Program-made: the position numbers and the translations under genes
In this document: positions 1 through 64,000 of the stretch, piece by piece
How positions within the stretch are numbered: position 1 is the first letter of the stretch
How the letters are laid out: each line of letters starts with the position of its first letter
Notes under the pieces: generated by a model
Told to the model about the DNA's origin: nothing
Databases searched by the model: none
What the model saw: only the letters and a program-made list of their open reading frames with translations
Assembly (NCBI GenBank): GCA_910574835.1
Contig: CAJTDE010000021.1
Span: forward strand, 1-64,000
DNA: 64,000 nt
Source of the DNA: Clostridia bacterium
GTDB taxonomy: Bacteria > Bacillota > Clostridia > Lachnospirales > Lachnospiraceae
Direction: 5' to 3'

Positions 1-147
1 ATGAATCTGCACTTTAAGCTCCTTGCCGGGGACAACAGCCACCATATGATTGAAGGTATGTTTAAAGCCTTTGCCAAGGCGCTGGATATGGCAGTTGCCT
101 TAGACCCAAGAATTGTAGATGTGTTATCAACGAAAGGAAGTCTGTAA
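1..147 (+). CDS. hisB: Imidazoleglycerol-phosphate dehydratase, C-terminal fragment (window edge)
   Basis: The last 48 codons of HisB, which dehydrates imidazole glycerol phosphate in histidine synthesis. The motif GDNSHHMIE carries the metal-binding histidine pair, followed by FKAFAKAL and the family's usual end STKGSL. The ATG at base 1 is an internal methionine; the gene begins upstream of the window. One base separates its stop from the ATG of the hisIE fusion, so the two are co-translated in a his operon. Confidence 0.9.
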
Positions 148-148
148 T

Positions 149-1237
149 ATGAGTGAGAAAAATTATGGAATTATCTGCCTTAAGGGCGGAGCTTCGGAGG
201 ATGGAAAAAATCCCGTAGAGCTGGCCGGATACTACAGCGATAACGGCGCAGATGAAATACTGGTGTTTGATTATTCCAAGACAGAGGAGGATCATGAGGC
301 TTCGATCCGCGTTCTGAAGCAGATTTGCCGCGTATGCGAGGTTCCGGTAAAGGCAGGGGGGCATATTGAGCGGGCGGAGGATGTAAAGAAGTTTCTCTAT
401 GCCGGCTGCAGCAAGGTCATTTTAAATTATGCCAAGCAGAGCAATATTGATTTGACCGAGGAGGTTTCAAAGCGCTTCGGAAAGGAAAAGATTGCGGCTT
501 CCGTAGACAGCTCCGATGTGGTCAGCGCTCCTGCGGCTCTGGCAGAGGAGTATGTCAGCGAACTGATTTCTATGGATCAGCTTAAGAGATTTACGGAAAA
601 GCTGCGTCCCCTAAGTTGCAATATGGAATGGTCCGAGTTTAAACTAGGCCCGGACGGCCTGGTGCCTGTGGTAGTACAGGATTATCGGACGGATGAGGTG
701 CTGATGGTGGCCTATATGAATGAGGAGGCGTTCCGTCAAACCATACAAACCGGAAAAATGACTTATTTCAGCAGAAGCCGTCAGAAGCTTTGGCTAAAGG
801 GAGAGACCAGCGGTCATTTCCAGTACGTGAAGGAGCTTACGGTAGACTGCGACTGTGATACGATTCTGGCAAAGGTATCTCAGACAGGGGCCGCCTGCCA
901 TACAGGCAATCATTCCTGCTTCTTTCATGAGATTGCAAAGGTGGCTTACAAGAATACCAATCCCCTCAAGGTATTTGAGGAAGTGTACGGCGTAATTGCC
1001 GATAGGAAGCTTCATCCAAAAGAAGGCTCTTATACAAATTATTTGTTTGATAAGGGGATTGACAAGATTCTGAAAAAGATTGGAGAAGAGTCCACGGAAC
1101 TTGTCATTGCAGCTAAGAATCCCGACCCGGAGGAGATAAAATACGAGCTGGCCGATTTTCTTTACCATGCAATGGTACTTATGGCGGAGAGCGGCGTTAC
1201 CTGGGAGGATATTACTGCGGAGCTGGCCAACCGCTAA
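149..1237 (+). CDS. hisI: HisF-like half barrel fused to bifunctional HisI-HisE
   Basis: Phosphoribosyl-AMP cyclohydrolase plus phosphoribosyl-ATP pyrophosphatase (histidine steps 2 and 3), 362 aa. Residues about 165-262 are HisI, with the metal-site motif DCDCD (233-237) and Cys250, His251 and Cys257. Residues about 270-362 are HisE, with GEESTE (312-317) and ELAD. Residues 1 to about 150 resemble the first half of HisF ([17 protein letters not shown], then [10 protein letters not shown]), but the catalytic Asp of the HisF 'CLDV' motif is replaced (CLKG) and the second half barrel is absent. This segment should therefore be non-catalytic. HisIE fusions are normally about 200 aa. Start at 149 is chosen because GAAAGGAAG lies just upstream, inside the end of hisB; an in-frame ATG at 119 lies inside hisB and is less likely. 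Confidence 0.9.
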
Positions 1238-1355
1238 GCTGCGGACGATTTGTTAATTAGGAAGTTCCCGGCAGTCCGGGCATGACAGCCTGTTCATAGT
1301 TTTTCACTTTTTGTCATAAGCTGTAGTAATAACAGCAATGAGAAAGGGATAAGCG

Positions 1356-1679
1356 ATGGCAAAGACACAACCTACAGGCGGCCAATATCGGCAGATGCTC
1401 CTTGCACAAAGAGGCGTGAAAACAGCAGAGCCAGAGGAGCCGGTCAGCTTCTTCCGCATCCGGTTCTATATCTGTCTCTGTCTTTTTCTGTGCTATGTGA
1501 TCCTGGATTATACAAAAGCCTCTGTCTATGAGGTAGACAGTGCCCGCATCTGTGCGGAGGTGCAAAAGGATATGACTGCAAAGATGGATTTGGAGGAAAC
1601 TCTGGCAAAGGTATTGGATGGCATCTGGGTATCGGAGGAAAATCCGGAAGATACGCCTTCAAAGCCTTCCGAACCTTAA
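1356..1679 (+). CDS. Small single-pass membrane protein, unknown function
   Basis: 107 aa, not recognised. A polar N-terminus (MAKTQPTGGQYRQ) precedes one hydrophobic segment at about residues 31-50 (FRIRFYICLCLFLCYVILDY). An acidic tail follows and ends in a Pro/Ser/Glu-rich stretch. AAAGGG lies about 8 bases before the ATG. It sits between the his operon and a large polytopic membrane protein on the same strand, 19 bases before the latter. No enzymatic motif is visible. Confidence 0.6.
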   Translation: MAKTQPTGGQYRQMLLAQRGVKTAEPEEPVSFFRIRFYICLCLFLCYVILDYTKASVYEVDSARICAEVQKDMTAKMDLEETLAKVLDGIWVSEENPEDTPSKPSEP

Positions 1680-1698
1680 AGCAAACAGACATTGACAG

Positions 1699-3654
1699 AT
1701 GAGAAGAAAAACCGTTACAATAAGGACTATGAAAAATAACCTATTTACTTACTGCAAACAGCATAAGCTTCTTTTGGGGGGCGCCTTGGTGATCTGGCTG
1801 CTCCTGTGTATGGTATTGACTCCCGTGTATACAACCGTGACCTTGAACTTTGCGGAGGACCCAAGCGGGGAGTATATTACCACCGTCTATGCAGGGCCAA
1901 GACAGCATGTGCGCCCTTCCGATGCCAAAAGCCGTGTCATCAACAGCGGCGCTGCCCGCATCTCCTTTTTTGATATCCGCTATGGGAATCACTGTTCCCT
2001 GAAACGGATTGATCCCTTGGATCGGGCATATGACGCCGGTCCCCTTACCTTGGAGAGCCTTACGATCCGGCAGAACGGAATTCTGACAATCAAGCTGGAA
2101 GGAGCGCAGCTTCAAAACTGTCTTACGGGAAATGAGCATATACGTCTTTTGGAAGGAGAGGGCTTTACCTTTGAGGTGACGGGCGAGGACCCCCAGCTTC
2201 TTCCGACCGCAGAGCTGGAAGCCATGTACGGCCGGTTCCGTTTTCCCGTTTTTCTCGTCGGCTTTTTTGCCTTTGGCGGGGGACTGATTCTTCTTTTGGC
2301 CCTGTACCTCTGGCTGTATCGGGAGATGAGCGGCGCATCAAAGGGACAGCGGATTGCCGCCTGTCTGTTTGCCGCCGGCTTATTAGGGGCCGTTTTCACC
2401 TGTGTTTATACAGGGCTTCGTAGTCCTTTTTGGCTGAATCCTGACGAATACGATGTGAAGGCGGCTGTCAACTATTATTTTACGCATTTTATGCCGCCGG
2501 ATATCCGCAGCGATATCATCAATGACAGCTTTCCGGTGTATGGAACCTCCAGGCATTTTGAGTGGAACCTGTTTTATTTTTATGCGGCCAAGCTGGGGCA
2601 GTTTTTTGCGGATCCGGCTCTTCAAATGCGTCTGTTCAGCCTTATTATTTTTACGGTTATGGCCGGAATCACGTTAAAAAATATCAGGAGGCACTATGCG
2701 CTTTTGTTTGTGCTTCTTTTGACGCCTCAGGTGTGGTATATTTTCAGCTATTCCACCTCTGACGCTTTGGATTTCTTCGCCGGCTTCCTAAGCCTGTACG
2801 AGCTTTTGGAGGAGAACAGTATGCTGAACCGCCTCCTTCGGGAACCTTACAGGAGACGTCACATTTTGTACTATGGCCTTTTAAGTGTTTTGTTTATTCA
2901 TTTGCTGTGGGCCAAGGCGTCCTTTTATCCTATTCTGGTATTTCTCTTCCTTATTCTGCTGATTCGCCTTGTGCATCGGGAGAAAGAAGAGCGGGGAACG
3001 CTTCTTCGCAAATATTTGATTCTCGTTGGATTGACTCTGGGAATTTTTGTCGTCCGCTATATGATTACCGACTATCCCTACTATGGCTTTGACAAACTGG
3101 GCGCAGTGATTGAAGTGACGGAGCGCCATGCAGAATACGGCTATAAGCCCTCCACGCCGCCTATCCTGCAGGCTTATTCCATGAGTTTCTTCGGAAAGGG
3201 AATTACCTTAGGGGAACTTTTGACAAAATATGAATTTCATAAGAATCTCTTTCGGACCTTTGCGGGATTTTTTGGAAGCTATGCTTTTGGAGAAGGGAAT
3301 TGGTACTATATTTTCATGGGGCTTCTGTATGTACTTTTGCTCGGATGGATTACCTGGCGGTTTATCAGGATGAAGAGCCGGCAGAGATGGCAGGAGTACG
3401 GAGCCGTTATGTTCTGCTGCTTTTTGCAGTATGCTCTGATTGTGTTTAATTCCTGGTTTATTGACTTTCAGCCCCAGGGACGTTATCTTTTGCCAATCCT
3501 GTTCTTTTTTACCTATCTGATAGCTCGAACCGAGCAGCCGGAGAAGGACAGGCTTTTAAGAGGGATTCTGATATGTACCTGTCTTATGTCCCTGTTTGCT
3601 TTTTGGCATGTAGGGGTTCCGAACTTAGTTCCGGATCGGGTGATTCTGCCTTGA
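1699..3654 (+). CDS. Polytopic membrane protein, DUF2142-like (putative GT-C glycosyltransferase fold)
   Basis: 651 aa. A first membrane helix (about residues 27-47) is followed by an extracytoplasmic beta-rich domain (about 50-170) and then many hydrophobic helices. The motif NPDEYDV, just after a helix and a loop, followed by a histidine/tyrosine-rich segment, is the pattern of DUF2142 membrane proteins. These are thought to be related to lipid-linked sugar transferases acting outside the membrane. Function here is inferred only from that resemblance. The ATG at 1699 has no clear ribosome-binding site; an in-frame ATG at 1729 is an alternative. Alone on its strand between the small membrane gene and a repeat element. 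Confidence 0.6.
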   Translation: MRRKTVTIRTMKNNLFTYCKQHKLLLGGALVIWLLLCMVLTPVYTTVTLNFAEDPSGEYITTVYAGPRQHVRPSDAKSRVINSGAARISFFDIRYGNHCSLKRIDPLDRAYDAGPLTLESLTIRQNGILTIKLEGAQLQNCLTGNEHIRLLEGEGFTFEVTGEDPQLLPTAELEAMYGRFRFPVFLVGFFAFGGGLILLLALYLWLYREMSGASKGQRIAACLFAAGLLGAVFTCVYTGLRSPFWLNPDEYDVKAAVNYYFTHFMPPDIRSDIINDSFPVYGTSRHFEWNLFYFYAAKLGQFFADPALQMRLFSLIIFTVMAGITLKNIRRHYALLFVLLLTPQVWYIFSYSTSDALDFFAGFLSLYELLEENSMLNRLLREPYRRRHILYYGLLSVLFIHLLWAKASFYPILVFLFLILLIRLVHREKEERGTLLRKYLILVGLTLGIFVVRYMITDYPYYGFDKLGAVIEVTERHAEYGYKPSTPPILQAYSMSFFGKGITLGELLTKYEFHKNLFRTFAGFFGSYAFGEGNWYYIFMGLLYVLLLGWITWRFIRMKSRQRWQEYGAVMFCCFLQYALIVFNSWFIDFQPQGRYLLPILFFFTYLIARTEQPEKDRLLRGILICTCLMSLFAFWHVGVPNLVPDRVILP

Positions 3655-3655
3655 C

Positions 3656-3815
3656 GGCCGGAAATTGATTTAGATAAGGTGTACTGGAAGGGGGATTACG
3701 GAACTGGGATCAGTAATACCCTTTGCAATGCACAAATCAATTTGCAGACACATGGCCTTGTGGCTGGAAATTGATTTAGGTAAAGTGTATTGCAAAGGGG
3801 ATTACGGAACTGGAA
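3656..3815 (+). repeat. Structured repeat element, copy A (hairpin with conserved loop and bulge)
   Basis: Two 54-base direct repeats (3656-3709 and 3762-3815, 47/54 identical by my count) flank the left arm of a long hairpin. Outer stem: 3719-3733 with 3785-3799 (15 pairs, one G-T). Inner stem: 3734-3743 with 3768-3777 (10 pairs). Bulge AGGTAAA is at 3778-3784. The loop 3744-3767 has the form CAGACACA-N7-GTGGCTGG. CGGAACTGG occurs at 3699 and 3805, 106 bases apart. A second copy with the same architecture and different arms lies on the minus strand at 60815-60957. Both end at the ribosome-binding site of the next gene. Confidence 0.85.
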
Positions 3816-3827
3816 TAGGAGATTACG

Positions 3828-5690
3828 ATGAGAAAATTAGCTTTAGACGACAGCATTTTATTAAAAATAGAAAAGCCTGCGCGGTATATCGGAAATGAAA
3901 TCAATGCAGTCTACAAGGATAAGTCCAAGACGGATATCCGCTTTTGCATGTGCTTTCCGGATCTTTATGAGATCGGCATGTCCCATCTTGGGATACAAAT
4001 TCTCTATGATATGTTCAACCAAAGAGAAGATGTATGGTGCGAGCGCGTCTATTCTCCCTGGGTGGATCTGGACGGAATATTGAGAGAGAAAAAGCTTCCG
4101 CTCTTTGCTCTGGAGTCTCAAGACCCTGTTAAAGACTTTGATTTTCTGGGAATCACGCTCCAATATGAGATGTGCTATACGAATGTGCTGCAGATTCTGG
4201 ATTTGAGCCGGATTCCCCTTCGGGCCGCCGACAGAGGTCAAAAAGATCCCATTGTGATTGGAGGCGGCCCCTGTGCCTGCAATCCGGAGCCATTGGCAGA
4301 TTTCTTTGACCTTTTCTACATTGGAGAGGGAGAGACTTCTTATGATGCGCTCTTAGATCTCTATAAAAATCATAAAAAATCGGGGACAAGCAGGGAGGAT
4401 TTCCTTCTTGCCGCTTCCGGCATTCCGGGCATATACGTGCCCTCCCTTTATAAAGTGACGTATCATCCCGACGGCACCGTTGCCGCCATGAAGCCGGCAA
4501 AGCCGCAGGCGCCGGAAAAGGTACGGCGTCAGGCGGTGTCGGATCTGACGTCTGCCGTTTATCCGAAGAAGCCCCTGGTTCCTTTTATCAAGGTAACTCA
4601 GGACCGCGTTGTTCTGGAGATTCAAAGAGGATGTATCCGCGGCTGCCGGTTCTGTCAGGCGGGAATGATGTACCGTCCCACAAGAGAGCGGGATCTGAAA
4701 ATGCTGGAGGAATCCGCCCACAATATGCTGGAATCCACCGGACACGAGGAGATCTCCTTAAGCTCCCTTAGCTCCAGCGATTACTCAAAGCTCCCGGAGC
4801 TGGTAACTTATCTCATGGAGCATTTCCGCGGGCAGGGAGTTAACATTTCCCTTCCCTCCCTGCGAATCGACGCTTTTTCTCTGGATGTAATGAGCAAAAT
4901 CCAGGATGTCCGAAAAAGCAGCATTACCTTTGCGCCGGAGGCCGGCTCTCAGCGGCTTCGCGATGTAATCAATAAGGGATTGACAGAGGAAGTTATCCTT
5001 GAGGGAGCCGGAACGGCTTTTGACGGCGGATGGAACAAGGTCAAGCTTTATTTTATGCTGGGCCTGCCTACGGAGACAGAAGAAGATCAAAAAGAAATTG
5101 CGCATCTGGCTGAAAAAATCGCAAAGCGCTATTACGAGATTCCCAAGGAGCGGCGCTGCGGCAAATGTCAGATTACCATCAGTACTTCCTTTTTTGTACC
5201 GAAGCCCTTCACCCCCTTCCAGTGGGCAAGGATGTGTACGCGGGAAGAATTTTTGGAACGGGCCTATACCGTCAATATGGAGGTCAAGGCTCAGCTAAAC
5301 CGCAAAAGCATGAAATACAACTGGCATGAAGCAGATGTAACGGTGCTGGAGGGCGTATTTGCAAGAGGAGACCGAAGGCTTTCTTCCTTCCTTCTTAGGG
5401 CCTATGAGAAGGGATGCCTCTTTGATTCCTGGACGGAAACCTTTCAGGGAGAGCTTTGGATGGAGGCTGCGGCGGAGACAGAGACGGATCTGATGTTTTA
5501 TACCACAAGAAACAGGGAGAAGGATGAGCTTTTCCCCTGGGATTTTATCGATATCGGCGTTACTAAGGGCTTTTTATATCGGGAGTGGGAGCGCGCTCTG
5601 AATGAGACGGTTACTCCCAACTGCCGTCAGCAGTGTCAGGGCTGCGGGGCGGGGCGTTATGAAAGCGGTATCTGCGTGGAAAGCCGTTAA
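3828..5690 (+). CDS. B12-binding-domain radical SAM protein, TIGR03960 family
   Basis: 620 aa. The N-terminal part resembles the B12-binding-type fold of the family (FPDLYEIGMSHLGIQILYD; GGGPCACNPEP). The radical-SAM cluster is C269-IRG-C273-RF-C276, followed by QAGMMYRP. The C-terminus has an additional Cys-rich end (CRQQCQGCG). It probably performs a radical SAM reaction linked to RNA or ribosome modification, but the substrate is not established. The next gene is its usual DUF2344 partner, and RNase G and rplU follow, the standard Clostridial order. AGGAG lies 7 bases before the start, directly after repeat copy A, which may form part of its 5' leader. Confidence 0.85.
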   Translation: MRKLALDDSILLKIEKPARYIGNEINAVYKDKSKTDIRFCMCFPDLYEIGMSHLGIQILYDMFNQREDVWCERVYSPWVDLDGILREKKLPLFALESQDPVKDFDFLGITLQYEMCYTNVLQILDLSRIPLRAADRGQKDPIVIGGGPCACNPEPLADFFDLFYIGEGETSYDALLDLYKNHKKSGTSREDFLLAASGIPGIYVPSLYKVTYHPDGTVAAMKPAKPQAPEKVRRQAVSDLTSAVYPKKPLVPFIKVTQDRVVLEIQRGCIRGCRFCQAGMMYRPTRERDLKMLEESAHNMLESTGHEEISLSSLSSSDYSKLPELVTYLMEHFRGQGVNISLPSLRIDAFSLDVMSKIQDVRKSSITFAPEAGSQRLRDVINKGLTEEVILEGAGTAFDGGWNKVKLYFMLGLPTETEEDQKEIAHLAEKIAKRYYEIPKERRCGKCQITISTSFFVPKPFTPFQWARMCTREEFLERAYTVNMEVKAQLNRKSMKYNWHEADVTVLEGVFARGDRRLSSFLLRAYEKGCLFDSWTETFQGELWMEAAAETETDLMFYTTRNREKDELFPWDFIDIGVTKGFLYREWERALNETVTPNCRQQCQGCGAGRYESGICVESR

Positions 5691-5770
5691 AGTTCTGATG
5701 TCATTCGCACCTATGTGTAAAAAAGAACTAAAAATCAGTTTGGAACAAAAAACAGCATAACACAGATTGG

Positions 5771-6520
5771 ATGGAAAAAGAAACGGGGATTTCAACCGCT
5801 ATGAAAATTCGAGTAAAATTTCGCAAATACGGAGAAATGAAGTTTATCGGGCATCTGGATATGATGCGCTACTTTCAGAAAGCCATACGCAGAGCCGGAA
5901 TTGATATCTGCTATTCCGGGGGCTTCAGCCCGCACATGATAATGTCCTTTGCCTCTCCTTTGGGAGTGGGGCTTACCAGTGACGGAGAATATCTGGATAT
6001 CGAGGTAGGAGAGGTTCTTTCATCAGAGGAAACCGTCCGGCGCTTAAATCAGGCGATGGTCGAGGGTGTGGAAGTGGTTTCATGCCGCAGGATTCCGGAC
6101 GGAAAGGCGTCAAATGCAATGGCCCTTATGGCTGCCGCCGATTATGAGGTGCATTTTCGGGAGGGAAAAGAGCCAAAGAAACATTGGCAGGAGGATTTTG
6201 AAAAATTTTGCGGACAAAGCTCCATCATGGTCCTTAAAAAGACAAAAAAAGGAGAGCGGGAGCTTGATATCCGTCCCTTGATTTATGAAGCCCGTGTTCA
6301 GGGAAACGGTATCTTTCTAAAGCTGGCGGCCGGCAGTTCGGAAAATCTGAAGCCGGAGCTGGTTATGGATGCCTTCGCATCCTATACAAAAACAGAGCTT
6401 CCGGAGTTTGCCCTTCTCATACATCGGCAGGAATTGTATGCAGATGTGGGAACAGACAAAAAGCAATGTCTGGTACCTTTGGAATCTCTGGGAGAAGTGA
6501 TAGAAACGGCAAGGCAGTAA
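5771..6520 (+). CDS. DUF2344 / TIGR03936 radical-SAM-associated protein
   Basis: 249 aa; recognised by its N-terminal signature MKIRVKFRKYGEMKFIGHLD and FSPHMIMSFASPLGVGL. The family is nearly always encoded beside, or fused to, TIGR03960 radical SAM proteins, as here, and is thought to act with them; the reaction is unknown. An in-frame ATG at 5801 starts exactly at the conserved MKIRV and could be the true start, since neither site has a strong ribosome-binding sequence. Thirteen bases before the RNase G gene, so probably one transcript. Confidence 0.85.
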   Translation: MEKETGISTAMKIRVKFRKYGEMKFIGHLDMMRYFQKAIRRAGIDICYSGGFSPHMIMSFASPLGVGLTSDGEYLDIEVGEVLSSEETVRRLNQAMVEGVEVVSCRRIPDGKASNAMALMAAADYEVHFREGKEPKKHWQEDFEKFCGQSSIMVLKKTKKGERELDIRPLIYEARVQGNGIFLKLAAGSSENLKPELVMDAFASYTKTELPEFALLIHRQELYADVGTDKKQCLVPLESLGEVIETARQ

Positions 6521-6533
6521 TGGAGTTTGTTTT

Positions 6534-7733
6534 ATGGAACGAAACGGAAGGTTATTTATCATAAGACAGAAGATTCGGGGGCAAGAGCGGATACTTTCCG
6601 CCTATTATGAGGATAAGGCGGCGGTAGAGCTGAATTGTTTTGGAGTTGGAGAGGAACAGCTTCTGGGCAGCATCTACATTGGCAAGGTAAAAAATATTGT
6701 AAAAAATATTCAGGCGGCATTTATTGAGATCGGAGAAGGAATCCTGTGCTATTACCCTGTGAATCAGGGAGAGGAGCCTGTCTATGTGAAAGAAAAAAAA
6801 GGCGCAAAGCTGGCAGTGGGCGATGAACTTCTCGTACAGGTAAGCCGGGAGTCCGTAAAGACAAAAGCCCCCACGGTTACCTGCAATCTAAGCTTCCCCG
6901 GAAAGTACCTTGTGCTTACTACAGGAAAAAAGCAGCTGGGACTGTCCGCAAAGCTCTCTGCCGAGGAAAAGGAGCGTTTGAGAGCGCTTGCAAAGACTTT
7001 ATTTACGGAAGAATTTGGCGTGATTGTCAGAACAAATGCCGCCCAGGCGGAGGAGAAGGCTTTAAAAGAGGAATATGCCCGCCTGAGCCGGACAGCCCGG
7101 GAGATTCTCAATACAGGCATCCATCAACGCTGCTTCTCCCTGGTCTATCAGGAACCGCCCGGCTACGCCGCAGGGATTCGCAATCTGAAGAAGGAGCAGC
7201 TTTTGGAGGTCGTAACGGACGATGCGCGGATTTATGAAGCCTTAAAGAATTATCTTGCCGCCTGTCAGCCGGAGGACTTGGAAAAGCTTCGTTTTTATAC
7301 GGAAACAGTACCCTCCCTGGACAGTCTTTACGGCCTTAGCAGGGCATTGGAACATGCGCTGTCGGAGCGGGTCTGGTTAAAATCCGGCGCTTATCTTGTC
7401 ATACAGCCTACGGAGGCTCTTACCGTAATTGATGTAAACACAGGAAAATATGACGGTCATAAAAAACCAAAGGAAACTTTTTTGCATATCAATCTGGAGG
7501 CCGCCAGGGAAGCTGCCAGACAAATACGTCTTCGAAATCTGTCTGGTATCATCTTGGTAGATTTTATTGATTTGGAGGAACAGGAAAGTAAGGAATTGCT
7601 TATGAGCGTTCTTTCCAAAGCGCTGAAGGAGGACCCGGTCAAGACGGTCCTTGTAGATATGACGCCTTTGGGACTTGTGGAGATTACACGGAAAAAAGTG
7701 CGCCGGACCTTGAAGGAGCAGGCGTCACAGTGA
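6534..7733 (+). CDS. rng: Ribonuclease E/G family protein (RNase G), short form
   Basis: 399 aa endoribonuclease of rRNA/mRNA processing. An S1-like RNA-binding part (residues about 35-125, with GSIYIGKVKNIVKNIQAAFIEIG) is followed by the DNase-I-like catalytic domain with the metal-binding aspartates in VIDVNTGKYDG and LVDFIDL. The protein ends at LVEITRKKVRRTLKEQ. It therefore lacks the Cys-x-x-Cys zinc-link and small domain that follow this motif in E. coli RNase G/E (489 aa for RNase G). No frameshift is visible downstream, so it looks like a natural short form. Confidence 0.88.
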   Translation: MERNGRLFIIRQKIRGQERILSAYYEDKAAVELNCFGVGEEQLLGSIYIGKVKNIVKNIQAAFIEIGEGILCYYPVNQGEEPVYVKEKKGAKLAVGDELLVQVSRESVKTKAPTVTCNLSFPGKYLVLTTGKKQLGLSAKLSAEEKERLRALAKTLFTEEFGVIVRTNAAQAEEKALKEEYARLSRTAREILNTGIHQRCFSLVYQEPPGYAAGIRNLKKEQLLEVVTDDARIYEALKNYLAACQPEDLEKLRFYTETVPSLDSLYGLSRALEHALSERVWLKSGAYLVIQPTEALTVIDVNTGKYDGHKKPKETFLHINLEAAREAARQIRLRNLSGIILVDFIDLEEQESKELLMSVLSKALKEDPVKTVLVDMTPLGLVEITRKKVRRTLKEQASQ

Positions 7734-7937
7734 TACAATTACCGAACAAAAAAGTCCGGCTAAGAAATGTCAAGTATTTATTAAAAAAAATTCTGCCGGA
7801 CGGTAAAGCTGAAAAGGCGCACGAGAGGAACTTTTATGAGTGCTTTTTCGAATAAAAGTTTTTCTCACTATCGGTGTGTCGAAGCAGCTTTACCCTTTAG
7901 TGCTGTCGCGCAGCGACTTAAAATAGGAGGATGCGAC

Positions 7938-8606
7938 ATGGATAAAACATTATTGACGAAAGAAGCTTTGGCGGCATATATGGACCACACCTTATTAAAG
8001 GCTGATGCCTCCAAAGAACAGATACGGAAGGTATGCGAGGAAGCAAGGAAATATCACTTTGCCTCTGTCTGCGTTAATTCCTATTGGATTCCTTTTGTTG
8101 CCGAAGAATTAAAAGGAACAACCATATCCCCCTGCTGTGTGGTAGGCTTTCCTTTGGGAGCTATGCTCACCTCTGCGAAAGCGGCGGAGACCAGGGAGGC
8201 GGTCCTGGCCGGAGCAGCAGAAATTGATATGGTCCTCAATGTAGGCGCGGTGAAAAGCCAAGACTGGGACAGTGTAAAAGCAGATATTTCAGCGGTAAAT
8301 GCGGTGAAGGGCAGTGCAAAGCTGAAGGTGATTCTGGAAACCTGTCTTTTGACGGATGAGGAAAAGGTAAGAGCCTGTGAGATTGCAAAAGAAGCCGGCG
8401 CTGATTTTGTCAAAACCTCCACGGGATTTTCCACAGGAGGCGCAACTGCCGCAGACGTGGCACTGATGCGGCGCACCGTAGGAGAATCCGTAGGCGTGAA
8501 GGCATCTGGCGGTATCCGTACCCTGGAAGATGCACTAAAAATGATTGAGGCAGGCGCAAACCGTCTGGGCGTCAGCGCAGGGGTGCGGATTGTAGAGGAA
8601 TTATAG
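7938..8606 (+). CDS. deoC: Deoxyribose-phosphate aldolase
   Basis: 222 aa. Cleaves 2-deoxyribose 5-phosphate into acetaldehyde and glyceraldehyde 3-phosphate in deoxynucleoside catabolism. Visible motifs: [19 protein letters not shown], the Schiff-base lysine in [15 protein letters not shown], and [18 protein letters not shown] 7938 is preceded at 7 bases by a perfect AGGAGG (7925-7930); an upstream in-frame ATG at 7836 would add 34 residues unlike the family. No other deo genes adjoin it. Confidence 0.93.
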
Positions 8607-8626
8607 ATTTTTTAAAGAAAATATTC

Positions 8627-8655
8627 TTGACATTTTACCCCATATATGCTATCCT
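8627..8655 (+). promoter_or_regulatory. Promoter of the rplU-prp-rpmA operon
   Basis: TTGACA (8627-8632), a 17-base spacer and TATCCT (8650-8655). It lies about 95 bases upstream of rplU and just before the L21 leader. Confidence 0.75.
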
Positions 8656-8661
8656 GTTACG

Positions 8662-8745
8662 GATGCCGCACAGTGGGGTAAAAGTATGTACTTTTTTATA
8701 AAAGCAGTACATCACCGAAGCTGGCGAGTAATGATAATAGGAGGT
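8662..8745 (+). ncRNA. Ribosomal protein L21 leader (candidate autoregulatory RNA)
   Basis: The 5' leader between the promoter and the rplU ribosome-binding site contains a 7-bp hairpin, ATGTACT (8686-8692) with AGTACAT, flanked by CCGCACAGTGGGG and CACCGAAGCTGG. This matches in position and general shape the L21 leaders of Firmicutes, where r-protein binding represses the operon. Identification rests on position and the visible stem only; a covariance-model search would settle it. Confidence 0.5.
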
Positions 8746-8750
8746 GCCAT

Positions 8751-9113
8751 ATGTACGCAATTATTGCAACAGGTGGTAAACAGTACAAAGTATCTGAGGG
8801 CGATGTTATCAGAGTGGAGAAGCTCGGCGTGGAGGCCGGATCAAAGTATAAGTTTGATCAGGTTTTAGCAGTGGGCGGAGACACTATAACAGTTGGAACC
8901 CCCACCGTGGCGGGAGCAACTGTTACCGCATCTGTAATTGGTGATGGAAAAGGCAAGAAGGTCATCGTATACAAGTACAAGAGAAAAAGCGGATATCACA
9001 AGAAAAACGGCCACAGACAGCAGTACACGGAAGTGAAGATCGAGAAGATCGCTGTAAGAAAGCCACGCGCAAAAAAAGCTGCGGAAGAGACTGAAACAGA
9101 AGCAGCAGTATAA
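8751..9113 (+). CDS. rplU: Ribosomal protein L21 (bL21)
   Basis: 120 aa. Starts [14 protein letters not shown] and contains GDKV-type loops and the basic [23 protein letters not shown] tail typical of bL21. It ends with a low-complexity Lys/Ala/Glu extension (about residues 103-120) that is common in Clostridia. AGGAGG is 7 bases before the ATG. First gene of the rplU-prp-rpmA operon, six bases before prp. Confidence 0.97.
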
Positions 9114-9119
9114 GTCGTT

Positions 9120-9440
9120 ATGATTACAGTTACCATATATAAGGATTCCAGTCAGTATCAACGATTCACTGTAGAAGGACATGCCGGTTATGCTCACGAA
9201 GGATTCGATATCATCTGTGCTGCCGTCAGTGCTCTGACAGTGAATACGGTAAATTCCATTGAAAAATTTACCGGCAATAAGTTAAAGGCAGAGGAAATGA
9301 ACGGATTTCTCACCTGCCAGTTGGAAAGCCCCTTATCTTCTAAAGCGGAGCTTTTGATGGATTCCATGGTGCTTGGCTTAACGGACATTCAGAATAACTA
9401 TGGAAAGCAATATATCAGATTGATCTTTAAGGAGGTGTAG
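9120..9440 (+). CDS. prp: Ribosomal-processing cysteine protease Prp
   Basis: 106 aa. Removes the N-terminal extension of ribosomal protein L27 in Firmicutes. The catalytic pair is visible as His21 in GHAGYA and Cys33 in DIICAAVSAL, matching the conserved His/Cys of the staphylococcal enzyme. It lies between rplU and rpmA as usual. The substrate L27 immediately downstream carries the cleavage sequence, which supports the call. Confidence 0.93.
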   Translation: MITVTIYKDSSQYQRFTVEGHAGYAHEGFDIICAAVSALTVNTVNSIEKFTGNKLKAEEMNGFLTCQLESPLSSKAELLMDSMVLGLTDIQNNYGKQYIRLIFKEV

Positions 9441-9443
9441 ACC

Positions 9444-9731
9444 ATGTTGCAGATGAACCTTCAGTTGTTCGCACATAAGAAAGGTGTAGGTTCTACCAAG
9501 AATGGCAGAGATTCCGAGGCAAAGCGTCTGGGCGCAAAGAGAGCGGACGGACAGTTTGTAAAGGCCGGTAACATTCTTTACAGACAGCGCGGAACCAAGA
9601 TTCATCCGGGCGTGAACGTAGGCCGCGGAGGAGACGATACCCTGTTTGCATTGACAGACGGCATTGTACGGTTTGAAAGAAAAGGAAGAGATAAGAAACA
9701 GGTTTCTATCGTTCCGGTAGCAGCAGAATAG
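9444..9731 (+). CDS. rpmA: Ribosomal protein L27 (bL27) with Prp-cleavable N-terminus
   Basis: 95 aa. N-terminus [10 protein letters not shown] followed by [20 protein letters not shown]. The first ten residues are the extension removed by Prp, cut expected after Ala10, exposing the HKKG tail that reaches the peptidyl-transferase centre. GGAGGTG precedes the start and the gene is three bases after prp. A rho-independent terminator follows. Confidence 0.97.
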
Positions 9732-9738
9732 TATGGTT

Positions 9739-9772
9739 GAGGCTTCAAGTCGATAGATTTGAAGCCTCTTTT
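9739..9772 (+). terminator. Rho-independent terminator after rpmA
   Basis: 10-bp stem GAGGCTTCAA (9739-9748) / TTGAAGCCTC (9759-9768) with a 10-base loop and a following T run. Confidence 0.85.
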
Positions 9773-9797
9773 AACTCATGCCCGGTTCATCTGTTGA

Positions 9798-11123
<1,326 letters not shown>

Positions 11124-11168
11124 CAGTATACGGCAGAGTAAATTACAACAAATGAAGGAGATTCATAC

Positions 11169-11471
11169 ATGACAAGCAAACAAAGGGCTTACCTAAAGAG
11201 CCTGGCAATGGCCCTGGACCCCATATTCCAGGTAGGAAAAGCCTCCGTTACCCCCGAACTGATTACCGCGGTCAGCGAAGCTCTGACTGCGCGAGAGCTT
11301 ATTAAGCTAAGCGTACTGCAAAACTGCGCGGACGCTCCAAAATCGATAGCAGAAATGATAGCGGAACGCACCCATTCCCAGGTAGTGCAGGTAATCGGGA
11401 AAAAAATCGTACTCTACAAAGAGGGCAAGGATGATAAAAAACGAATTGAACTCCCACAGCAAAGGGGATAA
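11169..11471 (+). CDS. yhbY: YhbY-family ribosome-associated RNA-binding protein (CRM domain)
   Basis: 100 aa. CRM-domain start MTSKQRAYLKSLAMALDPIFQVGKAS, then ARELIKLSVLQN and QVIGKKIVLYK. The family binds the pre-50S subunit. AAGGAG is 10 bases before the ATG. Its last 41 bases overlap the nadD start in another frame, suggesting translational coupling. Confidence 0.93.
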   Translation: MTSKQRAYLKSLAMALDPIFQVGKASVTPELITAVSEALTARELIKLSVLQNCADAPKSIAEMIAERTHSQVVQVIGKKIVLYKEGKDDKKRIELPQQRG

Positions 11472-12090
11472 GAGAAAAAGAGTCGGCATACTGGGCGGAA
11501 CCTTTGATCCCATCCACACCGGGCATCTCATACTGGCTGAGACAGCTTACGAGGCGTTTTCTCTGGATTATGTCTTGATTATGCCCAACGGCAATCCGCC
11601 CCATAAGCCGGGGCAGGTGAATGCCTCCATGACGCAGCGCACCCGGATGGCGGAGCTGGCCGCTGCCGGCAACGATCATTTCCGCGTATCGGACTTTGAA
11701 AAAACACCCCAGGATTATCATTATACCTATGAAACCCTGGAATTTCTGGTTGAAAAACATCCGGACACAGATTATTATTTTATTCTGGGGGCGGATTCTT
11801 TGAAGCAGTTCCATACCTGGAAGGAACCGAAACGCATCTTAAGATGCTGTCAAATCCTGGCAGCCACCCGGGATCGGATGGAGACTGCGGAGCTGAAAAA
11901 GCATATGGAACGGCTGGAGCAGGAGCATGGCGCCCATATTCATCCACTGGAAACACCAAATATTGATATTTCCTCCAATATGCTTCGGGAACGAGTGCAT
12001 AGGGGACAAAGCATCCGTTATTATGTTCCGGAGGCCGTGAACGCCTATATTCAGGAACAAGGCTTATACAGCGAAAACCACAGGAAATGA
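11431..12090 (+). CDS. nadD: Nicotinate-nucleotide adenylyltransferase
   Basis: 219 aa. Makes deamido-NAD from nicotinate mononucleotide and ATP. Motifs: GGTFDPIHTGHLILA (nucleotidyltransferase HxGH), MPNGNPPHKPG and ISSNMLRERVHRGQSIRYYVPEAV (ISSTxxR-type). The start is inside yhbY (41-base overlap); no later ATG/GTG leaves the GGTFDP motif intact with a better site. Overlaps yqeK by four bases. Confidence 0.95.
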   Translation: MIKNELNSHSKGDKRKRVGILGGTFDPIHTGHLILAETAYEAFSLDYVLIMPNGNPPHKPGQVNASMTQRTRMAELAAAGNDHFRVSDFEKTPQDYHYTYETLEFLVEKHPDTDYYFILGADSLKQFHTWKEPKRILRCCQILAATRDRMETAELKKHMERLEQEHGAHIHPLETPNIDISSNMLRERVHRGQSIRYYVPEAVNAYIQEQGLYSENHRK

Positions 12091-12692
12091 GGGATTTTCG
12101 GATGAAACATTATGATATGAAGGCTTATCAGAAGAAAATAAAGCACGAGATGGACGATGGCCGCTATCAGCATACACTTGGAGTCATGTATACCTGTGCA
12201 GCCCTTGCCATGCGTTATGAATACGATATTCAAAAAGCAGAGCTGGCCGGACTTCTCCATGATTGTGCAAAATGTATTCCCAACGGAAAAAAACTGAAGC
12301 TTTGCGAGAAGCACAACATTCAGATGACAGAGACAGAGCGAAGGAATCCATTTTTGCTGCATGCAAAGCTGGGGGCGTTTTTAGCAATGGAGCAGTATGG
12401 CGTACATGACAAAGAAATAATCAGCGCCATTTTGAATCATACCACCGGAAAGCCCAATATGTCCCTGCTTGACAAGATCGTCTATGTGGCGGATTATATC
12501 GAGCCTCGGCGCAGCAAAGCGGAAAACTTGCCGGAGGTACGCAAGCTGGCCTTCCTGGATCTGGACAAGGCTCTTTATAAGATTCTCTCCGATACCTTGA
12601 GCTATCTGGATAAAGGCTCCGGCGAGATTGACGAAATGACCGTAAAAGCATACGAATACTACCGCACAGCGACTATAAAAGGAGAAATATAA
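12087..12692 (+). CDS. yqeK: HD-domain phosphohydrolase YqeK (diadenosine tetraphosphatase)
   Basis: 201 aa. HD motifs RYQHTLGV, LLHDCAKCI and ILNHTTG...IVYVADYIEP mark the YqeK family, shown in Bacillus-type species to hydrolyse Ap4A symmetrically to ADP. The start ATG overlaps the nadD stop (ATGA). An alternative ATG at 12102 has GAGGG 8 bases upstream and may be the main start. Directly abuts rsfS. Confidence 0.92.
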   Translation: MRDFRMKHYDMKAYQKKIKHEMDDGRYQHTLGVMYTCAALAMRYEYDIQKAELAGLLHDCAKCIPNGKKLKLCEKHNIQMTETERRNPFLLHAKLGAFLAMEQYGVHDKEIISAILNHTTGKPNMSLLDKIVYVADYIEPRRSKAENLPEVRKLAFLDLDKALYKILSDTLSYLDKGSGEIDEMTVKAYEYYRTATIKGEI

Positions 12693-13055
12693 ATGACTTT
12701 AAAGCAATCGAAAGAAATGGCCCAAAAAGCCTGTCATGCATTGGAAGATAAAAAAGCAAAGGATGTGCGTATTCTGGATATATCAGAGGTCAGCGTACTG
12801 GCCGATTATTTTCTGATTGCAAGCGGATCGAACCGAAACCAGGTGCAGGCTATGGTAGACAATGTAGAAGAAGAGCTGCGCAAAGCAGGCTTTTCCCCAA
12901 AGCAAGTAGAGGGTTACAATACCGCTAATTGGGTTCTTTTAGACTATGGCGACATTATCATCCATGTTTTTGATGAGGAAAATCGACTGTTTTACGATCT
13001 GGAACGCATTTGGAGAGACGGCAGTCTGATACGGGCAGAGGAATTGGAGATGTAA
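12693..13055 (+). CDS. rsfS: Ribosomal silencing factor RsfS
   Basis: 120 aa. Binds L14 and blocks subunit joining in stationary phase. Signature: KKAKDVRILDISEVSVLADYFLIASG, NWVLLDYGDIIIHVFDEENRLFYDLERIW. AAAGGAG lies 8 bases before the ATG, at the end of yqeK. Followed three bases later by a DUF554 gene. Confidence 0.96.
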   Translation: MTLKQSKEMAQKACHALEDKKAKDVRILDISEVSVLADYFLIASGSNRNQVQAMVDNVEEELRKAGFSPKQVEGYNTANWVLLDYGDIIIHVFDEENRLFYDLERIWRDGSLIRAEELEM

Positions 13056-13057
13056 AA

Positions 13058-13744
13058 ATGATTTTAACAGGAGCTATTGTAAACGCCCTTGCCGTATTTG
13101 CCGGAAGCGCTACGGGCCTTTTTCTGAAAAAGGGGCTGCCGGATCGTATGGGAGATTCCATTATGAAAGGGCTTTCTCTTTGTGTCATTTACATTGGTAT
13201 CAGCGGAGCCTTTGAAGGAGAAAATGTACTGATTGCCATTGTGTCTATGGCTGTGGGAACAGTGATTGGCGAGCTTTTGAATCTGAATGAGCGTATGGAA
13301 CGGCTGGGGCAGTGGATTCAGAATCGGTTTCAATCGAAGAACAGCCAGACATCTATTGCGGAAGGCTTTGTTACCAGCAGCCTCTTATTCTGTACCGGAG
13401 CTATGACCATTGTAGGCTCTCTGCAAAGCGGGCTGTCTCTGGACCACAGTACTTTGTTCGCCAAGTCCCTTATTGACGGAATAGCCGCTGTGGTGCTCGC
13501 CTCCAGCTTGGGCTTCGGCGTCTTTTTTGCAGGCATTCTGTGTCTGCTCTATGAGGGAGGACTGGCCTTATGCGCACAGTTTATAGGGCCTTTTTTAACA
13601 ACCTCCGTAATCAATGAAATGACCTGCGTGGGATCTCTGCTTATTGTAGGAGTTGCAGTCAATATGCTGTTTAAAAATAAAATCTGCGTCATGAATTCCA
13701 TCCCGGCTGTTTTTCTGCCGATTCTGCTGTGCAGATTTATGTAA
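13058..13744 (+). CDS. DUF554 membrane protein, copy 1
   Basis: 228 aa, about six to seven hydrophobic helices. Family signature MILTGAIVNALAVFAGSATGLFLKKGLPDRM, later GAMTIVGSLQSGLSLDHSTLFAKSLIDGIAAVVLASSLGFGV. Function unknown; predicted inner-membrane transporter-like protein. Start at 13058, two bases after the rsfS stop, is preferred over an ATG at 13010 inside rsfS. A diverged second family member lies at 22483. Confidence 0.85.
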   Translation: MILTGAIVNALAVFAGSATGLFLKKGLPDRMGDSIMKGLSLCVIYIGISGAFEGENVLIAIVSMAVGTVIGELLNLNERMERLGQWIQNRFQSKNSQTSIAEGFVTSSLLFCTGAMTIVGSLQSGLSLDHSTLFAKSLIDGIAAVVLASSLGFGVFFAGILCLLYEGGLALCAQFIGPFLTTSVINEMTCVGSLLIVGVAVNMLFKNKICVMNSIPAVFLPILLCRFM

Positions 13745-13800
13745 CAAGGAATCACTGTTCACACATGCCAGGTGGGCAGCAACAAAAAGGAGACATGCAG

Positions 13801-14415
13801 ATGGGAAAGATTCTGAATATTACACAGGTGACAAACAACCGGTTTCTGAACATATATAATCTGGATGTGGAGGATAAGAACGGGAAACCGCATATCTATC
13901 ATGTAGCTTCCAGAGCAAAGAGTAAAGAAGAGCTAAAGCTGTCCACCAGGGTAAATAAGCCGGACGGAGTAATCATTTACGCCCTCTATGGAGAAAAAAG
14001 GGAGCGTGTGGTACTCATACGTCAATATCGATACAGCATTGGCAGTTATATCTATGAGTTCCCGGCAGGTCTGATAGATGAGGGAGAGGACTTCCATGCA
14101 GCGGGAATCCGGGAGCTTTGGGAGGAAACAGGGCTTACATTTCACCCCTTAGAGGTCGATCCCATTTATTCCAAGCCATATTTTACTACGATTGGAATGA
14201 CAGATGAAGCTTGTTCCGCCGTCTATGGCTATGCGGACGGAGAGATCTCGGTCAAGGGACAGGAGGATACGGAAGAGATTGAAGTCGTTTTGGCCGACCG
14301 CAGGGAGATTCGGCGAATCCTTAAGGAAGAGCATGTATCTTTGATGTGTGCTTATATGATGATGCATTTCCTGCATGCGGAGCCGGACAATCCCTTTGGA
14401 TTTTTAAAAGTATAA
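13801..14415 (+). CDS. Nudix hydrolase (ADP-ribose pyrophosphatase-like)
   Basis: 204 aa. Complete Nudix box GLIDEGEDFHAAGIRELWEETGL preceded by YEFPA, the arrangement of ADP-sugar pyrophosphatases. Substrate not determined. AAGGAG 8 bases before ATG 13801 fixes the start; upstream in-frame ATGs at 13795 and 13729 lack this spacing. Last gene of the plus-strand block, convergent with lexA across a long inverted repeat. Confidence 0.9.
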   Translation: MGKILNITQVTNNRFLNIYNLDVEDKNGKPHIYHVASRAKSKEELKLSTRVNKPDGVIIYALYGEKRERVVLIRQYRYSIGSYIYEFPAGLIDEGEDFHAAGIRELWEETGLTFHPLEVDPIYSKPYFTTIGMTDEACSAVYGYADGEISVKGQEDTEEIEVVLADRREIRRILKEEHVSLMCAYMMMHFLHAEPDNPFGFLKV

Positions 14416-14429
14416 TCATTTTTGTGTTT

Positions 14430-14527
14430 AGAGCGTGTTTTAAAAATCATTTCTGCCAGATGTGCGGCGCAGATTTCCCGCAAATTGTGTCGAACATCTA
14501 ACAGGAAGCATTTTTTAAACACGCTCT
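14430..14527. repeat. 98-bp imperfect inverted-repeat element / bidirectional terminator
   Basis: Ends AGAGCGTGTTTTAAAAAT (14430-14447) and the inverse ATTTTTTAAACACGCTCT at 14510-14527. Pairing continues inward (CCAGATGT with ACATCT) to a GC-rich centre. It lies between convergent nudix and lexA genes and could terminate both. The long ends suggest a small dispersed element rather than a simple terminator. Confidence 0.65.
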
Positions 14528-14543
14528 TTTAAAACCATTCAGC

Positions 14544-15161
14544 CTATTGGAAAAAACGGATGACGCCAAATACTTTTCCAAGGATCTGACAACTGGGAAC
14601 AATGATCGGCTCCATAGAATCGTTCTCCGGCTGGAGACGGATGTGGTCAGCTTCCTGATAAAAGGTTTTTACGGTAGCGGAGTCATCCACCAAAGCAACT
14701 ACCATATCTCCGTTCCGCGCCGTCTGGCGCTGTTCTACGAGAATGGTATCGCCGTCAAAGATTCCGGCATTGATCATGGAATCGCCCTGAACCTTCAGCA
14801 TAAAGCACTGCTCGTTGGGCATAAATTCCATAGGAACAGGGAAGTAGGATTCCACATTCTCAACGGCCAATATCGGCTGTCCGGCAGCCACCCGTCCTAT
14901 GATGGGAACATTCACCACTTCTCTGCGCACCAGGTTAAAGTTGTCGTCGATAATCTCAATTGCACGAGGCTTGGTAGGGTCTCTGCGAATATAGCCATTC
15001 TTTTCCAAGGTCTCCAAATGAGAGTGTACGGAGGAGGTAGACTTCAGATCCACAGCCTCACAGATATCCCGGACTGACGGCGGATAACCTTTATTCAAAA
15101 TTTGTGACTTAATGTATTCCAGAATCTCGCTTTGCTTTTTAGTAATTTTGCCGTAGGGCAT
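14544..15161 (-). CDS. lexA: SOS repressor LexA
   Basis: 205 aa. Winged-helix DNA-binding domain (1-65: [42 protein letters not shown]), self-cleavage site Ala93-Gly94 (VAAGQP), catalytic Ser128 (QGDSM) and Lys165 (ATVKTF). AAGGAGG lies 9 bases before ATG 15161; an upstream in-frame ATG would add 27 unusual residues. The promoter contains a LexA-box-like sequence, implying autoregulation. Confidence 0.97.
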
Positions 15162-15213
15162 AGATGATTTCCTCCTTATATAGATGTTTGGATTCATTCT
15201 GTAAACTATATAT

Positions 15214-15242
15214 AGTATAACATACGTTCGAAAGAAAAGCAA
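15214..15242 (-). promoter_or_regulatory. lexA promoter with LexA operator in the spacer
   Basis: On the minus strand: -35 TTGCTT (15242-15237), 17-base spacer, -10 TATACT (15219-15214). The spacer holds CGAACGTATGTTA (15230-15218), one mismatch from GAAC-N4-GTTC. A weaker GAACAAATTTTC lies just upstream (about 15255-15266). Confidence 0.7.
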
Positions 15243-15373
15243 ACAAATGTTTTGAAAATTTGTTCTGTTTTAATTTAAAAAAATTTCTAGTATATTTTAA
15301 AATTCTGTGATATAATTGTTACGAATTTTAAGAATTTATCACACAACAGGAAAAAAAGAAAGGAACTCTACTT

Positions 15374-16498
15374 ATGAGGAAGCGATTATTGTGGATTCTG
15401 CTGGCATTAGCAGTGGGAGTCTGCGCAACAGGATGTGGAAAGAAAGAAAAAGAGGTGTCTGCTCCGGCAGAAGAAGAATTATCCACAGAGGATGAGATTT
15501 TAGCTGAAGAACCAGAGGAAGAGGAGCCTGAAGAAGAGGAAGAAGAGCCTGAGGTTGCACCCGAAGGAATGTACCGCAGTGAGCTGACGAATGAATGGAT
15601 CAGCGAGGATTTAAAGAATCAGCGCCCCATCGCCGTTATGGTGGATAATGAAAAGACGGCCCTGCCTCATTATGGTTTAACAAAGGCAGATATTGTTTAT
15701 GAGATGATGAACAGCACCCTGAACGATCAGATCACCCGTTTTATGGTTCTCTTTAAGGACTATGACAGTGTTGACCAGATCGGAAGCGTGCGGAGTGTAC
15801 GTCCCACGAACCTGATCATTGCTCCGGAGTGGAACGCAATTGTATGTCATGACGGTGGACCCTTCTATATTAATATGTATCTGGAGAAGCCTTATGTAGA
15901 TCATTTCAGCGGAACCTTTTCTCGTGTAAACAATGGAAAACCCAGAGAGTTTACAGAGTACATTCTTCCCGGAGATATGGACAAAAACTTCCGGAATACC
16001 AAGGTTGACCGCGAATACAACGAATACCGTTTGGAAGATCCTCATTTTCAGTTTGTATCGGAAAAGAAGCCTGTAAAGATGGAAGAGAAGGCCGGAAGCT
16101 TTGACTGTACTTTAGTTGATCTCCCGTTCGGACACAACAGCTCTCAGTTGGATTATGATGAGGCTTCCGGAACATATCTGTATTCTGAGTATGGCAGCGC
16201 CCACAAGGATCCGGGAAATGGCAACACACAGCTGGCATTTAAAAATGTAATTCTTCAAAAAATGACCTACAGCCAGTTGGACGAACATGGATACTTGATT
16301 TGGAACTGCCTGGATGCCGGAAAAGAAGGCTATTACATCACCAATGGAAAGGCAATGCCTATTACATGGAGTAAGGTCAGCGAGCAGGAGCGCACTGTTT
16401 ACTACGATATGAACGGTGACGAGATCCAGATCAATACAGGAAAGACTTACATTGGTTTTGTAGCAGACAGTAAGTGGGATGAACTGGTGGTTCAGTAA
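15374..16498 (+). CDS. DUF3048 (YerB-like) lipoprotein
   Basis: 374 aa. Signal peptide with lipobox (LLALAVGVCATGC, Cys21) and a strongly acidic Glu/Pro linker (about residues 30-62). A DUF3048 domain follows: RPIAVMVDNEKTALPHYGLTKADIVYE, then TRFMVLFKDYDSVDQIGSVRSVRP and HDGG. The family occurs as a surface lipoprotein in Firmicutes; its function is unclear. AAAGGAAC precedes the ATG. Divergent from lexA, convergent with the recombinase gene. Confidence 0.88.
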   Translation: MRKRLLWILLALAVGVCATGCGKKEKEVSAPAEEELSTEDEILAEEPEEEEPEEEEEEPEVAPEGMYRSELTNEWISEDLKNQRPIAVMVDNEKTALPHYGLTKADIVYEMMNSTLNDQITRFMVLFKDYDSVDQIGSVRSVRPTNLIIAPEWNAIVCHDGGPFYINMYLEKPYVDHFSGTFSRVNNGKPREFTEYILPGDMDKNFRNTKVDREYNEYRLEDPHFQFVSEKKPVKMEEKAGSFDCTLVDLPFGHNSSQLDYDEASGTYLYSEYGSAHKDPGNGNTQLAFKNVILQKMTYSQLDEHGYLIWNCLDAGKEGYYITNGKAMPITWSKVSEQERTVYYDMNGDEIQINTGKTYIGFVADSKWDELVVQ

Positions 16499-16543
16499 AC
16501 CGAATTTTCCTGTTCAATCTTTTACATTTATTGCTTGAAGCAA

Positions 16544-16613
16544 TGACTGCCGTAAAAGGACAACAGCTGAGATATAAAAACGGCAATTGTTCTTTTACGG
16601 CAGTCTTTTTTAT
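16544..16613. terminator. Rho-independent terminator between convergent genes
   Basis: Arms GACTGCCGTAAAAG (from 16544) and CTTTTACGGCAGTC followed by a T run to 16613. Serves the DUF3048 gene and possibly the recombinase gene. Confidence 0.85.
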
Positions 16614-16616
16614 AAT

Positions 16617-17714
16617 CTAATCTTCCCGAAGCCTTACCGCTTTGGCCGCCATCCGCCGGCGGTTTTCATCCTGAGCGGCATAGTGCTTCCGGGTTGTATT
16701 CACATCCTTGTGTCCCAGTACATCGGCCACCAGGTATATATCTCCGGTTTCCTGATACAAGGTAGTTCCGTAGGTACTTCTAAGCTTGTGGGGAGTGATT
16801 TTCTTAAGCGGCGTTACCTGCTTTGCATACTTCTTTACCAGATTTTCTACGGCGCCCACGCCGATGCGCCGCTTCTGGGTAGAGTAGAAGAGTGCAAGCT
16901 CATGTCCCTCCTGGGGAATCACCTCCCTGCGGCTTCCGTTGATATAGTTGCGAAGAGCCTGTTCTACCTCTTCCCCAAAGTAAACAATCATCTCGGAGCC
17001 GCCCTTTCGCGTTACCTTGATTCCGTTGTTATGAAAATCCACATCCGTAATGTCAAGACCCACGCACTCTGACACACGGATACCGGTTCCCAAAAGGAGC
17101 GTGACAATCGCCAGATCCCGTTCCTTTGTCTTTTCATAATAGACCTTCTTCTGGCCGGTAAGTCCGTCGCCGCCATGCTCAATAAAGTCCAGAAGCCTTG
17201 CAGTCTCATCAACATCCAGACGAATGATCGCCTTGTCGTGGAGCTTTGGCATGTCCACAAACACCGTAGGATTGTGCTCTAAAAGCTGCCGCTTATAAAA
17301 ATATGCATAAAAGCTCCGCAAAGCGGACATTTTCCGTTTTAATCCTCGTTCACCATTGGTAATATCTATGGTGTCGAAGCTTTCCTTCTCCTTATCCGTA
17401 CCGGAATAAGCAATTTTCTTCTGATACAGCTTCAGATATTCCTGATATTCTTCAATATCCACAGCCTCAACCCGATCCAGATCACTCAGCTTAAAATCCC
17501 TAGTTTCATAATTTTTGTAAACCGGGTTTTCCTCAATGAGAAATCGAAAAAAAACTCGGATATCATAGGCGTAGGAGATTCGGGTCTTTGTGGAGGTAGT
17601 AGGCTCAATTGCCCGAAAATAATCCTTGGCAAAGGATGGCAGCGTTTTCAATACCTCCCGCAGTTTACGAATATTTTCCATATCGTTTTGTTCATGGTAG
17701 GTTTTGTATTCCAT
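16617..17714 (-). CDS. Tyrosine recombinase / phage-integrase family (XerC-like)
   Basis: 365 aa. N-terminal SAM-like core-binding domain (about 25-175) and catalytic domain with Arg in GTGIRVSECVGLD, Lys in VTRKGG, HKLRSTYG (His-x-x-Arg), LGHKDVNTTRKHY (His and nucleophilic Tyr). All catalytic residues are present. No excisionase, phage genes or attachment sites are visible, so a chromosomal housekeeping or regulatory recombinase is as likely as a mobile-element integrase. Monocistronic, near lexA; an inverted repeat lies in its promoter. Confidence 0.9.
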   Translation of the reverse strand: MEYKTYHEQNDMENIRKLREVLKTLPSFAKDYFRAIEPTTSTKTRISYAYDIRVFFRFLIEENPVYKNYETRDFKLSDLDRVEAVDIEEYQEYLKLYQKKIAYSGTDKEKESFDTIDITNGERGLKRKMSALRSFYAYFYKRQLLEHNPTVFVDMPKLHDKAIIRLDVDETARLLDFIEHGGDGLTGQKKVYYEKTKERDLAIVTLLLGTGIRVSECVGLDITDVDFHNNGIKVTRKGGSEMIVYFGEEVEQALRNYINGSRREVIPQEGHELALFYSTQKRRIGVGAVENLVKKYAKQVTPLKKITPHKLRSTYGTTLYQETGDIYLVADVLGHKDVNTTRKHYAAQDENRRRMAAKAVRLRED

Positions 17715-17763
17715 AATTGAAAAATTCCTTCCTAAGTATTGTATAGGTTTCCTATATAATATA

Positions 17764-17793
17764 TAAGTTTACATAATAAAATTATGTAACTTA
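17764..17793. promoter_or_regulatory. Inverted repeat upstream of the recombinase gene (candidate operator)
   Basis: TAAGTTTACATAAT-AAA-ATTATGTAACTTA, nearly perfect, about 50-80 bases before the recombinase start in an AT-rich promoter region. No protein can be assigned. Confidence 0.4.
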
Positions 17794-17898
17794 TCAATCA
17801 GTTTCTCGTTACAATTCACACCTATATCAGTTTTGAACTATTTCCATTCATTGCTGGTGCGAATTGTAAAGCTCATAACAAATGGCACTAAGAGTACC

Positions 17899-17927
17899 TT
17901 GACGTATCACCAGGTCAATGCTATAAT
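17899..17927 (+). promoter_or_regulatory. Promoter of the cobalamin riboswitch transcript
   Basis: TTGACG (17899-17904), 17-base spacer, TATAAT (17922-17927), just upstream of the riboswitch. Confidence 0.75.
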
Positions 17928-17944
17928 AAAAAAGTACAATTCCA

Positions 17945-18135
17945 TATAAGGTATTAAGTGCCTGTCAGATTCAAAATTTTGGCAGGAAGAGGGAATTAGG
18001 TGCAAGTCCTAAGCGATCCGGTCACTGTAAGCAGGGAATATTTCCTAACGAATCCATTGTACAACTTTTTGTATGAGAAGGAAAGGAAAATATGCAGATC
18101 TGTAAGCCAGGAAACCTGCTTAATACTTGAGGAGA
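17945..18135 (+). ncRNA. Cobalamin riboswitch
   Basis: Conserved B12-element motifs in order: GAGGGAATTAGGTGCAAGTC, then CCGGTCACTGTAAGC, then GTAAGCCAGGAAACCTGCTT. Spacing and order match the adenosylcobalamin riboswitch core. A terminator (18164-18220) follows, so control is probably by transcription attenuation. No vitamin B12 transport or synthesis gene follows within the next 500 bases. Confidence 0.88.
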
Positions 18136-18163
18136 GACTTCCGAAGAAAGTTCAGTTCCTGTC

Positions 18164-18220
18164 AAAAATGCCTTTTGGCTTTTTGTACGTGTCTGTTTCC
18201 GTGGGAGCAGGCATTTTTTA
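18164..18220 (+). terminator. Terminator of the cobalamin riboswitch
   Basis: AAAAATGCC (18164-18172) pairs with GGCATTTTT (18210-18218), ending in a T run; the loop is long (37 bases) and may itself fold. Confidence 0.65.
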
Positions 18221-18529
18221 TCATATGGAATGCTCAATGTGGAAGAACGTACCATCTGAAGGTGACATATCCTAAACGCACAAGGTCTGATAAGCTGTGA
18301 CGGCATTCGGCTTACTCACGCCTTTCCCAGGTTCCTTTGGATGCCCTGGCGTCTGTCTGGGTTTTGTTGTAAGAAGCTTTTTTATCGGAAAAGAATACCT
18401 GTAGCTGTTCTTTTCCGGAATACAGGATGCTTTCTGAAAACAATTCCTGTGATAGGCGCTTTTTTTACAGGCGGACTGGCATACAAACAACGATTGCATG
18501 AAATAATAGGAAAAAGTAAAATTTAGCTA
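18221..18529. other. No convincing gene downstream of the riboswitch
   Basis: About 310 bases with no open frame that resembles a known protein and no ribosome-binding site with a long frame. A small hairpin, CGGAAAAGAA / TTCTTTTCCG, lies at about 18387-18418. The stretch may be the remains of a lost B12-controlled gene, but I recognise no homologous fragment. Confidence 0.4.
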
Positions 18530-18558
18530 TTGATTTTTTAGCAAAAAATAAGTAATAT
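18530..18558 (+). promoter_or_regulatory. Promoter of the antiterminator gene
   Basis: TTGATT (18530-18535), 17-base spacer, TAATAT (18553-18558), immediately before RAT 1. Confidence 0.65.
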
Positions 18559-18562
18559 AAAT

Positions 18563-18636
18563 AAAGGATTGTAACTCTTTGAGGCATTACCGTGATAGTA
18601 GAATCACTGCACACTTGCTTTGGAGAGTTTTTCTTT
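18563..18636 (+). promoter_or_regulatory. RAT antiterminator site 1 with overlapping terminator
   Basis: RAT-like sequence from 18563 to 18591, GGATTGTAACTC then GAGGCATTACC, as in BglG/LicT targets. It overlaps a terminator in which AACTCTTTGAGGCA (18573-18586) pairs along all 14 positions, with G-T wobbles, with TGCTTTGGAGAGTT (18616-18629), followed by a T run. Folding of the two is mutually exclusive, so the antiterminator gene is probably self-activated. Confidence 0.82.
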
Positions 18637-18687
18637 TGTTTGGGGCGGTTTTTCTCTTTGAAATTATGATTAGGGGGATATGAGCAA

Positions 18688-19539
18688 ATGCTGGTGACAA
18701 AAAAGGTGAACAACAATGTTGCGGTCTGTATCGATGGAAACGGCCGGGAGCTGATTGCTTTAGGCAAGGGGATCGGATTTCCCAAGCTTCCTTATGAAAT
18801 AACGGATATGAATCTGGTAGACCGCACCTTTTACGATGTGGACAGCCGGTTTCTTCCTCTTTTGAATGATATCCCTATAGAAATTATTGATTTTACTGCT
18901 CGGATGATGGATGATGTAAAAGGAAAGCTGCCCTATGAGACAAGCCCGAATATTGTTATGACACTGGCCGATCATATTGCCTTTTCCATCGAAAGAGCCA
19001 AAAACGGGATTTATGTTCAGATGCCTTCCATCTACGAAATGATGCAGAGCCATCCTCTGGAGGTTAAGATCGGTAAACGCTTTTTGTCCGAAATCCAGCG
19101 CAGCTTCCAGGTGAAGCTGCCCCCGGATGAAGTCCAGGGGATTGCCATGCATTTTATTAATGCAAAAAACAATGGGATAAATCCGGAGCAGGAAAAGCAG
19201 GATAAGGTCCGAAAGCAACAGTACGAGGAAATGCTGGAGCAGACGACACAGATTATAGAATGGGAAATGGACATTCAAGTCCAAAGAAATTCTTTTAATT
19301 ATGCAAGATTTGCGTCACATCTTTCTTATCTTTTCCGCCGCATGTTTACACAGCAGTATATGGATTCAGATAATTTACAGGTATATGCTACTATAAGAGA
19401 AGAATATCCAAAGGTAGCGGAATGTGTCAGCAAGATCAATGACTATTATAGGGACAATTGGTCCGCAGCTCTGACAGAAGAAGAGCAGCTTTATCTGATT
19501 CTGCATATTAACCGTGTATGCTCCAAGGCAAATACATAA
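18688..19539 (+). CDS. BglG/LicT-family transcription antiterminator
   Basis: 283 aa. An RNA-binding CAT domain (about 1-55: KKVNNNVAVCIDGNGRELIALGKGIGF) is followed by PRD1 (about 65-170; phosphorylatable His96 and His155) and PRD2 (about 172-280; His211 and His273). Phosphorylation by the PTS normally controls dimerisation and RNA binding. AGGGGG lies 10 bases before ATG 18688. It is preceded by RAT 1 and followed by RAT 2 and RAT 3 ahead of a PTS permease gene, its obvious target. Confidence 0.95.
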   Translation: MLVTKKVNNNVAVCIDGNGRELIALGKGIGFPKLPYEITDMNLVDRTFYDVDSRFLPLLNDIPIEIIDFTARMMDDVKGKLPYETSPNIVMTLADHIAFSIERAKNGIYVQMPSIYEMMQSHPLEVKIGKRFLSEIQRSFQVKLPPDEVQGIAMHFINAKNNGINPEQEKQDKVRKQQYEEMLEQTTQIIEWEMDIQVQRNSFNYARFASHLSYLFRRMFTQQYMDSDNLQVYATIREEYPKVAECVSKINDYYRDNWSAALTEEEQLYLILHINRVCSKANT

Positions 19540-19593
19540 GGCGGCTTGGAAATATGCACAAAAACAGCTGTTAAATATTGTGAATTATGACGG

Positions 19594-19622
19594 TTGACAT
19601 TTTAAACATTTGCGACTAATAT
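19594..19622 (+). promoter_or_regulatory. Promoter of the PTS gene
   Basis: TTGACA (19594-19599), 17-base spacer, TAATAT (19617-19622). It is followed six bases later by RAT 2. Confidence 0.8.
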
Positions 19623-19627
19623 AAATA

Positions 19628-19706
19628 CATGGATTGTAACTCCTTGGAGGCATTACCATAGTAAAGAAGTGTTTACTATGAATTGTTTCAAGGGGTTTAT
19701 TTTTTA
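19628..19706 (+). promoter_or_regulatory. RAT antiterminator site 2 with overlapping terminator
   Basis: RAT 19628-19657 (GGATTGTAACTCC then GGAGGCATTACC), nearly the same as RAT 1. AACTCCTTG (19638-19646) pairs with CAAGGGGTT (19689-19697), then a T run. Mutually exclusive with the RAT fold. Confidence 0.82.
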
Positions 19707-19744
19707 CCCTGGGATATCTGGTTTTATACATAGCTTTTGTATAA

Positions 19745-19839
19745 ACATGGATTGCCACCACAGGAAATGTGGGCATTACCTTCAGTGAGCGAGCGACTTG
19801 TATGAAAAAGCTTTCGCCTGTTTCATTGAAGGTTTTTTA
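19745..19839 (+). promoter_or_regulatory. RAT antiterminator site 3 with overlapping terminator
   Basis: RAT 19745-19780: GGATTGCCACCACAGG then TGTGGGCATTACC, a variant with a longer distal stem than RAT 1 and 2. Terminator: ACCTTCAGTGA (19778-19788) with TCATTGAAGGT (19823-19833) and a T run; it overlaps the 3' end of the RAT by only three bases. Confidence 0.78.
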
Positions 19840-19916
19840 TGGAAATTTTTACTGCAGTGCGCAGGCAGTGAAGCAATGCTATGAAAGAACAACAACAAAA
19901 ACGAATAGGAGAAAAA

Positions 19917-21308
19917 ATGATGGCTGACAATCAAAAAATAGCTACCGAGGTATTAAAGGCAGTAGGAGGAAAAGCTAATATTGCAAATGCGACCCATTGT
20001 ATGACACGTCTGCGCCTTACCTTAAAGGATGAGAGCCTGGCGGACACAGAGGCGGTTAAGAGCATATCCGGCGTTATGGGACAGCAGTTCAAGGCCGGGC
20101 AATACCAGGTAATTATTGGCGCAAATGCGGATAAGGTTTATAAGGAATTTGCGAAAATAAGCGGTACGGAAAATGAATCCTCTGTGGAAGCTATGCTGCC
20201 TGTTTCCGGAAAAAAGGTGACACTTAAATCGATTGGCGCAGGAATTATGGATACACTTTCCGGTTCTCTGACCCCGATTATTCCGGTAGTTTTGGCCGCA
20301 TCCATTTTTAAAATGATTGTGGCAGTATTCGGGCCGGATATGCTGGGAATTCTGAATGCGGAAAGTGATCTGTATACACTTTTTACCTTTGTAGGTGATG
20401 CAGGATACTACTTTTTCCCCTTGCTGTTAGGCTACACCTCAGCAAAAAAATTGGGCGTATCGCCTGTATTGGGAATTTTTATGGGAGCTATCATGCTTCA
20501 TCCGACTATGGTGCAGATGGCAGCAGACGGCGCGGCATTTACCGTATATGGAATCCCTTGCAATGTACAGAACTACAGCAGTACCCTGCTTCCCATTATT
20601 TTGTCCGTATGGGCCATGTCTTATGTGGAACGGTTCTTTAAAAGAGTTATTCCGGATACACTGAAAATTCTGTTTGTTCCGGTTTTGACGATTGCCGTTA
20701 TGCTTCCTATTTCCCTGTGCATGTTTGGGCCTGCAGGTGCATTCCTTGGTAAATATATCTGTGCTTTGATTATTGCATTCTCCAATACCTTTGGATTTGT
20801 GGGAGCCGCAGTCATCGGCGCTTTATGGGAGTTCCTGGTTATGAGCGGTATGCATCATGTAATGATCACACAGATGATTCTTGTATTTTCCGAGACGGGA
20901 TACGATCCCGTAGTTACACTTGGCGCTGCTTCGGCAAGTCTGGCTGTAACCGGTATGTGCCTTGGCTGTGCATTAGCCTTGAAAGGAAAGGAAGAGAAGA
21001 GCTTAAGCTTCAGCTATGTGGTTGCGGCTTTTCTCGGAGGTGTTACGGAGCCCGGTCTCTACGGAATCGGAATGCGTTACCGTAAGCCGTTTATCGGAAT
21101 GGCAGCCGGCGGATTTGCCGGAGGTCTGTATGCCGGCCTGATGGGAGTAAAGGCCTATGCCATGGTGCCGGTTGCCAGCTTCCTGGCTATGACCGGTTAC
21201 GCAGGAGGCTCTGCCATGAACCTGGTTCATGGTATCATTTCCGGCGTTATAGCAGTTGTAGTGGCTGCGGTTGTTACTTATATTCTTTGTCGTGAAAAGA
21301 AGGCATAA
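19917..21308 (+). CDS. PTS sugar transporter, EIIBC subunit (glucose/beta-glucoside superfamily)
   Basis: 463-aa permease that takes up and phosphorylates a sugar. EIIB domain (about 1-85) with phosphorylation site Cys28 in NATHCMTRLRLTL. EIIC domain from about residue 100 with some ten helices (ITPIIPVVLAASIFK, GITEPALYG-like GVTEPGLYGIG). No EIIA is fused or adjacent, so an EIIA elsewhere must serve it. Sugar specificity cannot be read from sequence. The ATG at 19917 (or 19920) follows AGGAG by 5-8 bases; an ATG at 19881 lacks a site. Controlled by RAT 2 and 3. Confidence 0.92.
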   Translation: MMADNQKIATEVLKAVGGKANIANATHCMTRLRLTLKDESLADTEAVKSISGVMGQQFKAGQYQVIIGANADKVYKEFAKISGTENESSVEAMLPVSGKKVTLKSIGAGIMDTLSGSLTPIIPVVLAASIFKMIVAVFGPDMLGILNAESDLYTLFTFVGDAGYYFFPLLLGYTSAKKLGVSPVLGIFMGAIMLHPTMVQMAADGAAFTVYGIPCNVQNYSSTLLPIILSVWAMSYVERFFKRVIPDTLKILFVPVLTIAVMLPISLCMFGPAGAFLGKYICALIIAFSNTFGFVGAAVIGALWEFLVMSGMHHVMITQMILVFSETGYDPVVTLGAASASLAVTGMCLGCALALKGKEEKSLSFSYVVAAFLGGVTEPGLYGIGMRYRKPFIGMAAGGFAGGLYAGLMGVKAYAMVPVASFLAMTGYAGGSAMNLVHGIISGVIAVVVAAVVTYILCREKKA

Positions 21309-21328
21309 GCTTTCTTAGGAATAAAAAA

Positions 21329-21511
21329 GCCCCGTTTCCGTTAAACAATGTTAACTTTATTCCTGTGGGCAACGAGCCAAGCGGACGTGCTTGCACGTCC
21401 ATTTGGCGACTGCCGCAGGGGTCAAATACCCCGCAGCTCTGCTGCGCTACAAGCTTGATGCCCCGTCAGCTTGCTACGGAGTATTTGACTCTTTGTTTAT
21501 GGAAGCGGGGC
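21329..21511. repeat. Dispersed palindromic intergenic repeat (full copy)
   Basis: Outer arms GCCCCGTTTCC (21329-21339) and GGAAGCGGGGC (21501-21511) enclose a nested element. A left module, 21356-21386 (TTTATTCCTGTGGGCAACG and GAGCCAAGCGGAC), continues to GTCCATTTGGC. A right module carries GTCAAATAC and GTATTTGAC inverted ends and AAGCTTGATGCC. The left module recurs at 49630-49660 (30/31 by my count); part of the right module recurs inverted at about 25232-25262. This also explains the gap between the PTS gene and the deacetylase gene. Confidence 0.7.
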
Positions 21512-21639
21512 AATATGGGAAACGGCAGGATTAAGGCTATGCTTGGAAGAATTTTCGAATGTATTTTTTGAAACCGGAGATTCTTCCTGACAAAGAGATT
21601 GCAGATAATAGTTCGGGGAAATGGAACAGGAGGAAAATG

Positions 21640-22395
21640 ATGTCTAAGATTCTTGTGAGAGCAGATGATCTTGGTTATTCGGAAGGTGTCAACTATGGAA
21701 TTGCCAAATCAGTGAGAGAGGGGATTATTCGTTCGGTTGGTGTTATGACCAATATGCCTGCCGTGCAGCATGGTCTGGATTTATTGAAGGGTGTGGATGT
21801 CTGCTATGGACAGCATACGAATATCTGTGTAGGGAAGCCGCTTACAGATCCGGCTCTTATTCCCAGCATTACACAGGAAAACGGAGAATTCAAACCCAGC
21901 AGAGCTTACCGGAATGCCAGTGAGGATTTTGTGGTACTGGAGGAAGTGATTCTGGAGATTGAAGCACAATATCAGCGGTTTGTGGAGCTGACAGGAAGGC
22001 AGCCCGGATACTTTGAAGGACATGCAGTTGCCAGTGAACAGTTTTTCCGTGGACTTAAGATTGTGGCTAAGCGTCATGGACTGCCATATCTGGGAATGAG
22101 CTTTGGGGATGAGCCGATCAAATTCCGCAATCAGCTCTTATATGTCAGCATGGACAGTATGAAACCGGATTATAATCCCCTTGAAGCATTGAAAAAAGCC
22201 GCGCAGAAGGATTATGGTCCCAATGGCTGTGCTATGTTTGTCTGTCATCCAGGATATCTGGACGCTTATATTTTAAGAACCTCCTCAATGACAACCCCAC
22301 GGGCCTTAGAAGTGGAAATGGCCTGCAGTGAAGAGACAAAGCTCTGGTTAGAGGAGCATGGAATCCAGGTTATAACGTATGACGATATCAAATAG
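21640..22395 (+). CDS. ChbG/YdjC-family carbohydrate deacetylase
   Basis: 251 aa. Motifs of the family: ILVRADDLGYSEGVNYGI (metal-binding Asp pair), GQHTNI (His), and CHPGYLDAYI near the C-terminus. Family members remove acetyl groups from N-acetylated di- or oligosaccharide phosphates, for example chitobiose-6-phosphate. With the PTS gene upstream this suggests uptake and deacetylation of an N-acetylated sugar; that is inference. AGGAGG lies 6 bases before ATG 21640 (ATG 21637 possible). Confidence 0.9.
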   Translation: MSKILVRADDLGYSEGVNYGIAKSVREGIIRSVGVMTNMPAVQHGLDLLKGVDVCYGQHTNICVGKPLTDPALIPSITQENGEFKPSRAYRNASEDFVVLEEVILEIEAQYQRFVELTGRQPGYFEGHAVASEQFFRGLKIVAKRHGLPYLGMSFGDEPIKFRNQLLYVSMDSMKPDYNPLEALKKAAQKDYGPNGCAMFVCHPGYLDAYILRTSSMTTPRALEVEMACSEETKLWLEEHGIQVITYDDIK

Positions 22396-22482
22396 AAAAG
22401 GGGAAAAGATGTGCAATTTAAGACAGGTATGGATGTCATGGCGAACGAAACGGTAGTTGCGGAATTTTAAGGAGAGGAAAAT

Positions 22483-23211
22483 ATGCCATTAGGAATTATT
22501 GTGAATACGGCATCCATCATATTCGGAGGAGTGATCGGCACATGGGCCGGAGGGAAATTATCGGAAAACTTCAAAGAAAATATGAACATGATTTTTGGAT
22601 GCTGTTCTATGGCAATGGGAATCAGCAGTATTGTTTTAATGGGGAATATGCCTGCGGTTATTTTTTCCGTGGTTATTGGAACGGCTGTTGGCCTGGCCGT
22701 GCGGCTTGGAGATAGAATCAATAATGCTGGTAAGATGATGCAGTGTTTTATGTCTCGATTCATAAGGCATCCGGATACGGCAGCTTCAAAGGAAGAAGAT
22801 TCTATGCTGGTTACTGCCATTGTATTGTTTTGTGCCAGCGGTACGGGAATTTATGGGGCGATTGTATCAGGAATAACCGGGGATCACAGCATTCTGATAG
22901 CCAAATCTATTCTTGATTTATTTACAGCCATTATATTTGCATGTAGTCTGGGTATTACTGTATCTATGATTGCAATTTTGCAGGTTCTTATTTTTATGGT
23001 ATTATTTTTGTGTGCAGGATTTATCTTTCCGTTGACTACGGATGAAATGATTAATGATTTCAAAGCATGCGGCGGTGTTTTGATGCTTGCAACTGGTTTT
23101 CGGATAAGTAAAGTGAAAATGTTTCCTACGGCAGATATGATTCCTGCAATGGTGATAGTTATGCCAGTTAGCTGGCTTTGGACATCGTATGTCCTTCCGT
23201 TAATAGGGTAA
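22483..23211 (+). CDS. DUF554 membrane protein, copy 2
   Basis: 242 aa, about seven helices. MPLGIIVNTASIIFGGVIGTWAGGKLSENFKENMN and later SGTGIYGAIVSGITGDHSILIAKSILDLFTAIIFACSLGITV align in order with the DUF554 copy at 13058. AAGGAGAGG precedes the ATG. It follows the sugar-deacetylase gene by 87 bases and may belong to that transcript. The short stretch between (22396-22482) holds only a 19-codon GTG-initiated frame that I do not trust. Confidence 0.82.
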   Translation: MPLGIIVNTASIIFGGVIGTWAGGKLSENFKENMNMIFGCCSMAMGISSIVLMGNMPAVIFSVVIGTAVGLAVRLGDRINNAGKMMQCFMSRFIRHPDTAASKEEDSMLVTAIVLFCASGTGIYGAIVSGITGDHSILIAKSILDLFTAIIFACSLGITVSMIAILQVLIFMVLFLCAGFIFPLTTDEMINDFKACGGVLMLATGFRISKVKMFPTADMIPAMVIVMPVSWLWTSYVLPLIG

Positions 23212-23257
23212 ATAATGGGATTTTTTAGATAAATGGTTCATTGTTGTATTTTGCCGT

Positions 23258-23297
23258 TAGATCTATGCGAAAAACATGTGTTTGTCGCATAGATCTA
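23258..23297. repeat. 40-base palindrome without T run
   Basis: TAGATCTATGCG (23258-23269) and CGCATAGATCTA (23286-23297) are perfect inverses. The 16 bases between them continue the symmetry imperfectly (AAACATGTGTTT). No T run follows, and the real terminator is 28 bases further on, so it could be a protein-binding site or an insertion-target relic. Confidence 0.5.
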
Positions 23298-23324
23298 AAC
23301 TATAGAATTATTCATCTCATTTGA

Positions 23325-23372
23325 AAAGACCGCCTTGTGGATCATATAAATATCATCCACAAGGCGGTCTTT
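23325..23372. terminator. Bidirectional terminator
   Basis: 18-bp perfect stem AAAGACCGCCTTGTGGAT / ATCCACAAGGCGGTCTTT with a 12-base loop between the convergent DUF554 and LysM genes. Confidence 0.85.
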
Positions 23373-23397
23373 GCAAACCCTCCAGGCAATTGACAAC

Positions 23398-23715
23398 TTA
23401 AAGTTTATATTCCGTAGAGTAATACGGCATAATCAAATTCTGTCCGGAAATAATCTTACCGTCCTTAATAGAATTTAACAAACTGACTTCCTTAATATAG
23501 ACCTCTTTGGATTCATAATGCTCCAGATATTCATCAGCCAGCTCCCATAAGGTATCCCCGGGCTGAATCTCAATATTGGTATAATACTTGTAATAAGTAA
23601 CTTCCGGCTCCTTATTCTTCGCCTTTGATAAAAAGCTTCCGAACGTAAAAGCCAAAGCCAGAATCAAACAAATAGTTAAACAAGCTGTTAATGTAATCTT
23701 CCTTCTCCGACACAT
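23398..23715 (-). CDS. LysM-domain membrane protein, YneA-like SOS cell-division inhibitor candidate
   Basis: 105 aa, the same length as Bacillus subtilis YneA. A short basic N-terminus (MCRRRK) precedes one membrane helix (about 7-27). An extracytoplasmic LysM-like domain (about 48-100) contains IQPGDTLWELADEYL and LLNSIKDGKIISGQNLIMP. YneA proteins block septation during SOS. The case here rests on architecture plus a promoter packed with LexA-box-like sequences. GGGGGAAGAG precedes ATG 23715; the longer frame starting at 23793 covers the promoter. In Bacillus yneA adjoins lexA; here lexA is 8 kb away. Confidence 0.78.
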   Translation of the reverse strand: MCRRRKITLTACLTICLILALAFTFGSFLSKAKNKEPEVTYYKYYTNIEIQPGDTLWELADEYLEHYESKEVYIKEVSLLNSIKDGKIISGQNLIMPYYSTEYKL

Positions 23716-23738
23716 ATCTCTTCCCCCTAAGTAAATTT

Positions 23739-23815
23739 CGAACACATTTTCCAAACAATTGTTCTGTATGCTGTTATTATACACACAGAACAATTGTTTG
23801 TCAATACATATGTTC
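23739..23815 (-). promoter_or_regulatory. SOS promoter with multiple LexA-box-like sites
   Basis: Minus strand: -35 TTGACA (23804-23799), exactly 17 bases, -10 TATAAT (23781-23776). Candidate boxes (GAAC-N4-GTTC): one between -35 and -10 (23788-23799, GAACAATTGTTT on the plus strand), one just past the start of transcription (23753-23764, AAACAATTGTTC), one overlapping -35 (23804-23815, ATACATATGTTC), and one further downstream (CGAACACATTTTCC, 23739-23752). Each has one or two mismatches. Confidence 0.72.
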
Positions 23816-23856
23816 GAAAAATGTTCGTATCTTTGTTCGGATTATCAAAAATAAAA

Positions 23857-23894
23857 GTCACCCAAACGCAGCTCATACAAACTGTTTGGGTGAC
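23857..23894 (-). terminator. Terminator of the Hpt gene
   Basis: GTCACCCAAAC / GTTTGGGTGAC, 11-bp stem, with a T-rich run on the minus strand (TTTTATTTTT). Confidence 0.82.
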
Positions 23895-23940
23895 AAAGCT
23901 TTGAATCTTAAGGGAAGCAGTAAAATATGTCTTGTCTAAC

Positions 23941-24294
23941 TTAATCTAATTGCTTAATACAGTCAATGGTAACCTGGTAATCTTCCTTTACCTTCTCCAA
24001 TGCTGGCTCTAAATCGGCGCCGTAGTCCTCCCTGTTCCGCAACAGCTCGGCAAGGTTGTTGGAGGATTCGTAGAGCCGGTCCAGAGAAAGATTCTGGCAA
24101 ATTCCCTTTATGGTATGGGCTGCCCGGAATGCTTCCGGCATATTACGGGTTTCCATAGATGTACAAAGCAGCTCGTAGCTGGAATCACTGAGAACACGAA
24201 GTACAAACTTTTTAATGCGCTCTTCTGTTCTTAGGCGTCCCTCTACGTCCGCATAATTTCCTCCCATAGCATCATAACATTCTCTAATTGTCAT
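23941..24294 (-). CDS. Hpt-domain phosphotransfer protein
   Basis: 117 aa. The whole protein looks like one Hpt four-helix bundle, with the phosphorylatable His in EAFRAAHTIKGICQNLSL. Such stand-alone Hpt proteins relay phosphate in multistep two-component pathways; no kinase partner is adjacent. The ATG at 24294 follows GGAAGG and is preferred over an upstream start at 24339. Divergent from the TtcA-like gene. Confidence 0.88.
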   Translation of the reverse strand: MTIRECYDAMGGNYADVEGRLRTEERIKKFVLRVLSDSSYELLCTSMETRNMPEAFRAAHTIKGICQNLSLDRLYESSNNLAELLRNREDYGADLEPALEKVKEDYQVTIDCIKQLD

Positions 24295-24457
24295 TTTATC
24301 TTTCCTTCCTTTCTGTTGCTCCTTTTTACAATTTATCATAATTACGGCAGTAATTCAAGACAAACGCTAAAATTATTTCACTTGCCAAGCTTCTTCCCTG
24401 CATGGTATGATGTCCAGGACAGATTTTGAAAATTCATGAAAGGAAGGCATTTACCAT

Positions 24458-25264
24458 ATGAAACTGCAGCAGCTTTTGAGCTATACACGCAGAGCCGTGG
24501 ATGATTATCATATGATACAAGAGGGGGATAAAATCGCTGTGGGAATTTCCGGCGGAAAGGACAGCCTGGCCATGCTCTATGCCCTTCACGGACTGAAACG
24601 CTTCTATCCGGCTGCATTTCGGCTGGAGGCTATTACGGTAGACTTAGGCTTTCCGGACTTTGATTTAAGCGGAATACAAGCTCTGTGTAAAGAACTGGAG
24701 GTTCCTTATACAGTGGTGACTACGGATATCTATGATATCATCTTCCGTGTACGTAAGGAAAGCAATCCCTGTGCCCTCTGTGCAAAGATGCGCAAAGGAG
24801 CATTAAATCAGGCCATCAAGGAAACGGGCTGCAATAAGATAGCCTATGCCCACCATAAAAATGATGTGGTGGAAACCATGCTGCTCTCTCTCATCTTTGA
24901 GGGACGTTTTCACACCTTTGCGCCGGTAACCTATTTGGATCGGATGGATCTGACTGTGATCCGCCCCCTGATGTATGTAGATGAGGCGGATGTCATCGGC
25001 TTTCAGCACAAATACAATCTGCCTGTCTGCAAAAGTCCCTGCCCGGCCGACGGGCATACCAAACGGGAATATGCCAAGGATCTGCTCCGCAGTCTGAATC
25101 AGGAGCATCCGGGCACCTCAGAGCGTATGTTTCGGTCGATTCTGGAAGGTATCTACAAGCCTTATGAAGCCCTGGAATATGTCCGTGCATTGTCCGGCAA
25201 TCCAATACAAAACAAATCTATGCCAAATACCCCGCAGCAAGCTGATAAGCCATCAAGCTTGTAG
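24458..25264 (+). CDS. TtcA-like tRNA 2-thiocytidine synthetase (PP-loop ATPase)
   Basis: 268 aa. PP-loop SGGKDSLAM (about residues 30-38), Cys pair ESNPCALCAKMRKGAL, and C-terminal KSPCPADGHTKREYAKDLL, the TtcA pattern of Cys residues that hold an iron-sulfur cluster. It would thiolate tRNA cytidine 32 or a related position. The last dozen codons (NTPQQADKPSSL) and the TAG stop lie in an inverted partial copy of the palindromic repeat seen at 21329, so the original C-terminus has probably been altered by that insertion. Ends at a strong terminator. Confidence 0.87.
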   Translation: MKLQQLLSYTRRAVDDYHMIQEGDKIAVGISGGKDSLAMLYALHGLKRFYPAAFRLEAITVDLGFPDFDLSGIQALCKELEVPYTVVTTDIYDIIFRVRKESNPCALCAKMRKGALNQAIKETGCNKIAYAHHKNDVVETMLLSLIFEGRFHTFAPVTYLDRMDLTVIRPLMYVDEADVIGFQHKYNLPVCKSPCPADGHTKREYAKDLLRSLNQEHPGTSERMFRSILEGIYKPYEALEYVRALSGNPIQNKSMPNTPQQADKPSSL

Positions 25265-25317
25265 TGTAAAACAGCCCGGCAGCTTTTCCTTACGGAAAGC
25301 AACCGGGCTGTTTTACA
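25265..25317. terminator. Bidirectional terminator
   Basis: 15-bp stem TGTAAAACAGCCCGG (25265-25279) / CCGGGCTGTTTTACA (25303-25317) between the convergent ttcA-like and carB genes. Confidence 0.88.
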
Positions 25318-25344
25318 TTCCTCTTATTAATCAACTATAAGTCC

Positions 25345-28300
25345 TTACTCAATCTCACTGTGAAGCTGCTGCAGGGATTGCACCTCCAGCTTGCCGCCTT
25401 TTTCTCTCACCTTACGGATACCTTCCACAGTGGCTATGGCTGCCGCCATGGTGGTTATATAAGGAATCTTATTTTTAATGGCCGCTTTGCGGATATAGCT
25501 GTCATCGTACAGGCTTTCCCTGCCGGAAGGCGTATTGACAATTAACTGAATCTCTCCGTTGGCAATGGCATCCAAAATATTCGGCCTTCCCTCCTGGAGC
25601 TTCTTCACCTTCTTTGCCGGAATCCCGTCTGCCGCAATCATATCATAAGTGCGCCCCGTAGCCAGAATGGAGAATCCGTCCTCGTAAAAACCTCTTGCCG
25701 TCTTAAGCACCTCCGGCTTATCCCGGTCGCTGACACTGATCAGCACCGTTCCTGACAAGGGAAGACAGGTCTGTGTAGCCTCCTGGGCCTTGTAAAAGGC
25801 TTCCCCGAAGTTGGGGGCAAGTCCCAGCACCTCGCCTGTAGAGCGCATCTCCGGCCCGAGAAGAGGGTCTACCTCCTGGAACATATTGAAGGGGAATACT
25901 GCCTCCTTTACGCCGTAATGATGGAACTGACTCTCCTTAAGCTTCGGAACCGGCGAAGGCGTGCCTGTCAGCTCTGCTGTGATCACCTGAGTTGCAAGCT
26001 GCACCATCTGTATATTACAAACCTTGGACACCAGCGGAACGGTGCGGGATGCTCTTGGATTGGCCTCCAGCACAAAGACCTTTCCGTCCTCAATGGCATA
26101 CTGCATATTCATCAGACCGCAGACATGCATTTCTTCCGCAATCTTCTTCGTATATTCCTTGATGGTCTTTAAGTTTTCCTGCGAAATATTGAGAGAAGGC
26201 AGAATACAGGCCGAATCACCTGAATGCACACCTGCCAGCTCAATATGCTCCATCACGGCCGGAACAAAGGCGTGGGTACCGTCACAGACAGCATCCGCCT
26301 CGCACTCCATAGCATGATGAAGGAAACGGTCAATCAGGATGGGCCGATCCGGCGTCACACCCACAGCCGCGCGCATATAACCGATGAGGCTTTCCGGATC
26401 ATGAACCACCTCCATGCCCCGGCCGCCAAGGACATAGGAAGGACGTACCATAACAGGATAACCAATCTGCTCTGCAATAGCCAGAGCTTCATCCGCATTG
26501 ATCGCCATTCCTGCTTCCGGCATGGGGATTTCCAGCTTTTCCATAATAGCTCGGAACCGATCCCGATCTTCCGCCAAGTCAATAATTTCCGGACTGGTGC
26601 CTAAGATGCGCACACCGTTCTTTTCAAGCTCTGCCGCCAGATTGAGAGGCGTCTGACCGCCGAACTGTGCAATCACGCCCACCGGCTTTTCCTTCTCATG
26701 TATGCTCAGAACATCCTCCAGGGTCAGAGGTTCAAAATACAGTTTATCAGAAGTATCGTAATCTGTAGAAACCGTCTCCGGATTGCAATTTACGATAATC
26801 GTCTCAAAGCCCAGTTTCTTCAGGGCAATCGCCGCATGGACGCAGCAGTAGTCAAACTCAATGCCCTGTCCGATCCGGTTAGGTCCGCCGCCTAAAATCA
26901 TAATCTTTGGCCGATCTGTGCTGACGGTACTGCGATCCGGTACATGGTAGGTGGAATAATAATATGCATTGTCCTTTGTTCCGCTTACGTGAACGCCCTC
27001 CCATGCCTCTGTTATACCATATGCCATACGGCCCTTGCGGATATCCTCCTCGGGAACCTCCAAGATCTGACTTAAATAGCGGTCCGAGAAGCCGTCCTCC
27101 TTGGCTTTTCGAAGAACTGCAGCTTCCGGCACTTTTCCATGACTGGAAGCCAGAAGCGCTTCCTCCTCTTCTACCAGTTCCTTCATCTGCTCAATAAAGT
27201 AATGTTTGATTTTCGTCAGCTCATAGATCTCATCCACTGTCGCGCCCTTGCGGAGAGCCTCATATATCACAAACTGTCTCTCACTGGTGGCCGTATCCAG
27301 CAGCTTCAAAAGCTCACGCTTTGATTTTTCCCGGAAGTCCTTGGCAAAGCCCAGGCCGTAGCGGCCGTTTTCCAGGCTTCGTATGGCTTTTTGGAACGCC
27401 TCCTTGTAGGTCTTGCCAATGCTCATCACCTCGCCTACGGCCCGCATCTGCGTTCCCAGCTTGTCCTCCACGCCCTTGAACTTCTCAAAGGCCCAGCGGG
27501 CGAATTTAATTACCACATAATCCCCGTCCGGCACATAGCGGTCAAGGGTTCCATACTTGCCGCAGGGAATCTCATCCAGGGTAAGCCCGGAAGCAAGCAT
27601 AGCGGAAACCAGGGCAATAGGAAAGCCCGTCGCCTTGGATGCCAATGCGGAAGAACGGGAAGTTCTGGGATTGATCTCAATGACAATATCCCGATCCGTC
27701 ACCGGATCGTGCGCCCACTGAACATTGGTGCCGCCGATTACCTGGATAGCCTCCGCTATGCGATAGGACTTTTCCTGAAGTCTTTTTTGCACATCCTCGG
27801 AAATGGTCAGCATGGGAGCGGAACAGAAGGAGTCTCCTGTATGTACCCCCAGAGGATCGATATTTTCAATAAAGCAGACTGTGATCCGATTGTTCTTGCT
27901 GTCCCGAACAATCTCAAGCTCCAGCTCTTCCCAGCCGAGAATGGATTCTTCTACCAAAACCTGGCCTACAAGGCTGGCCTGTAAGCCCCTTGCCGTAACG
28001 GTTTTCAGCTCCTCCACATTGTAAACCAAACCGCCGCCGGCGCCGCCCATCGTGTAAGCCGGGCGCAGAACCACCGGATAACCAAGCTTTTCTGCAATGG
28101 CTTCGGCCTCGTCTACACTGTAGGCCACCTCGCTTCGGGCCATCTCGATGCCAAGGCTGTCCATCGTATGCTTAAACTCGATGCGGTCCTCGCCGCGCTC
28201 AATGGCATCTACCTGGACTCCGATAACCTTTACACCGTACTTTTCCAGGACGCCGGCCTTGGAAAGCTCCGAACAAAGATTAAGACCAGACTGTCCTCCG

Positions 28301-28569
28301 AGATTCGGCAATAAGGCATCTGGTCTTTCCTTCTCAATTATCTGTGTCAGCCGTTCCACATTGAGCGGCTCAATATAAGTTACGTCTGCGGTTTCGGGAT
28401 CGGTCATAATCGTGGCCGGATTGGAGTTGACCAATACGATCTCATAACCCAATTTTTTTAACGCCTTACACGCCTGTGTGCCGGAATAATCAAACTCACA
28501 GGCTTGGCCGATGATAATAGGGCCGGAACCGATAATCAGAACCTTGTGGATATCGTTTCTTTTACTCAT
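25345..28569 (-). CDS. carB: Carbamoyl-phosphate synthase large subunit
   Basis: 1074 aa, full length. Two ATP-grasp halves (first GSGPIIIGQACEFDYSGTQA and MGGAGGGLVYN; second GGGPNRIGQGIEFDYCCVHA and GGRGMEVVHD), the oligomerisation region between them, and a C-terminal MGS-like allosteric domain (about 940-1074: FSILATGRTYDMIA). Makes carbamoyl phosphate for arginine and pyrimidines with CarA, which is not in this window. AAAGGAG precedes the ATG. Faces the ttcA-like gene; dtd is transcribed toward it. Confidence 0.97.
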   Translation of the reverse strand: MSKRNDIHKVLIIGSGPIIIGQACEFDYSGTQACKALKKLGYEIVLVNSNPATIMTDPETADVTYIEPLNVERLTQIIEKERPDALLPNLGGQSGLNLCSELSKAGVLEKYGVKVIGVQVDAIERGEDRIEFKHTMDSLGIEMARSEVAYSVDEAEAIAEKLGYPVVLRPAYTMGGAGGGLVYNVEELKTVTARGLQASLVGQVLVEESILGWEELELEIVRDSKNNRITVCFIENIDPLGVHTGDSFCSAPMLTISEDVQKRLQEKSYRIAEAIQVIGGTNVQWAHDPVTDRDIVIEINPRTSRSSALASKATGFPIALVSAMLASGLTLDEIPCGKYGTLDRYVPDGDYVVIKFARWAFEKFKGVEDKLGTQMRAVGEVMSIGKTYKEAFQKAIRSLENGRYGLGFAKDFREKSKRELLKLLDTATSERQFVIYEALRKGATVDEIYELTKIKHYFIEQMKELVEEEEALLASSHGKVPEAAVLRKAKEDGFSDRYLSQILEVPEEDIRKGRMAYGITEAWEGVHVSGTKDNAYYYSTYHVPDRSTVSTDRPKIMILGGGPNRIGQGIEFDYCCVHAAIALKKLGFETIIVNCNPETVSTDYDTSDKLYFEPLTLEDVLSIHEKEKPVGVIAQFGGQTPLNLAAELEKNGVRILGTSPEIIDLAEDRDRFRAIMEKLEIPMPEAGMAINADEALAIAEQIGYPVMVRPSYVLGGRGMEVVHDPESLIGYMRAAVGVTPDRPILIDRFLHHAMECEADAVCDGTHAFVPAVMEHIELAGVHSGDSACILPSLNISQENLKTIKEYTKKIAEEMHVCGLMNMQYAIEDGKVFVLEANPRASRTVPLVSKVCNIQMVQLATQVITAELTGTPSPVPKLKESQFHHYGVKEAVFPFNMFQEVDPLLGPEMRSTGEVLGLAPNFGEAFYKAQEATQTCLPLSGTVLISVSDRDKPEVLKTARGFYEDGFSILATGRTYDMIAADGIPAKKVKKLQEGRPNILDAIANGEIQLIVNTPSGRESLYDDSYIRKAAIKNKIPYITTMAAAIATVEGIRKVREKGGKLEVQSLQQLHSEIE

Positions 28570-28639
28570 ATATATTCTCCTTTACATAATCAGCAGGATG
28601 CACGCAAGGAAAATACCTTGAAATACATCCTGTTTCTAG

Positions 28640-29074
28640 CTACTCCAGAATGATCGTGAAGGGTCCGTCATTCACAAGTTCCACTTTCATATCTGCGCCA
28701 AAGCTTCCCTGCTGCACCTTAGAAGCCTTCCCCTTACAGCTCTCAATGATATATTCATACAACTCCTCGGCAAGCTGTGGTTCTCCGGCATTGGTAAATC
28801 CCGGCCGATTGCCGTGGCTGCAGTCCGCATAGAGGGTAAATTGGGAAACTAAGAGAAGCTCCCCTTCCACATCCTTTAAGGACAGATTGATCTTTCCGTT
28901 CTCATCCGAAAAAATCCGCAGACCCAGCATCTTTTTTACAAGACGATCCGCCTCTGCCCGCGTGTCTCCCTGCCCTACGCCGATGAGAACCAGAAAACCC
29001 TTTCCTATATTTCCAATAACAGTCCCATCCACCGTTACCGATGCATGGGACACTCTTTGTATTACAAACTTCAT
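28640..29074 (-). CDS. dtd: D-aminoacyl-tRNA deacylase
   Basis: 144 aa. Hydrolyses D-amino acids from mischarged t[20 protein letters not shown] at the start, [17 protein letters not shown] in the middle and [10 protein letters not shown] at the end, where the family's Gly-cisPro usually reads NxGPVT. Located just upstream of carB on the same strand, 70 bases apart. Confidence 0.95.
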
Positions 29075-29157
29075 AAAAAATGTTTCTCCCGTAAAAAAGC
29101 TTTTTCCAAGTCGTCTAATTATACACTACAATACGCCTTAATGCAAGCCTTTTTAAC

Positions 29158-29796
29158 CTAAATTCTCTCGTGCTCCTTTTCCTTATATGTAACAAATTCC
29201 CGGATAATGTGAATAGCGCCGTCAATACCAAGGGTGCTGGTGTTAAGGCACAGATCATAGCCGGCCGCTTCACCCCACTTTTTGCTGGTGTAATAATTGT
29301 AATAGCTGGCACGGCTCTTATCCGTCTTACGAATCAGATCCTTCGCTTTTGCGTCCGTCAGATCGTGCCGCCTGGCAATTCGTGCGATACGCGCCTGGAG
29401 ATCCGCATAGAGAAATACGTTTACTACATTGGGGATATTCTCCAATGCATAGTCCGCGCATCTTCCCACAATCACGCAGGGTCCTTCCTTTGCGATATTC
29501 TTAATGCTGTCAAACTGTGCAAGAAACACTTTATGATTTAACGGCATCTCCGAAAATGCTGCGGAGGAATATCCGGTAGAATAGGTATCCATAACCAGAG
29601 AATACAAAAAACTGTTGGTCGGCTTCTCGTCGTGATTTTCAAAAAGCTCCTGACACAAACCGCTGTCTTTCGCTGCCCTGGATAAAAGATCCTTGTCATA
29701 GCAGGGGATTCCTAGCTCCTGCGCAAGCTTCATTCCAATGTCGTGCCCGCCGCTTCCGTACTGGCGTCCAATTGTGATAATCGTATTTATTGCCAT
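29158..29796 (-). CDS. Cytidylate kinase-like family protein
   Basis: 212 aa P-loop kinase-like protein. ITIGRQYGSGGHDIGMKLAQELGIPCYDKDLL is the cytidylate-kinase-like signature, and CVIVGRCADYAL and RIARIARRHDL follow the pattern. These Clostridial 'Cmk-like' proteins are distinct from true CMP kinase; the substrate is unproven. ATG 29796 is chosen because GAGGA precedes it and the conserved region begins four residues later. Overlap-free between the amidase gene and dtd. Confidence 0.82.
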   Translation of the reverse strand: MAINTIITIGRQYGSGGHDIGMKLAQELGIPCYDKDLLSRAAKDSGLCQELFENHDEKPTNSFLYSLVMDTYSTGYSSAAFSEMPLNHKVFLAQFDSIKNIAKEGPCVIVGRCADYALENIPNVVNVFLYADLQARIARIARRHDLTDAKAKDLIRKTDKSRASYYNYYTSKKWGEAAGYDLCLNTSTLGIDGAIHIIREFVTYKEKEHERI

Positions 29797-29844
29797 ATTG
29801 GTCCTCGCCCCTTTCTGAAACTGTCTGAAACTATTATACACCAA

Positions 29845-30609
29845 TTATTCGGTTTTTTCCAGACTCATAATAATTCCTTTTGCAATTCCCTTGGCAACCT
29901 CATTCTGATAGCTGTCGTCCGCAAGGTTCAAAGCCTCTTCAGCGTTGCTGATATACCCAACTTCTACTAGAACTGCAGGCATTTCCGTATCACTGATAAT
30001 GTGGAAGCTTCCCTCCAAAGCGCCGCCGTCAGAAGCGCTGCTCTCCTTCACCAGAGCACTCTGAACCGTCTCCGCCAGGTTCTTGCTCTGCTTGTTCTCT
30101 TTGTTATAATAGCTGACAGCTCCGGAGGCATTGACGTCCTCCGAGTATCCGCCGTGGATACTTATGAGCAAATCCGCCTGGGATTCATTGGCCTTTTGCA
30201 CACGCTCTTCTTTGGACATTCTGGCATCGTCCTCCCGAACCATAACCACCTGAAAGCCCTGACTCTCCAACATGGTTTTAAGCTTGGAGGAGATATCCAT
30301 CGTTACATTTTTCTCTACGGCATCCCCATTGCTCCGGCCAATATCCTCACCGCCGTGGCCTGCATCAATGGCAATGACAAAATTGCCGCTTTTGGAGGCT
30401 ATTTTTTTGGAACCGCTGCCGGAAACCAATTTTACAATTCCAAAAACAATCAATCCGACAATGGCCAGCGCCAGGATTCCCATACCAATGAGAATCATCA
30501 TCCGCAATCGCTTTTTACGTGCACGTTCTTTTTGGCGGCGCCTCTTGGCCTCCATTCTTCTTCGGCGCTCTGCCGGAGTCATCTGCCTTTCTCTTTCGCT
30601 GCGCTCCAT
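29845..30609 (-). CDS. Membrane-anchored N-acetylmuramoyl-L-alanine amidase (Amidase_3)
   Basis: 254 aa. A highly basic cytoplasmic N-terminus (about 1-36) precedes one membrane helix (about 38-62) and an extracytoplasmic amidase domain. Zinc ligands and catalytic Glu are visible: DAGHGGED (His), AVEKNV (Glu), ISIHGGYS (His), LVEVGYISN (Glu). The domain cleaves the amide between muramic acid and the stem peptide. The start codon has only a distant GAGGGG, so the exact start is uncertain. Confidence 0.9.
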   Translation of the reverse strand: MERSERERQMTPAERRRRMEAKRRRQKERARKKRLRMMILIGMGILALAIVGLIVFGIVKLVSGSGSKKIASKSGNFVIAIDAGHGGEDIGRSNGDAVEKNVTMDISSKLKTMLESQGFQVVMVREDDARMSKEERVQKANESQADLLISIHGGYSEDVNASGAVSYYNKENKQSKNLAETVQSALVKESSASDGGALEGSFHIISDTEMPAVLVEVGYISNAEEALNLADDSYQNEVAKGIAKGIIMSLEKTE

Positions 30610-30665
30610 AGCTTTTGTTCATCCCCTCATTCTTATTATAACCGTTCGGACAACCGAACTGTCAT

Positions 30666-32267
30666 TTATTTTTCCCACTTTTCGCAGAGTGCCTGCAGTT
30701 GATCCGCAAGCTTGGCAAGATCCTTGTTGGCCCAGCCCTTGCTTCTGTCAATCAGGCGTATAAGTCTCTTTCCAACCTCCACCAATCTGTCATATACGGT
30801 AGATGTCTGCTTCGTAACCTTTTTATCTCTCTCGATTCGAACCATATTCCCGACTTCTAAGTGGGTATTGGTAATCAAATCATAGCAGCCTCCGCTGTAG
30901 GGCGCTCTTGCGTCGTAGCCGTAACCTGCCTCCAGACATTCCACAAACTCATCGCAGACCTTATCCTCTCCGTGAACCACGAATACCCGTTTCGGCTTCT
31001 TTTCAAAGCCATGAAGCCAGGAAAGCAGACCTTCCTTGTCCGCATGGCCGCTGATGCCCGCAAGCTTGCAGATCTTTGCCCGTATCTCAATTTCCTCACC
31101 AAAAAGCTTTACGGCAGAGGCTCCCTCCACAATGGCGCGCCCGAGGGTTCCCACCGCCTGATACCCTACGAAAAGGATGGTACTGTCCTCCCGCCAAAGG
31201 TTGTGCTTAAGATGATGACGGATACGCCCCGCCTCGCACATACCCGACGCAGAGAGTATTACTTTGGGCGCGTCGTCAAAATTGATCGCCTTTGATTCGT
31301 CGCTGGTAATGGACAGATTCAAGCCGGGGAAGGAAATCGGATTGATCCCCTTCTTAACAAGGGCAAGCGTCTCCTCGTCAAAGCACTCGTACATATTTTT
31401 ATTGAAGATAGTCGTTGCCTGAACAGCCAGAGGGCTATCTACAAAGACCTGGAAGCCTTCGTGTCCCCGAACAAGTCTCCGTTCCTTGATCTCTCTTAAG
31501 AAATAGAGCATCTCCTGGGTTCTTCCCACCGCAAAGGAGGGAATCACCACATTGCCGCCCCGGTCAAAGGTGTCCTGCAGAATCGCCGTAAGCGCCTCTA
31601 CATAATCGGGCCGTTCGCCGTGGCTGCGATCTCCGTAGGTGGATTCCATTACAACATAGTCTGCTTCCGCGATTGTCTTCGGCTCCTTTAAAATAGGCTG
31701 ATTGTGATTGCCGATATCTCCGGAAAATACAATCTTGCGCTCCTCCGAACCTTCCGTCAGCCAAATCTCGATACAGGAGGAACCCAGAAGATGCCCTACA
31801 TCCGTAAAGCGGATCGTAATTCCGTCTGCCGGATGTATCTGCTCTCCATAAGCGCAACCGCAGAACAGCTTCATCGTTCCGTCCGCATCGGCCATATCGT
31901 AAAGAGGAACATACTCTTCTCCGCCGGAACGCCTTGCCTTTCGATTCCGCCATTCCGCCTCGAACATCTGAATGTGAGCGCTGTCACGGAGCATTACCTC
32001 ACACAGATCTCTTGTAGCCTTGGTAGAAAAAATAGCGCCCCGGAAGCCCTGCTTATAGAGAACAGGCAGCAAACCGGAATGATCAATATGAGCATGGGTC
32101 AAAAATACAAAATCAATATCCGTTGCGGCCACCGGTATCTCCCGATTCTTATAGTAATCAGGTCCCTGCTCCATACCATAGTCGATAAGCATCACCTTGC
32201 CGCAAGCCTCAAGCATATGGCAGCTTCCTGTCACCTCATGGGCCGCCCCTAAAAATGTAAGCTTCAT
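30666..32267 (-). CDS. MBL-fold beta-CASP ribonuclease (CPSF/YSH1-like, COG1236)
   Basis: 533 aa. Metallo-beta-lactamase motif THAHIDHSG, with FTDVGHLLGSS and FSGDIGNHNQP, then the beta-CASP motifs (VDSPLAVQAT, ILSASGMCEAGRIRHHLK, GISGHADKEGL). A C-terminal tail of about 70 residues is helical. The family are RNA endo/exonucleases related to the eukaryotic pre-mRNA 3' cleavage factor; the in vivo target here is unknown. AAAGGAG precedes the ATG. Confidence 0.92.
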   Translation of the reverse strand: MKLTFLGAAHEVTGSCHMLEACGKVMLIDYGMEQGPDYYKNREIPVAATDIDFVFLTHAHIDHSGLLPVLYKQGFRGAIFSTKATRDLCEVMLRDSAHIQMFEAEWRNRKARRSGGEEYVPLYDMADADGTMKLFCGCAYGEQIHPADGITIRFTDVGHLLGSSCIEIWLTEGSEERKIVFSGDIGNHNQPILKEPKTIAEADYVVMESTYGDRSHGERPDYVEALTAILQDTFDRGGNVVIPSFAVGRTQEMLYFLREIKERRLVRGHEGFQVFVDSPLAVQATTIFNKNMYECFDEETLALVKKGINPISFPGLNLSITSDESKAINFDDAPKVILSASGMCEAGRIRHHLKHNLWREDSTILFVGYQAVGTLGRAIVEGASAVKLFGEEIEIRAKICKLAGISGHADKEGLLSWLHGFEKKPKRVFVVHGEDKVCDEFVECLEAGYGYDARAPYSGGCYDLITNTHLEVGNMVRIERDKKVTKQTSTVYDRLVEVGKRLIRLIDRSKGWANKDLAKLADQLQALCEKWEK

Positions 32268-32312
32268 TTGCCGTCTCCTTTCAGTTTTTTCCGAACATAT
32301 TTACTATTTTTA

Positions 32313-33176
32313 TTATAACGTTTCCGTTCGGGAAATACAATCATTTTCCAGATACAATTTCCGCAGAGCGGCAATCTCCCCGGCCCATCCCTCATCATCG
32401 TTAGGGGTTTCCAGGATAAAGGGAAGATTCCTAAGAGAAGGATGATTGATTATACGCTCAAAGGCTTCAAGACCGATGGTACCCTCTCCGATGCGGGCAT
32501 GCCGATCCTTATGGCTGCCCTTGGGATTCATACTGTCATTTATATGAACGGCCCTTAATCTTGACAGCCCTAAAGTATTGTCAAACTCCTCAAGTACATA
32601 CTCCAAATTTTCTACAATATCATAACCGGCATCCCACACATGGCAGGTGTCCAGACAAATCCCTATTTTTTCGGAAAGCGTTACCTGATCAAGAATCATC
32701 CGAAGCTCCTCAAAGCTTCTCCCGATTTCGCTTCCCTTTCCGGCCATAGTCTCCAAAAGCACCGTTGTCGTCTGATCCGGCTTTAAACATTCGTTCAGCA
32801 TCCCGGCAATCAGACGGACACCCTCTTCCACCCCTTGGCCCACATGGCTTCCCGGATGAAAGTTGTAATAGTTACCGGGCGTATACTCCATACGCTTCAA
32901 ATCATCCGCAAAGGTCTCCCGGGCAAAGCGGCGGACCTCCGGTTTATCGGAGCAGGCATTCAAGGTATAGGGGGCATGAGCCACGATCCGGTCATAGCCC
33001 TGTTTTTTCCAAAGCTCCTGAAAACGTCTGACATCCTCCGGATCAATGGCTTTTGCACTTCCGCCCCGGGGATTCCGGGTGAAAAAGGCAAAGGTATTGG
33101 CCTTAAGCTTCAGAGCCTGCCTCCCCATAGCCTCATAGCCCTTGGAGGAAGAAATGTGGTTTCCAATCTTTAGCAT
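32313..33176 (-). CDS. nfo: Deoxyribonuclease IV (endonuclease IV)
   Basis: 287 aa AP endonuclease for abasic-site repair. TIM-barrel metal-site motifs: [67 protein letters not shown] and LETPNDD. AGAGGAG precedes the ATG. Twenty bases downstream of the zinc-ribbon gene, so likely the last gene of that operon. Confidence 0.96.
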
Positions 33177-33196
33177 GGACGAATACTCCTCTTCTC

Positions 33197-34234
33197 TTAC
33201 AATGCCTGTTCTTTTAAAGTTACGGTGACCCAGCCGCTATCATAATTAAAACCGGCCTCCAGACCCACAGGCGTATAGAAAAATACGGCCTGCTCAGGCT
33301 TTTTTAAAATATCAAGGAGTTCTTCTCCTGTCAGCTGCTGTACATATTCTACGCCTTCATTCTGAAGCTTATCCTGAGCCTGGAACCGCATAGCCAAATC
33401 CAGGTCAAGCTCCGTCATCTCTTCCGGAGTCAATTCCTCCTGGGTATCAATCCGGAAGGTACGGGCATCCAGGCGTACCTCAGTTACATTTTTTTTATAG
33501 AAATTGTGCTTAAATACAACGCTAATCTTCTCTTCGTCCATAAAAGTTATATAGCCGAAGGTAGATACGCCTCCCTCGTAGTCTTTGTAAGTCTCACGAT
33601 AAACAACGGCCTCCTGGCGGAGCTTTTCGTTGATGGTTTTAAAAGCATCCGAGCCGTCTTCTTCCAAAATAGGGTATGTGGTATAATAAGTACACTCGTC
33701 CTCCGAATTATCCGGATCAACCGATTCCACCGCCCACTGAACGGCATAATCCAAATCTGTCCGTGTACAGTCTACAATCTCCCGATAATATGGATCACTC
33801 TCATCCGGCTCATAGTAGCCGTAATCATATTCATCGTCATAATCTCCATAATAATCGTCATAGAAATCATCATAGCTGTCAGAACGTCTGTTTTGCGTGC
33901 TTCCCTGTGCGGAATTTACAATAGCAATCATCGCAATGACAAGGAGCGTCAGAATCAGAACAACGCCGGCAACTACGGAAATCACAATAACTGCCGTGTG
34001 ATTTTTCTGTTTCACAGGCGCCGCATGCAGATAAATGGGTCCTGTTCCCGGTCCTCCCGATACGCCTGTTCCAAAACCGCCTTGCTGCATCTGCGGCTGT
34101 TCATTGGGATTCTGTGCATAATAATCGCCGGATAGAGGATTCCTTCTTGCTCCGCGGCCGCAGCTTTGACATACGCCGTTCTGCATTAAAGCCCCGCAAT
34201 GGGGGCAAAAGTTAAAATTACTGTTATCACTCAT
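33197..34234 (-). CDS. Zinc-ribbon membrane protein with DUF3298-like C-terminal domain
   Basis: 345 aa. N-terminal zinc ribbon [17 protein letters not shown] (residues 10-26), a Gly/Gln-rich linker, one membrane helix (about 78-103), an Asp/Tyr-rich low-complexity segment (about 115-145) and an extracytoplasmic domain ending [25 protein letters not shown]. The last motif resembles DUF3298/RsiV-type sensor domains. Possible envelope sensor; function unknown. Overlaps the YfbR-like gene by four bases (ATGA), with AGGAGG upstream. Confidence 0.7.
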
Positions 34235-34821
34235 GATTCTCCTCCTGTCAGTTCATCCAGATTTTTTCCATAAGCATCTATAAAATAATCCAAAAACAAG
34301 TCTGCCTCCGCAATTTCCAGTTTTCGGATATGCTGAAGTGTCTGTTCCTTTGCCCGGACAAATTCCAAGTTCCCGGTCTGCTCCTCCTCCACACATTTGA
34401 TATAGGCAGACAGCTTATCTGCGGCTTTTACCAGCTTCCACAGATACGCGTCCTCCTCCTGCTTCTCAAAAATTTCCCTGTAGGAAGCCTGCATCTTTGC
34501 AGGAAGCATTCTCAAAAGCGTTTCGGATGCATGACGTTCTATATCTTTATACGTGTTCTTAATCTCCGCATTATAATACTTCACAGGAGTGGGCATATCC
34601 CCCGTAATAATTTCCGTTGCATCATGATACATACCCAGAACAGCCGCCTTATCCGCATTCAATGCTTTTCCAAGCTGCGTATTGCCAATCACAGCAAGCG
34701 CATGGGCAATCATAGAAACCTCCAGGCTGTGCTCGCTCAAATTCTCATTCCTCGAATTGCGCATCAGCGCCCACCGGTCAATATATTTCATCCGGGACAT
34801 CATGGCAAAAAAACTGTTCAT
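34231..34821 (-). CDS. YfbR-like HD-domain 5'-deoxynucleotidase
   Basis: 196 aa. HD signature: RNENLSEHSLEVSMIAHALA, MYHDATEIITGDMPTPVKYYN, and LVKAADKLSAYIKC. Order and spacing match YfbR, which dephosphorylates deoxynucleoside monophosphates. Middle gene of a three-gene overlapping operon: its ATG overlaps the previous stop and its stop overlaps the next ATG. Confidence 0.88.
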   Translation of the reverse strand: MNSFFAMMSRMKYIDRWALMRNSRNENLSEHSLEVSMIAHALAVIGNTQLGKALNADKAAVLGMYHDATEIITGDMPTPVKYYNAEIKNTYKDIERHASETLLRMLPAKMQASYREIFEKQEEDAYLWKLVKAADKLSAYIKCVEEEQTGNLEFVRAKEQTLQHIRKLEIAEADLFLDYFIDAYGKNLDELTGGES

Positions 34822-35537
34822 GCCTTTTTACCTGGCCTTTCTTTTTTCTTCTTCGCCTTTATCCGGCAGATATTGCTGGTAAAGCAGCTGCTGTATTTCT
34901 TCATATACCGCTGATATTCCGCCCAGGAAATATAATACTCCTTACCCCAGGAAGAAATCTGCAGATAGCCGTCCATAATACCTGTCACCACCACAAAATG
35001 AGCCTTCGTCTCCGTAGCATACAGATATTCCCCATTCTCCTTTCGGTAAAAAGCAACCTTGCGCTTTCCCCAGAATACGGGAAAATTAGGACCTATGGCC
35101 AAAACCACCGGCATATCCTGCCGCAGCATTTCTTCAATGCGGGGCAGAACCTTTCCGGGAAGAATACACCAGCTCGCTCTCAGATCAATTCGATAATGGC
35201 GGAAATAGCGATTCATAGCCAGAGGAAGAAAAAATCCGGGAACCCCGAAGCCGGGAATAACAGAAAGATATCTTCGGCGCATCTTCATCAGATAACGCTC
35301 ATATCTGGGATAAGATAAGTATCCATCCTCCTGCAGCATTCCATAAAGCAAATCCGTCTCGCAGGAGGTCTGATGAAGCCCCAGGTACAGCAGAACATCC
35401 GCCATACCCACTACACCGCAGCCGTATTTGCGCATGATCCGGCTGGAGGACCAGGTCTGACTTCCTCCAAAAGAACGATCCGTTTGTGTCTTTATAGAAA
35501 AATATGGATGCCTTAGGCAGTAACGCTTTGATTCCAT
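34818..35537 (-). CDS. Papain/C39-like cysteine peptidase candidate
   Basis: 239 aa, not a named family that I can assign. A Cys in YGCGVVGMADVLLYLG, a His in KAHFVVVTGIMDGY and the downstream ISSWGKEYYISWAEYQRY give the Cys-His-polar order of C39-like peptidases. No signal peptide; the C-terminus is very basic (KAKKKKERPGKK). GGAG lies 7 bases before the ATG. Translationally coupled to the YfbR-like gene. Confidence 0.55.
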   Translation of the reverse strand: MESKRYCLRHPYFSIKTQTDRSFGGSQTWSSSRIMRKYGCGVVGMADVLLYLGLHQTSCETDLLYGMLQEDGYLSYPRYERYLMKMRRRYLSVIPGFGVPGFFLPLAMNRYFRHYRIDLRASWCILPGKVLPRIEEMLRQDMPVVLAIGPNFPVFWGKRKVAFYRKENGEYLYATETKAHFVVVTGIMDGYLQISSWGKEYYISWAEYQRYMKKYSSCFTSNICRIKAKKKKERPGKKA

Positions 35538-35593
35538 ATAGTTTCTCCATTCCAGTTACCGTATTATCATAATGCCTGTTTTAAAGTATACCA

Positions 35594-35622
35594 CAAAAAA
35601 AGACGGCTGTCATCATACCGTC
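35594..35622 (-). terminator. Terminator of the miaB/FMN-binding transcript
   Basis: GACGG / CCGTC stem with a 10-11-base loop, then TTTTTTT on the minus strand. Confidence 0.65.
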
Positions 35623-35664
35623 CCAACAGAAGATATTAATTTTTCATTACAAATCAGCCATGCG

Positions 35665-35708
35665 GGGAAGCCGCTGAAAAATCCGGCGGGCTTACTTTGC
35701 GGCTTCCC
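35665..35708. repeat. GC-rich inverted repeat
   Basis: GGGAAGCCGC and its inverse GCGGCTTCCC enclose about 24 bases, downstream of the FMN-binding gene. No T run on either strand; the terminator proper is 40 bases away. Confidence 0.5.
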
Positions 35709-35737
35709 TGCACAGTGTCTGTCCCCGCCTTACTATC

Positions 35738-36160
35738 TTATTCCGTCACTTCCGCCGCCTGTGCCTGTTCCACAACCTCTTGAAACCCTGCTGCCACGGC
35801 TCCCGATGTAAGCGTAGCCCCGCTGACCGCATCAAGATGGGTACTCACCTCATCAATATACGCATCGGAAAGCTCTGAAAACACCGTCTCATTATACTGC
35901 GCAATGGCCTTCTGTCCAATCGCCGGCGTCTCAAACTCACCTTCTGCCGTAAGCTCGCTTATCTGTTCATCATCGACTGTCAAAGTGATGATCACATCTC
36001 CTCCATAGCCCTGCTTTACAGCCGTATAAGTAGCTCCGCCTTTTTTACCGGAAAGCGCTTGATAGATAGGGTTGGACAATGCGGTAACTAAGATCATCAA
36101 AATAATAATTGCAATAAGAGAAATAATCCCTTTTTTATTAGGCTCTGCTTGTATTGCCAT
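35738..36160 (-). CDS. FMN-binding domain membrane protein
   Basis: 140 aa. One N-terminal membrane helix (about 11-32) then a single FMN_bind domain with the covalent-flavin motif DAVSGATLTSGAV (Ser-Gly-Ala-Thr). Domains of this type carry FMN attached to Thr in Rnf/Nqr-type complexes and in extracytoplasmic flavoproteins. A flavin transferase would be required and is not in this window. Follows miaB by 38 bases. Confidence 0.85.
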   Translation of the reverse strand: MAIQAEPNKKGIISLIAIIILMILVTALSNPIYQALSGKKGGATYTAVKQGYGGDVIITLTVDDEQISELTAEGEFETPAIGQKAIAQYNETVFSELSDAYIDEVSTHLDAVSGATLTSGAVAAGFQEVVEQAQAAEVTE

Positions 36161-36198
36161 AGTATGCCTCCTTGTTTACAAGTCAGTATGCCCAATTT

Positions 36199-37653
36199 TC
36201 ACAAATTTGATACTAAAGTTCCCATATAGTAAAAACCTTTGCAGACATCCAGACGCACGTTGCGGATGCTTCCGATAAGAGCCGCATCCCCCGGAAAATG
36301 CACCAGCAGATTGTTGCTCATCCGTCCTGTTAAAAGAGAGGAGTCATGCTCATTGACCTCCTCGATCAAGACCTCCTGAACCGTTCCCGCAAACCGCGCA
36401 GTCTGCGCTCTGGCATTTTCCTGCACCAAAGCCAGAAGCCGGTCAAACCGGGACTTAACCTCTTCCTCCGGAACCTGATTCTCCATAACGGCCGCAGGCG
36501 TTCCCGTGCGCTTGGAATAAATAAAGGTATAGGCATTGTCATAGCAGACCCTTCTCACTACATCCAGAGTTTCCTGAAAATCCTCCTCTGTCTCACCCGG
36601 AAATCCTACAATAATATCCGTAGTCAGAGAAATATCCGGTATTTCCCGGCGAATCTTCTCTGTCAGATCCAAATACTGTTCCTTTGTATATTTTCGGTTC
36701 ATTGCTTTCAGAATCCGGGTACTTCCCGATTGAAGAGGTAAATGAAGATGGCGGCATACCTTTTTTGACTCCTTCATCACCTGTATCAATTCGTCCGACA
36801 AATCCTTCGGATGAGACGTCATAAAACGGATGCGGGCAATCCCTTCGACTTTTTCCGCCTGCCGAAGAAGCGCCGCAAATGAAACAGGATCTTTCAGTGT
36901 TTTTCCATAGGAATTTACATTTTGTCCCAGGAGCATAATCTCAGATACGCCGTCTGCCGCCAAAGATTCGATCTCCCGGACAATATCCTCCGGCTTTCGG
37001 CTGCGCTCCCGCCCCCGCACATATGGGACAATACAGTAGCTGCAAAAATTGTTGCAGCCAAACATAATATTTACGCCGGATTTAAACGGATATTTCCGCT
37101 CAACCGGAAGCTCCTCCACAATCTCTTTTGTACCGTCCCAAATATCAATAATCTGCTCCCCGCTTTCCAGCATCTTAGCTAAAAGTTCCGCAAATTTAAA
37201 AATATTATGAGTTCCGAAGATCAAATCCACGAAACGGTAGCTTTTTTTCAGCTTTTCCACAACCTCCGGTTCCTGCATCATACAGCCGCAAAGGGCAATG
37301 TGCATATGGGGATTGCTTTTTTTTGCATGTTTAAGAAGTCCCAGATGACCGTAGACCTTTAAGTTGGCATTTTCTCTTACCGTACAGGTGTTGTAAATGA
37401 CAAAGTCGGCCTGCTCATCCTGAACTTCCGCAAATCCTGCTTGTTCTAAAATTCCCGTAAGCTTTTCCGAATCCCGGGCATTCATCTGGCAGCCGAAGGT
37501 CGTTACATGGTAGGTCAAAGAGCGGCCAAGCGTCTTTGCTTTTTGCCCGACCAATTCCCGGCATTTTGCTATATAATAGTATTGACGCTCCGGTTCTTTT
37601 ACCGGCGGTTCCTGTTTTAAATCAAGAGACTTTAAATCCATGTTATTTTGCAT
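36199..37653 (-). CDS. miaB: tRNA-2-methylthio-N6-dimethylallyladenosine synthase
   Basis: 484 aa radical SAM methylthiotransferase acting on A37 of tRNAs. N-terminal cluster domain (TFGCQMNARDSE, CTVRENAN, CGCMMQ), radical SAM cluster GCNNFCSYCIVPYVRGRERSR, and C-terminal TRAM domain (about 415-480). An N-terminal extension of about 40 residues is typical of Clostridial MiaB. Confidence 0.95.
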   Translation of the reverse strand: MQNNMDLKSLDLKQEPPVKEPERQYYYIAKCRELVGQKAKTLGRSLTYHVTTFGCQMNARDSEKLTGILEQAGFAEVQDEQADFVIYNTCTVRENANLKVYGHLGLLKHAKKSNPHMHIALCGCMMQEPEVVEKLKKSYRFVDLIFGTHNIFKFAELLAKMLESGEQIIDIWDGTKEIVEELPVERKYPFKSGVNIMFGCNNFCSYCIVPYVRGRERSRKPEDIVREIESLAADGVSEIMLLGQNVNSYGKTLKDPVSFAALLRQAEKVEGIARIRFMTSHPKDLSDELIQVMKESKKVCRHLHLPLQSGSTRILKAMNRKYTKEQYLDLTEKIRREIPDISLTTDIIVGFPGETEEDFQETLDVVRRVCYDNAYTFIYSKRTGTPAAVMENQVPEEEVKSRFDRLLALVQENARAQTARFAGTVQEVLIEEVNEHDSSLLTGRMSNNLLVHFPGDAALIGSIRNVRLDVCKGFYYMGTLVSNL

Positions 37654-37683
37654 AATTGTTAACCTTTTGTCCTTTTCTTATGT

Positions 37684-38049
37684 TTATGGAGCCAATACCT
37701 GCTTCGTGGCCACTACATCAACTCCTGTGCCGGCCGCATCGGCAAGAATCACATCCCCGATATGAATCGGGGCCGCAGGCCGCACCCTTTTCAGCTCCTG
37801 AATACAGTCAAAAATCTTTTCTTTTGGAATTGGTTCCCGTGTCTTTACGGACACTACGGGAAGGGCGCCGTCCTTTACAGCCACCGTTGTAGTTACCGTG
37901 CGCACCGGATTGGTTACTTCCTTTTGGGCATACACGGCTCCCCGTTTGCAGCTGTTTCCCTTTATGTAAAGGATATTGCCCTCTTCCATCTCCACCGTAA
38001 GAGCGCATCCCAAAGGACAATTTATACAAGTCAGCCGCTTTGTCTCCAT
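37684..38049 (-). CDS. DUF1667 cysteine-rich protein of the glycerol-3-phosphate/FAD operon
   Basis: 121 aa. Begins METKRLTCINCPLGCALTVE, with CxxCxxxC and a further Cys in GNSCKRGAVYA, resembling iron-sulfur binding ends of redox enzymes. In Firmicutes it accompanies GlpA- and GlpB-like flavoproteins and may replace GlpC as electron-transfer partner. Five bases after the FAD oxidoreductase gene. Confidence 0.85.
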   Translation of the reverse strand: METKRLTCINCPLGCALTVEMEEGNILYIKGNSCKRGAVYAQKEVTNPVRTVTTTVAVKDGALPVVSVKTREPIPKEKIFDCIQELKRVRPAAPIHIGDVILADAAGTGVDVVATKQVLAP

Positions 38050-38054
38050 CTCTG

Positions 38055-39323
38055 TCAGCCCTCCTCAATCATTATGGTAATCTGCTTCCTGTCCGGATAC
38101 TTAAGAAGCTCTTCTTTTGTAAGCTTTATGTCCTCCATCTCGCCAGGAGCCATAATCTGCCGCTTCTTGTGCCGGATTCTCTCATGATCAAAATAAGCGC
38201 TTATATAACAGCTTTGGTATACACGGCTGACACGAAAACGCACCGTAAGCTCCTCATCCATCCGCTCCGGACAGATTGTTTCCGGAACCGTATAGCGAAC
38301 ACCTTCCCCGTGCCTTAAGAAAAGCTTCTTTACCGAAGCCCTTCCCGGAAGCTCTCCTTTTACATAAGCAGCCGCATTCCTTCCTGCAGCAGCGGATTCC
38401 GCCGACACAAAATCCACCAGGTCATGTACATGCAGCACATTCCCGCAGGCAAATACACCCTCCAGGCTTGTTTCCAGGCTTTCGTCTACCTTTGGACCGG
38501 AGGTGACGGAATTTAGTTCGACTCCCATTCCCCTTGAAAGTTCGTTTTCCGGTATTAACCCCACAGAAAGAAGAAGGGTATCGCATGCATAATGTTCCTC
38601 TGTTCCCGGGATTGGTTTTCCCTGAGCGTCAACGGCAGCCAGAGTAACGCCCTCTACACGCTTCTTCCCCTGAATGTCGATTACCGTATGGCTCAGCTTC
38701 AAAGGAATGTCATAATCATTCAGACATTGCACAATATTTCGTTTTAAACCGCCGGAATAGGGCATCAGCTCCGCAACTGCCTGAACCTTAGCGCCTTCCA
38801 GCGTCAGTCTCCGGGCCATAATAAGGCCAATATCACCGGAACCCAGGATAACGACCTCCCGGCCCGGCAGACAGCCCTCCATATTCACAAGCCGCTGGGC
38901 CGTTCCGGCGGAGTAGATACCGGCAGGACGATAGCCGGGGATATTGAGCGCTCCTCTCGGGCGTTCCCGGCAGCCCATTGCCAGAATTACTGCCTTTGCC
39001 TGAGTCTGAAACAAGCCCTCCTCCCGATTCATAGCCGTTATAACTTTTTCGGAAGTGATATCAAGAACAATGGTGTTCAGCTTATATGCAATGTTCTTCT
39101 CTTCCACCTGACAGATAAAGCGATCAGCATATTCCGGCCCTGTCAGCTCCTCCTGAAAAGTATGCAGGCCGAAGCCGTTGTGGATGCATTGATTTAAAAT
39201 TCCTCCAAGCTCCCGGTCTCTTTCTAAAATCAATATGCTCTCTATTTTGCTTTCTCTGGCAGAAATGGCGGCGGCAAGACCTGCAGGGCCTCCGCCGATA
39301 ATAACAATATCATAATTTTTCAT
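38055..39323 (-). CDS. FAD/NAD(P)-dependent oxidoreductase (GlpB-position flavoprotein)
   Basis: 422 aa. FAD-binding GGGPAGLAAAIS near the N-terminus, a second dinucleotide site VILGSGDIGLIMARRL (about residues 165-180), and FACGNVLHVHDLVDFVSAESAAAGRNAA near the C-terminus, as in the pyridine nucleotide-disulfide oxidoreductase superfamily. With the GlpA-like and DUF1667 genes it forms a three-gene set seen in anaerobic Firmicutes. Start ATG 39323 chosen; an in-frame TTG at 39353 is possible. Confidence 0.87.
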   Translation of the reverse strand: MKNYDIVIIGGGPAGLAAAISARESKIESILILERDRELGGILNQCIHNGFGLHTFQEELTGPEYADRFICQVEEKNIAYKLNTIVLDITSEKVITAMNREEGLFQTQAKAVILAMGCRERPRGALNIPGYRPAGIYSAGTAQRLVNMEGCLPGREVVILGSGDIGLIMARRLTLEGAKVQAVAELMPYSGGLKRNIVQCLNDYDIPLKLSHTVIDIQGKKRVEGVTLAAVDAQGKPIPGTEEHYACDTLLLSVGLIPENELSRGMGVELNSVTSGPKVDESLETSLEGVFACGNVLHVHDLVDFVSAESAAAGRNAAAYVKGELPGRASVKKLFLRHGEGVRYTVPETICPERMDEELTVRFRVSRVYQSCYISAYFDHERIRHKKRQIMAPGEMEDIKLTKEELLKYPDRKQITIMIEEG

Positions 39324-39370
39324 AGCAGCGGTAAAACTCCTTTCACAGCTCAAATGTGAGCTGCCGTTTT

Positions 39371-40807
39371 TTAGAAAGCATCCTTGTTTGTGCCTGCAAG
39401 CAGCTTGGAGCTTCCGCCGGATTTTGTGATTTCCTGCAGTCCTGTCTGCTGCTCCCGTGCTAATATCTCCATAACCTTGGGAGAACAGAAGCCGCCCTGA
39501 CAGCGTCCCATACCGGATCGGGTCCTGCGCTTGACGCCGTCTAAGGATTTGGCGCCCAGGGGACGGCGGACGGCCTCTAAGATCTCGCCCTCGGATATCA
39601 TCTCGCAGCGGCAGATAATATTGCCGTAGGCCGGCTGCTTTCGGATCAGTGCATTTCGCTCCGCAAAGCTTAAGGCATTGGGATTTAAGCGCCCTTTTCT
39701 TGCGGAAATGAAATGGTCTTTCTTTTTCAGGTCCATCTCCTTTTGCAGCAGCGCGGCCACCCGTTCCCCGATGGCCGGACAGCTTGCTATGCCCGGAGAT
39801 TCAATGCCGATGCAATCAAAAAATCCTTTGGCATCCGAAACCTCTTCTATGATAAAATCGTCCCCCTCCTCATGGGCGCGCAGGCCGGCAAACGAAGTGA
39901 TAACCTGCCTGACAGGAAGATTTTTTACGCTCCGGGCTGCCCGCTCCGACACTAGGGCGAGTCCCTCCAAGGTTGTGTTAACGCCTTCCTTGTCCTCTGT
40001 ATTTACGGCAGTCGGTCCTAAAAGGAGATTACCGTGAACTGTCGGCGTCACGAGTATCCCCTTTCCCATTTTATCCGGCAGGGGAAAAATAGTCCGTCTT
40101 ACATGTGTACCCGCCGTTTTATCCAAAAGACAGTATTCTCCCCGTCTGGCTGTCAGTTTCAGCTTCTTTTGGCTGACCATATTGTGGATCTCGTCACCAT
40201 AAAGGCCGGCCGCATTTACTACATACCGGGTCCGAAGCTCTCCTCGACTCGTGTGAAGCAGATAACCTTTTTCCAGCCTTTCTATGGATTGGACCTCGGT
40301 ATGGAATTGAAACTTTGTACCGTTTGCATATGCATTCTCGGCCAAGGCAAGATTCAGTTCAAAGGGGCAGACAATCCCGGCCGTGGGAGCGTACAGGGAC
40401 GCAAAGGTATCCTCCGACAGGTTCGGTTCCAGACGCAGGGTTTCTTCCCTATCCAGAATACGAAGCTTTGGAACACCATTTTCAATTCCTCTCTGATAAA
40501 GCGCCTGAAGCTTTGGCAGATCCGCCTCCTGAAAGCACAGCACCAAAGAACCGATCCTTTGAAACGGAAAATCCAATTCTTCAGAAAGCCTGCCCATAAG
40601 TTCGTTTCCGCGTACATTGAGTTTTGCCTTTAAAGAGCCTGCCGCAGCGTCATAGCCGGCATGTACTATAGCGCTGTTGGCCTTAGAGGTTCCGCAGCAG
40701 ACGTCCTCTTCTTTCTCCAGAACACATATTTTCGCCTGATAGCGAGATAATTCGCGGGCTGCCGCCGCACCTGATACACCTGCTCCAATAATGATAATAT
40801 CGTACAT
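39371..40807 (-). CDS. GlpA-like FAD-dependent glycerol-3-phosphate dehydrogenase with BFD-like [2Fe-2S] domain
   Basis: About 478 aa. N-terminal FAD motif IIIGAGVSGAAAARELSRYQ with the DAO fold (NSAIVHAGYDAAAGSLKAKL). A C-terminal BFD-like domain (about 400-460) has Cys residues in IICRCEMISEGEIL and GMGRCQGGFCSP, as in anaerobic GlpA. Probably oxidises glycerol 3-phosphate and passes electrons to the downstream flavoprotein and DUF1667 protein. An upstream TTG (40816) close to AAAGGAG is an alternative start. Confidence 0.87.
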   Translation of the reverse strand: MYDIIIIGAGVSGAAAARELSRYQAKICVLEKEEDVCCGTSKANSAIVHAGYDAAAGSLKAKLNVRGNELMGRLSEELDFPFQRIGSLVLCFQEADLPKLQALYQRGIENGVPKLRILDREETLRLEPNLSEDTFASLYAPTAGIVCPFELNLALAENAYANGTKFQFHTEVQSIERLEKGYLLHTSRGELRTRYVVNAAGLYGDEIHNMVSQKKLKLTARRGEYCLLDKTAGTHVRRTIFPLPDKMGKGILVTPTVHGNLLLGPTAVNTEDKEGVNTTLEGLALVSERAARSVKNLPVRQVITSFAGLRAHEEGDDFIIEEVSDAKGFFDCIGIESPGIASCPAIGERVAALLQKEMDLKKKDHFISARKGRLNPNALSFAERNALIRKQPAYGNIICRCEMISEGEILEAVRRPLGAKSLDGVKRRTRSGMGRCQGGFCSPKVMEILAREQQTGLQEITKSGGSSKLLAGTNKDAF

Positions 40808-40851
40808 CTCCCCCAAAAAGCTCCTTTCCGTTCTTTATCGGTATGGTTATT

Positions 40852-42144
40852 TTAAGCCGTCACTTCCGCGTCGCAATACGCATTGCCTTCATTGAAGTTC
40901 CGGGCGTTTTCCATAGTCACTACGGCAATGGCCTGCATGGCTTCTCTTGTAAAAAATGCCTGATGGCTGGTCATCACTACCTGGGGGAACATCAAAAGCC
41001 GGGCAGTGATATCATCTGTAATGGCTATATCGCTTCGGTCTGTGTATACATTGTCATCCTCTCCCTCATACACATCCAGGGCTACCGCATGAAATTTACC
41101 CTTTTTCAAGGCTGCAATCAGCGCTTCCGCATCAATCAGCGGGCCTCTTGCGGTATTGACCAGCATGGCGGTATCCTTCATCATGCCTATGGTTTCCTCA
41201 TTGACTATGTGATATGTCTTTGGAAACAAAGGTGCATGGAGTGAAATCAAATCAGAGCGCCGGAATAACTCTTCCTGTTCTACATAGGTCAGCAGGCCTT
41301 CCTCTTCCAGCTCTTCACTGGGATAAGCGTCCCATCCCAGTACCGTCATTCCATACCCCTTACAAATCCGCGCCATGCAGACGCCGATTTTTCCGGTGCC
41401 CACGATTCCTGCTACCTTATTGTGCAGATCAAGTCCCAAAAGTCCGCTCAGGGCGAAGTTGTTGTCCTTTACTTTATTGTATGCCTTGTGCAGCCGGCGG
41501 TTTGCCTCCTGAACAATCGCCATAGCATGTTCGGCTACCGCATAAGGGGAGTAGGCCGGAACACGCAGAACCGTAATACCGCAGTCTCTGGCCATAGGAA
41601 GATCCACATTGTTAAAGCCCGCGCAGCGAAGCAGAATCAGACGGATGCCGTATTCCTTAAGTTTTTCCACCACCGGACAGGACACATCGTCATTTACAAA
41701 AACACATACCGCGTCAAAGCCCTCTGCCAAATATACGGTTTCCGGTCCCAGGTTGGAGGTAAAATACTTGATATCAGAATTGTAGGTGCCCTCTCCTTTA
41801 TCCCTGGTAAGCTCACTGAAAAAAGTCCTATCATAATCTTTGGTGCCGAAAAATGCAATTTTCAGCAGATTCGCCTCTTTTTTTTCATTAAATTCCTTGT
41901 CAATCACGCTCCGGACAGCTTCCAAAGCCAGTTCTTCATCCTCTCCGGTTACCTGTACCGTCAGTGTGTCTCCTTTTTGGGCCTTTAGATCCAATAGCTC
42001 TAAACAATTGCGTCCGTCAGCAGTTTTCCCTTTTGTTTCTACGGTAACAGCGCTTTTAAAATTTACACAGCATTGAGCAAACAATGCACATGGGCGTGCG
42101 TGGACGCCCATTGGGTTTGTAACCAGATATATGAGTTCTTTCAT
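40852..42144 (-). CDS. HPr domain fused to D-lactate dehydrogenase (2-hydroxyacid dehydrogenase)
   Basis: 430 aa. Residues 1-88 are a complete HPr-like domain: His15 in NPMGVHARPCA sits exactly at the PTS phosphorylation site, but the Ser46 position is Asn46 (ADGRNCLEL), so HPr kinase should not act on it. Residues about 94-430 are a full D-LDH-type dehydrogenase: NAD site GTGKIG (249-254), catalytic Arg333 (NTARG), Glu362 (DVYEGE) and His394 (SHQAF). Their spacing equals that of Arg235/Glu264/His296 of the Lactobacillus enzyme plus 98. It should reduce pyruvate to D-lactate, perhaps tuned by PTS phosphorylation (inference). AAAGGAG precedes the ATG; the GlpA-like gene follows 44 bases downstream. 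Confidence 0.93.
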   Translation of the reverse strand: MKELIYLVTNPMGVHARPCALFAQCCVNFKSAVTVETKGKTADGRNCLELLDLKAQKGDTLTVQVTGEDEELALEAVRSVIDKEFNEKKEANLLKIAFFGTKDYDRTFFSELTRDKGEGTYNSDIKYFTSNLGPETVYLAEGFDAVCVFVNDDVSCPVVEKLKEYGIRLILLRCAGFNNVDLPMARDCGITVLRVPAYSPYAVAEHAMAIVQEANRRLHKAYNKVKDNNFALSGLLGLDLHNKVAGIVGTGKIGVCMARICKGYGMTVLGWDAYPSEELEEEGLLTYVEQEELFRRSDLISLHAPLFPKTYHIVNEETIGMMKDTAMLVNTARGPLIDAEALIAALKKGKFHAVALDVYEGEDDNVYTDRSDIAITDDITARLLMFPQVVMTSHQAFFTREAMQAIAVVTMENARNFNEGNAYCDAEVTA

Positions 42145-42545
42145 GACATTCTCCTTTCAGGGTTTTGACTCTTTTTTACCTGCTTAGTATGTCCATAAAA
42201 AATATAAAATTATGCTGCTTTCTTGTCAAACAGACGCATAATATCTGCTGTTTTTTACCATCTTTTGCAGATAAAAATGATATCTATCGGTTTGGGCGCC
42301 GGCTCCGTATTCGTTCCTTTGCAGATTATAAAAACCGGATCTTCGGCCTTTAGGTTCAAATATTTTTTGGAATCTTTTTTCTTTATCAAAGCACTGCTCC
42401 ATTTCCGGTAATATTTAAATACTATAATAATATTATCGGCAAGTCAATGTTTTGGCGGATATAATAACAATATACCCCCGGAAGGCAAAAGAGGTATGTC
42501 TCATTGCCTGCCGGGGGTATGATGATTTCCTGTGCCGGTAATTTT
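42145..42545 (-). promoter_or_regulatory. Promoter and long leader of the HPr-LDH gene; no gene seen
   Basis: About 400 bases without a convincing gene. Minus strand: TTGACT (42447-42442), 17-base spacer, TAGTAT (42424-42419), giving a leader of about 270 bases. The leader has a repeated motif (TTTTTAT then CTGCAAA) near 42262-42278 and 42317-42333, and a hairpin AGATA / TATCT. The left end toward the kinase remnant holds a GC hairpin (42472-42520) that may terminate transcription. I cannot match the leader to a known riboswitch. Confidence 0.5.
42472..42520. terminator. GC-rich hairpin, possible terminator
   Basis: ATACCCCCGG-A-AGGCAA pairs with TTGCCT-G-CCGGGGGTAT. The arms are strong but there is no clean T run on either strand. 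Confidence 0.5.
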
Positions 42546-42980
42546 CTAACGGGAAGCAGCTGACACGGTGGACTTTATCCTGATCTTTGTATTCTCAAGC
42601 GCAATGGAAAGTCCATGCCTGGAAAAAATCTTCTCCGCCAGATAACGCCCCATTCCCATATGCTTTCCGTCCTGGCTTTTGTTCCCGCTGTAAAACAGTT
42701 CAAAGCTCCGCTTGAGCTGTTCCTCACTTAAAGGAAAGCCCGTATTTTCGATGGCGCAGGATTTTTCTTTCAGCGTAATCAAAATCCGTCCCTCCGGCAC
42801 ATTGTATGCGGCTGCGTTGGACAAAAGATTCCGGACGGCCTTTGCCAGATAATCCTTATCTCCCTCCACCCGGGTTTCCTCTAAAGCCTCCTGCTGATCA
42901 TAGAGCCTGTTGGCGGAATAGATAATCTTAATCATACAGGCAAGTATCAGCACAAAGCCTGCCGTGTAAAGGTATTTCAT
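42546..42980 (-). pseudogene. Histidine-kinase remnant (membrane helix joined to HATPase domain)
   Basis: 144 codons. One membrane helix (about 4-23) runs almost straight into the ATPase domain: N-box AVRNLLSNAAAYN, G1 reduced to IENTG, and G2 HMGMGRYLAEKIF. The whole dimerisation/phosphoacceptor domain is missing. No ribosome-binding site and no response-regulator gene adjoin it. It reads as an internal deletion of a sensor kinase, probably inactive. Confidence 0.7.
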
Positions 42981-43013
42981 ATAATCAAAAGCGGCAAACC
43001 AGGGATTCTTTTC

Positions 43014-43913
43014 TTACCTGTGCGCCAGAACATCCAGCTTTTTATATTCTTCAATCCGCTGGCCTATCATTTCCCAGGTGATTTCCGAACCTACAAACTC
43101 GTAATCGCTCCAAATCCGTTCAAGCTCTGCTTTGATCTGCGGGACCTCTTCCAAATCACCGGCGCAGGTACGAACATAGTAGTCGGGAAGCAGGGCGCAG
43201 GCAACGATGTCTGTCCCTGGTACAGGCGGTTCTTCGTCCTGGGTTAAAGCGCAGACCATCTGCAGGATATCGTCCAGATAAGCATCAATTTCCTGATGCA
43301 TTCCCTGTAAACCATTCAGGTCAAATACCTGGAAGGGTGCGCCGCCCGGAACAGGGATCTCATTTCCCATTCCCCAGAAAACCGGGTCTTCCCCTATCTC
43401 ATAAAGCTCGCCGCACAGATCCCGCAGTCCGTTAAATTCTTCCTGACTGGGCGGTCCCTGCAGGCACCGAAACGCGGTATCCACAGCCCATCCAAGCTTT
43501 CCAAAGACCTCACAGCCCGGAATGGCCGACAGGCGTTCTCCCAGATTCACAAGCCTTGCCAATGACAAAAGTCCCCAGATGCGTACCTTTGTATATCGCA
43601 GCGCTTCGGATCTTTCCGCCACCAGCGCAGGCAGATCATTATAAAGAAGAGGCTCGTCCTCCAGTTCTCCGATACGCTCGGAGCAATCCTCCGTAATCCC
43701 CTCTCCTACCTTTTCATAGATTTCGTCCACGGCGCTGTAGATGGTGTCTGACCGGCAAAGCCACAAGTTCGCCTCATTGAGCCTTTCCTGCTCCATAGCT
43801 TCAACGCCCATCTGATAGTAGGCTTTTGCAAGCCCTACCCAGTCTCTTTTCTGCTGGCAGTCGCTTACGGGATCTGTGTTGGAAACCTCTTTTTTTCCAA
43901 ATACATTGAACAT
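43014..43913 (-). CDS. Conserved-looking hypothetical protein, mostly helical
   Basis: 299 aa, not recognised. Acidic, rich in predicted helix, no signal peptide or membrane helix. The region at about 25-60 (WVGLAKAYYQMGVEAMEQERLNEANLWLCRSDTIY) looks like one TPR-like helix pair. AAAAAGGAG precedes the ATG. Lies between two broken genes; the frame is clean and full codon use looks normal, so it appears functional. Confidence 0.6.
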   Translation of the reverse strand: MFNVFGKKEVSNTDPVSDCQQKRDWVGLAKAYYQMGVEAMEQERLNEANLWLCRSDTIYSAVDEIYEKVGEGITEDCSERIGELEDEPLLYNDLPALVAERSEALRYTKVRIWGLLSLARLVNLGERLSAIPGCEVFGKLGWAVDTAFRCLQGPPSQEEFNGLRDLCGELYEIGEDPVFWGMGNEIPVPGGAPFQVFDLNGLQGMHQEIDAYLDDILQMVCALTQDEEPPVPGTDIVACALLPDYYVRTCAGDLEEVPQIKAELERIWSDYEFVGSEITWEMIGQRIEEYKKLDVLAHR

Positions 43914-43939
43914 TTTGAAACAACTCCTTTTTTATATAA

Positions 43940-45160
43940 TTATTTTAATACTTCCACTTTACAGCTATGTTCCTTTGTCTGCCTGTCATATCCAATTCCC
44001 ACTGCAAGAATCCGGCCGGTACAAGCCGGCTTTTCCGCCCATTTTCCCTCAAAACAAAGAGCATAATTTCTCTCTTTGATTTGTGCAATTGGAGCTTCCG
44101 GCCCGCAATCTATTTTTAATTCCAAAATAATCCCATCATCTCCTTCTTTTATGGGATAAAAAAGAAAATCTAACCAAGGGACTCTTTGTTTCGAAGCAGT
44201 TCTTCGTATTTTTTCATCAGCTCTTTATTGGGGATAAAGACCTCCCCATTTTCATAGGTAAGAAGCCCGTAAACCACCATAGCCGAATAAATCTGAAATC
44301 ATCAGAGCCAAATCATCGCGTACCTGTGAAATATTATTTTTGATATAATAAAAAACAGAATCATAAATACCGGAACCGGTCCAATAACATGCGAGCTGAT
44401 TGTTTGTCAGCGCACAGACCACGGATCGGGGATTGTACAGACATTGGCCGAAAGCCGCATGATACCCATTATACCACTCCTTTAATTCCGCACGTGAAAT
44501 CCGCATATTTGCAGTTGTATCCGCATACCGGGCAAAAAGCTGATCCGTCTCTTCCTCCGTAAATCCAAAAGCAAGCTCCACATACGCTTTATTTTTCAAT
44601 AAGGATTTCAAAAAAAGCAGATATTCTCTTTTATCCGCTTCCTTCATAAAAGGCATATGAAACAAAGCGTCCCACTCATCTATAACAAAAATAAATTTCC
44701 GCTTATTCTTCCGTTCAAAAATCTCCGTCAGATTGTCCCAGACGCCTCTTTGACCGTCAAGCTTTAATTCAGGATAAGCCTCTGACAAATCTGCAAAAAG
44801 CCCTTCCTGTATGCGGCGGATATACTGCTTGTAGGTACTGCAGTCCTTTGGCACCTGGCTAAAATCAATGTAAATGATCTCGTGTTGATTCAAATGTCTC
44901 AAATAAGCCGAAGCTTTTGCAATCTCCAGCTTATCAAAAATGTCCTTTGCAGATTCTGCCTTTCCGAAATATGCCGCAATCATATTTGCCATAACCGTTT
45001 TTCCAAACCGGCGGGGCCTTGTGATGCAAAGATACTGTGTTTCTCCCTGAAGGCCGGAAATCAGTTCTTCCAACATTCCCGTTTTATCCACAAAGTATTT
45101 TGAGTTCGAAATTAATTTATATGTTTCATGAGGTGAAACCGTATTTAAAAACATTCCCAT
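43940..45160 (-). pseudogene. Broken AAA-ATPase-like / PD-(D/E)XK nuclease gene (PF09820-PF08011 type)
   Basis: Reading from 45160: SNSKYFVDKTGMLEELI, the P-loop-like RPRRFGKTVMANM and VIDEWDALFHMPF are intact. Then YVELA jumps to FGFTEEETDQL, losing about 35 residues. A frame change near 44280 leads into VVYGLLTYENGEVFIPNKEL up to a stop near 44173. After a further loss, the nuclease C-terminus continues at 44125-43940 (IAQIKERNYALCFEGKW, LAVGIGYDRQTKEH). Intact relatives are about 520-560 aa. AGGAGG remains before the ATG. At least three lesions, so non-functional. These genes are highly repeated in gut anaerobes. Confidence 0.85.
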
Positions 45161-45397
45161 AACAGTCAACCTCCTTCTAACAGGCAAAAGGCAGCCAATA
45201 TAACAAAGAATTACCTTTTTATGCTCATAAAACATATCTCGCAAACTTTATATTATTTATTATACGATATTAGCCTTTCCTTAACAAGAGCCAAAAAAAT
45301 TGATGTGAAATGCCCTAAAGTTACAGCCGTTTTCTTTCGATATAAATATAAAGAAATTGGAGATATTGCAGAAATTTAAAAGCAGGAGGAATCACAT

Positions 45398-46090
45398 ATG
45401 CCAAGAATCATAGATTACAGTTATTTATTTAAAAATCTGCCCGGCGCAGCCAAAGCAGCCAATCCAATCGGCAGCTTTCAGCTCTCCAATCTAAACAGCC
45501 GCTCCGTACAGGCACAGCTGCGGGCCGCCGGCATCGACACCAACAGCAAGCAGTACAAAGCCGTTATAAAAGAAATGATGCAGGCCAGCAAAGGAAACGG
45601 GGCCATGTACACCAACATCCAGGCCATCAAAAACTCTATGAAATCCTACGATCAGGACGGCGACTACATCGATCCCACCAACGGCCTTGCAGGTCTGCTG
45701 CTCACCGAAGAAAACGCCGCCAGCCGCAAGCGCATCATCTCCATTCCTGAAAGCAGCAAGGAAGAAATGTTCAACCAAACCAAAAAAGAATTTCTCCAGG
45801 AAAATGGCGTTTCAAACGGCGACACCACCCGCCGCTCCGATGTCTACAACAACATGTACCGCAAGGTCCAAAAAAATGACCGCCTGGCCGCCGGCTACAC
45901 CATGCAACAATACGAGCGCGCCTACCGCCAGGCCTTCGTTACCGCCGCAAAAGAAGCCGACCCATCCTGGACAATCGGCCGCCCCATCCCCTCCGGCGCC
46001 CTGGACAAAGTAACCCGCGAATCCGTAGAAGCACGGCTCCAAAAAGCCAACAGCTCCTTTTCCGGCACATCCTACAGCCGAAAAGCGTAG
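45398..46090 (+). CDS. Hypothetical protein with unusual codon use
   Basis: 230 aa, not recognised with confidence. It begins MPRIIDYSYLFKNLPGAAKAAN and is polar, Asn/Ser/Gln-rich, with no signal peptide or membrane segment. Third codon positions are strongly biased to C (GCC, AAC, ATC, CGC) compared with neighbours, which hints at recent transfer or strong expression. AGGAGG precedes the ATG at 7 bases. Monocistronic, ended by a strong hairpin. Confidence 0.65.
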   Translation: MPRIIDYSYLFKNLPGAAKAANPIGSFQLSNLNSRSVQAQLRAAGIDTNSKQYKAVIKEMMQASKGNGAMYTNIQAIKNSMKSYDQDGDYIDPTNGLAGLLLTEENAASRKRIISIPESSKEEMFNQTKKEFLQENGVSNGDTTRRSDVYNNMYRKVQKNDRLAAGYTMQQYERAYRQAFVTAAKEADPSWTIGRPIPSGALDKVTRESVEARLQKANSSFSGTSYSRKA

Positions 46091-46109
46091 CTTTGTTTTT
46101 CACCAAACA

Positions 46110-46155
46110 GGAATTGCCCCCGGAAAAGCCTGCTGGCTTATCCGGGGGCAATTCC
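46110..46155. terminator. Bidirectional terminator
   Basis: GGAATTGCCCCCGGA / TCCGGGGGCAATTCC, 15-bp stem with a nested AGCC/GGCT pair, between convergent genes. Confidence 0.8.
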
Positions 46156-46181
46156 GTCCGTTTCGTCCGTTCCGTCCGCCC

Positions 46182-46886
46182 TCACAAATCCTTCCTCTCA
46201 ACCCCCAAAACCGAAAGAAAAGCAAACCCCAGCGAAATCCCCATCAACACAACCGGAAAAACCACACTGTCCCGAAGCGTAACCTCCCCCACATTAGCCT
46301 GTGTCAAAGCAATCAGCAAAAACGCAGAAATAATCACCGCCTTAGAGGATTTCATCTTCATCCCAACAAACAATGCAATAAATCCCATCGTAACAATCGT
46401 CCCGGACTTCACAAGCATCCGTACATAAAACCCGGCACTCATCATATCAAAGTCTATCGGAAACGCCGACTCCATAAAACACGCCCCCAAAAGAACACAC
46501 CCATAAACCAACAGCTTCGTCACTGCCAAAGCCGCAAAATTAAAAATCCAGACTGCCAGCATCTGCGCAGCAAGAATCCTTTGCCTCTTAATCGGATACG
46601 AAAACATAATATTCATCGTCTTATTCTTATAAGCGCTGACTATAAACGACGAAAGCATTACCCCGGTAAAAACAAGAAAGCACATATTCGTAAGCATCTC
46701 AATGGAAGACGCCAGCATCCCCGTGTCAAAAGCCGCATCCGGCACCCCTGTTTCCGGATCATCTGCAATCCCCAAAAAGGCAAAGGCAAACATAAACAGG
46801 CACAAAACAAAAGCCGTCACTCCTGCATTTCGGATATATTTCCGAATATTATTTTTCTCCCACTCCAGTTTAATCAGCTTTAACAT
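46182..46886 (-). CDS. ABC-2-type transporter permease
   Basis: 234 aa, six hydrophobic helices. MLKLIKLEWEKNNIRKYIRN start and MNIMFSYPIKRQRILAAQML in the middle are typical of bacitracin/lantibiotic-immunity permeases that work with a BcrA-like ATPase. Its start overlaps the ATPase gene by 17 bases. Target of the upstream two-component system by context. Confidence 0.88.
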   Translation of the reverse strand: MLKLIKLEWEKNNIRKYIRNAGVTAFVLCLFMFAFAFLGIADDPETGVPDAAFDTGMLASSIEMLTNMCFLVFTGVMLSSFIVSAYKNKTMNIMFSYPIKRQRILAAQMLAVWIFNFAALAVTKLLVYGCVLLGACFMESAFPIDFDMMSAGFYVRMLVKSGTIVTMGFIALFVGMKMKSSKAVIISAFLLIALTQANVGEVTLRDSVVFPVVLMGISLGFAFLSVLGVERKDL

Positions 46887-47802
46887 AATCTTCCGCCTCC
46901 CCCGTCATTTTCAGGAAATAATCTTCCAGTGTTTCCGCCCTTCTCCCAAGCGCCGTCACCGCCGCATCCTCCAGTGCAAGCGTTTTAGAAAGCTCCTGCA
47001 GGGAGATCCGGCTGTCATAAATTCGGATCTGCCCTTCCGAGGACAGCTTAAAATTCGTAAGCCCCAGTTTCTCCGAAAGCACATAAACCGCGCGCTTCGG
47101 ATTCTCCGCGGACAGTTCAATATAGGCAAAGCTCATTTCCCGGATTTCCTCCATCGTGATCTCTTTTTGCATCCGCCCGTGATGAATCACACCGATGGTA
47201 TCCGCGATGCTCTCAATCTCCGAAAGAATATGCGTAGAAATCATAATCGTAATCTCATATTCTGTACACAGGGCCTTCAGAAGATCCCGAATCTGCTTCA
47301 TGCCGGCCGGGTCAAGGCCGTTGGTCGGCTCGTCAAGAATCAAAAGCTCCGGCCGGGTAAGCACCGCTCTTGCAATCCCCAGGCGTTCCCTCATTCCAAG
47401 GGAATAATTCTTTACGGGCGTTCCTCCTGCGTCTGCCAGCTGAAGCAGCTCCAGAGCATGTTCAATGCTGCCGTGCTGATAATAGCCCATATATTCGGCA
47501 TGAAGCTTTAGATTTTCATATCCTGTCATATGCTCATAAAAGGTGGGAAATTCAATTATGCTTCCCATCCGCTTCAAGACCTCATAGGACTGCGGAGTAA
47601 GTGTTTTCCCAAAAAGCTCCACCGTTCCTGCCGTGGGCTTCCACAGGTTGGTAATCAGCTTCATGACTGTGGTTTTGCCTGCACCGTTGGGACCTAAAAA
47701 GCCGTAGATTTCTCCTTTTTTCACATGAAGATTAATATCTCTCACAAGAGTTTTGCCGCCGATGGTTTTTGTCAGGTGATTTGTCTGTAAAATATAAGAC
47801 AT
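46870..47802 (-). CDS. ABC transporter ATP-binding protein (BcrA-like)
   Basis: 310 aa. Walker A GFLGPNGAGKTTVMKL, signature NYSLGMRERLGIARAVL, Walker B LLILDEPTNGLDPAGM, H-loop STHILSEIE. A C-terminal extension of about 90 residues is common in BcrA/drug-export ATPases. AAAGGAG 5 bases before ATG 47802 sets the start; the longer frame runs into the repeat-bearing upstream region. Cotranscribed with the permease. Confidence 0.93.
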   Translation of the reverse strand: MSYILQTNHLTKTIGGKTLVRDINLHVKKGEIYGFLGPNGAGKTTVMKLITNLWKPTAGTVELFGKTLTPQSYEVLKRMGSIIEFPTFYEHMTGYENLKLHAEYMGYYQHGSIEHALELLQLADAGGTPVKNYSLGMRERLGIARAVLTRPELLILDEPTNGLDPAGMKQIRDLLKALCTEYEITIMISTHILSEIESIADTIGVIHHGRMQKEITMEEIREMSFAYIELSAENPKRAVYVLSEKLGLTNFKLSSEGQIRIYDSRISLQELSKTLALEDAAVTALGRRAETLEDYFLKMTGEAEDYVKAD

Positions 47803-47811
47803 GATTTCTCC

Positions 47812-47893
47812 TTTCCTTGATCTGCACATGCTTTCTGTGCATGTAGGTATGCCCGCAGGGTGTTTCCTTGATCCGCATATGCTTTTATGCATT
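47812..47893 (-). repeat. Two direct repeats upstream of the ABC operon
   Basis: Minus-strand units TGCACAGAAAGCATGTGC and TGCATAAAAGCATATGC, each followed by GATCAAGGAAA, at 47844-47812 and 47893-47863, offset 51 bases. Each can form a short hairpin in which GCAC/GTGC in one becomes GCAT/ATGC in the other. Possible regulator sites or a small RNA structure. Confidence 0.55.
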
Positions 47894-47976
47894 TCCAGCT
47901 TGTTTTCTATGAACTCTATCATAGCGGCTTTGATTTTCAAAACTCTTGCTTAAATCTTACAAATTTCTTTCTTTTG

Positions 47977-48915
47977 TTAAATTATTTTTCTAAGCTTCAG
48001 CGTAAATACGGTCCGAACATAAGGATTGCTCACAAAGGTCAGCTCCCCGTCAAGTTGCTCCGCCAGATGCTTTGCAATGGTCAGTCCCAGGCCGTTTCCC
48101 TGTATGCTTCGGCTTCTGGAATCCTCCATTGTAAAGAGACGGTCAAACACACGGTTCCCAATAGCCTCTCCGATCCCCTGGCCTTTGTCCGCCACATCCA
48201 GATGCACCTCTTTTTCTTCCGTCTTAAGGGAAACGCCCAGATACTTTCCCTCAGCTCCATAGCGGATCACATTGGAAATCAGATTGGACAGGATACGTGT
48301 CAAGGCCTCCTGGTTCCCATAAATAAAAACAGGGGCTTCCGGAAGAGAAAGCTCTACCTGAAACTCCTTTTCCTGTAAGATTTCGTAAAAGCCCAGAATA
48401 CATTCCCGGCAGGTTTCGCAGAGATCGATCTTAGAAAGAGTCAGATCCATATCTCCGGCCTCCAGCTTGGCCAAGGTAAAGAACTGATTCACCAGTTCCA
48501 CCACATCCTTTGCTTTCTGTTCCGTTTTTCCAAGCATTTCCGGCGTGGCTTCGCCGTTTATCCGCATCATTTCCAGATAGCCCAGGATCACAGTCATAGG
48601 TGTTTTGATATCGTGGGAAATATTAGACAACATTTTTTTTGAGGTCTGCTCCATCCTCCGATAATTTGCTTTTGCCTTTGCATGGTTTTCCAGAAGGTCG
48701 TTGAGCTGTGCGGTCAGCTCCTGAAGCTCTTTATTTTCCGTAAAAATCAGAATACGCTCCTGACTGTCTGTGTCGAGGATCTCTTTTAGCTTCTCGTGAA
48801 TACTGCGAAGCTTTGCCTGTGTGCCTGTCCGGAAGGCATACTGCTGATATAGGAGGAGGGCAAGGAGCAGACACAGAAGAAGGCATAAAAAGAAGAACAT
48901 AAGCGGGCTGTTCAT
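47977..48915 (-). CDS. Sensor histidine kinase
   Basis: 312 aa. One N-terminal membrane helix (about 4-24), with little extracellular sequence, a coiled linker, the H-box SNISHDIKTPMTVI, and ATPase motifs NLISNVIRYG (N), DKGQGIG (G1) and GNGLGLTIAKHLAE (G2). Such small-loop ('intramembrane-sensing'-like) kinases often sit with ABC transporters against cell-wall antibiotics. Start overlaps the regulator stop (ATGA). Confidence 0.92.
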   Translation of the reverse strand: MNSPLMFFFLCLLLCLLLALLLYQQYAFRTGTQAKLRSIHEKLKEILDTDSQERILIFTENKELQELTAQLNDLLENHAKAKANYRRMEQTSKKMLSNISHDIKTPMTVILGYLEMMRINGEATPEMLGKTEQKAKDVVELVNQFFTLAKLEAGDMDLTLSKIDLCETCRECILGFYEILQEKEFQVELSLPEAPVFIYGNQEALTRILSNLISNVIRYGAEGKYLGVSLKTEEKEVHLDVADKGQGIGEAIGNRVFDRLFTMEDSRSRSIQGNGLGLTIAKHLAEQLDGELTFVSNPYVRTVFTLKLRKII

Positions 48916-49613
48916 AGGGCGTTCCCCAGCTTATAGCCGATACCCCAGACGGTCAGCACATATTTGGGATTGCGGGAATCGTCCTCCAGCTTATTCCGCA
49001 ATCGGCTGATATGTACATTGACGGCATTTTCGTCTCCATAGTATGCATCCTTCCAGACCAAGGCGTATATTTGTTCCTTGGTGTAAACTTTTTTGGGATT
49101 TTGCAGAAATAATTTTAAGATTTCAAATTCCTTGGCGGTCAGTTCAAGAGGCTTTCCGCCTTTGGTCACGGTGTAATCGGAGAGATTCATCGCGACTTCT
49201 CCGGCTGTGAGCACGGTGGGTGTCGGCGCGGCCGCGGCGTCATACTGGGTGGTTCTGCGCAGGTTTGCCTTGATACGGGCCAGAACCTCCGCCAAGGAGA
49301 AGGGCTTTGTGATATAATCATCCGCACCCAGGCCGAGACCAAGGGTTTTGTCGCCTTCGGAATCCTTGGCGGATAGAATCATGATGGGAACGTAGCTGTT
49401 TTTGCGGATGTACTGCATAACCTCCATTCCGCTGATTTTTGGGATCATCAGATCTAAAAGGACAAGCTGTACCGGTGTCCGGTCGAATATCCGGCACGCC
49501 TCCCGGCCGTCGTAGGCGCAGATTACTTTAAAATTTTCTGCTGTCAGATAGGTTTGCAGCATTTCGCTGATTTCTTTGTCATCCTCTACCAGAAGGATTG
49601 TAGTGTTGTTCAT
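48912..49613 (-). CDS. OmpR-family response regulator
   Basis: 233 aa. Receiver domain (ILLVEDDKEISEML, phospho-Asp in LVLLDLMIP, Lys in ITKPFSLAEVLAR) and C-terminal winged helix (LELTAKEFEILKLF, VYTKEQIYALVW, VNVHISRLRNKLE). AAGGAG lies 10 bases before ATG 49613. First gene of a regulator-kinase pair followed by an ABC exporter it likely controls. Confidence 0.94.
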   Translation of the reverse strand: MNNTTILLVEDDKEISEMLQTYLTAENFKVICAYDGREACRIFDRTPVQLVLLDLMIPKISGMEVMQYIRKNSYVPIMILSAKDSEGDKTLGLGLGADDYITKPFSLAEVLARIKANLRRTTQYDAAAAPTPTVLTAGEVAMNLSDYTVTKGGKPLELTAKEFEILKLFLQNPKKVYTKEQIYALVWKDAYYGDENAVNVHISRLRNKLEDDSRNPKYVLTVWGIGYKLGNAL

Positions 49614-49629
49614 TGTGATTTGGCTCCTT

Positions 49630-49727
49630 TTTATTCCTGTGAGCAACGAGCCAAGCGGACATGGCCCAGGCCACTCTCTCGCCCTGAACGGACTCACCTT
49701 GTGCTGACATGTCCATTTGACTCTTTT
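49630..49727. repeat. Partial copy of the palindromic intergenic repeat
   Basis: 49630-49660 matches 21356-21386 (30 of 31), followed by unrelated sequence and then ATGTCCATTTGACTC, which resembles the continuation of the 21-kb copy. It lies directly in front of the response-regulator ribosome-binding site. Confidence 0.65.
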
Positions 49728-49766
49728 TCAGCCGCCAAAGCTCATTACAAAGCTGTCAAAAAATGC

Positions 49767-49979
49767 CTAAGCCAGCCAGTATTTTTTCAGATATTCTTCC
49801 GCTTCTTCCAAAGCTATGGAAAATCTTTCCATTAATCCGGAACATGTTTTGTCTCTTGTATAAGAGTCCTCCCTGCAAAATTTTATTACGGCCCGGATTC
49901 CCTGTTCCAGTCCTTCTTTTCTGCGCTGAAAAAGCTGGCCCATTTTAATAGCTCTGTCTGTGAACAATAATATTAACAC
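49767..49979 (-). pseudogene. C-terminal fragment of an Rpn-type PD-(D/E)XK family gene
   Basis: About 70 codons: QRRKEGLEQGIRAVIKFCRED and MERFSIALEEAEEYLKKYW match the C-terminal tail that ends Rpn-family proteins (compare the tail of the neighbour, ISYLMKRFEFSEARSQKEVEKYW). The nuclease domain is absent. Probably a leftover of a duplicate or earlier copy. Confidence 0.6.
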
Positions 49980-50007
49980 AAATTATTTCTAAATTTCTAA
50001 AATAAAG

Positions 50008-50056
50008 GCCGCCTTATCAGAAGCGCAAACTAAATGAAGTATTCTGATATGGCGGC
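50008..50056 (-). terminator. Terminator of the Rpn-family gene
   Basis: GCCGCC-ATCAGAA arms paired with TTCTGAT-GGCGGC around a 19-base loop, then CTTTATTTT on the minus strand. Confidence 0.75.
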
Positions 50057-50074
50057 TAGTATTTGATTATAGGA

Positions 50075-50962
50075 TTATAAATTCCAGTATTTTTCCACCT
50101 CTTTTTGAGATCTTGCTTCTGAAAATTCAAATCTTTTCATAAGGTAAGAGATAGCTTCCGTAACTGTTTTGCCAAAATCACGGCAAGACTGTACCGCACT
50201 TTTGATTTCAGATTCAAATTGTTTGCTGATAACATACTGTTCTACGGCTTCTTCCTGACTATAGAGTGTTACCATTATATCAACAACCTCCTTTCCACGT
50301 TCTTCCAGATAACTTTTCAGTATATTTCTATTTTTGCAAATTCTGATTGCCTCCGTAACAGCTCTCCGGCTGTCACCTGGGTACAGCTTTCTTTGTGTAT
50401 CAACTATTTTAGCAAATAAAATATACTGACTTAAAATATCGTCATCATTGCTCCCCGTGATTACCTTAACCATTGCTTCAACCGCTACTTGCTTGCCATT
50501 GAAAAATTCTTCTGAAAACCGTATCACTTTCTTTTCTATAACTTCATCGCCGGTATAAACCACATACAATTCAGGTTCAGGAAAATTCAGGGTAGTAGTA
50601 GAATAAACACTTTGTTTTGTTCGAATAAAGTAGTCTTTCCATGTTTGTGCAAGATACATGACACATCTTACTATGATATTCACACACCATGTTGATTGTG
50701 CCTCTACCAGTATCATCAGGCGGTTTCCGATAAGAAAACCTAAATCATTATAATCTGCATTTATCATTATATTCTGCAAAGTTACATACTCAAAATCTGA
50801 TTTCGTAACATTTTTATCTTCCGGATGCAACGCCTGATAAAGTTGCAATAAGTATTCCTTTTGGGAAAAGAGATTTCGGAAAACGCTATCTTTTATTGTT
50901 CTTTTTGCATCATTGCGTATCGTGGGTATTTCCGCCGAATCGGTGAAAACTGTAGGATTCAT
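50075..50962 (-). CDS. Rpn-family PD-(D/E)XK nuclease-like protein
   Basis: 295 aa. The N-terminal part has DSVFRNLFSQKEYLLQLYQAL and YNDLGFLIGNRLMILVEAQST, the Asp...Glu-x-Gln active-site pattern of Rpn/YhgA-like nucleases. A helical C-terminal tail ends in VEKYWNL. Rpn proteins of E. coli promote RecA-independent recombination and some act in phage defence; role here unknown. AAAGGAG 9 bases before ATG 50962 suggests that start; an in-frame ATG at 50983 overlaps it. Confidence 0.8.
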   Translation of the reverse strand: MNPTVFTDSAEIPTIRNDAKRTIKDSVFRNLFSQKEYLLQLYQALHPEDKNVTKSDFEYVTLQNIMINADYNDLGFLIGNRLMILVEAQSTWCVNIIVRCVMYLAQTWKDYFIRTKQSVYSTTTLNFPEPELYVVYTGDEVIEKKVIRFSEEFFNGKQVAVEAMVKVITGSNDDDILSQYILFAKIVDTQRKLYPGDSRRAVTEAIRICKNRNILKSYLEERGKEVVDIMVTLYSQEEAVEQYVISKQFESEIKSAVQSCRDFGKTVTEAISYLMKRFEFSEARSQKEVEKYWNL

Positions 50963-51132
50963 ACCAACCATCTCCTTTGCCATAATTACATATTAATAGC
51001 CTAATCATTAAGGCAATATCCCACCTCATTGCATCTTTATGCTACCATATTGGTGCGTTAAAATCAAGCGTGATGTCGAAAAACCGCTCCATAGTTACTG
51101 TTCACATGTACAGGGCTGTGCCGCAGGCTTAT

Positions 51133-51651
51133 TTACAGCTTTTCATAAGAAACCAACTGACTGACCGGAATACGCTGTGTATCAAAACGGTCCGGCTCTC
51201 CCATTCCATTCTCCGGGTAGCCGACAGCCAGGATATTAACTGGCTCCAGATTGGCCGGAAGGTGAAATTCTTCGCGAAGCACATCCGGCTTGAAATAGCA
51301 AATCCATACGGATCCAAGCCCCAGCTCCGTGGCCTGTAGCATCATGTGATCCGTCAAAATGGAAGCATCAATATCTCCGACCTGCTTGCTGTCATAGGGA
51401 CGCACCCACGCCTTGTCCCGATCGGCGCACACAATAATCGCAAGAGGCGCGTTGTAGATATTGGCTGCTCTGCCAACTCCGGAAAGCCCTTCCTTGCTTT
51501 GAACTGCAATCAGATGAACCGGCTGGCGATTGGCTGCCGTGGGAGCCACATGGGCGGCCTCCAAAATTTTCTCCAGCTTTTCCGCTTCTACGGGCTGATC
51601 GGTATACTTGCGGACAGAGCAGCGTTTTTTTGCAAGTTCGATAAAATTCAT
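51133..51651 (-). CDS. Nitroreductase-family flavoprotein
   Basis: 172 aa. FMN-binding pattern KKRCSVRKYTDQPVEAEKLEKILEAAHVAPTAANRQP, then DASILTDHMMLQATELGLGSVWICYF. Substrate unknown; such enzymes reduce quinones or nitro compounds with NAD(P)H. AAAGGA precedes ATG 51651. Divergent from blaI across 156 bases. Confidence 0.92.
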   Translation of the reverse strand: MNFIELAKKRCSVRKYTDQPVEAEKLEKILEAAHVAPTAANRQPVHLIAVQSKEGLSGVGRAANIYNAPLAIIVCADRDKAWVRPYDSKQVGDIDASILTDHMMLQATELGLGSVWICYFKPDVLREEFHLPANLEPVNILAVGYPENGMGEPDRFDTQRIPVSQLVSYEKL

Positions 51652-51688
51652 AGCAATATGTCCTTTCTTTGTGTTATATTGAAGATAA

Positions 51689-51698
51689 TACATTCGTT
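51689..51698. promoter_or_regulatory. Weak candidate BlaI operator upstream of blaI
   Basis: TACATTCGTT resembles TACATCCGTA at 55518. It lies between the divergent nitroreductase and blaI genes. Single half-good match only. Confidence 0.3.
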
Positions 51699-51807
51699 GA
51701 TAATTCTATTGTAGCATCATAAACAAAATATTCAAGAACGCCTTTCGAGAAATGGTGCTCATAAAAGTTTAAACGACCGGAATAAAAATCCAGGGAGGAC
51801 CAGGAAA

Positions 51808-52200
51808 ATGAAAACTCTGCCACAAATATCCGAGGCTGAATACGAGGTAATGAAGATTGTTTGGCAGTCTGCGCCTGTCAGCACCAATGAAATTACGGAA
51901 AAATTAGTAAAGACTACAAGCTGGAGTCCCAAAACCATCCAGACCCTGATCAAACGCCTTGTGACAAAGGGCGCTCTCTCCTACGAGAAGCAGAGCCGGG
52001 TCTTTGTATATACCCCTCTTGTGGGGGAAACGGAATATCTGGGACAGAAAAGCCGTTCCTTTCTGGACCGCTATTACGACGGAAATATCACCTCTATGGT
52101 TTCCGCCTGCCTGGAAAATAACGCCTTATCGGAGGAGGAGCTTGATACGCTGCGTGCTCTTCTTGCGGATGGAGCGGAAAGAAAAGGCGGTGCAAAATAG
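51808..52200 (+). CDS. BlaI/MecI/CopY-family repressor
   Basis: 130 aa. Winged helix PQISEAEYEVMKIVWQSAPVSTNEITEKL...SWSPKTIQTLIKRLVTKGAL, then the C-terminal dimerisation helix (about 85-125) cleaved on induction in the family. GGGAGG is upstream of the ATG. Encoded directly before a BlaR1-type sensor, its normal partner. Confidence 0.93.
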   Translation: MKTLPQISEAEYEVMKIVWQSAPVSTNEITEKLVKTTSWSPKTIQTLIKRLVTKGALSYEKQSRVFVYTPLVGETEYLGQKSRSFLDRYYDGNITSMVSACLENNALSEEELDTLRALLADGAERKGGAK

Positions 52201-52264
52201 ACAGACTTTGTCCGGTAAAATATAAAAAATCACCCTATATTGACTTGAAAAGGAGGACCCATTT

Positions 52265-54052
52265 TTGCAATATTTTATTATCCGTTTTTTCTTAATCAAT
52301 CTTTTTATCTGCATCCTCACCGGAATCCTTCTTCTGACAAAGCACGTTTGCAGACATATCTTAACAAGTCATATGCAGTATCACCTGTGGTTTGTATTCC
52401 TGGGGCTTCTGGCCATACCCTTTCTTCCCGTCTCATTTTCCGGATTTCATGCCCTGCTCTTCCGGCTTTACCCCTTTAAAGAGGGAGCTTCCTTTGACAT
52501 CTACAGGCTTGCTGCGAAGACGCCTTTTTCTCTTAGCCCTGCTTCCGCCGGCCGGATTAATGATTTTACACTGTCAGTCAACAGGAATACCTTAAGCTCT
52601 TTCAGCCTTTTTCTGTGGATTTTCTGGCTTACCGGAGTTTTGATCATGATATTCCTTATAATCCAAGTAAAAATACGTTTCAACCGTATCCAAAAATCCG
52701 CTCTTCCTGTCCAAAACCGGGAGGTCCGCAGTCTTTACCAAAGCTGCCTTAAGGAAATGCATATTTTGAGAGAGATTCCCATTTACAGCACCGTATTTTT
52801 AAAATCTCCTGTGATTGCGGGATTCTTTTCACCCAAAATCTACCTTCCCATTTCGCTTATCCATGACTGTGAGCCTGCCGCTATGCGCCATATCCTGCTC
52901 CATGAGCTGCAGCATTATAAACACAGGGATGCCCTGGCAAATGGGCTGATGAATCTTGCCGCAGCGATTTACTGGTTTCACCCTCTTGTCCGGCGCGCAT
53001 TGAAGGAAATGCAAAATGACCGGGAGCTTGCCTGCGATTCTTCCGTTTTAAATCTGTTGGAGGAAAATGAATATAAAGCTTATGGCAATACGCTTATCCG
53101 TCTTGCGGGACATGTTTCGCATCCGGCGTTTCCATTTGCCTCCGGAATGAGCAACGGAATGAAGCAGATGAAGCGGCGTATTGCCAATATTGCGGCCTAT
53201 GAAAAGCCTTCCGCCCGGAAACGGCGAAAAGGAAGGCTGGCTTTTCTGATGACTGCCTTTGTTCTCATCTGCTTTGCGCCGGCCCTGTCTGTCTATGGGG
53301 CAGATGACAGTTATTATTCATGGGATACTGCGTCAAAGCGTATTTTTGTTATGGACGCCTCTGATTATTTCGGAGCTTATGAGGGATGCTTTGTCTTCTA
53401 TGATTTGGAGTCGGATATCTGGCAGATCTTTGAGCCAAAGCTGGCTGTCCGCCGGTCTGCGCCTGATTCAACCTATAAAATATACAATGGATTGTTTGCA
53501 CTGGAGGAAGGCTTGCTTACTCCTGCGGATTCCTTTATGGCCTGGGACGGAACACCTTACCCCTTTGATGCCTGGAATCAGGACCAAACCCTTTCTTCCG
53601 CAATGGATGCTTCCGTGAACTGGTATTTTCAGTCCTTGGATGAGCAGCTTGGGAGCGGGCGTATCTCCCGGTATCTTCGGGAGGTTGGGTATGGCAACCG
53701 GAAGATCGGCAAAGGTTCAGCGAATTACTGGCTGGAATCCTCCCTGAAAATATCCCCCATTGAGCAGGTGGAGCTTCTCACCGATCTATATAAAAATACC
53801 TGGGGTTTTGCTCCGGAAAATGTCCGCGCCGTGCAGGATTCCATCCTTCTCTCTTCCGCGGAGCAGGGACGTTTTTATGGAAAGACAGGAACCGGGCGGG
53901 TGGATGGAAAGGATGTGAACGGATGGTTTGTGGGCTATGTGGAGCTGCCCTCCCGGACCTGCTTTTTTGCCGTCAATATTCAGGCGGACGATCATGCCGA
54001 CGGAAGCCGGGCGGCGGAAATCACGGCGGAGATTTTGTCGGATCTGTTATAA
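52265..54052 (+). CDS. BlaR1-type sensor: M56 metallopeptidase plus penicillin-binding domain
   Basis: 595 aa. Four membrane helices carry the gluzincin site LLHELQHYKHRDALANG and ENDREL-type MQNDRELACD. An extracellular penicillin-binding domain (about 345-595) has Ser402-Thr-Tyr-Lys405, SVN and KTGTG. Beta-lactam acylation should activate the protease and inactivate BlaI. No beta-lactamase gene is adjacent. Start is TTG 52265, with AAGGAGG 8 bases before. Its last six bases overlap the convergent gene's end. Confidence 0.93.
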   Translation: MQYFIIRFFLINLFICILTGILLLTKHVCRHILTSHMQYHLWFVFLGLLAIPFLPVSFSGFHALLFRLYPFKEGASFDIYRLAAKTPFSLSPASAGRINDFTLSVNRNTLSSFSLFLWIFWLTGVLIMIFLIIQVKIRFNRIQKSALPVQNREVRSLYQSCLKEMHILREIPIYSTVFLKSPVIAGFFSPKIYLPISLIHDCEPAAMRHILLHELQHYKHRDALANGLMNLAAAIYWFHPLVRRALKEMQNDRELACDSSVLNLLEENEYKAYGNTLIRLAGHVSHPAFPFASGMSNGMKQMKRRIANIAAYEKPSARKRRKGRLAFLMTAFVLICFAPALSVYGADDSYYSWDTASKRIFVMDASDYFGAYEGCFVFYDLESDIWQIFEPKLAVRRSAPDSTYKIYNGLFALEEGLLTPADSFMAWDGTPYPFDAWNQDQTLSSAMDASVNWYFQSLDEQLGSGRISRYLREVGYGNRKIGKGSANYWLESSLKISPIEQVELLTDLYKNTWGFAPENVRAVQDSILLSSAEQGRFYGKTGTGRVDGKDVNGWFVGYVELPSRTCFFAVNIQADDHADGSRAAEITAEILSDLL

Positions 54053-55381
54053 GTTTTCCCACTCTTCCTTTGTCAGACGCTTTGAGTGCCACCACAGATC
54101 CGGTTCCTGTCCGGAAGGCAGCATTTCATTGGATACATATTGAAAACCGCCTTCCGGAAGCGGGCGTATCACTGTTTTATGGGAAAATGCTTTGGCCGTA
54201 TATTCTTCCGGGTATACGGCGTTTACAAGCAATGTGATGGTTCCGTCTGCATTTTCCAGATAGCCGGTTACCTCCGGGCAGGGGATATCGGGGTATTCGC
54301 TCTCATAAAAGCCCCTTGGCCGGTACACATATACTCCCTCCTCCGGAATGTACATGGTTCTCCTTTGCAATTCCTCTTTGTCAATGGAAAAATAAGGCAT
54401 TATCACAGCTTCAAACTCCTGCGCCGGTATCCGGTATTCCGCTTTGATGTTTAGATTTTCATCCGCTTCATAGGGAACCGGCTGTTCATACCGGATTTGG
54501 TAAAGGCTGTCGAATACATCATAAAAATTCAGGCCGCCGAAATCCTCTTCGCTCCAATCCGTGAGAAACAGATTGTTTTTCCGGTAACCGATGGACCGCA
54601 GGTATGTTCGGCCGTATTCCCTGCATTTTTCATCCAGGGGCAGAACCCTGAGGGCTGCGCAGTCCTGTCCCTCGCTTAATTCCAGTACATAATTCAGATC
54701 GGAATCGTAGGTTCCGCCAAAAAGCAGATAGCCTTCCGCCGTGTACTCCCAGAAATCTGCCGGATAACTGATTTTGCTGATCTGACGGATGGATTCGTCC
54801 TTCCACTGGTAATCTTCTCTTACTATCATGATGGTTCCGTTCTCCGTTTTGCACTGATATATGGTCAGATCCGCAAAGGGGGAAAGCACCAGGAGCATAA
54901 GCTCTGCCTTCTGACCCTCCTCCGCAGATTCGCAGAATTTCATAACTGCCTGCGGATTTGTCATATTCACCTGGTTCTCCCTGTCAACTGCCGTATAACC
55001 GTACTCGCCCAGACGACGGATGAGGGCTTTTGTTTCTTCCAGGCTGTCTGTGGTGTTTGCTCTTATTTCTGCGGGATATTTGACTGCTTCCTTGTAAATA
55101 TCGCGATAAAGAGCTATGATTGTTTCTGTTTTCGAAGCGTTCTCTGTTTCCCTTTTATAGCCTGCTTCTGATTTATTGTTCTCCTCCGGTTCATGGCTTT
55201 CCTTCCATTTAAGACCCATTTCTTCATATCCTGTTTCCGTAATCTTTTTCGGAGCATTTTGAGTGAAAAATCCGCCTGACCACAGGGCAATGCCGGCAAA
55301 AAGTATCCCTGTGACAATAAGTGCAGATATAAAGACTCTGCCATTTTTTCCTTCTGTTTTGTATGAATCTTTTCTTTTCAT
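54047..55381 (-). CDS. Membrane-anchored protein of unknown function, candidate BlaI target
   Basis: 444 aa. A basic N-terminus and one membrane helix (about 16-36) are followed by a large extracytoplasmic, Glu/Tyr-rich domain. The first part (about 55-100) is polar and low-complexity; no enzymatic motif is recognised. Regulation is suggested by two TACA-N2-TGTA-like operators in its promoter and by the convergent blaI-blaR1 pair. No lipobox. Confidence 0.65.
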   Translation of the reverse strand: MKRKDSYKTEGKNGRVFISALIVTGILFAGIALWSGGFFTQNAPKKITETGYEEMGLKWKESHEPEENNKSEAGYKRETENASKTETIIALYRDIYKEAVKYPAEIRANTTDSLEETKALIRRLGEYGYTAVDRENQVNMTNPQAVMKFCESAEEGQKAELMLLVLSPFADLTIYQCKTENGTIMIVREDYQWKDESIRQISKISYPADFWEYTAEGYLLFGGTYDSDLNYVLELSEGQDCAALRVLPLDEKCREYGRTYLRSIGYRKNNLFLTDWSEEDFGGLNFYDVFDSLYQIRYEQPVPYEADENLNIKAEYRIPAQEFEAVIMPYFSIDKEELQRRTMYIPEEGVYVYRPRGFYESEYPDIPCPEVTGYLENADGTITLLVNAVYPEEYTAKAFSHKTVIRPLPEGGFQYVSNEMLPSGQEPDLWWHSKRLTKEEWENL

Positions 55382-55466
55382 AGGTTCCTCCCTGAAAATC
55401 CTGTGGTGTCTTTCCTTATTTATCTCTTTTTTATTTCTTTATCTCTTTATTTCCTTCTTTGTCTCT

Positions 55467-55527
55467 TACATATGTAGGATTTTATGATAAAAAAATTCAT
55501 CTGCATTATAAAAATATTACATCCGTA
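55467..55527 (-). promoter_or_regulatory. BlaI/MecI-like operators and promoter of the 54047-55381 gene
   Basis: TACATATGTA (55467-55476) and TACATCCGTA (55518-55527), both followed on the plus strand by GGATTT, 51 bases apart. TATAAT on the minus strand (55511-55506) lies between them, so both would flank or cover the start of transcription. Confidence 0.6.
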
Positions 55528-55654
55528 GGATTTAAAAGTCAATGATAATCTTTATAACTTCGATACATCAACTCCGGTACAGGCAGCAGGACTTTGCCGG
55601 GTCAAAGAAAGCCGTCGGCTCAGTCGGTGATTCGGATCTTTGTGTTGAGCAGAG

Positions 55655-55698
55655 ATTTCACGCCAATTTCACAGCAATCTCACACCAATTTCAACGCA
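55655..55698 (+). repeat. Four tandem 11-bp repeats upstream of the ABC operon (regulator-binding candidate)
   Basis: ATTTCACGCCA, ATTTCACAGCA, ATCTCACACCA, ATTTCAACGCA head to tail, followed by an AT-rich TATTATATT that could be the -10. An 11-bp period of direct repeats just upstream of -10 is what OmpR/PhoP-type activators use. Confidence 0.7.
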
Positions 55699-55756
55699 TT
55701 ATTATATTTTTACCTTAACAAAAGGGGAAGGCCCTTAAAACAAGGAGGTAACGATT

Positions 55757-55909
55757 ATGTTTTTAGATTTGGAATGGTATTGGTGGATGATTCTTCTGGT
55801 ATTGCTGGCAATTTCGATTCCGTTCAAGGTCAAATTTATGAAATGGTGGAGCAAACGCCGGCAGGAAAAGGACAAAGAACAGCATGGGAAATGGGGGGAT
55901 GACGAATGA
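55757..55909 (+). CDS. 50-aa membrane microprotein leading an ABC operon
   Basis: 50 aa: a Trp-rich start (MFLDLEWYWWMILLVLLAIS), one membrane helix (about 6-24) and a strongly charged tail (KWWSKRRQEKDKEQHGKWG). AGGAGG lies 8 bases before the ATG and the stop overlaps the ATPase start (ATGA), so it is very likely translated and coupled. Possible accessory subunit of the exporter; no known family recognised. Confidence 0.72.
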   Translation: MFLDLEWYWWMILLVLLAISIPFKVKFMKWWSKRRQEKDKEQHGKWGDDE

Positions 55910-56754
55910 TCGAAGTAAAGGATCTGGCCTTTTCTTACGGGAAAGATAAGCAGGCATTACATGGCTTGACCTTTTCCGTAAAGGATGGAGAAATCTTCGG
56001 ATTTTTAGGGCCGAATGGCTCCGGCAAGTCCACGACGCAAAAGATATTGACCGGCATATTGAAAGGTCACAGCGGAATGGTGTCTCTGTTCGGAAAAGAT
56101 ATGCAAAGTGCACATACCCGGGAGTTTTTTCAAAAAATCGGCGTTCTGTTTGAATTTCCTTATTTGTACACCAATTTGAGCGCCCTTGACAATCTGCATT
56201 ACTTTGCATCTTTCTATCCGAAGGAACAGCGGAGGAACGCTGAAGAACTGCTCCATGAATTGGAGTTTAAGAAGGATTTTTTGAAGAAGCCGGTATCCTC
56301 CTACTCCAAGGGGATGCGCCAGCGCGTCAGTATGGCCAGAGCATTGATCAGCAATCCCAAACTCCTGTTTCTGGATGAACCGACAAGCGGCCTAGACCCT
56401 GCCGGAGCTGTTCTTTTCCGCAAAATCATAGAAAAAGAGCGGAAAAAGGGAACAACAATATTTCTGACGACCCACAATATGCTGGACGCCGACCTGCTCT
56501 GCGACAGAGTGGCGTTTATCTCCAACGGAAACATCGTGGCTCTCGATACGCCGAGAAATCTGAAAGAGAAAAACAGCAATCACAGTGTTGTCATTGATTA
56601 TCTGCATCAGGGCAAACGGGAAGAGCAGACGATTGAGGCCCCGGCGCTGAAAGCCGGTATTCCTTTTGCGTATGATGAACTCATCAGCGTTCATTCCCAG
56701 GAGCCTACTTTGGAGGATATGTTTATTCAATATACGGGAAGGGGGCTGACTTAA
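55906..56754 (+). CDS. ABC transporter ATP-binding protein
   Basis: 282 aa. Walker A GFLGPNGSGKSTTQKI, signature SSYSKGMRQRVSMARALI, Walker B LLFLDEPTSGLDPAGA, H-loop TTHNMLDADLL. Drug/lipid-exporter type with a C-terminal extension ending LEDMFIQYTGRGL. Stop overlaps the next start by one base. Confidence 0.93.
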   Translation: MIEVKDLAFSYGKDKQALHGLTFSVKDGEIFGFLGPNGSGKSTTQKILTGILKGHSGMVSLFGKDMQSAHTREFFQKIGVLFEFPYLYTNLSALDNLHYFASFYPKEQRRNAEELLHELEFKKDFLKKPVSSYSKGMRQRVSMARALISNPKLLFLDEPTSGLDPAGAVLFRKIIEKERKKGTTIFLTTHNMLDADLLCDRVAFISNGNIVALDTPRNLKEKNSNHSVVIDYLHQGKREEQTIEAPALKAGIPFAYDELISVHSQEPTLEDMFIQYTGRGLT

Positions 56755-57746
56755 TGTGGAGAGGCTTTTCACATTTGCTGAAAAAAGATTTTAGACTGAT
56801 GGTATCCGGCAAATTTTTTCTGTTGGCCCTTCTCTCGCTATTTTTATATTCCTGCTATATTAATTTTGTATTTGTGAATTTAGATCAGGAAATGTATCCT
56901 GTCTACCTTTACGATCCGCAGGACAAACTGCCGGTCAACCGGGAATATGTTACAAAACTGGACAGCCGGGAAGCTTTAGAGGCGGCTTGCAAAGACCAAT
57001 ACTCTGTCGGCATTGATTTTTCCCGTGATGCGCCGGAAGTGTATCTGCTGTCCTGCGGCAGAGAAACCATTGATCACTACCGCATGACTTGGGGCGAAGC
57101 CATACTGCATGGAAATGCAGATGGGCATGCGGACAGAATTGGTCCTTATAATAAGGAAATGAAAAACCGCCGGGAAATTACTGCGGAATTTTTGTTCTTT
57201 GAGTTGTCAGCAGTTGGATTTTTAGGACTGGCTTCCATGCTCTTTAAGGAAAAGCAAATGGGCGTTATACGGGTACATGGAATACTCCCTGTCTGCCGGC
57301 CCGTATTCATCTTATCCAAACTGCTGCTGTTGCTGCTTTCCGATCTGGTGTTTGCAATCTTGCTGACGGTAATCAATTTGGGAGCGGCCGGGGCTGTTCA
57401 GGTGCTGCCGGATGTTCTTTTGCAGGCGGGCATTTTATCGCTTATCATGGCACTGGTTGGTTTTCTATGTGCGGTTAAGCTGCCGGATTTCAAACAGTTT
57501 TCCCTGTTCTATCTTATACTTGCCGTTTTCGTGACGACGCCCGTATTTCTGGCAGAACAGACCGGCATGAAATGGAAACAGATTGTTTATCACCCGATGT
57601 ATCATTTATTTAAGGCAATGAAAGCGGCTTATTTCTCTGCGCCCATAACAAAAGCTTCGTATTATTTGGCTTGTTTGGGAGCGATCATTCTTTTGTTCTT
57701 GCTTTCGTATCAAACCTTAAATCGTGAAATAGCAAAGGAGGGATAG
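56754..57746 (+). CDS. ABC-2-type permease 1
   Basis: 330 aa. An N-terminal helix (about 20-42), an extracytoplasmic domain (about 45-140) with a two-Cys loop, then five to six helices. Pairs with the following gene as a heteromeric exporter membrane domain, similar to fluoroquinolone/drug export operons of Gram-positives; substrate unknown. Confidence 0.85.
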   Translation: MWRGFSHLLKKDFRLMVSGKFFLLALLSLFLYSCYINFVFVNLDQEMYPVYLYDPQDKLPVNREYVTKLDSREALEAACKDQYSVGIDFSRDAPEVYLLSCGRETIDHYRMTWGEAILHGNADGHADRIGPYNKEMKNRREITAEFLFFELSAVGFLGLASMLFKEKQMGVIRVHGILPVCRPVFILSKLLLLLLSDLVFAILLTVINLGAAGAVQVLPDVLLQAGILSLIMALVGFLCAVKLPDFKQFSLFYLILAVFVTTPVFLAEQTGMKWKQIVYHPMYHLFKAMKAAYFSAPITKASYYLACLGAIILLFLLSYQTLNREIAKEG

Positions 57747-57749
57747 GGC

Positions 57750-58763
57750 ATGGAAGGACTAAGATATCAGCTGAAAAGCGTTCGCCGCGACAAAATGTGT
57801 ATTTTGACTTTTCTGCTTCCTGTTGTTGTGGGAATTGCCGTTCATCTGCTTTCCGGTGTGAGTTTTCAGTCCATAGGTGAAAATACATTTGGCGTTTGGG
57901 AGAACCATATTGATGCTGATACGGTCGAATGGCTTCAGGCAAACGGAACCGTCGCACAATATGAAACGCTTGATGAACTGCGGGCAGCTGTCAATGAACC
58001 CTCCACACAAATGATCGGCGTTTTGCAGACAGAAAATGGGATACAAACATTTATTTCCGGGGATGAACTGGAAATGAATGTTCGTATTGCAGATACACTT
58101 CCGCAGATTTATCACAATCAGGCGGAGGCGTTATCCGCCACAAAAACCATGATACCGGCAGCCGCAAATAATGATGGGGTAAGATCTCTCTTGATTGTAA
58201 TCACCTTGGTAACTGCTATGTTTATGGGCTGTACGTTTAATGCTATGAATATCATCAGTGAAAAAGAGGATGGTATTGAGCTTATCAATCAGGTGCTGCC
58301 CCTTACGGCAAAATCCTACATCATTCAGAAAACTCTTTTGGGATTTATCGGAGGTATGCTGTCAACTCTCATTACCGCATTGATCTGTGTAAGGATAGAA
58401 ATAGAACAAATATTGCCGTTTCTGCTGATTGTCTTACTTTCGGCTTATATTTCAGCTTTGATCGGATTGTTCATCGGCTATTTTTCCGATGGTTTGATGG
58501 TGGGGATTGTTTACATTAAAATCATTATGATTTTGTTCTTGGCGCCGCCGATTTTTTTCTATTTGACAGTGTCTGAAAGCAGTATTCTTTTTAAACTTTC
58601 TTACTTTCTGCCGTCAAGTGCAACCTTTTATGGAATCATGGATCTGCTGGCCGGGCAGACAAAAGCGTTGTTCCCTGGGATTACGGCATTATTTGTTCAC
58701 GCAATCTTGTGGAGTATCGTTTATGTATTACTCCGAAAAAGGTCCGAACAAATGCATAGATAG
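57750..58763 (+). CDS. ABC-2-type permease 2
   Basis: 337 aa. Same layout as permease 1: helix at about 16-36, extracytoplasmic domain (about 40-145), then a six-helix region with FNAMNIISEKEDGIELINQVLPLTAKSYIIQKTLLG, the ABC2 coupling pattern. Three bases after permease 1. Operon ends at the hairpin 58768-58802. Confidence 0.87.
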   Translation: MEGLRYQLKSVRRDKMCILTFLLPVVVGIAVHLLSGVSFQSIGENTFGVWENHIDADTVEWLQANGTVAQYETLDELRAAVNEPSTQMIGVLQTENGIQTFISGDELEMNVRIADTLPQIYHNQAEALSATKTMIPAAANNDGVRSLLIVITLVTAMFMGCTFNAMNIISEKEDGIELINQVLPLTAKSYIIQKTLLGFIGGMLSTLITALICVRIEIEQILPFLLIVLLSAYISALIGLFIGYFSDGLMVGIVYIKIIMILFLAPPIFFYLTVSESSILFKLSYFLPSSATFYGIMDLLAGQTKALFPGITALFVHAILWSIVYVLLRKRSEQMHR

Positions 58764-58767
58764 ACAA

Positions 58768-58802
58768 CCGCCCGACGGCGAAAGATAAAAACCGTCGGGC
58801 GG
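58768..58802. terminator. Hairpin between convergent genes
   Basis: CCGCCCGACGG / CCGTCGGGCGG, 11-bp stem and 13-base loop; A/T stretches are inside the loop rather than after the stem. Confidence 0.7.
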
Positions 58803-58831
58803 CAGCCTTGCTCCTCCGGAATATTCCGCTT

Positions 58832-59800
58832 CTATTTTTTCAGGCAGCCGCATACGGAGCTGTTAAACAGCTTCGGCAGGCACAGCATCCCCCATCCCTG
58901 CTGATTCCGTGGAAGTCCCAAATTCTTACAGGAAACGGACAGCAGCTGCTTTACTTCCTTATTGGTCAGCTCCCTCCTCCCTGACAACAGTAAAGCCAAG
59001 CCTCCGGCCACCACCGGCGTTGCCATAGAAGTACCCGATTTGGTGGCATAGGCGGCGGCTCCGGGCTTTCGCCACGCTGCATTGCAGGAGATAATATAAG
59101 CCCCGGGCGCTACCACATCCGGCTTGCAGATACAGGCAGACGTCGGACCCCTCCCCGAATAATTGGCGCGTCGCTTTCCCATTACCCGGACTGCCTGATT
59201 GTCGTCGGAGCTGCCCACAGTGATCACCTTGGGACTGGTGCCTGGTATGGTGATGGTTGAACGATCCGGACCCTGATTTCCGGCAGCGGCACAAACCACA
59301 AAGCCAGCATCCCAGACTTCTTCCACAGCTTCTAAAAGCCCTGATTTTTCCGAATACTGCGGCGCCGTGCTCCCCATAGAAATATTTACAATTCGTACAT
59401 CGTATTCCTTTCCATGCTCAATCAGCCAGTGAAGGGCCTCCACCACCGCCTTACTGTTTCCATTTCCCATCCTGTCCAATACTTTCAGGGATACAAAATG
59501 GCATCCCGGCGCAATTCCCTGATATCTTCCGCCTGATGCCATCCCTGTCCCGCCTATAATCCCACAGATATGAGTCCCATGACCGCAGTCATCGGACCCA
59601 TTCTGATTTCGCCCAATATAATTGTAGGTATAAACCATTCGCCCCTTTAAATCAGGATGCTGTGGGTCCATTCCCGAATCCAATACCGCAACTCCGATAC
59701 CTGTTCCGTCATACCCCATACGGTAAATCTCCGAAGCTCCCACCAGCTCCCGTACACGATTCATAGCATAGCTCCCTGCTTTTTTTATTAGCTTATGCAT
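58832..59800 (-). CDS. Subtilisin-like serine protease (S8), without signal peptide
   Basis: 322 aa. Catalytic triad: Asp in VAVLDSGMDPQHPDL, His in DCGHGTHICGI, Ser in SGTSMATPVVAGG, oxyanion Asn in AAAGNQG. No signal peptide and only about 30 residues before the catalytic domain, so it resembles intracellular subtilases without a long inhibitory propeptide. Start may instead be ATG at 59764. Confidence 0.92.
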   Translation of the reverse strand: MHKLIKKAGSYAMNRVRELVGASEIYRMGYDGTGIGVAVLDSGMDPQHPDLKGRMVYTYNYIGRNQNGSDDCGHGTHICGIIGGTGMASGGRYQGIAPGCHFVSLKVLDRMGNGNSKAVVEALHWLIEHGKEYDVRIVNISMGSTAPQYSEKSGLLEAVEEVWDAGFVVCAAAGNQGPDRSTITIPGTSPKVITVGSSDDNQAVRVMGKRRANYSGRGPTSACICKPDVVAPGAYIISCNAAWRKPGAAAYATKSGTSMATPVVAGGLALLLSGRRELTNKEVKQLLSVSCKNLGLPRNQQGWGMLCLPKLFNSSVCGCLKK

Positions 59801-59863
59801 TTGCCCTATGAACTGCGATCAATGAAAAATGAACCATGCTCTCTGCATTTCAAAGAATAAGGT

Positions 59864-60322
59864 TTACAATCTTTCCACCACTCCCCGAATTGCCTCCGAA
59901 GCCGCCCGCGCCCTCTTATGATCCATTCCCCCCACCGTAACGCCTGCCACCAGCTCATCCTTAACGGCAAGCCCCGGAAAATAAAAATCACAAAGGCTTT
60001 TATCGCTGCTCACATTCACCGGAATCCGCTTCCCCCGGCACTCCGCGGCTATTTGTGCATTTACCTCCTTATCACTCACTGCCGCCAAAACCAGACAGAC
60101 GTCCTCCTTAATCTCTCCCGGATGATAAACAGTCCTTCTAAATAAAATCCTGCCTTCCTTTGCCAGCTTTTCCACTTCCGGCAAAGCCCTTGGCGCAATC
60201 ACCGTAAGCTCACAGCCAAATTCCAAAAGAGCCAAAATTCTACGGAACCCGATAACACCGGCCCCGTAGACAAGAATCTTCTTTCCTTCCAGGTTCACAA
60301 ACAGGGGAAAATACCGGCTCAT
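59864..60322 (-). CDS. Precorrin-2 dehydrogenase (sirohaem synthase N-terminal type)
   Basis: 152 aa. MSRYFPLFVNLEGKKILVYGAGVIGFRRILALLEFG is the NAD-binding start of CysG-N/Met8p/SirC proteins; SSDKSLCDFYFPGLAV and TVGGMDHKRARAASEAIR continue it. Oxidises precorrin-2 to sirohydrochlorin. The usual GGG-A-x-R-K reads GAGVIGFRR, a minor variant. Its ATG overlaps the ybaK-like stop. No other haem or B12 genes adjoin it. Confidence 0.88.
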   Translation of the reverse strand: MSRYFPLFVNLEGKKILVYGAGVIGFRRILALLEFGCELTVIAPRALPEVEKLAKEGRILFRRTVYHPGEIKEDVCLVLAAVSDKEVNAQIAAECRGKRIPVNVSSDKSLCDFYFPGLAVKDELVAGVTVGGMDHKRARAASEAIRGVVERL

Positions 60323-60801
60323 GCCTCCTGCTCCTGCCAGCCCTTGCACACATCAATCCATTCCTTTGCGCGGGAATACCGCATAAGCTCCTCCATATTA
60401 AGCTCGATGGCGCTGTTGGAGCTTCCCGCCGCAGGAAACACAGTCTCAAACCTTTTCATGGATTCATCCAGGTAAACGCTCACCGTATCCGGAATCCCAA
60501 AGGGGCATACGCCGCCCACGGCATGGCCAATCTTATCCGCCACCTCCTCCTGGGACAGCATAACGGCCTTCTTTCCGAATTTATCTTTGTATTTCCGGTT
60601 GTCAATCTTGGCGTCTCCGGCAGCCACAATAAGAATCGGGGCCTCGCCTACCTTAAAGGACAGGGTTTTTGCAATCCGCGCCGGAATACAGCCCACAGCC
60701 TGAGCCGCCAGTTCCACCGTAGCGCTGGAAACCGGAAATTCCAGAATCCGTTCCTCCATTCCATAGGAGGAAAAATACCTGCGTACAATCTCTATCGACA
60801 T
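60319..60801 (-). CDS. YbaK/EbsC-family aminoacyl-tRNA deacylase
   Basis: 160 aa. Editing-domain pattern: AAQAVGCIPARIAKTLSFKV (invariant Lys), AAGDAKIDNRKYKDKFG, GHAVGGVCPFGIP. Trans-editing proteins of this family clear mischarged prolyl- or cysteinyl-tRNA. AAAGGAG precedes the ATG and repeat copy B lies directly upstream. Confidence 0.9.
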   Translation of the reverse strand: MSIEIVRRYFSSYGMEERILEFPVSSATVELAAQAVGCIPARIAKTLSFKVGEAPILIVAAGDAKIDNRKYKDKFGKKAVMLSQEEVADKIGHAVGGVCPFGIPDTVSVYLDESMKRFETVFPAAGSSNSAIELNMEELMRYSRAKEWIDVCKGWQEQEA

Positions 60802-60814
60802 AATAAAAACTCCT

Positions 60815-60957
60815 TTATTCCAGTTCCGCTGTCCCTTGTACAGTACCCTTTAACTAGAACGATTTCCAGCCACTAACTGCTGTGTCTGTAAATCGTTCTG
60901 GCACTGTACAAGGGAAAGCTGTTTTCCAGTTCCGCTGGCACTGTACAAGAGGCAGCC
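60815..60957 (-). repeat. Structured repeat element, copy B
   Basis: Minus-strand hairpin: outer arm 60914-60900 with 60847-60833 (15 pairs, one G-T), inner arm 60899-60890 with 60865-60856 (10 pairs), bulge AGTTAAA 60855-60849, loop 60889-60866 of the form CAGACACA-N7-GTGGCTGG (24 bases, as in copy A). CGGAACTGG occurs at 60934-60926 and 60828-60820, again 106 apart. Ends at CTGGAATA before the ribosome-binding site of the YbaK gene. Confidence 0.85.
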
Positions 60958-60960
60958 ATT

Positions 60961-62652
60961 TTAAAAATCTTCTTCCAGATCTTTAAGCGCCAGCTTCAAA
61001 TCCTCCCGCGCCTCCTCAATCTTTCCCCGGTCACGTGTGTTCAGCGCTTCTTCAAACTTCCGAATCTCCATATCAATGATCCGCCTGGTATCCCCCATGC
61101 TCTCCTCGTAAAGCCGCTCGCAGCGCAGAAGCAGAAGCTTGTTCTCCTCCTGATCCCTGGGATGGATCTTCAGATAGGACAATTCCTCCATGCGCTCCTG
61201 GATCTCCTCATCGGTCATCTCATTTTCCTGGCTCTTGATAATCTGCTTGCGCACCTCCCCGGTGGAAAGCACCTTCACTTCCACCTCCAGAATGGAATTG
61301 ATATCATAAGTATAAGTTACATCCACGGACTCTTCGCCCGCCCGGTTCTTGGGCACATTCACCGTCAGCTCTCCAAGAAGCAGATTGTTCGCCGCAAAAC
61401 GGCTCTCTCCCTGGAGGATATTGATGGTAATCTTACTCTGATCATCATGAAGAGTATAAAACCGCTCCGTGCGGCTGGCCGGAATCACCGTATTCCGCTC
61501 AATAATCGGACAGTAATGTCCCGACTCATAGCGTCCGTTTCCGCGGTTCACCGTTACCTCCGTACCCAAAGTAAAAGAGCACACATCCGTGAGAATTACT
61601 TCCTTCACCGCCTGGTTCCGCTCCTTCATAGCAGCCTGGATAGCCGCCCCCAAAGCTACCGCCTCGTCGGGATGGACGGAAGTATCCGGAAATTTCCGAA
61701 ACAGCTTAATAATAAAATTTTTCACTACCTGGAGACGGGTCGCCCCGCCCACAAGCACCACCACATTGATATCCGACAGCTTAATATGAGCATCAGCCAG
61801 ACTTCTCTGAACCGGCTTGCGAATCTTATCCAAAAGAGGCTCGCACTGTTCCTCGTACTCCTTCTGGGTAATCTCCAGCTCTTCCGTCTTTCCGTCAATG
61901 GTACAGGTAAATTTTGACTTGGCGCTGTCCGCAAAGCCCAGCTTACATTCCTCCGCCGCTTTGTGAAGCATGCCTCTGGTCTTGTTGTCCAGCGTATCCG
62001 CATCTATTTTCTTTTTCTGGAGAAACAGTTTTTCCAGTACATCCGTAAAGTCCTCGCCCCCCAGATAATTGTCGCCGGCTACGGCCCGGACCTCCAGAAT
62101 ATTCTGAAACAGCTCCAGAATGGAGACGTCAAAGGTGCCGCCGCCTAAGTCAAATACAAGAAACTTCGTATTTTTCGTCTTTTCATAAAGACCGTAGGCA
62201 ATGGCCGCCGCCGTAGGCTCGCTGATAATACGCTCCACCTTTAAGCCCGCCAGCTCCCCGGCGCGCTTGGTTGCCTTTCGCCTCTTGTCGTCAAAGTAGG
62301 CCGGAACGCTGATCACAGCCTCCGTCACCTCTTCCTTCAGATAAGCTTCCGCATCCTCTTTCAGAGAACGAAGCACAAAGGAAGACAACTCCTCCGCCGT
62401 AAACTGCTTGTGTCCCAGATCAAACTTCTTGGTGCTTCCCATGCTCCGCTTAAACACCTGAGCCGTCGTACCCGGGTACAAAAGCCCCCGCTCGCGGGCC
62501 GTCTCGCCCACATAGATCTGGTCATTCTCGTCCACGCTTACAATGGAAGGCGTCAGATTCTTCCCTAAGCGGTTGGGAATAATCTTTGGCCCGTCCTCCG
62601 TAAAGTAAGCGGCCAGACTGTTTGTTGTTCCTAAATCAATTCCAATAATCAT
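60961..62652 (-). CDS. HscC-like Hsp70 family chaperone
   Basis: 563 aa. ATPase domain intact: MIIGIDLGTTNSLAAYF, ISVPAYFDDKRRKATKRAGELAGL, VFDLGGGTFDVSI, VVLVGGATRLQVVKN. The substrate domain is present but the lid is short; total length matches HscC (about 556 aa) rather than DnaK (about 610-640). ATG 62652 has GAGGAA upstream; an in-frame ATG at 62715 with GGGAGG would add 21 residues. Follows a TPR gene, likely its partner. Confidence 0.9.
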   Translation of the reverse strand: MIIGIDLGTTNSLAAYFTEDGPKIIPNRLGKNLTPSIVSVDENDQIYVGETARERGLLYPGTTAQVFKRSMGSTKKFDLGHKQFTAEELSSFVLRSLKEDAEAYLKEEVTEAVISVPAYFDDKRRKATKRAGELAGLKVERIISEPTAAAIAYGLYEKTKNTKFLVFDLGGGTFDVSILELFQNILEVRAVAGDNYLGGEDFTDVLEKLFLQKKKIDADTLDNKTRGMLHKAAEECKLGFADSAKSKFTCTIDGKTEELEITQKEYEEQCEPLLDKIRKPVQRSLADAHIKLSDINVVVLVGGATRLQVVKNFIIKLFRKFPDTSVHPDEAVALGAAIQAAMKERNQAVKEVILTDVCSFTLGTEVTVNRGNGRYESGHYCPIIERNTVIPASRTERFYTLHDDQSKITINILQGESRFAANNLLLGELTVNVPKNRAGEESVDVTYTYDINSILEVEVKVLSTGEVRKQIIKSQENEMTDEEIQERMEELSYLKIHPRDQEENKLLLLRCERLYEESMGDTRRIIDMEIRKFEEALNTRDRGKIEEAREDLKLALKDLEEDF

Positions 62653-62759
62653 TCCATGTTCCTCTAGTTTCTTATATACGTCTTTTTGTTTCAAATCCGA
62701 ACTGCTCTCATACATCCTCCCAAAATCAGTATCGGAACAGAAGCATGTTTCCGAATCCG

Positions 62760-64000
62760 TTAACGCTTCTTAAGCTTCTTTGTCAGAAACTCCATCTTTG
62801 CAATGCTCAAATCATTGCGCACGGACTCCCTGCATGCCTTTTCATAGCAGTTCAGAGCTTCCGCAAGATTTCCTTCCTTTTCGTAAAGAAATCCCATAGC
62901 CTCCCAGTAATCTTCACACTCTTTAAAGTTGCAGTGACGGCATTTGGCTGCTTTTTCAATCTGGTTAAAATACTTCTTCGCCATCTCCAGATCGCCAAGA
63001 TAGAAATACATGGCGCCCATATTGTAAAGGCGGCTTCTTCTATAATAGAAATCATTTAAGTATTTGTCAATATGCCCGAAGCGTCTGCCGATAGATTCCA
63101 GTGCAAGCTTCTGATAGGGAATGCCCTTATCCGGAGTTCCCAGCTCATAATAGCATTCCATAATACTGCGGCAGCAGCGATCATAGCCGTAAGCATTCTT
63201 ATTCTTCAGATCCAGAGCCTTCTGATAGCACTCCAGAGCCTTCTTTGTATTTTTTTTATAATACAGATACACATCCGCAATATGGCTCCATGCATCCGAA
63301 GCATCCCCGTCATTTTCCGCCTTCTTCCGGGCGGTCTGATAGAGGGAAATGGCCTTGGCAAAGCGTTTCATCTGTACATATATCTCTCCTGCCTCCAGGT
63401 AATAGGAAACCGTATCCTCCCCGTAAAAGCTTTTGATCTCCTCCATCGCCTGTTCCAATAGATGCATCTTCTTCAGCACACGGATAATATCCTTGCGGAT
63501 GGCGCGGTTCTGAGGAAACTCCTGGCTTCCCTTCCGATACCATTCCAAAGCCCTTGTAAAATCACACATGCGCTCATAAGTGCCCCCAAGGTTGCTGTAG
63601 GCAATAATCGTCTCATTCTCCTCCATTACTTCAATGGACTTTTTGAACAGTTCAACAGCCTTCTCATACTGCTCCGTGTATTTGTAAATACAGCCCTGAT
63701 TATTGTAGGCATACGTATTATTCGGCTCCAGCTCCGCAGCCTTTATAAAATCAGCCTCAGCCAAATCCCACTCTCCTGCCTCCAGATACAAAAGGCCGCG
63801 CTCAATATAATAGTAGGCACAGGGATCTAATTCCAACTGCCGGGTGGCAAAGGGAACAGCCTCTTTATAATACTTCAAATCGCCCGTATCCTTTAAAATA
63901 TCCGTATAAATGTCCACGATCCGGCTGTTGGCCCTGGGATTCTCCTCATTGACCTTTAAAACCTTTTTGTAATACTCAAGAGCCTGACTCCGCTTGCCCA
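62760..64000 (-). CDS. TPR-repeat protein, 5' end beyond the window
   Basis: At least 413 residues of tandem tetratricopeptide repeats (for example YYIERGLLYLEAGEWDLAEADFIKAAEL, YAYNNQGCIYKYTEQYEKAVELFKKSIEV). The frame stays open to base 64000, so the start lies to the right; the apparent start at 63917 is an internal GTG. By position it may be the J-domain/TPR co-chaperone of the Hsp70 gene 107 bases downstream, but no J domain is in view. Confidence 0.85.
   Translation of the reverse strand, partial: GKRSQALEYYKKVLKVNEENPRANSRIVDIYTDILKDTGDLKYYKEAVPFATRQLELDPCAYYYIERGLLYLEAGEWDLAEADFIKAAELEPNNTYAYNNQGCIYKYTEQYEKAVELFKKSIEVMEENETIIAYSNLGGTYERMCDFTRALEWYRKGSQEFPQNRAIRKDIIRVLKKMHLLEQAMEEIKSFYGEDTVSYYLEAGEIYVQMKRFAKAISLYQTARKKAENDGDASDAWSHIADVYLYYKKNTKKALECYQKALDLKNKNAYGYDRCCRSIMECYYELGTPDKGIPYQKLALESIGRRFGHIDKYLNDFYYRRSRLYNMGAMYFYLGDLEMAKKYFNQIEKAAKCRHCNFKECEDYWEAMGFLYEKEGNLAEALNCYEKACRESVRNDLSIAKMEFLTKKLKKR

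Follow-up and report, generated by a model that had tools for sequence, protein, structure and literature searches.

The hairpin element E1, of which the window (the whole 64,000-nucleotide stretch analysed) carries two copies, is on sequence grounds best read as a dispersed, lineage-restricted element which appears to have spread through the genome. The reading we favor, at a probability of roughly 55%, is that E1 is a spreading intercistronic cassette of hairpin plus Shine-Dalgarno (SD) sequence which would give the gene behind it independent translation; transcription of the element, loss of translational coupling and transposition are the parts of this reading that we infer.

E1 copies in the window

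The window features on which the analysis was based are as follows (R1 is the covariance model described below).

3711..3821 (+): E1 copy A, unit running from CAG (3711) through CGGAACTGG (3805-3813) to the SD AGGAG (3817-3821); R1 score 120.7 bits
3719-3733, 3734-3743 and 3745-3767 (+): outer left arm, inner left arm and loop of copy A
3768-3777, 3778-3784 and 3785-3799 (+): inner right arm, bulge and outer right arm of copy A
3656..3709 (+): 5'-truncated E1 remnant upstream of A, directly 3' of the stop of the upstream ORF (ends 3654)
3828..5690 (+): gene 3' of A, TIGR03960 family B12-binding radical SAM protein; 1038 bits, cut-off 462
60810..60921 (-): E1 copy B, unit running from CAG (60921) through CGGAACTGG (60828-60820) to the SD AAAGGAG (60816-60810), loop 60888-60866; R1 score 112.4 bits
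60926..60950 (-): duplication upstream of B, made up of left-arm-like CTTGTACAGTGCCAG and then CGGAACTGG
60319..60801 (-): gene 3' of B, aminoacyl-tRNA editing domain, YbaK-like, under the YbaK equivalog cut-off
7754..7930 (+): E2, a second hairpin family, ending in AATAGGAGG (7922-7930), with an ATG at 7938

Copies A and B each form a 10-pair inner stem and a 15-pair outer stem. An earlier note on this DNA had given 25 pairs per copy with about 11 changed on both sides, and our recount agreed: 14 pairs are identical between A and B, 11 are altered on both sides with pairing kept and none is altered on one side. The stem lengths and the 106-base spacing of the flanking CGGAACTGG are, as had been stated, the same in both copies, and CGGAACTGG occurs four times in the window, two per locus, against 0.47 expected. 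The 7-nt bulge AGGTAAA was found again in A, whereas B, to which the same bulge length had been ascribed, has one of 8 nt (AGTTAAAG) and forms only 15 pairs when forced to 7 nt. Fold z-scores were -5.7 for A and -6.9 for B. The degenerate second right arm described upstream of A proved to be part of an E1 unit, 61 nt with 87% identity to the right side of A, and the assignment of the adjoining gene to TIGR03960 was borne out by its score.

Copy number and distribution

The E1 unit is approximately 106 nt long. Covariance model R1 was built from 60 copies (set A1) chosen by exact loop, so the conservation of the loop within A1 is a product of how the copies were selected. These were taken from 62 candidates with omission of L025 (left arm misfit) and one of the two L101 copies; L016 and L088, which carry an insertion in the bulge, were outside the 62. 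The search of genome and relatives with such a model, which the earlier note had proposed, gave 145 matches at E<=0.01 in the source genome (5.0 Mb) when the best 150 candidates were scored, a count near the ceiling of the method, and among these 145 are at least two antisense shadows and two more that are weak. In all, about 140 copies were found in this genome, far beyond the two first noted, and 8 of 12 same-genus relatives were also positive, with 149, 145, 144, 122, 104, 49, 4 and 1 matches and none in the other four. For alignment, the best 150 of 186 R1 matches in the source genome's own loci were taken and 17 overlapping and two duplicate matches were dropped, leaving 131 copies; this set still holds one antisense shadow (L185 15625-15720), and its loci cover most of the 145 genome matches.

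Across the family, R1 matched 7 of 250 genomes (249 genera), from six genera, under stricter filters and with few candidates scored per genome. The source genome was the sole match in 295 genomes of the order, and 8 genomes from other families gave none. The exact loop, present 14 times in the source genome, was found in that genome only when 200 family genomes were searched; with pairing arms required, the matches listed included many copies in gut Clostridia contigs, those of strain 1XD21-13 (L032, L044, L078) among them. Strict conservation of the loop, as had been claimed from A and B, proved to be an artefact of the two-copy sample, exact CAGACACA-N7-GTGGCTGG being present in just 14 of the 131 aligned copies. 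The exact loop was rejected as a definition of the family for being too narrow, and many chance matches among those listed were removed by demanding pairing arms. Two loop matches in viral contigs, with just 3/10 and 4/10 inner pairs, were taken as chance.

Comparison with Rfam, also proposed in the earlier note, gave no E1 match: at the gathering score, Rfam 15 returned nothing but a cobalamin riboswitch for the whole window, and at E<=1 the four matches obtained from eight E1/E2 loci were weak, unrelated and below cut-off, and they covered neither E1 nor E2. We found no description of E1 in the literature searched, including the available parts of PMC2229807, PMC10969869, PMC2864571 and PMC8040213; an unnamed earlier listing in supplementary tables (e.g. 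the candidate list of PMC8040213) is possible.

Fold and covariation

The E1 layout consists of an outer stem, a bulge of approximately 7 nt on the 3' side, an inner stem and an apical hairpin. The loop is itself this small hairpin, which covaries and contains a purine-purine mismatch in 124 of the 131 copies (A.G 55, G.A 52, G.G 9, A.A 8). RNAalifold of 60 sequences returned a single long hairpin of 30 pairs, 19 of them with double changes. In the set from other genera (A4; 33 rows, 32 distinct) the covariation score was 0.488, compared with 0.193 +/- 0.011 for shuffled alignments and at most 0.123 when partners were slid, in an alignment fitted to the model, which favours this score; 26 of the 30 pairs vary on both sides. 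One antisense-shadow row of A4 (L344 +) was counted in the covariation score and left out of the SD/start and G.U/A.C counts. This covariation, in copies that were not used for the model, supports the earlier claim of selection for a folded RNA or single-stranded DNA (ssDNA) hairpin.

The 131 copies have a median pairwise identity of 0.68 (2000 sampled pairs). When their stem positions were read on the sense strand, 268 cells were G.U and 57 were A.C, the copies being related and the cells non-independent. With the pairs in which G.U is common excluded, the counts were 134 and 51, and G.U was favoured at 23 of 27 informative pairs; the other genera gave 41 G.U and 9 A.C (sign test p 0.08). Because equal constraint on the two strands would give equal G.U and A.C, the excess marks the sense strand as the one under pairing constraint. 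The G.U excess fits a folded RNA, and a strand-specific ssDNA hairpin would fit it too.

Position before the Shine-Dalgarno and start codon

The distance from hairpin to SD is nearly fixed, and the SD consensus is CGGAACTGGAATAGGAG. Among the 106 copies of the source genome which end an array, 96 were followed by an SD and start codon, in 75 of these cases 15-20 nt past CGGAACT. With a stricter rule 92 of 106 lay directly before an SD and start, compared with 1/106 on the opposite strand and about 15/106 at random positions; the ORF rules behind these calls are mechanical. Of the ten array-ending copies with no called start, four lead into another E1, three into E2 and one is a shadow, while two have a GGAG lacking an ORF which meets the rule. 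At the other end, the distance from the stop of a co-directional ORF to the first unit is within 120 bp for 75 of 104 arrays, with a median of 56 bp, both as raw values. All aligned copies, one antisense shadow excepted, share the orientation of the gene or element that follows them. The placement of copy A in the 5' leader of one gene, as it had first been described, must give way to a dispersed element with its own SD at stop/start junctions. In other genera the AAACAG 5' end and the CGGAACT..AATAGGAG 3' end are mostly kept while the arms differ; 24 of 32 copies there meet the SD-and-start rule and several of the rest run into another unit.

No common function was found among the 19 distinct downstream proteins examined (69 eligible), which include RecA, cysteine-tRNA ligase, an L15-type domain, NagB, aldolases, an Rnf subunit and ABC ATPases, several proteins being matchless. 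These 19 proteins do not show the association with one pathway that a riboswitch-like leader would have. Sequestration of the SD by the E1 fold was also rejected, since the SD has a middling unpaired probability of 0.56 which is not distinctive. Small ORFs that end close to the start codon were present in 57 of 92 copies compared with 32 in shuffles, and this excess leaves room for a coupled-ORF mechanism. The counts by reading frame are 28, 25 and 22 of the 92 copies, with no one frame kept, and the ATG in the loop is found in 65/92 with scattered ends.

Empty, filled and remnant junctions in relatives

Orthologous junctions were compared among relatives. At locus B, 16 genomes were compared; a full E1 was found in G000, G206 and G221, two short remnants in G201 and a degenerate region in G204, and E1 was absent in the other 11, with a stop-start gap of 1 nt in G211 and G205 and of 3 nt in G202 and G208. 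At the copy A locus E1 was present in G000 alone of 16 genomes. The L226 junction, compared in 8 genomes, contains E1 in G000 and G206 and, with different arms, in G221 and G204; G201 holds just the tail TATTACGGAACTGGAAT before AAGAGG, and G211, G205 and G203 have nothing clear. At the L144 junction, also compared in 8 genomes, the gap from stop to start is 2-3 nt in G203, G205 and G221, E1 is present in G206 and G211, and mixed states were found in G204 (tail plus E2), G201 (truncated E2 plus E1) and G000 (E1 plus E2). Because orthologous junctions occur empty, filled or as remnants, tight junctions appear to have been filled repeatedly. The filled junctions carry an SD and the empty state has no room for one. 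No constant target-site duplication was seen at four junctions read by eye, where the exact ends of E1 are uncertain.

Two further observations were made at these loci. In G201, locus B (L261) has two tandem mini-units CAGCTATAGCGGAACTGGAAAA that resemble E1 cut down to its base. A 44-nt inverted-repeat insertion flanked by CTAG on both sides lies within the bulge of two different E1 copies; it was seen in L259 at approximately 2180-2230 (locus B in G206) and also in L016 and L088, with short matches in L113 and L283.

Turnover and drift of units

Ahead of 68 of 104 arrays lies a fragment from the 3' end of the unit itself, mostly 16-20 nt, and 22 of the 104 contain two or three units. Truncation of 5' ends at random, of the kind left by target-primed reverse transcription, was rejected as the source of such pieces: E1 remnants cluster at 16-20 nt and E2 truncations recur at query position 49-50. 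These discrete boundaries are therefore better fitted by repeat recombination.

At 50 loci common to G000 and G206, stem divergence was 2.1% compared with 1.1% for coding sequence. One-sided changes in pairs comprised 30 which make or break a pair, 21 which keep it and three between unpaired states; two-sided changes comprised two clean compensations and three other doubles, with the locus B pair misaligned by an insertion. Since the stems diverge faster than coding sequence, this comparison says that settled E1 copies drift and are not strongly held. Two orthologous pairs of copies (L207 6633 and L330; L183 7261 and L328) differ far more than the genes that follow them, which are 97-99% identical; exchange with other E1 copies would give such a picture.

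Proposed mechanism and alternatives

In the proposed mechanism E1 would lodge at the boundary of two cistrons, after the stop codon of the first and before the start codon of the second. This position was seen at three comparable junctions, at which relatives separate the two codons by 1-3 nt or by a short native gap. The sense strand, if transcribed as we suppose, would fold within the polycistronic mRNA, and the hairpin would separate the terminating ribosome from the new start, with the SD behind it serving as the downstream gene's own initiation site. Insertion would thereby swap translational coupling for independent initiation, which may allow E1 to establish itself in operons that include housekeeping genes. 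Units would probably be gained and lost locally via the direct repeats GGATATTACGGAACTGGAA which flank each hairpin. RNA structure just past the stop codon correlates negatively with coupling, according to the available part of PMC12548453, and the like habit of E2 also speaks for this reading. The faster divergence of the stems, the middling unpaired probability of the SD and the excess of small ORFs near the start speak against it.

The main rival, which we consider unlikely, is that the E1 stem processes or stabilizes the operon mRNA and that the independent start is secondary. The intercistronic place, the 25-pair stem and the mean E1 unit MFE of -42 kcal/mol would all suit such a role, and available parts of the literature describe SRPS stem-loops in operon intergenic regions of C. 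cellulolyticum whose energy tracks transcript ratios (PMC4423207) and ERIC RNA which alters transcript stability in Yersinia (PMC2229807). However, the SRPS loops so described are chiefly at the 3' end of the upstream gene, while E1 keeps a fixed distance to the SD that follows it.

Slightly less likely still is that E1 is purely selfish DNA, in which an ssDNA transposition intermediate folds and the place next to the SD is simply where insertions survive. The high copy number varying among relatives, the empty sites, the tandem units and the drifting arms are all consistent with this, as is the G.U excess, which such a strand-specific ssDNA fold would match as well. Random insertion should, however, leave survivors in other orientations and places, whereas the aligned E1 copies are in sense, and the SD stays with the unit across genera. 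More doubtful again is a regulated leader, whose apical hairpin would be the binding site of a protein or small RNA governing initiation across a large regulon; the apical hairpin is conserved and covarying, has the purine-purine mismatch and lies at a fixed distance from the SD, but the 19 downstream proteins share no function and 4 of 12 same-genus genomes had no match, so the control would be dispensable. Palindromes can mutate when, during replication, one arm is templated by the other, which would give covariation without selection and would account for A and B differing by double changes alone, but this is highly improbable given the 54 one-sided and 2 clean double changes between G000 and G206 (one locus misaligned) and the asymmetry of G.U over A.C, which arm copying would not lead one to expect.

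Comparison with known elements

Mycobacterial interspersed repetitive units (MIRU) are by habit intercistronic, in sense and in tandem. The available part of PMC12548453 describes them as short, apparently mobile repeats which insert at the start codons of neighbouring genes with gene translation preserved, and which couple the gene to a small ORF at a -4 nt spacing. E1 resembles MIRU in its placement at stop/start junctions of co-directional genes, a comparison of habit and not of sequence; unlike MIRU with its coupled ORF, it brings a covarying hairpin and an SD and keeps no single frame. A MIRU-like coupled ORF in E1 was rejected in part only: no frame is kept, yet suitable ORFs are in excess (57/92 compared with 32).

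REP elements, which are short palindromes linked to a RAYT transposase, are much shorter than the E1 unit. E1 resembles MITEs of the ERIC/NEMIS type in being a short, non-coding inverted repeat of approximately 106 nt with a 30-pair consensus hairpin. As far as the available text of PMC2229807 goes, ERIC/IRU, Correia/NEMIS, RUP and CIR are of about 100-200 bp with stem-loop transcripts, ERIC and NEMIS affect neighbouring mRNA, and terminal repeats and target duplications are described for such MITE-like repeats. Unlike these, E1 sits at an SD, and no constant target duplication was seen at the four junctions read, where its ends are uncertain; the terms ribosome, Shine-Dalgarno and start codon are absent from the accessible portion of the MITE review PMC10969869. 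The SRPS of Clostridium cellulolyticum are, like E1, stem-loops between operon cistrons in Clostridia; unlike E1 they are, in the available sections of PMC4423207, neither described as a repeat family nor tied to an SD. The TAACTGA repeats of Beggiatoaceae number 169 sets in one genome, most of them no more than several nt upstream of a start codon, and as with E1 the downstream functions are patternless, according to the part of PMC4679880 available. These are heptamer direct repeats and, unlike E1, no hairpin family.

If the proposed cassette reading is true, a spreading RNA element would have reshaped the translation start of more than 100 genes in one bacterium, including recA, a gene for a tRNA ligase and one that encodes a ribosomal-protein domain. 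Its close relatives would offer natural pairs of coupled and uncoupled junctions for a direct test of the worth of coupling in operons, and E1 would be a mobile element shaped at the RNA level for tolerance at the start codon, a solution unlike that of MIRU.

E2 and other features of the window

E2 has the same architecture as E1, with an outer stem, an inner stem and a 7-nt bulge on the 3' side, followed by AATAGGAGG. The source genome contained 49 matching pieces, and 19 of the 20 E2 loci examined ended at an SD and start codon while the opposite-strand control gave 0. Among 15 E2 copies located in loci of the E1 analysis, 10 were followed by an SD and start (L036 and L212 by a loose call), four by E1 and one by E2. 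Tentatively, E1 and E2 may be two sequence-unlike families of one new class: mobile RNA-hairpin cassettes which would home to SDs or stop/start junctions of almost any gene (e.g. with the SD providing a short stretch of homology or a priming site), supply a hairpin and SD and rewire coupling over a large part of a genome.

At some junctions E1 and E2 nest in either order. Two other features were observed in the window.

8630-8744 (+): another hairpin, TTTTACCCCA / TGGGGTAAAA, upstream of a AATAGGAGG SD and ATG, with a weaker fold (z -2.2)
17939-18137 (+): cobalamin riboswitch, 100 bits
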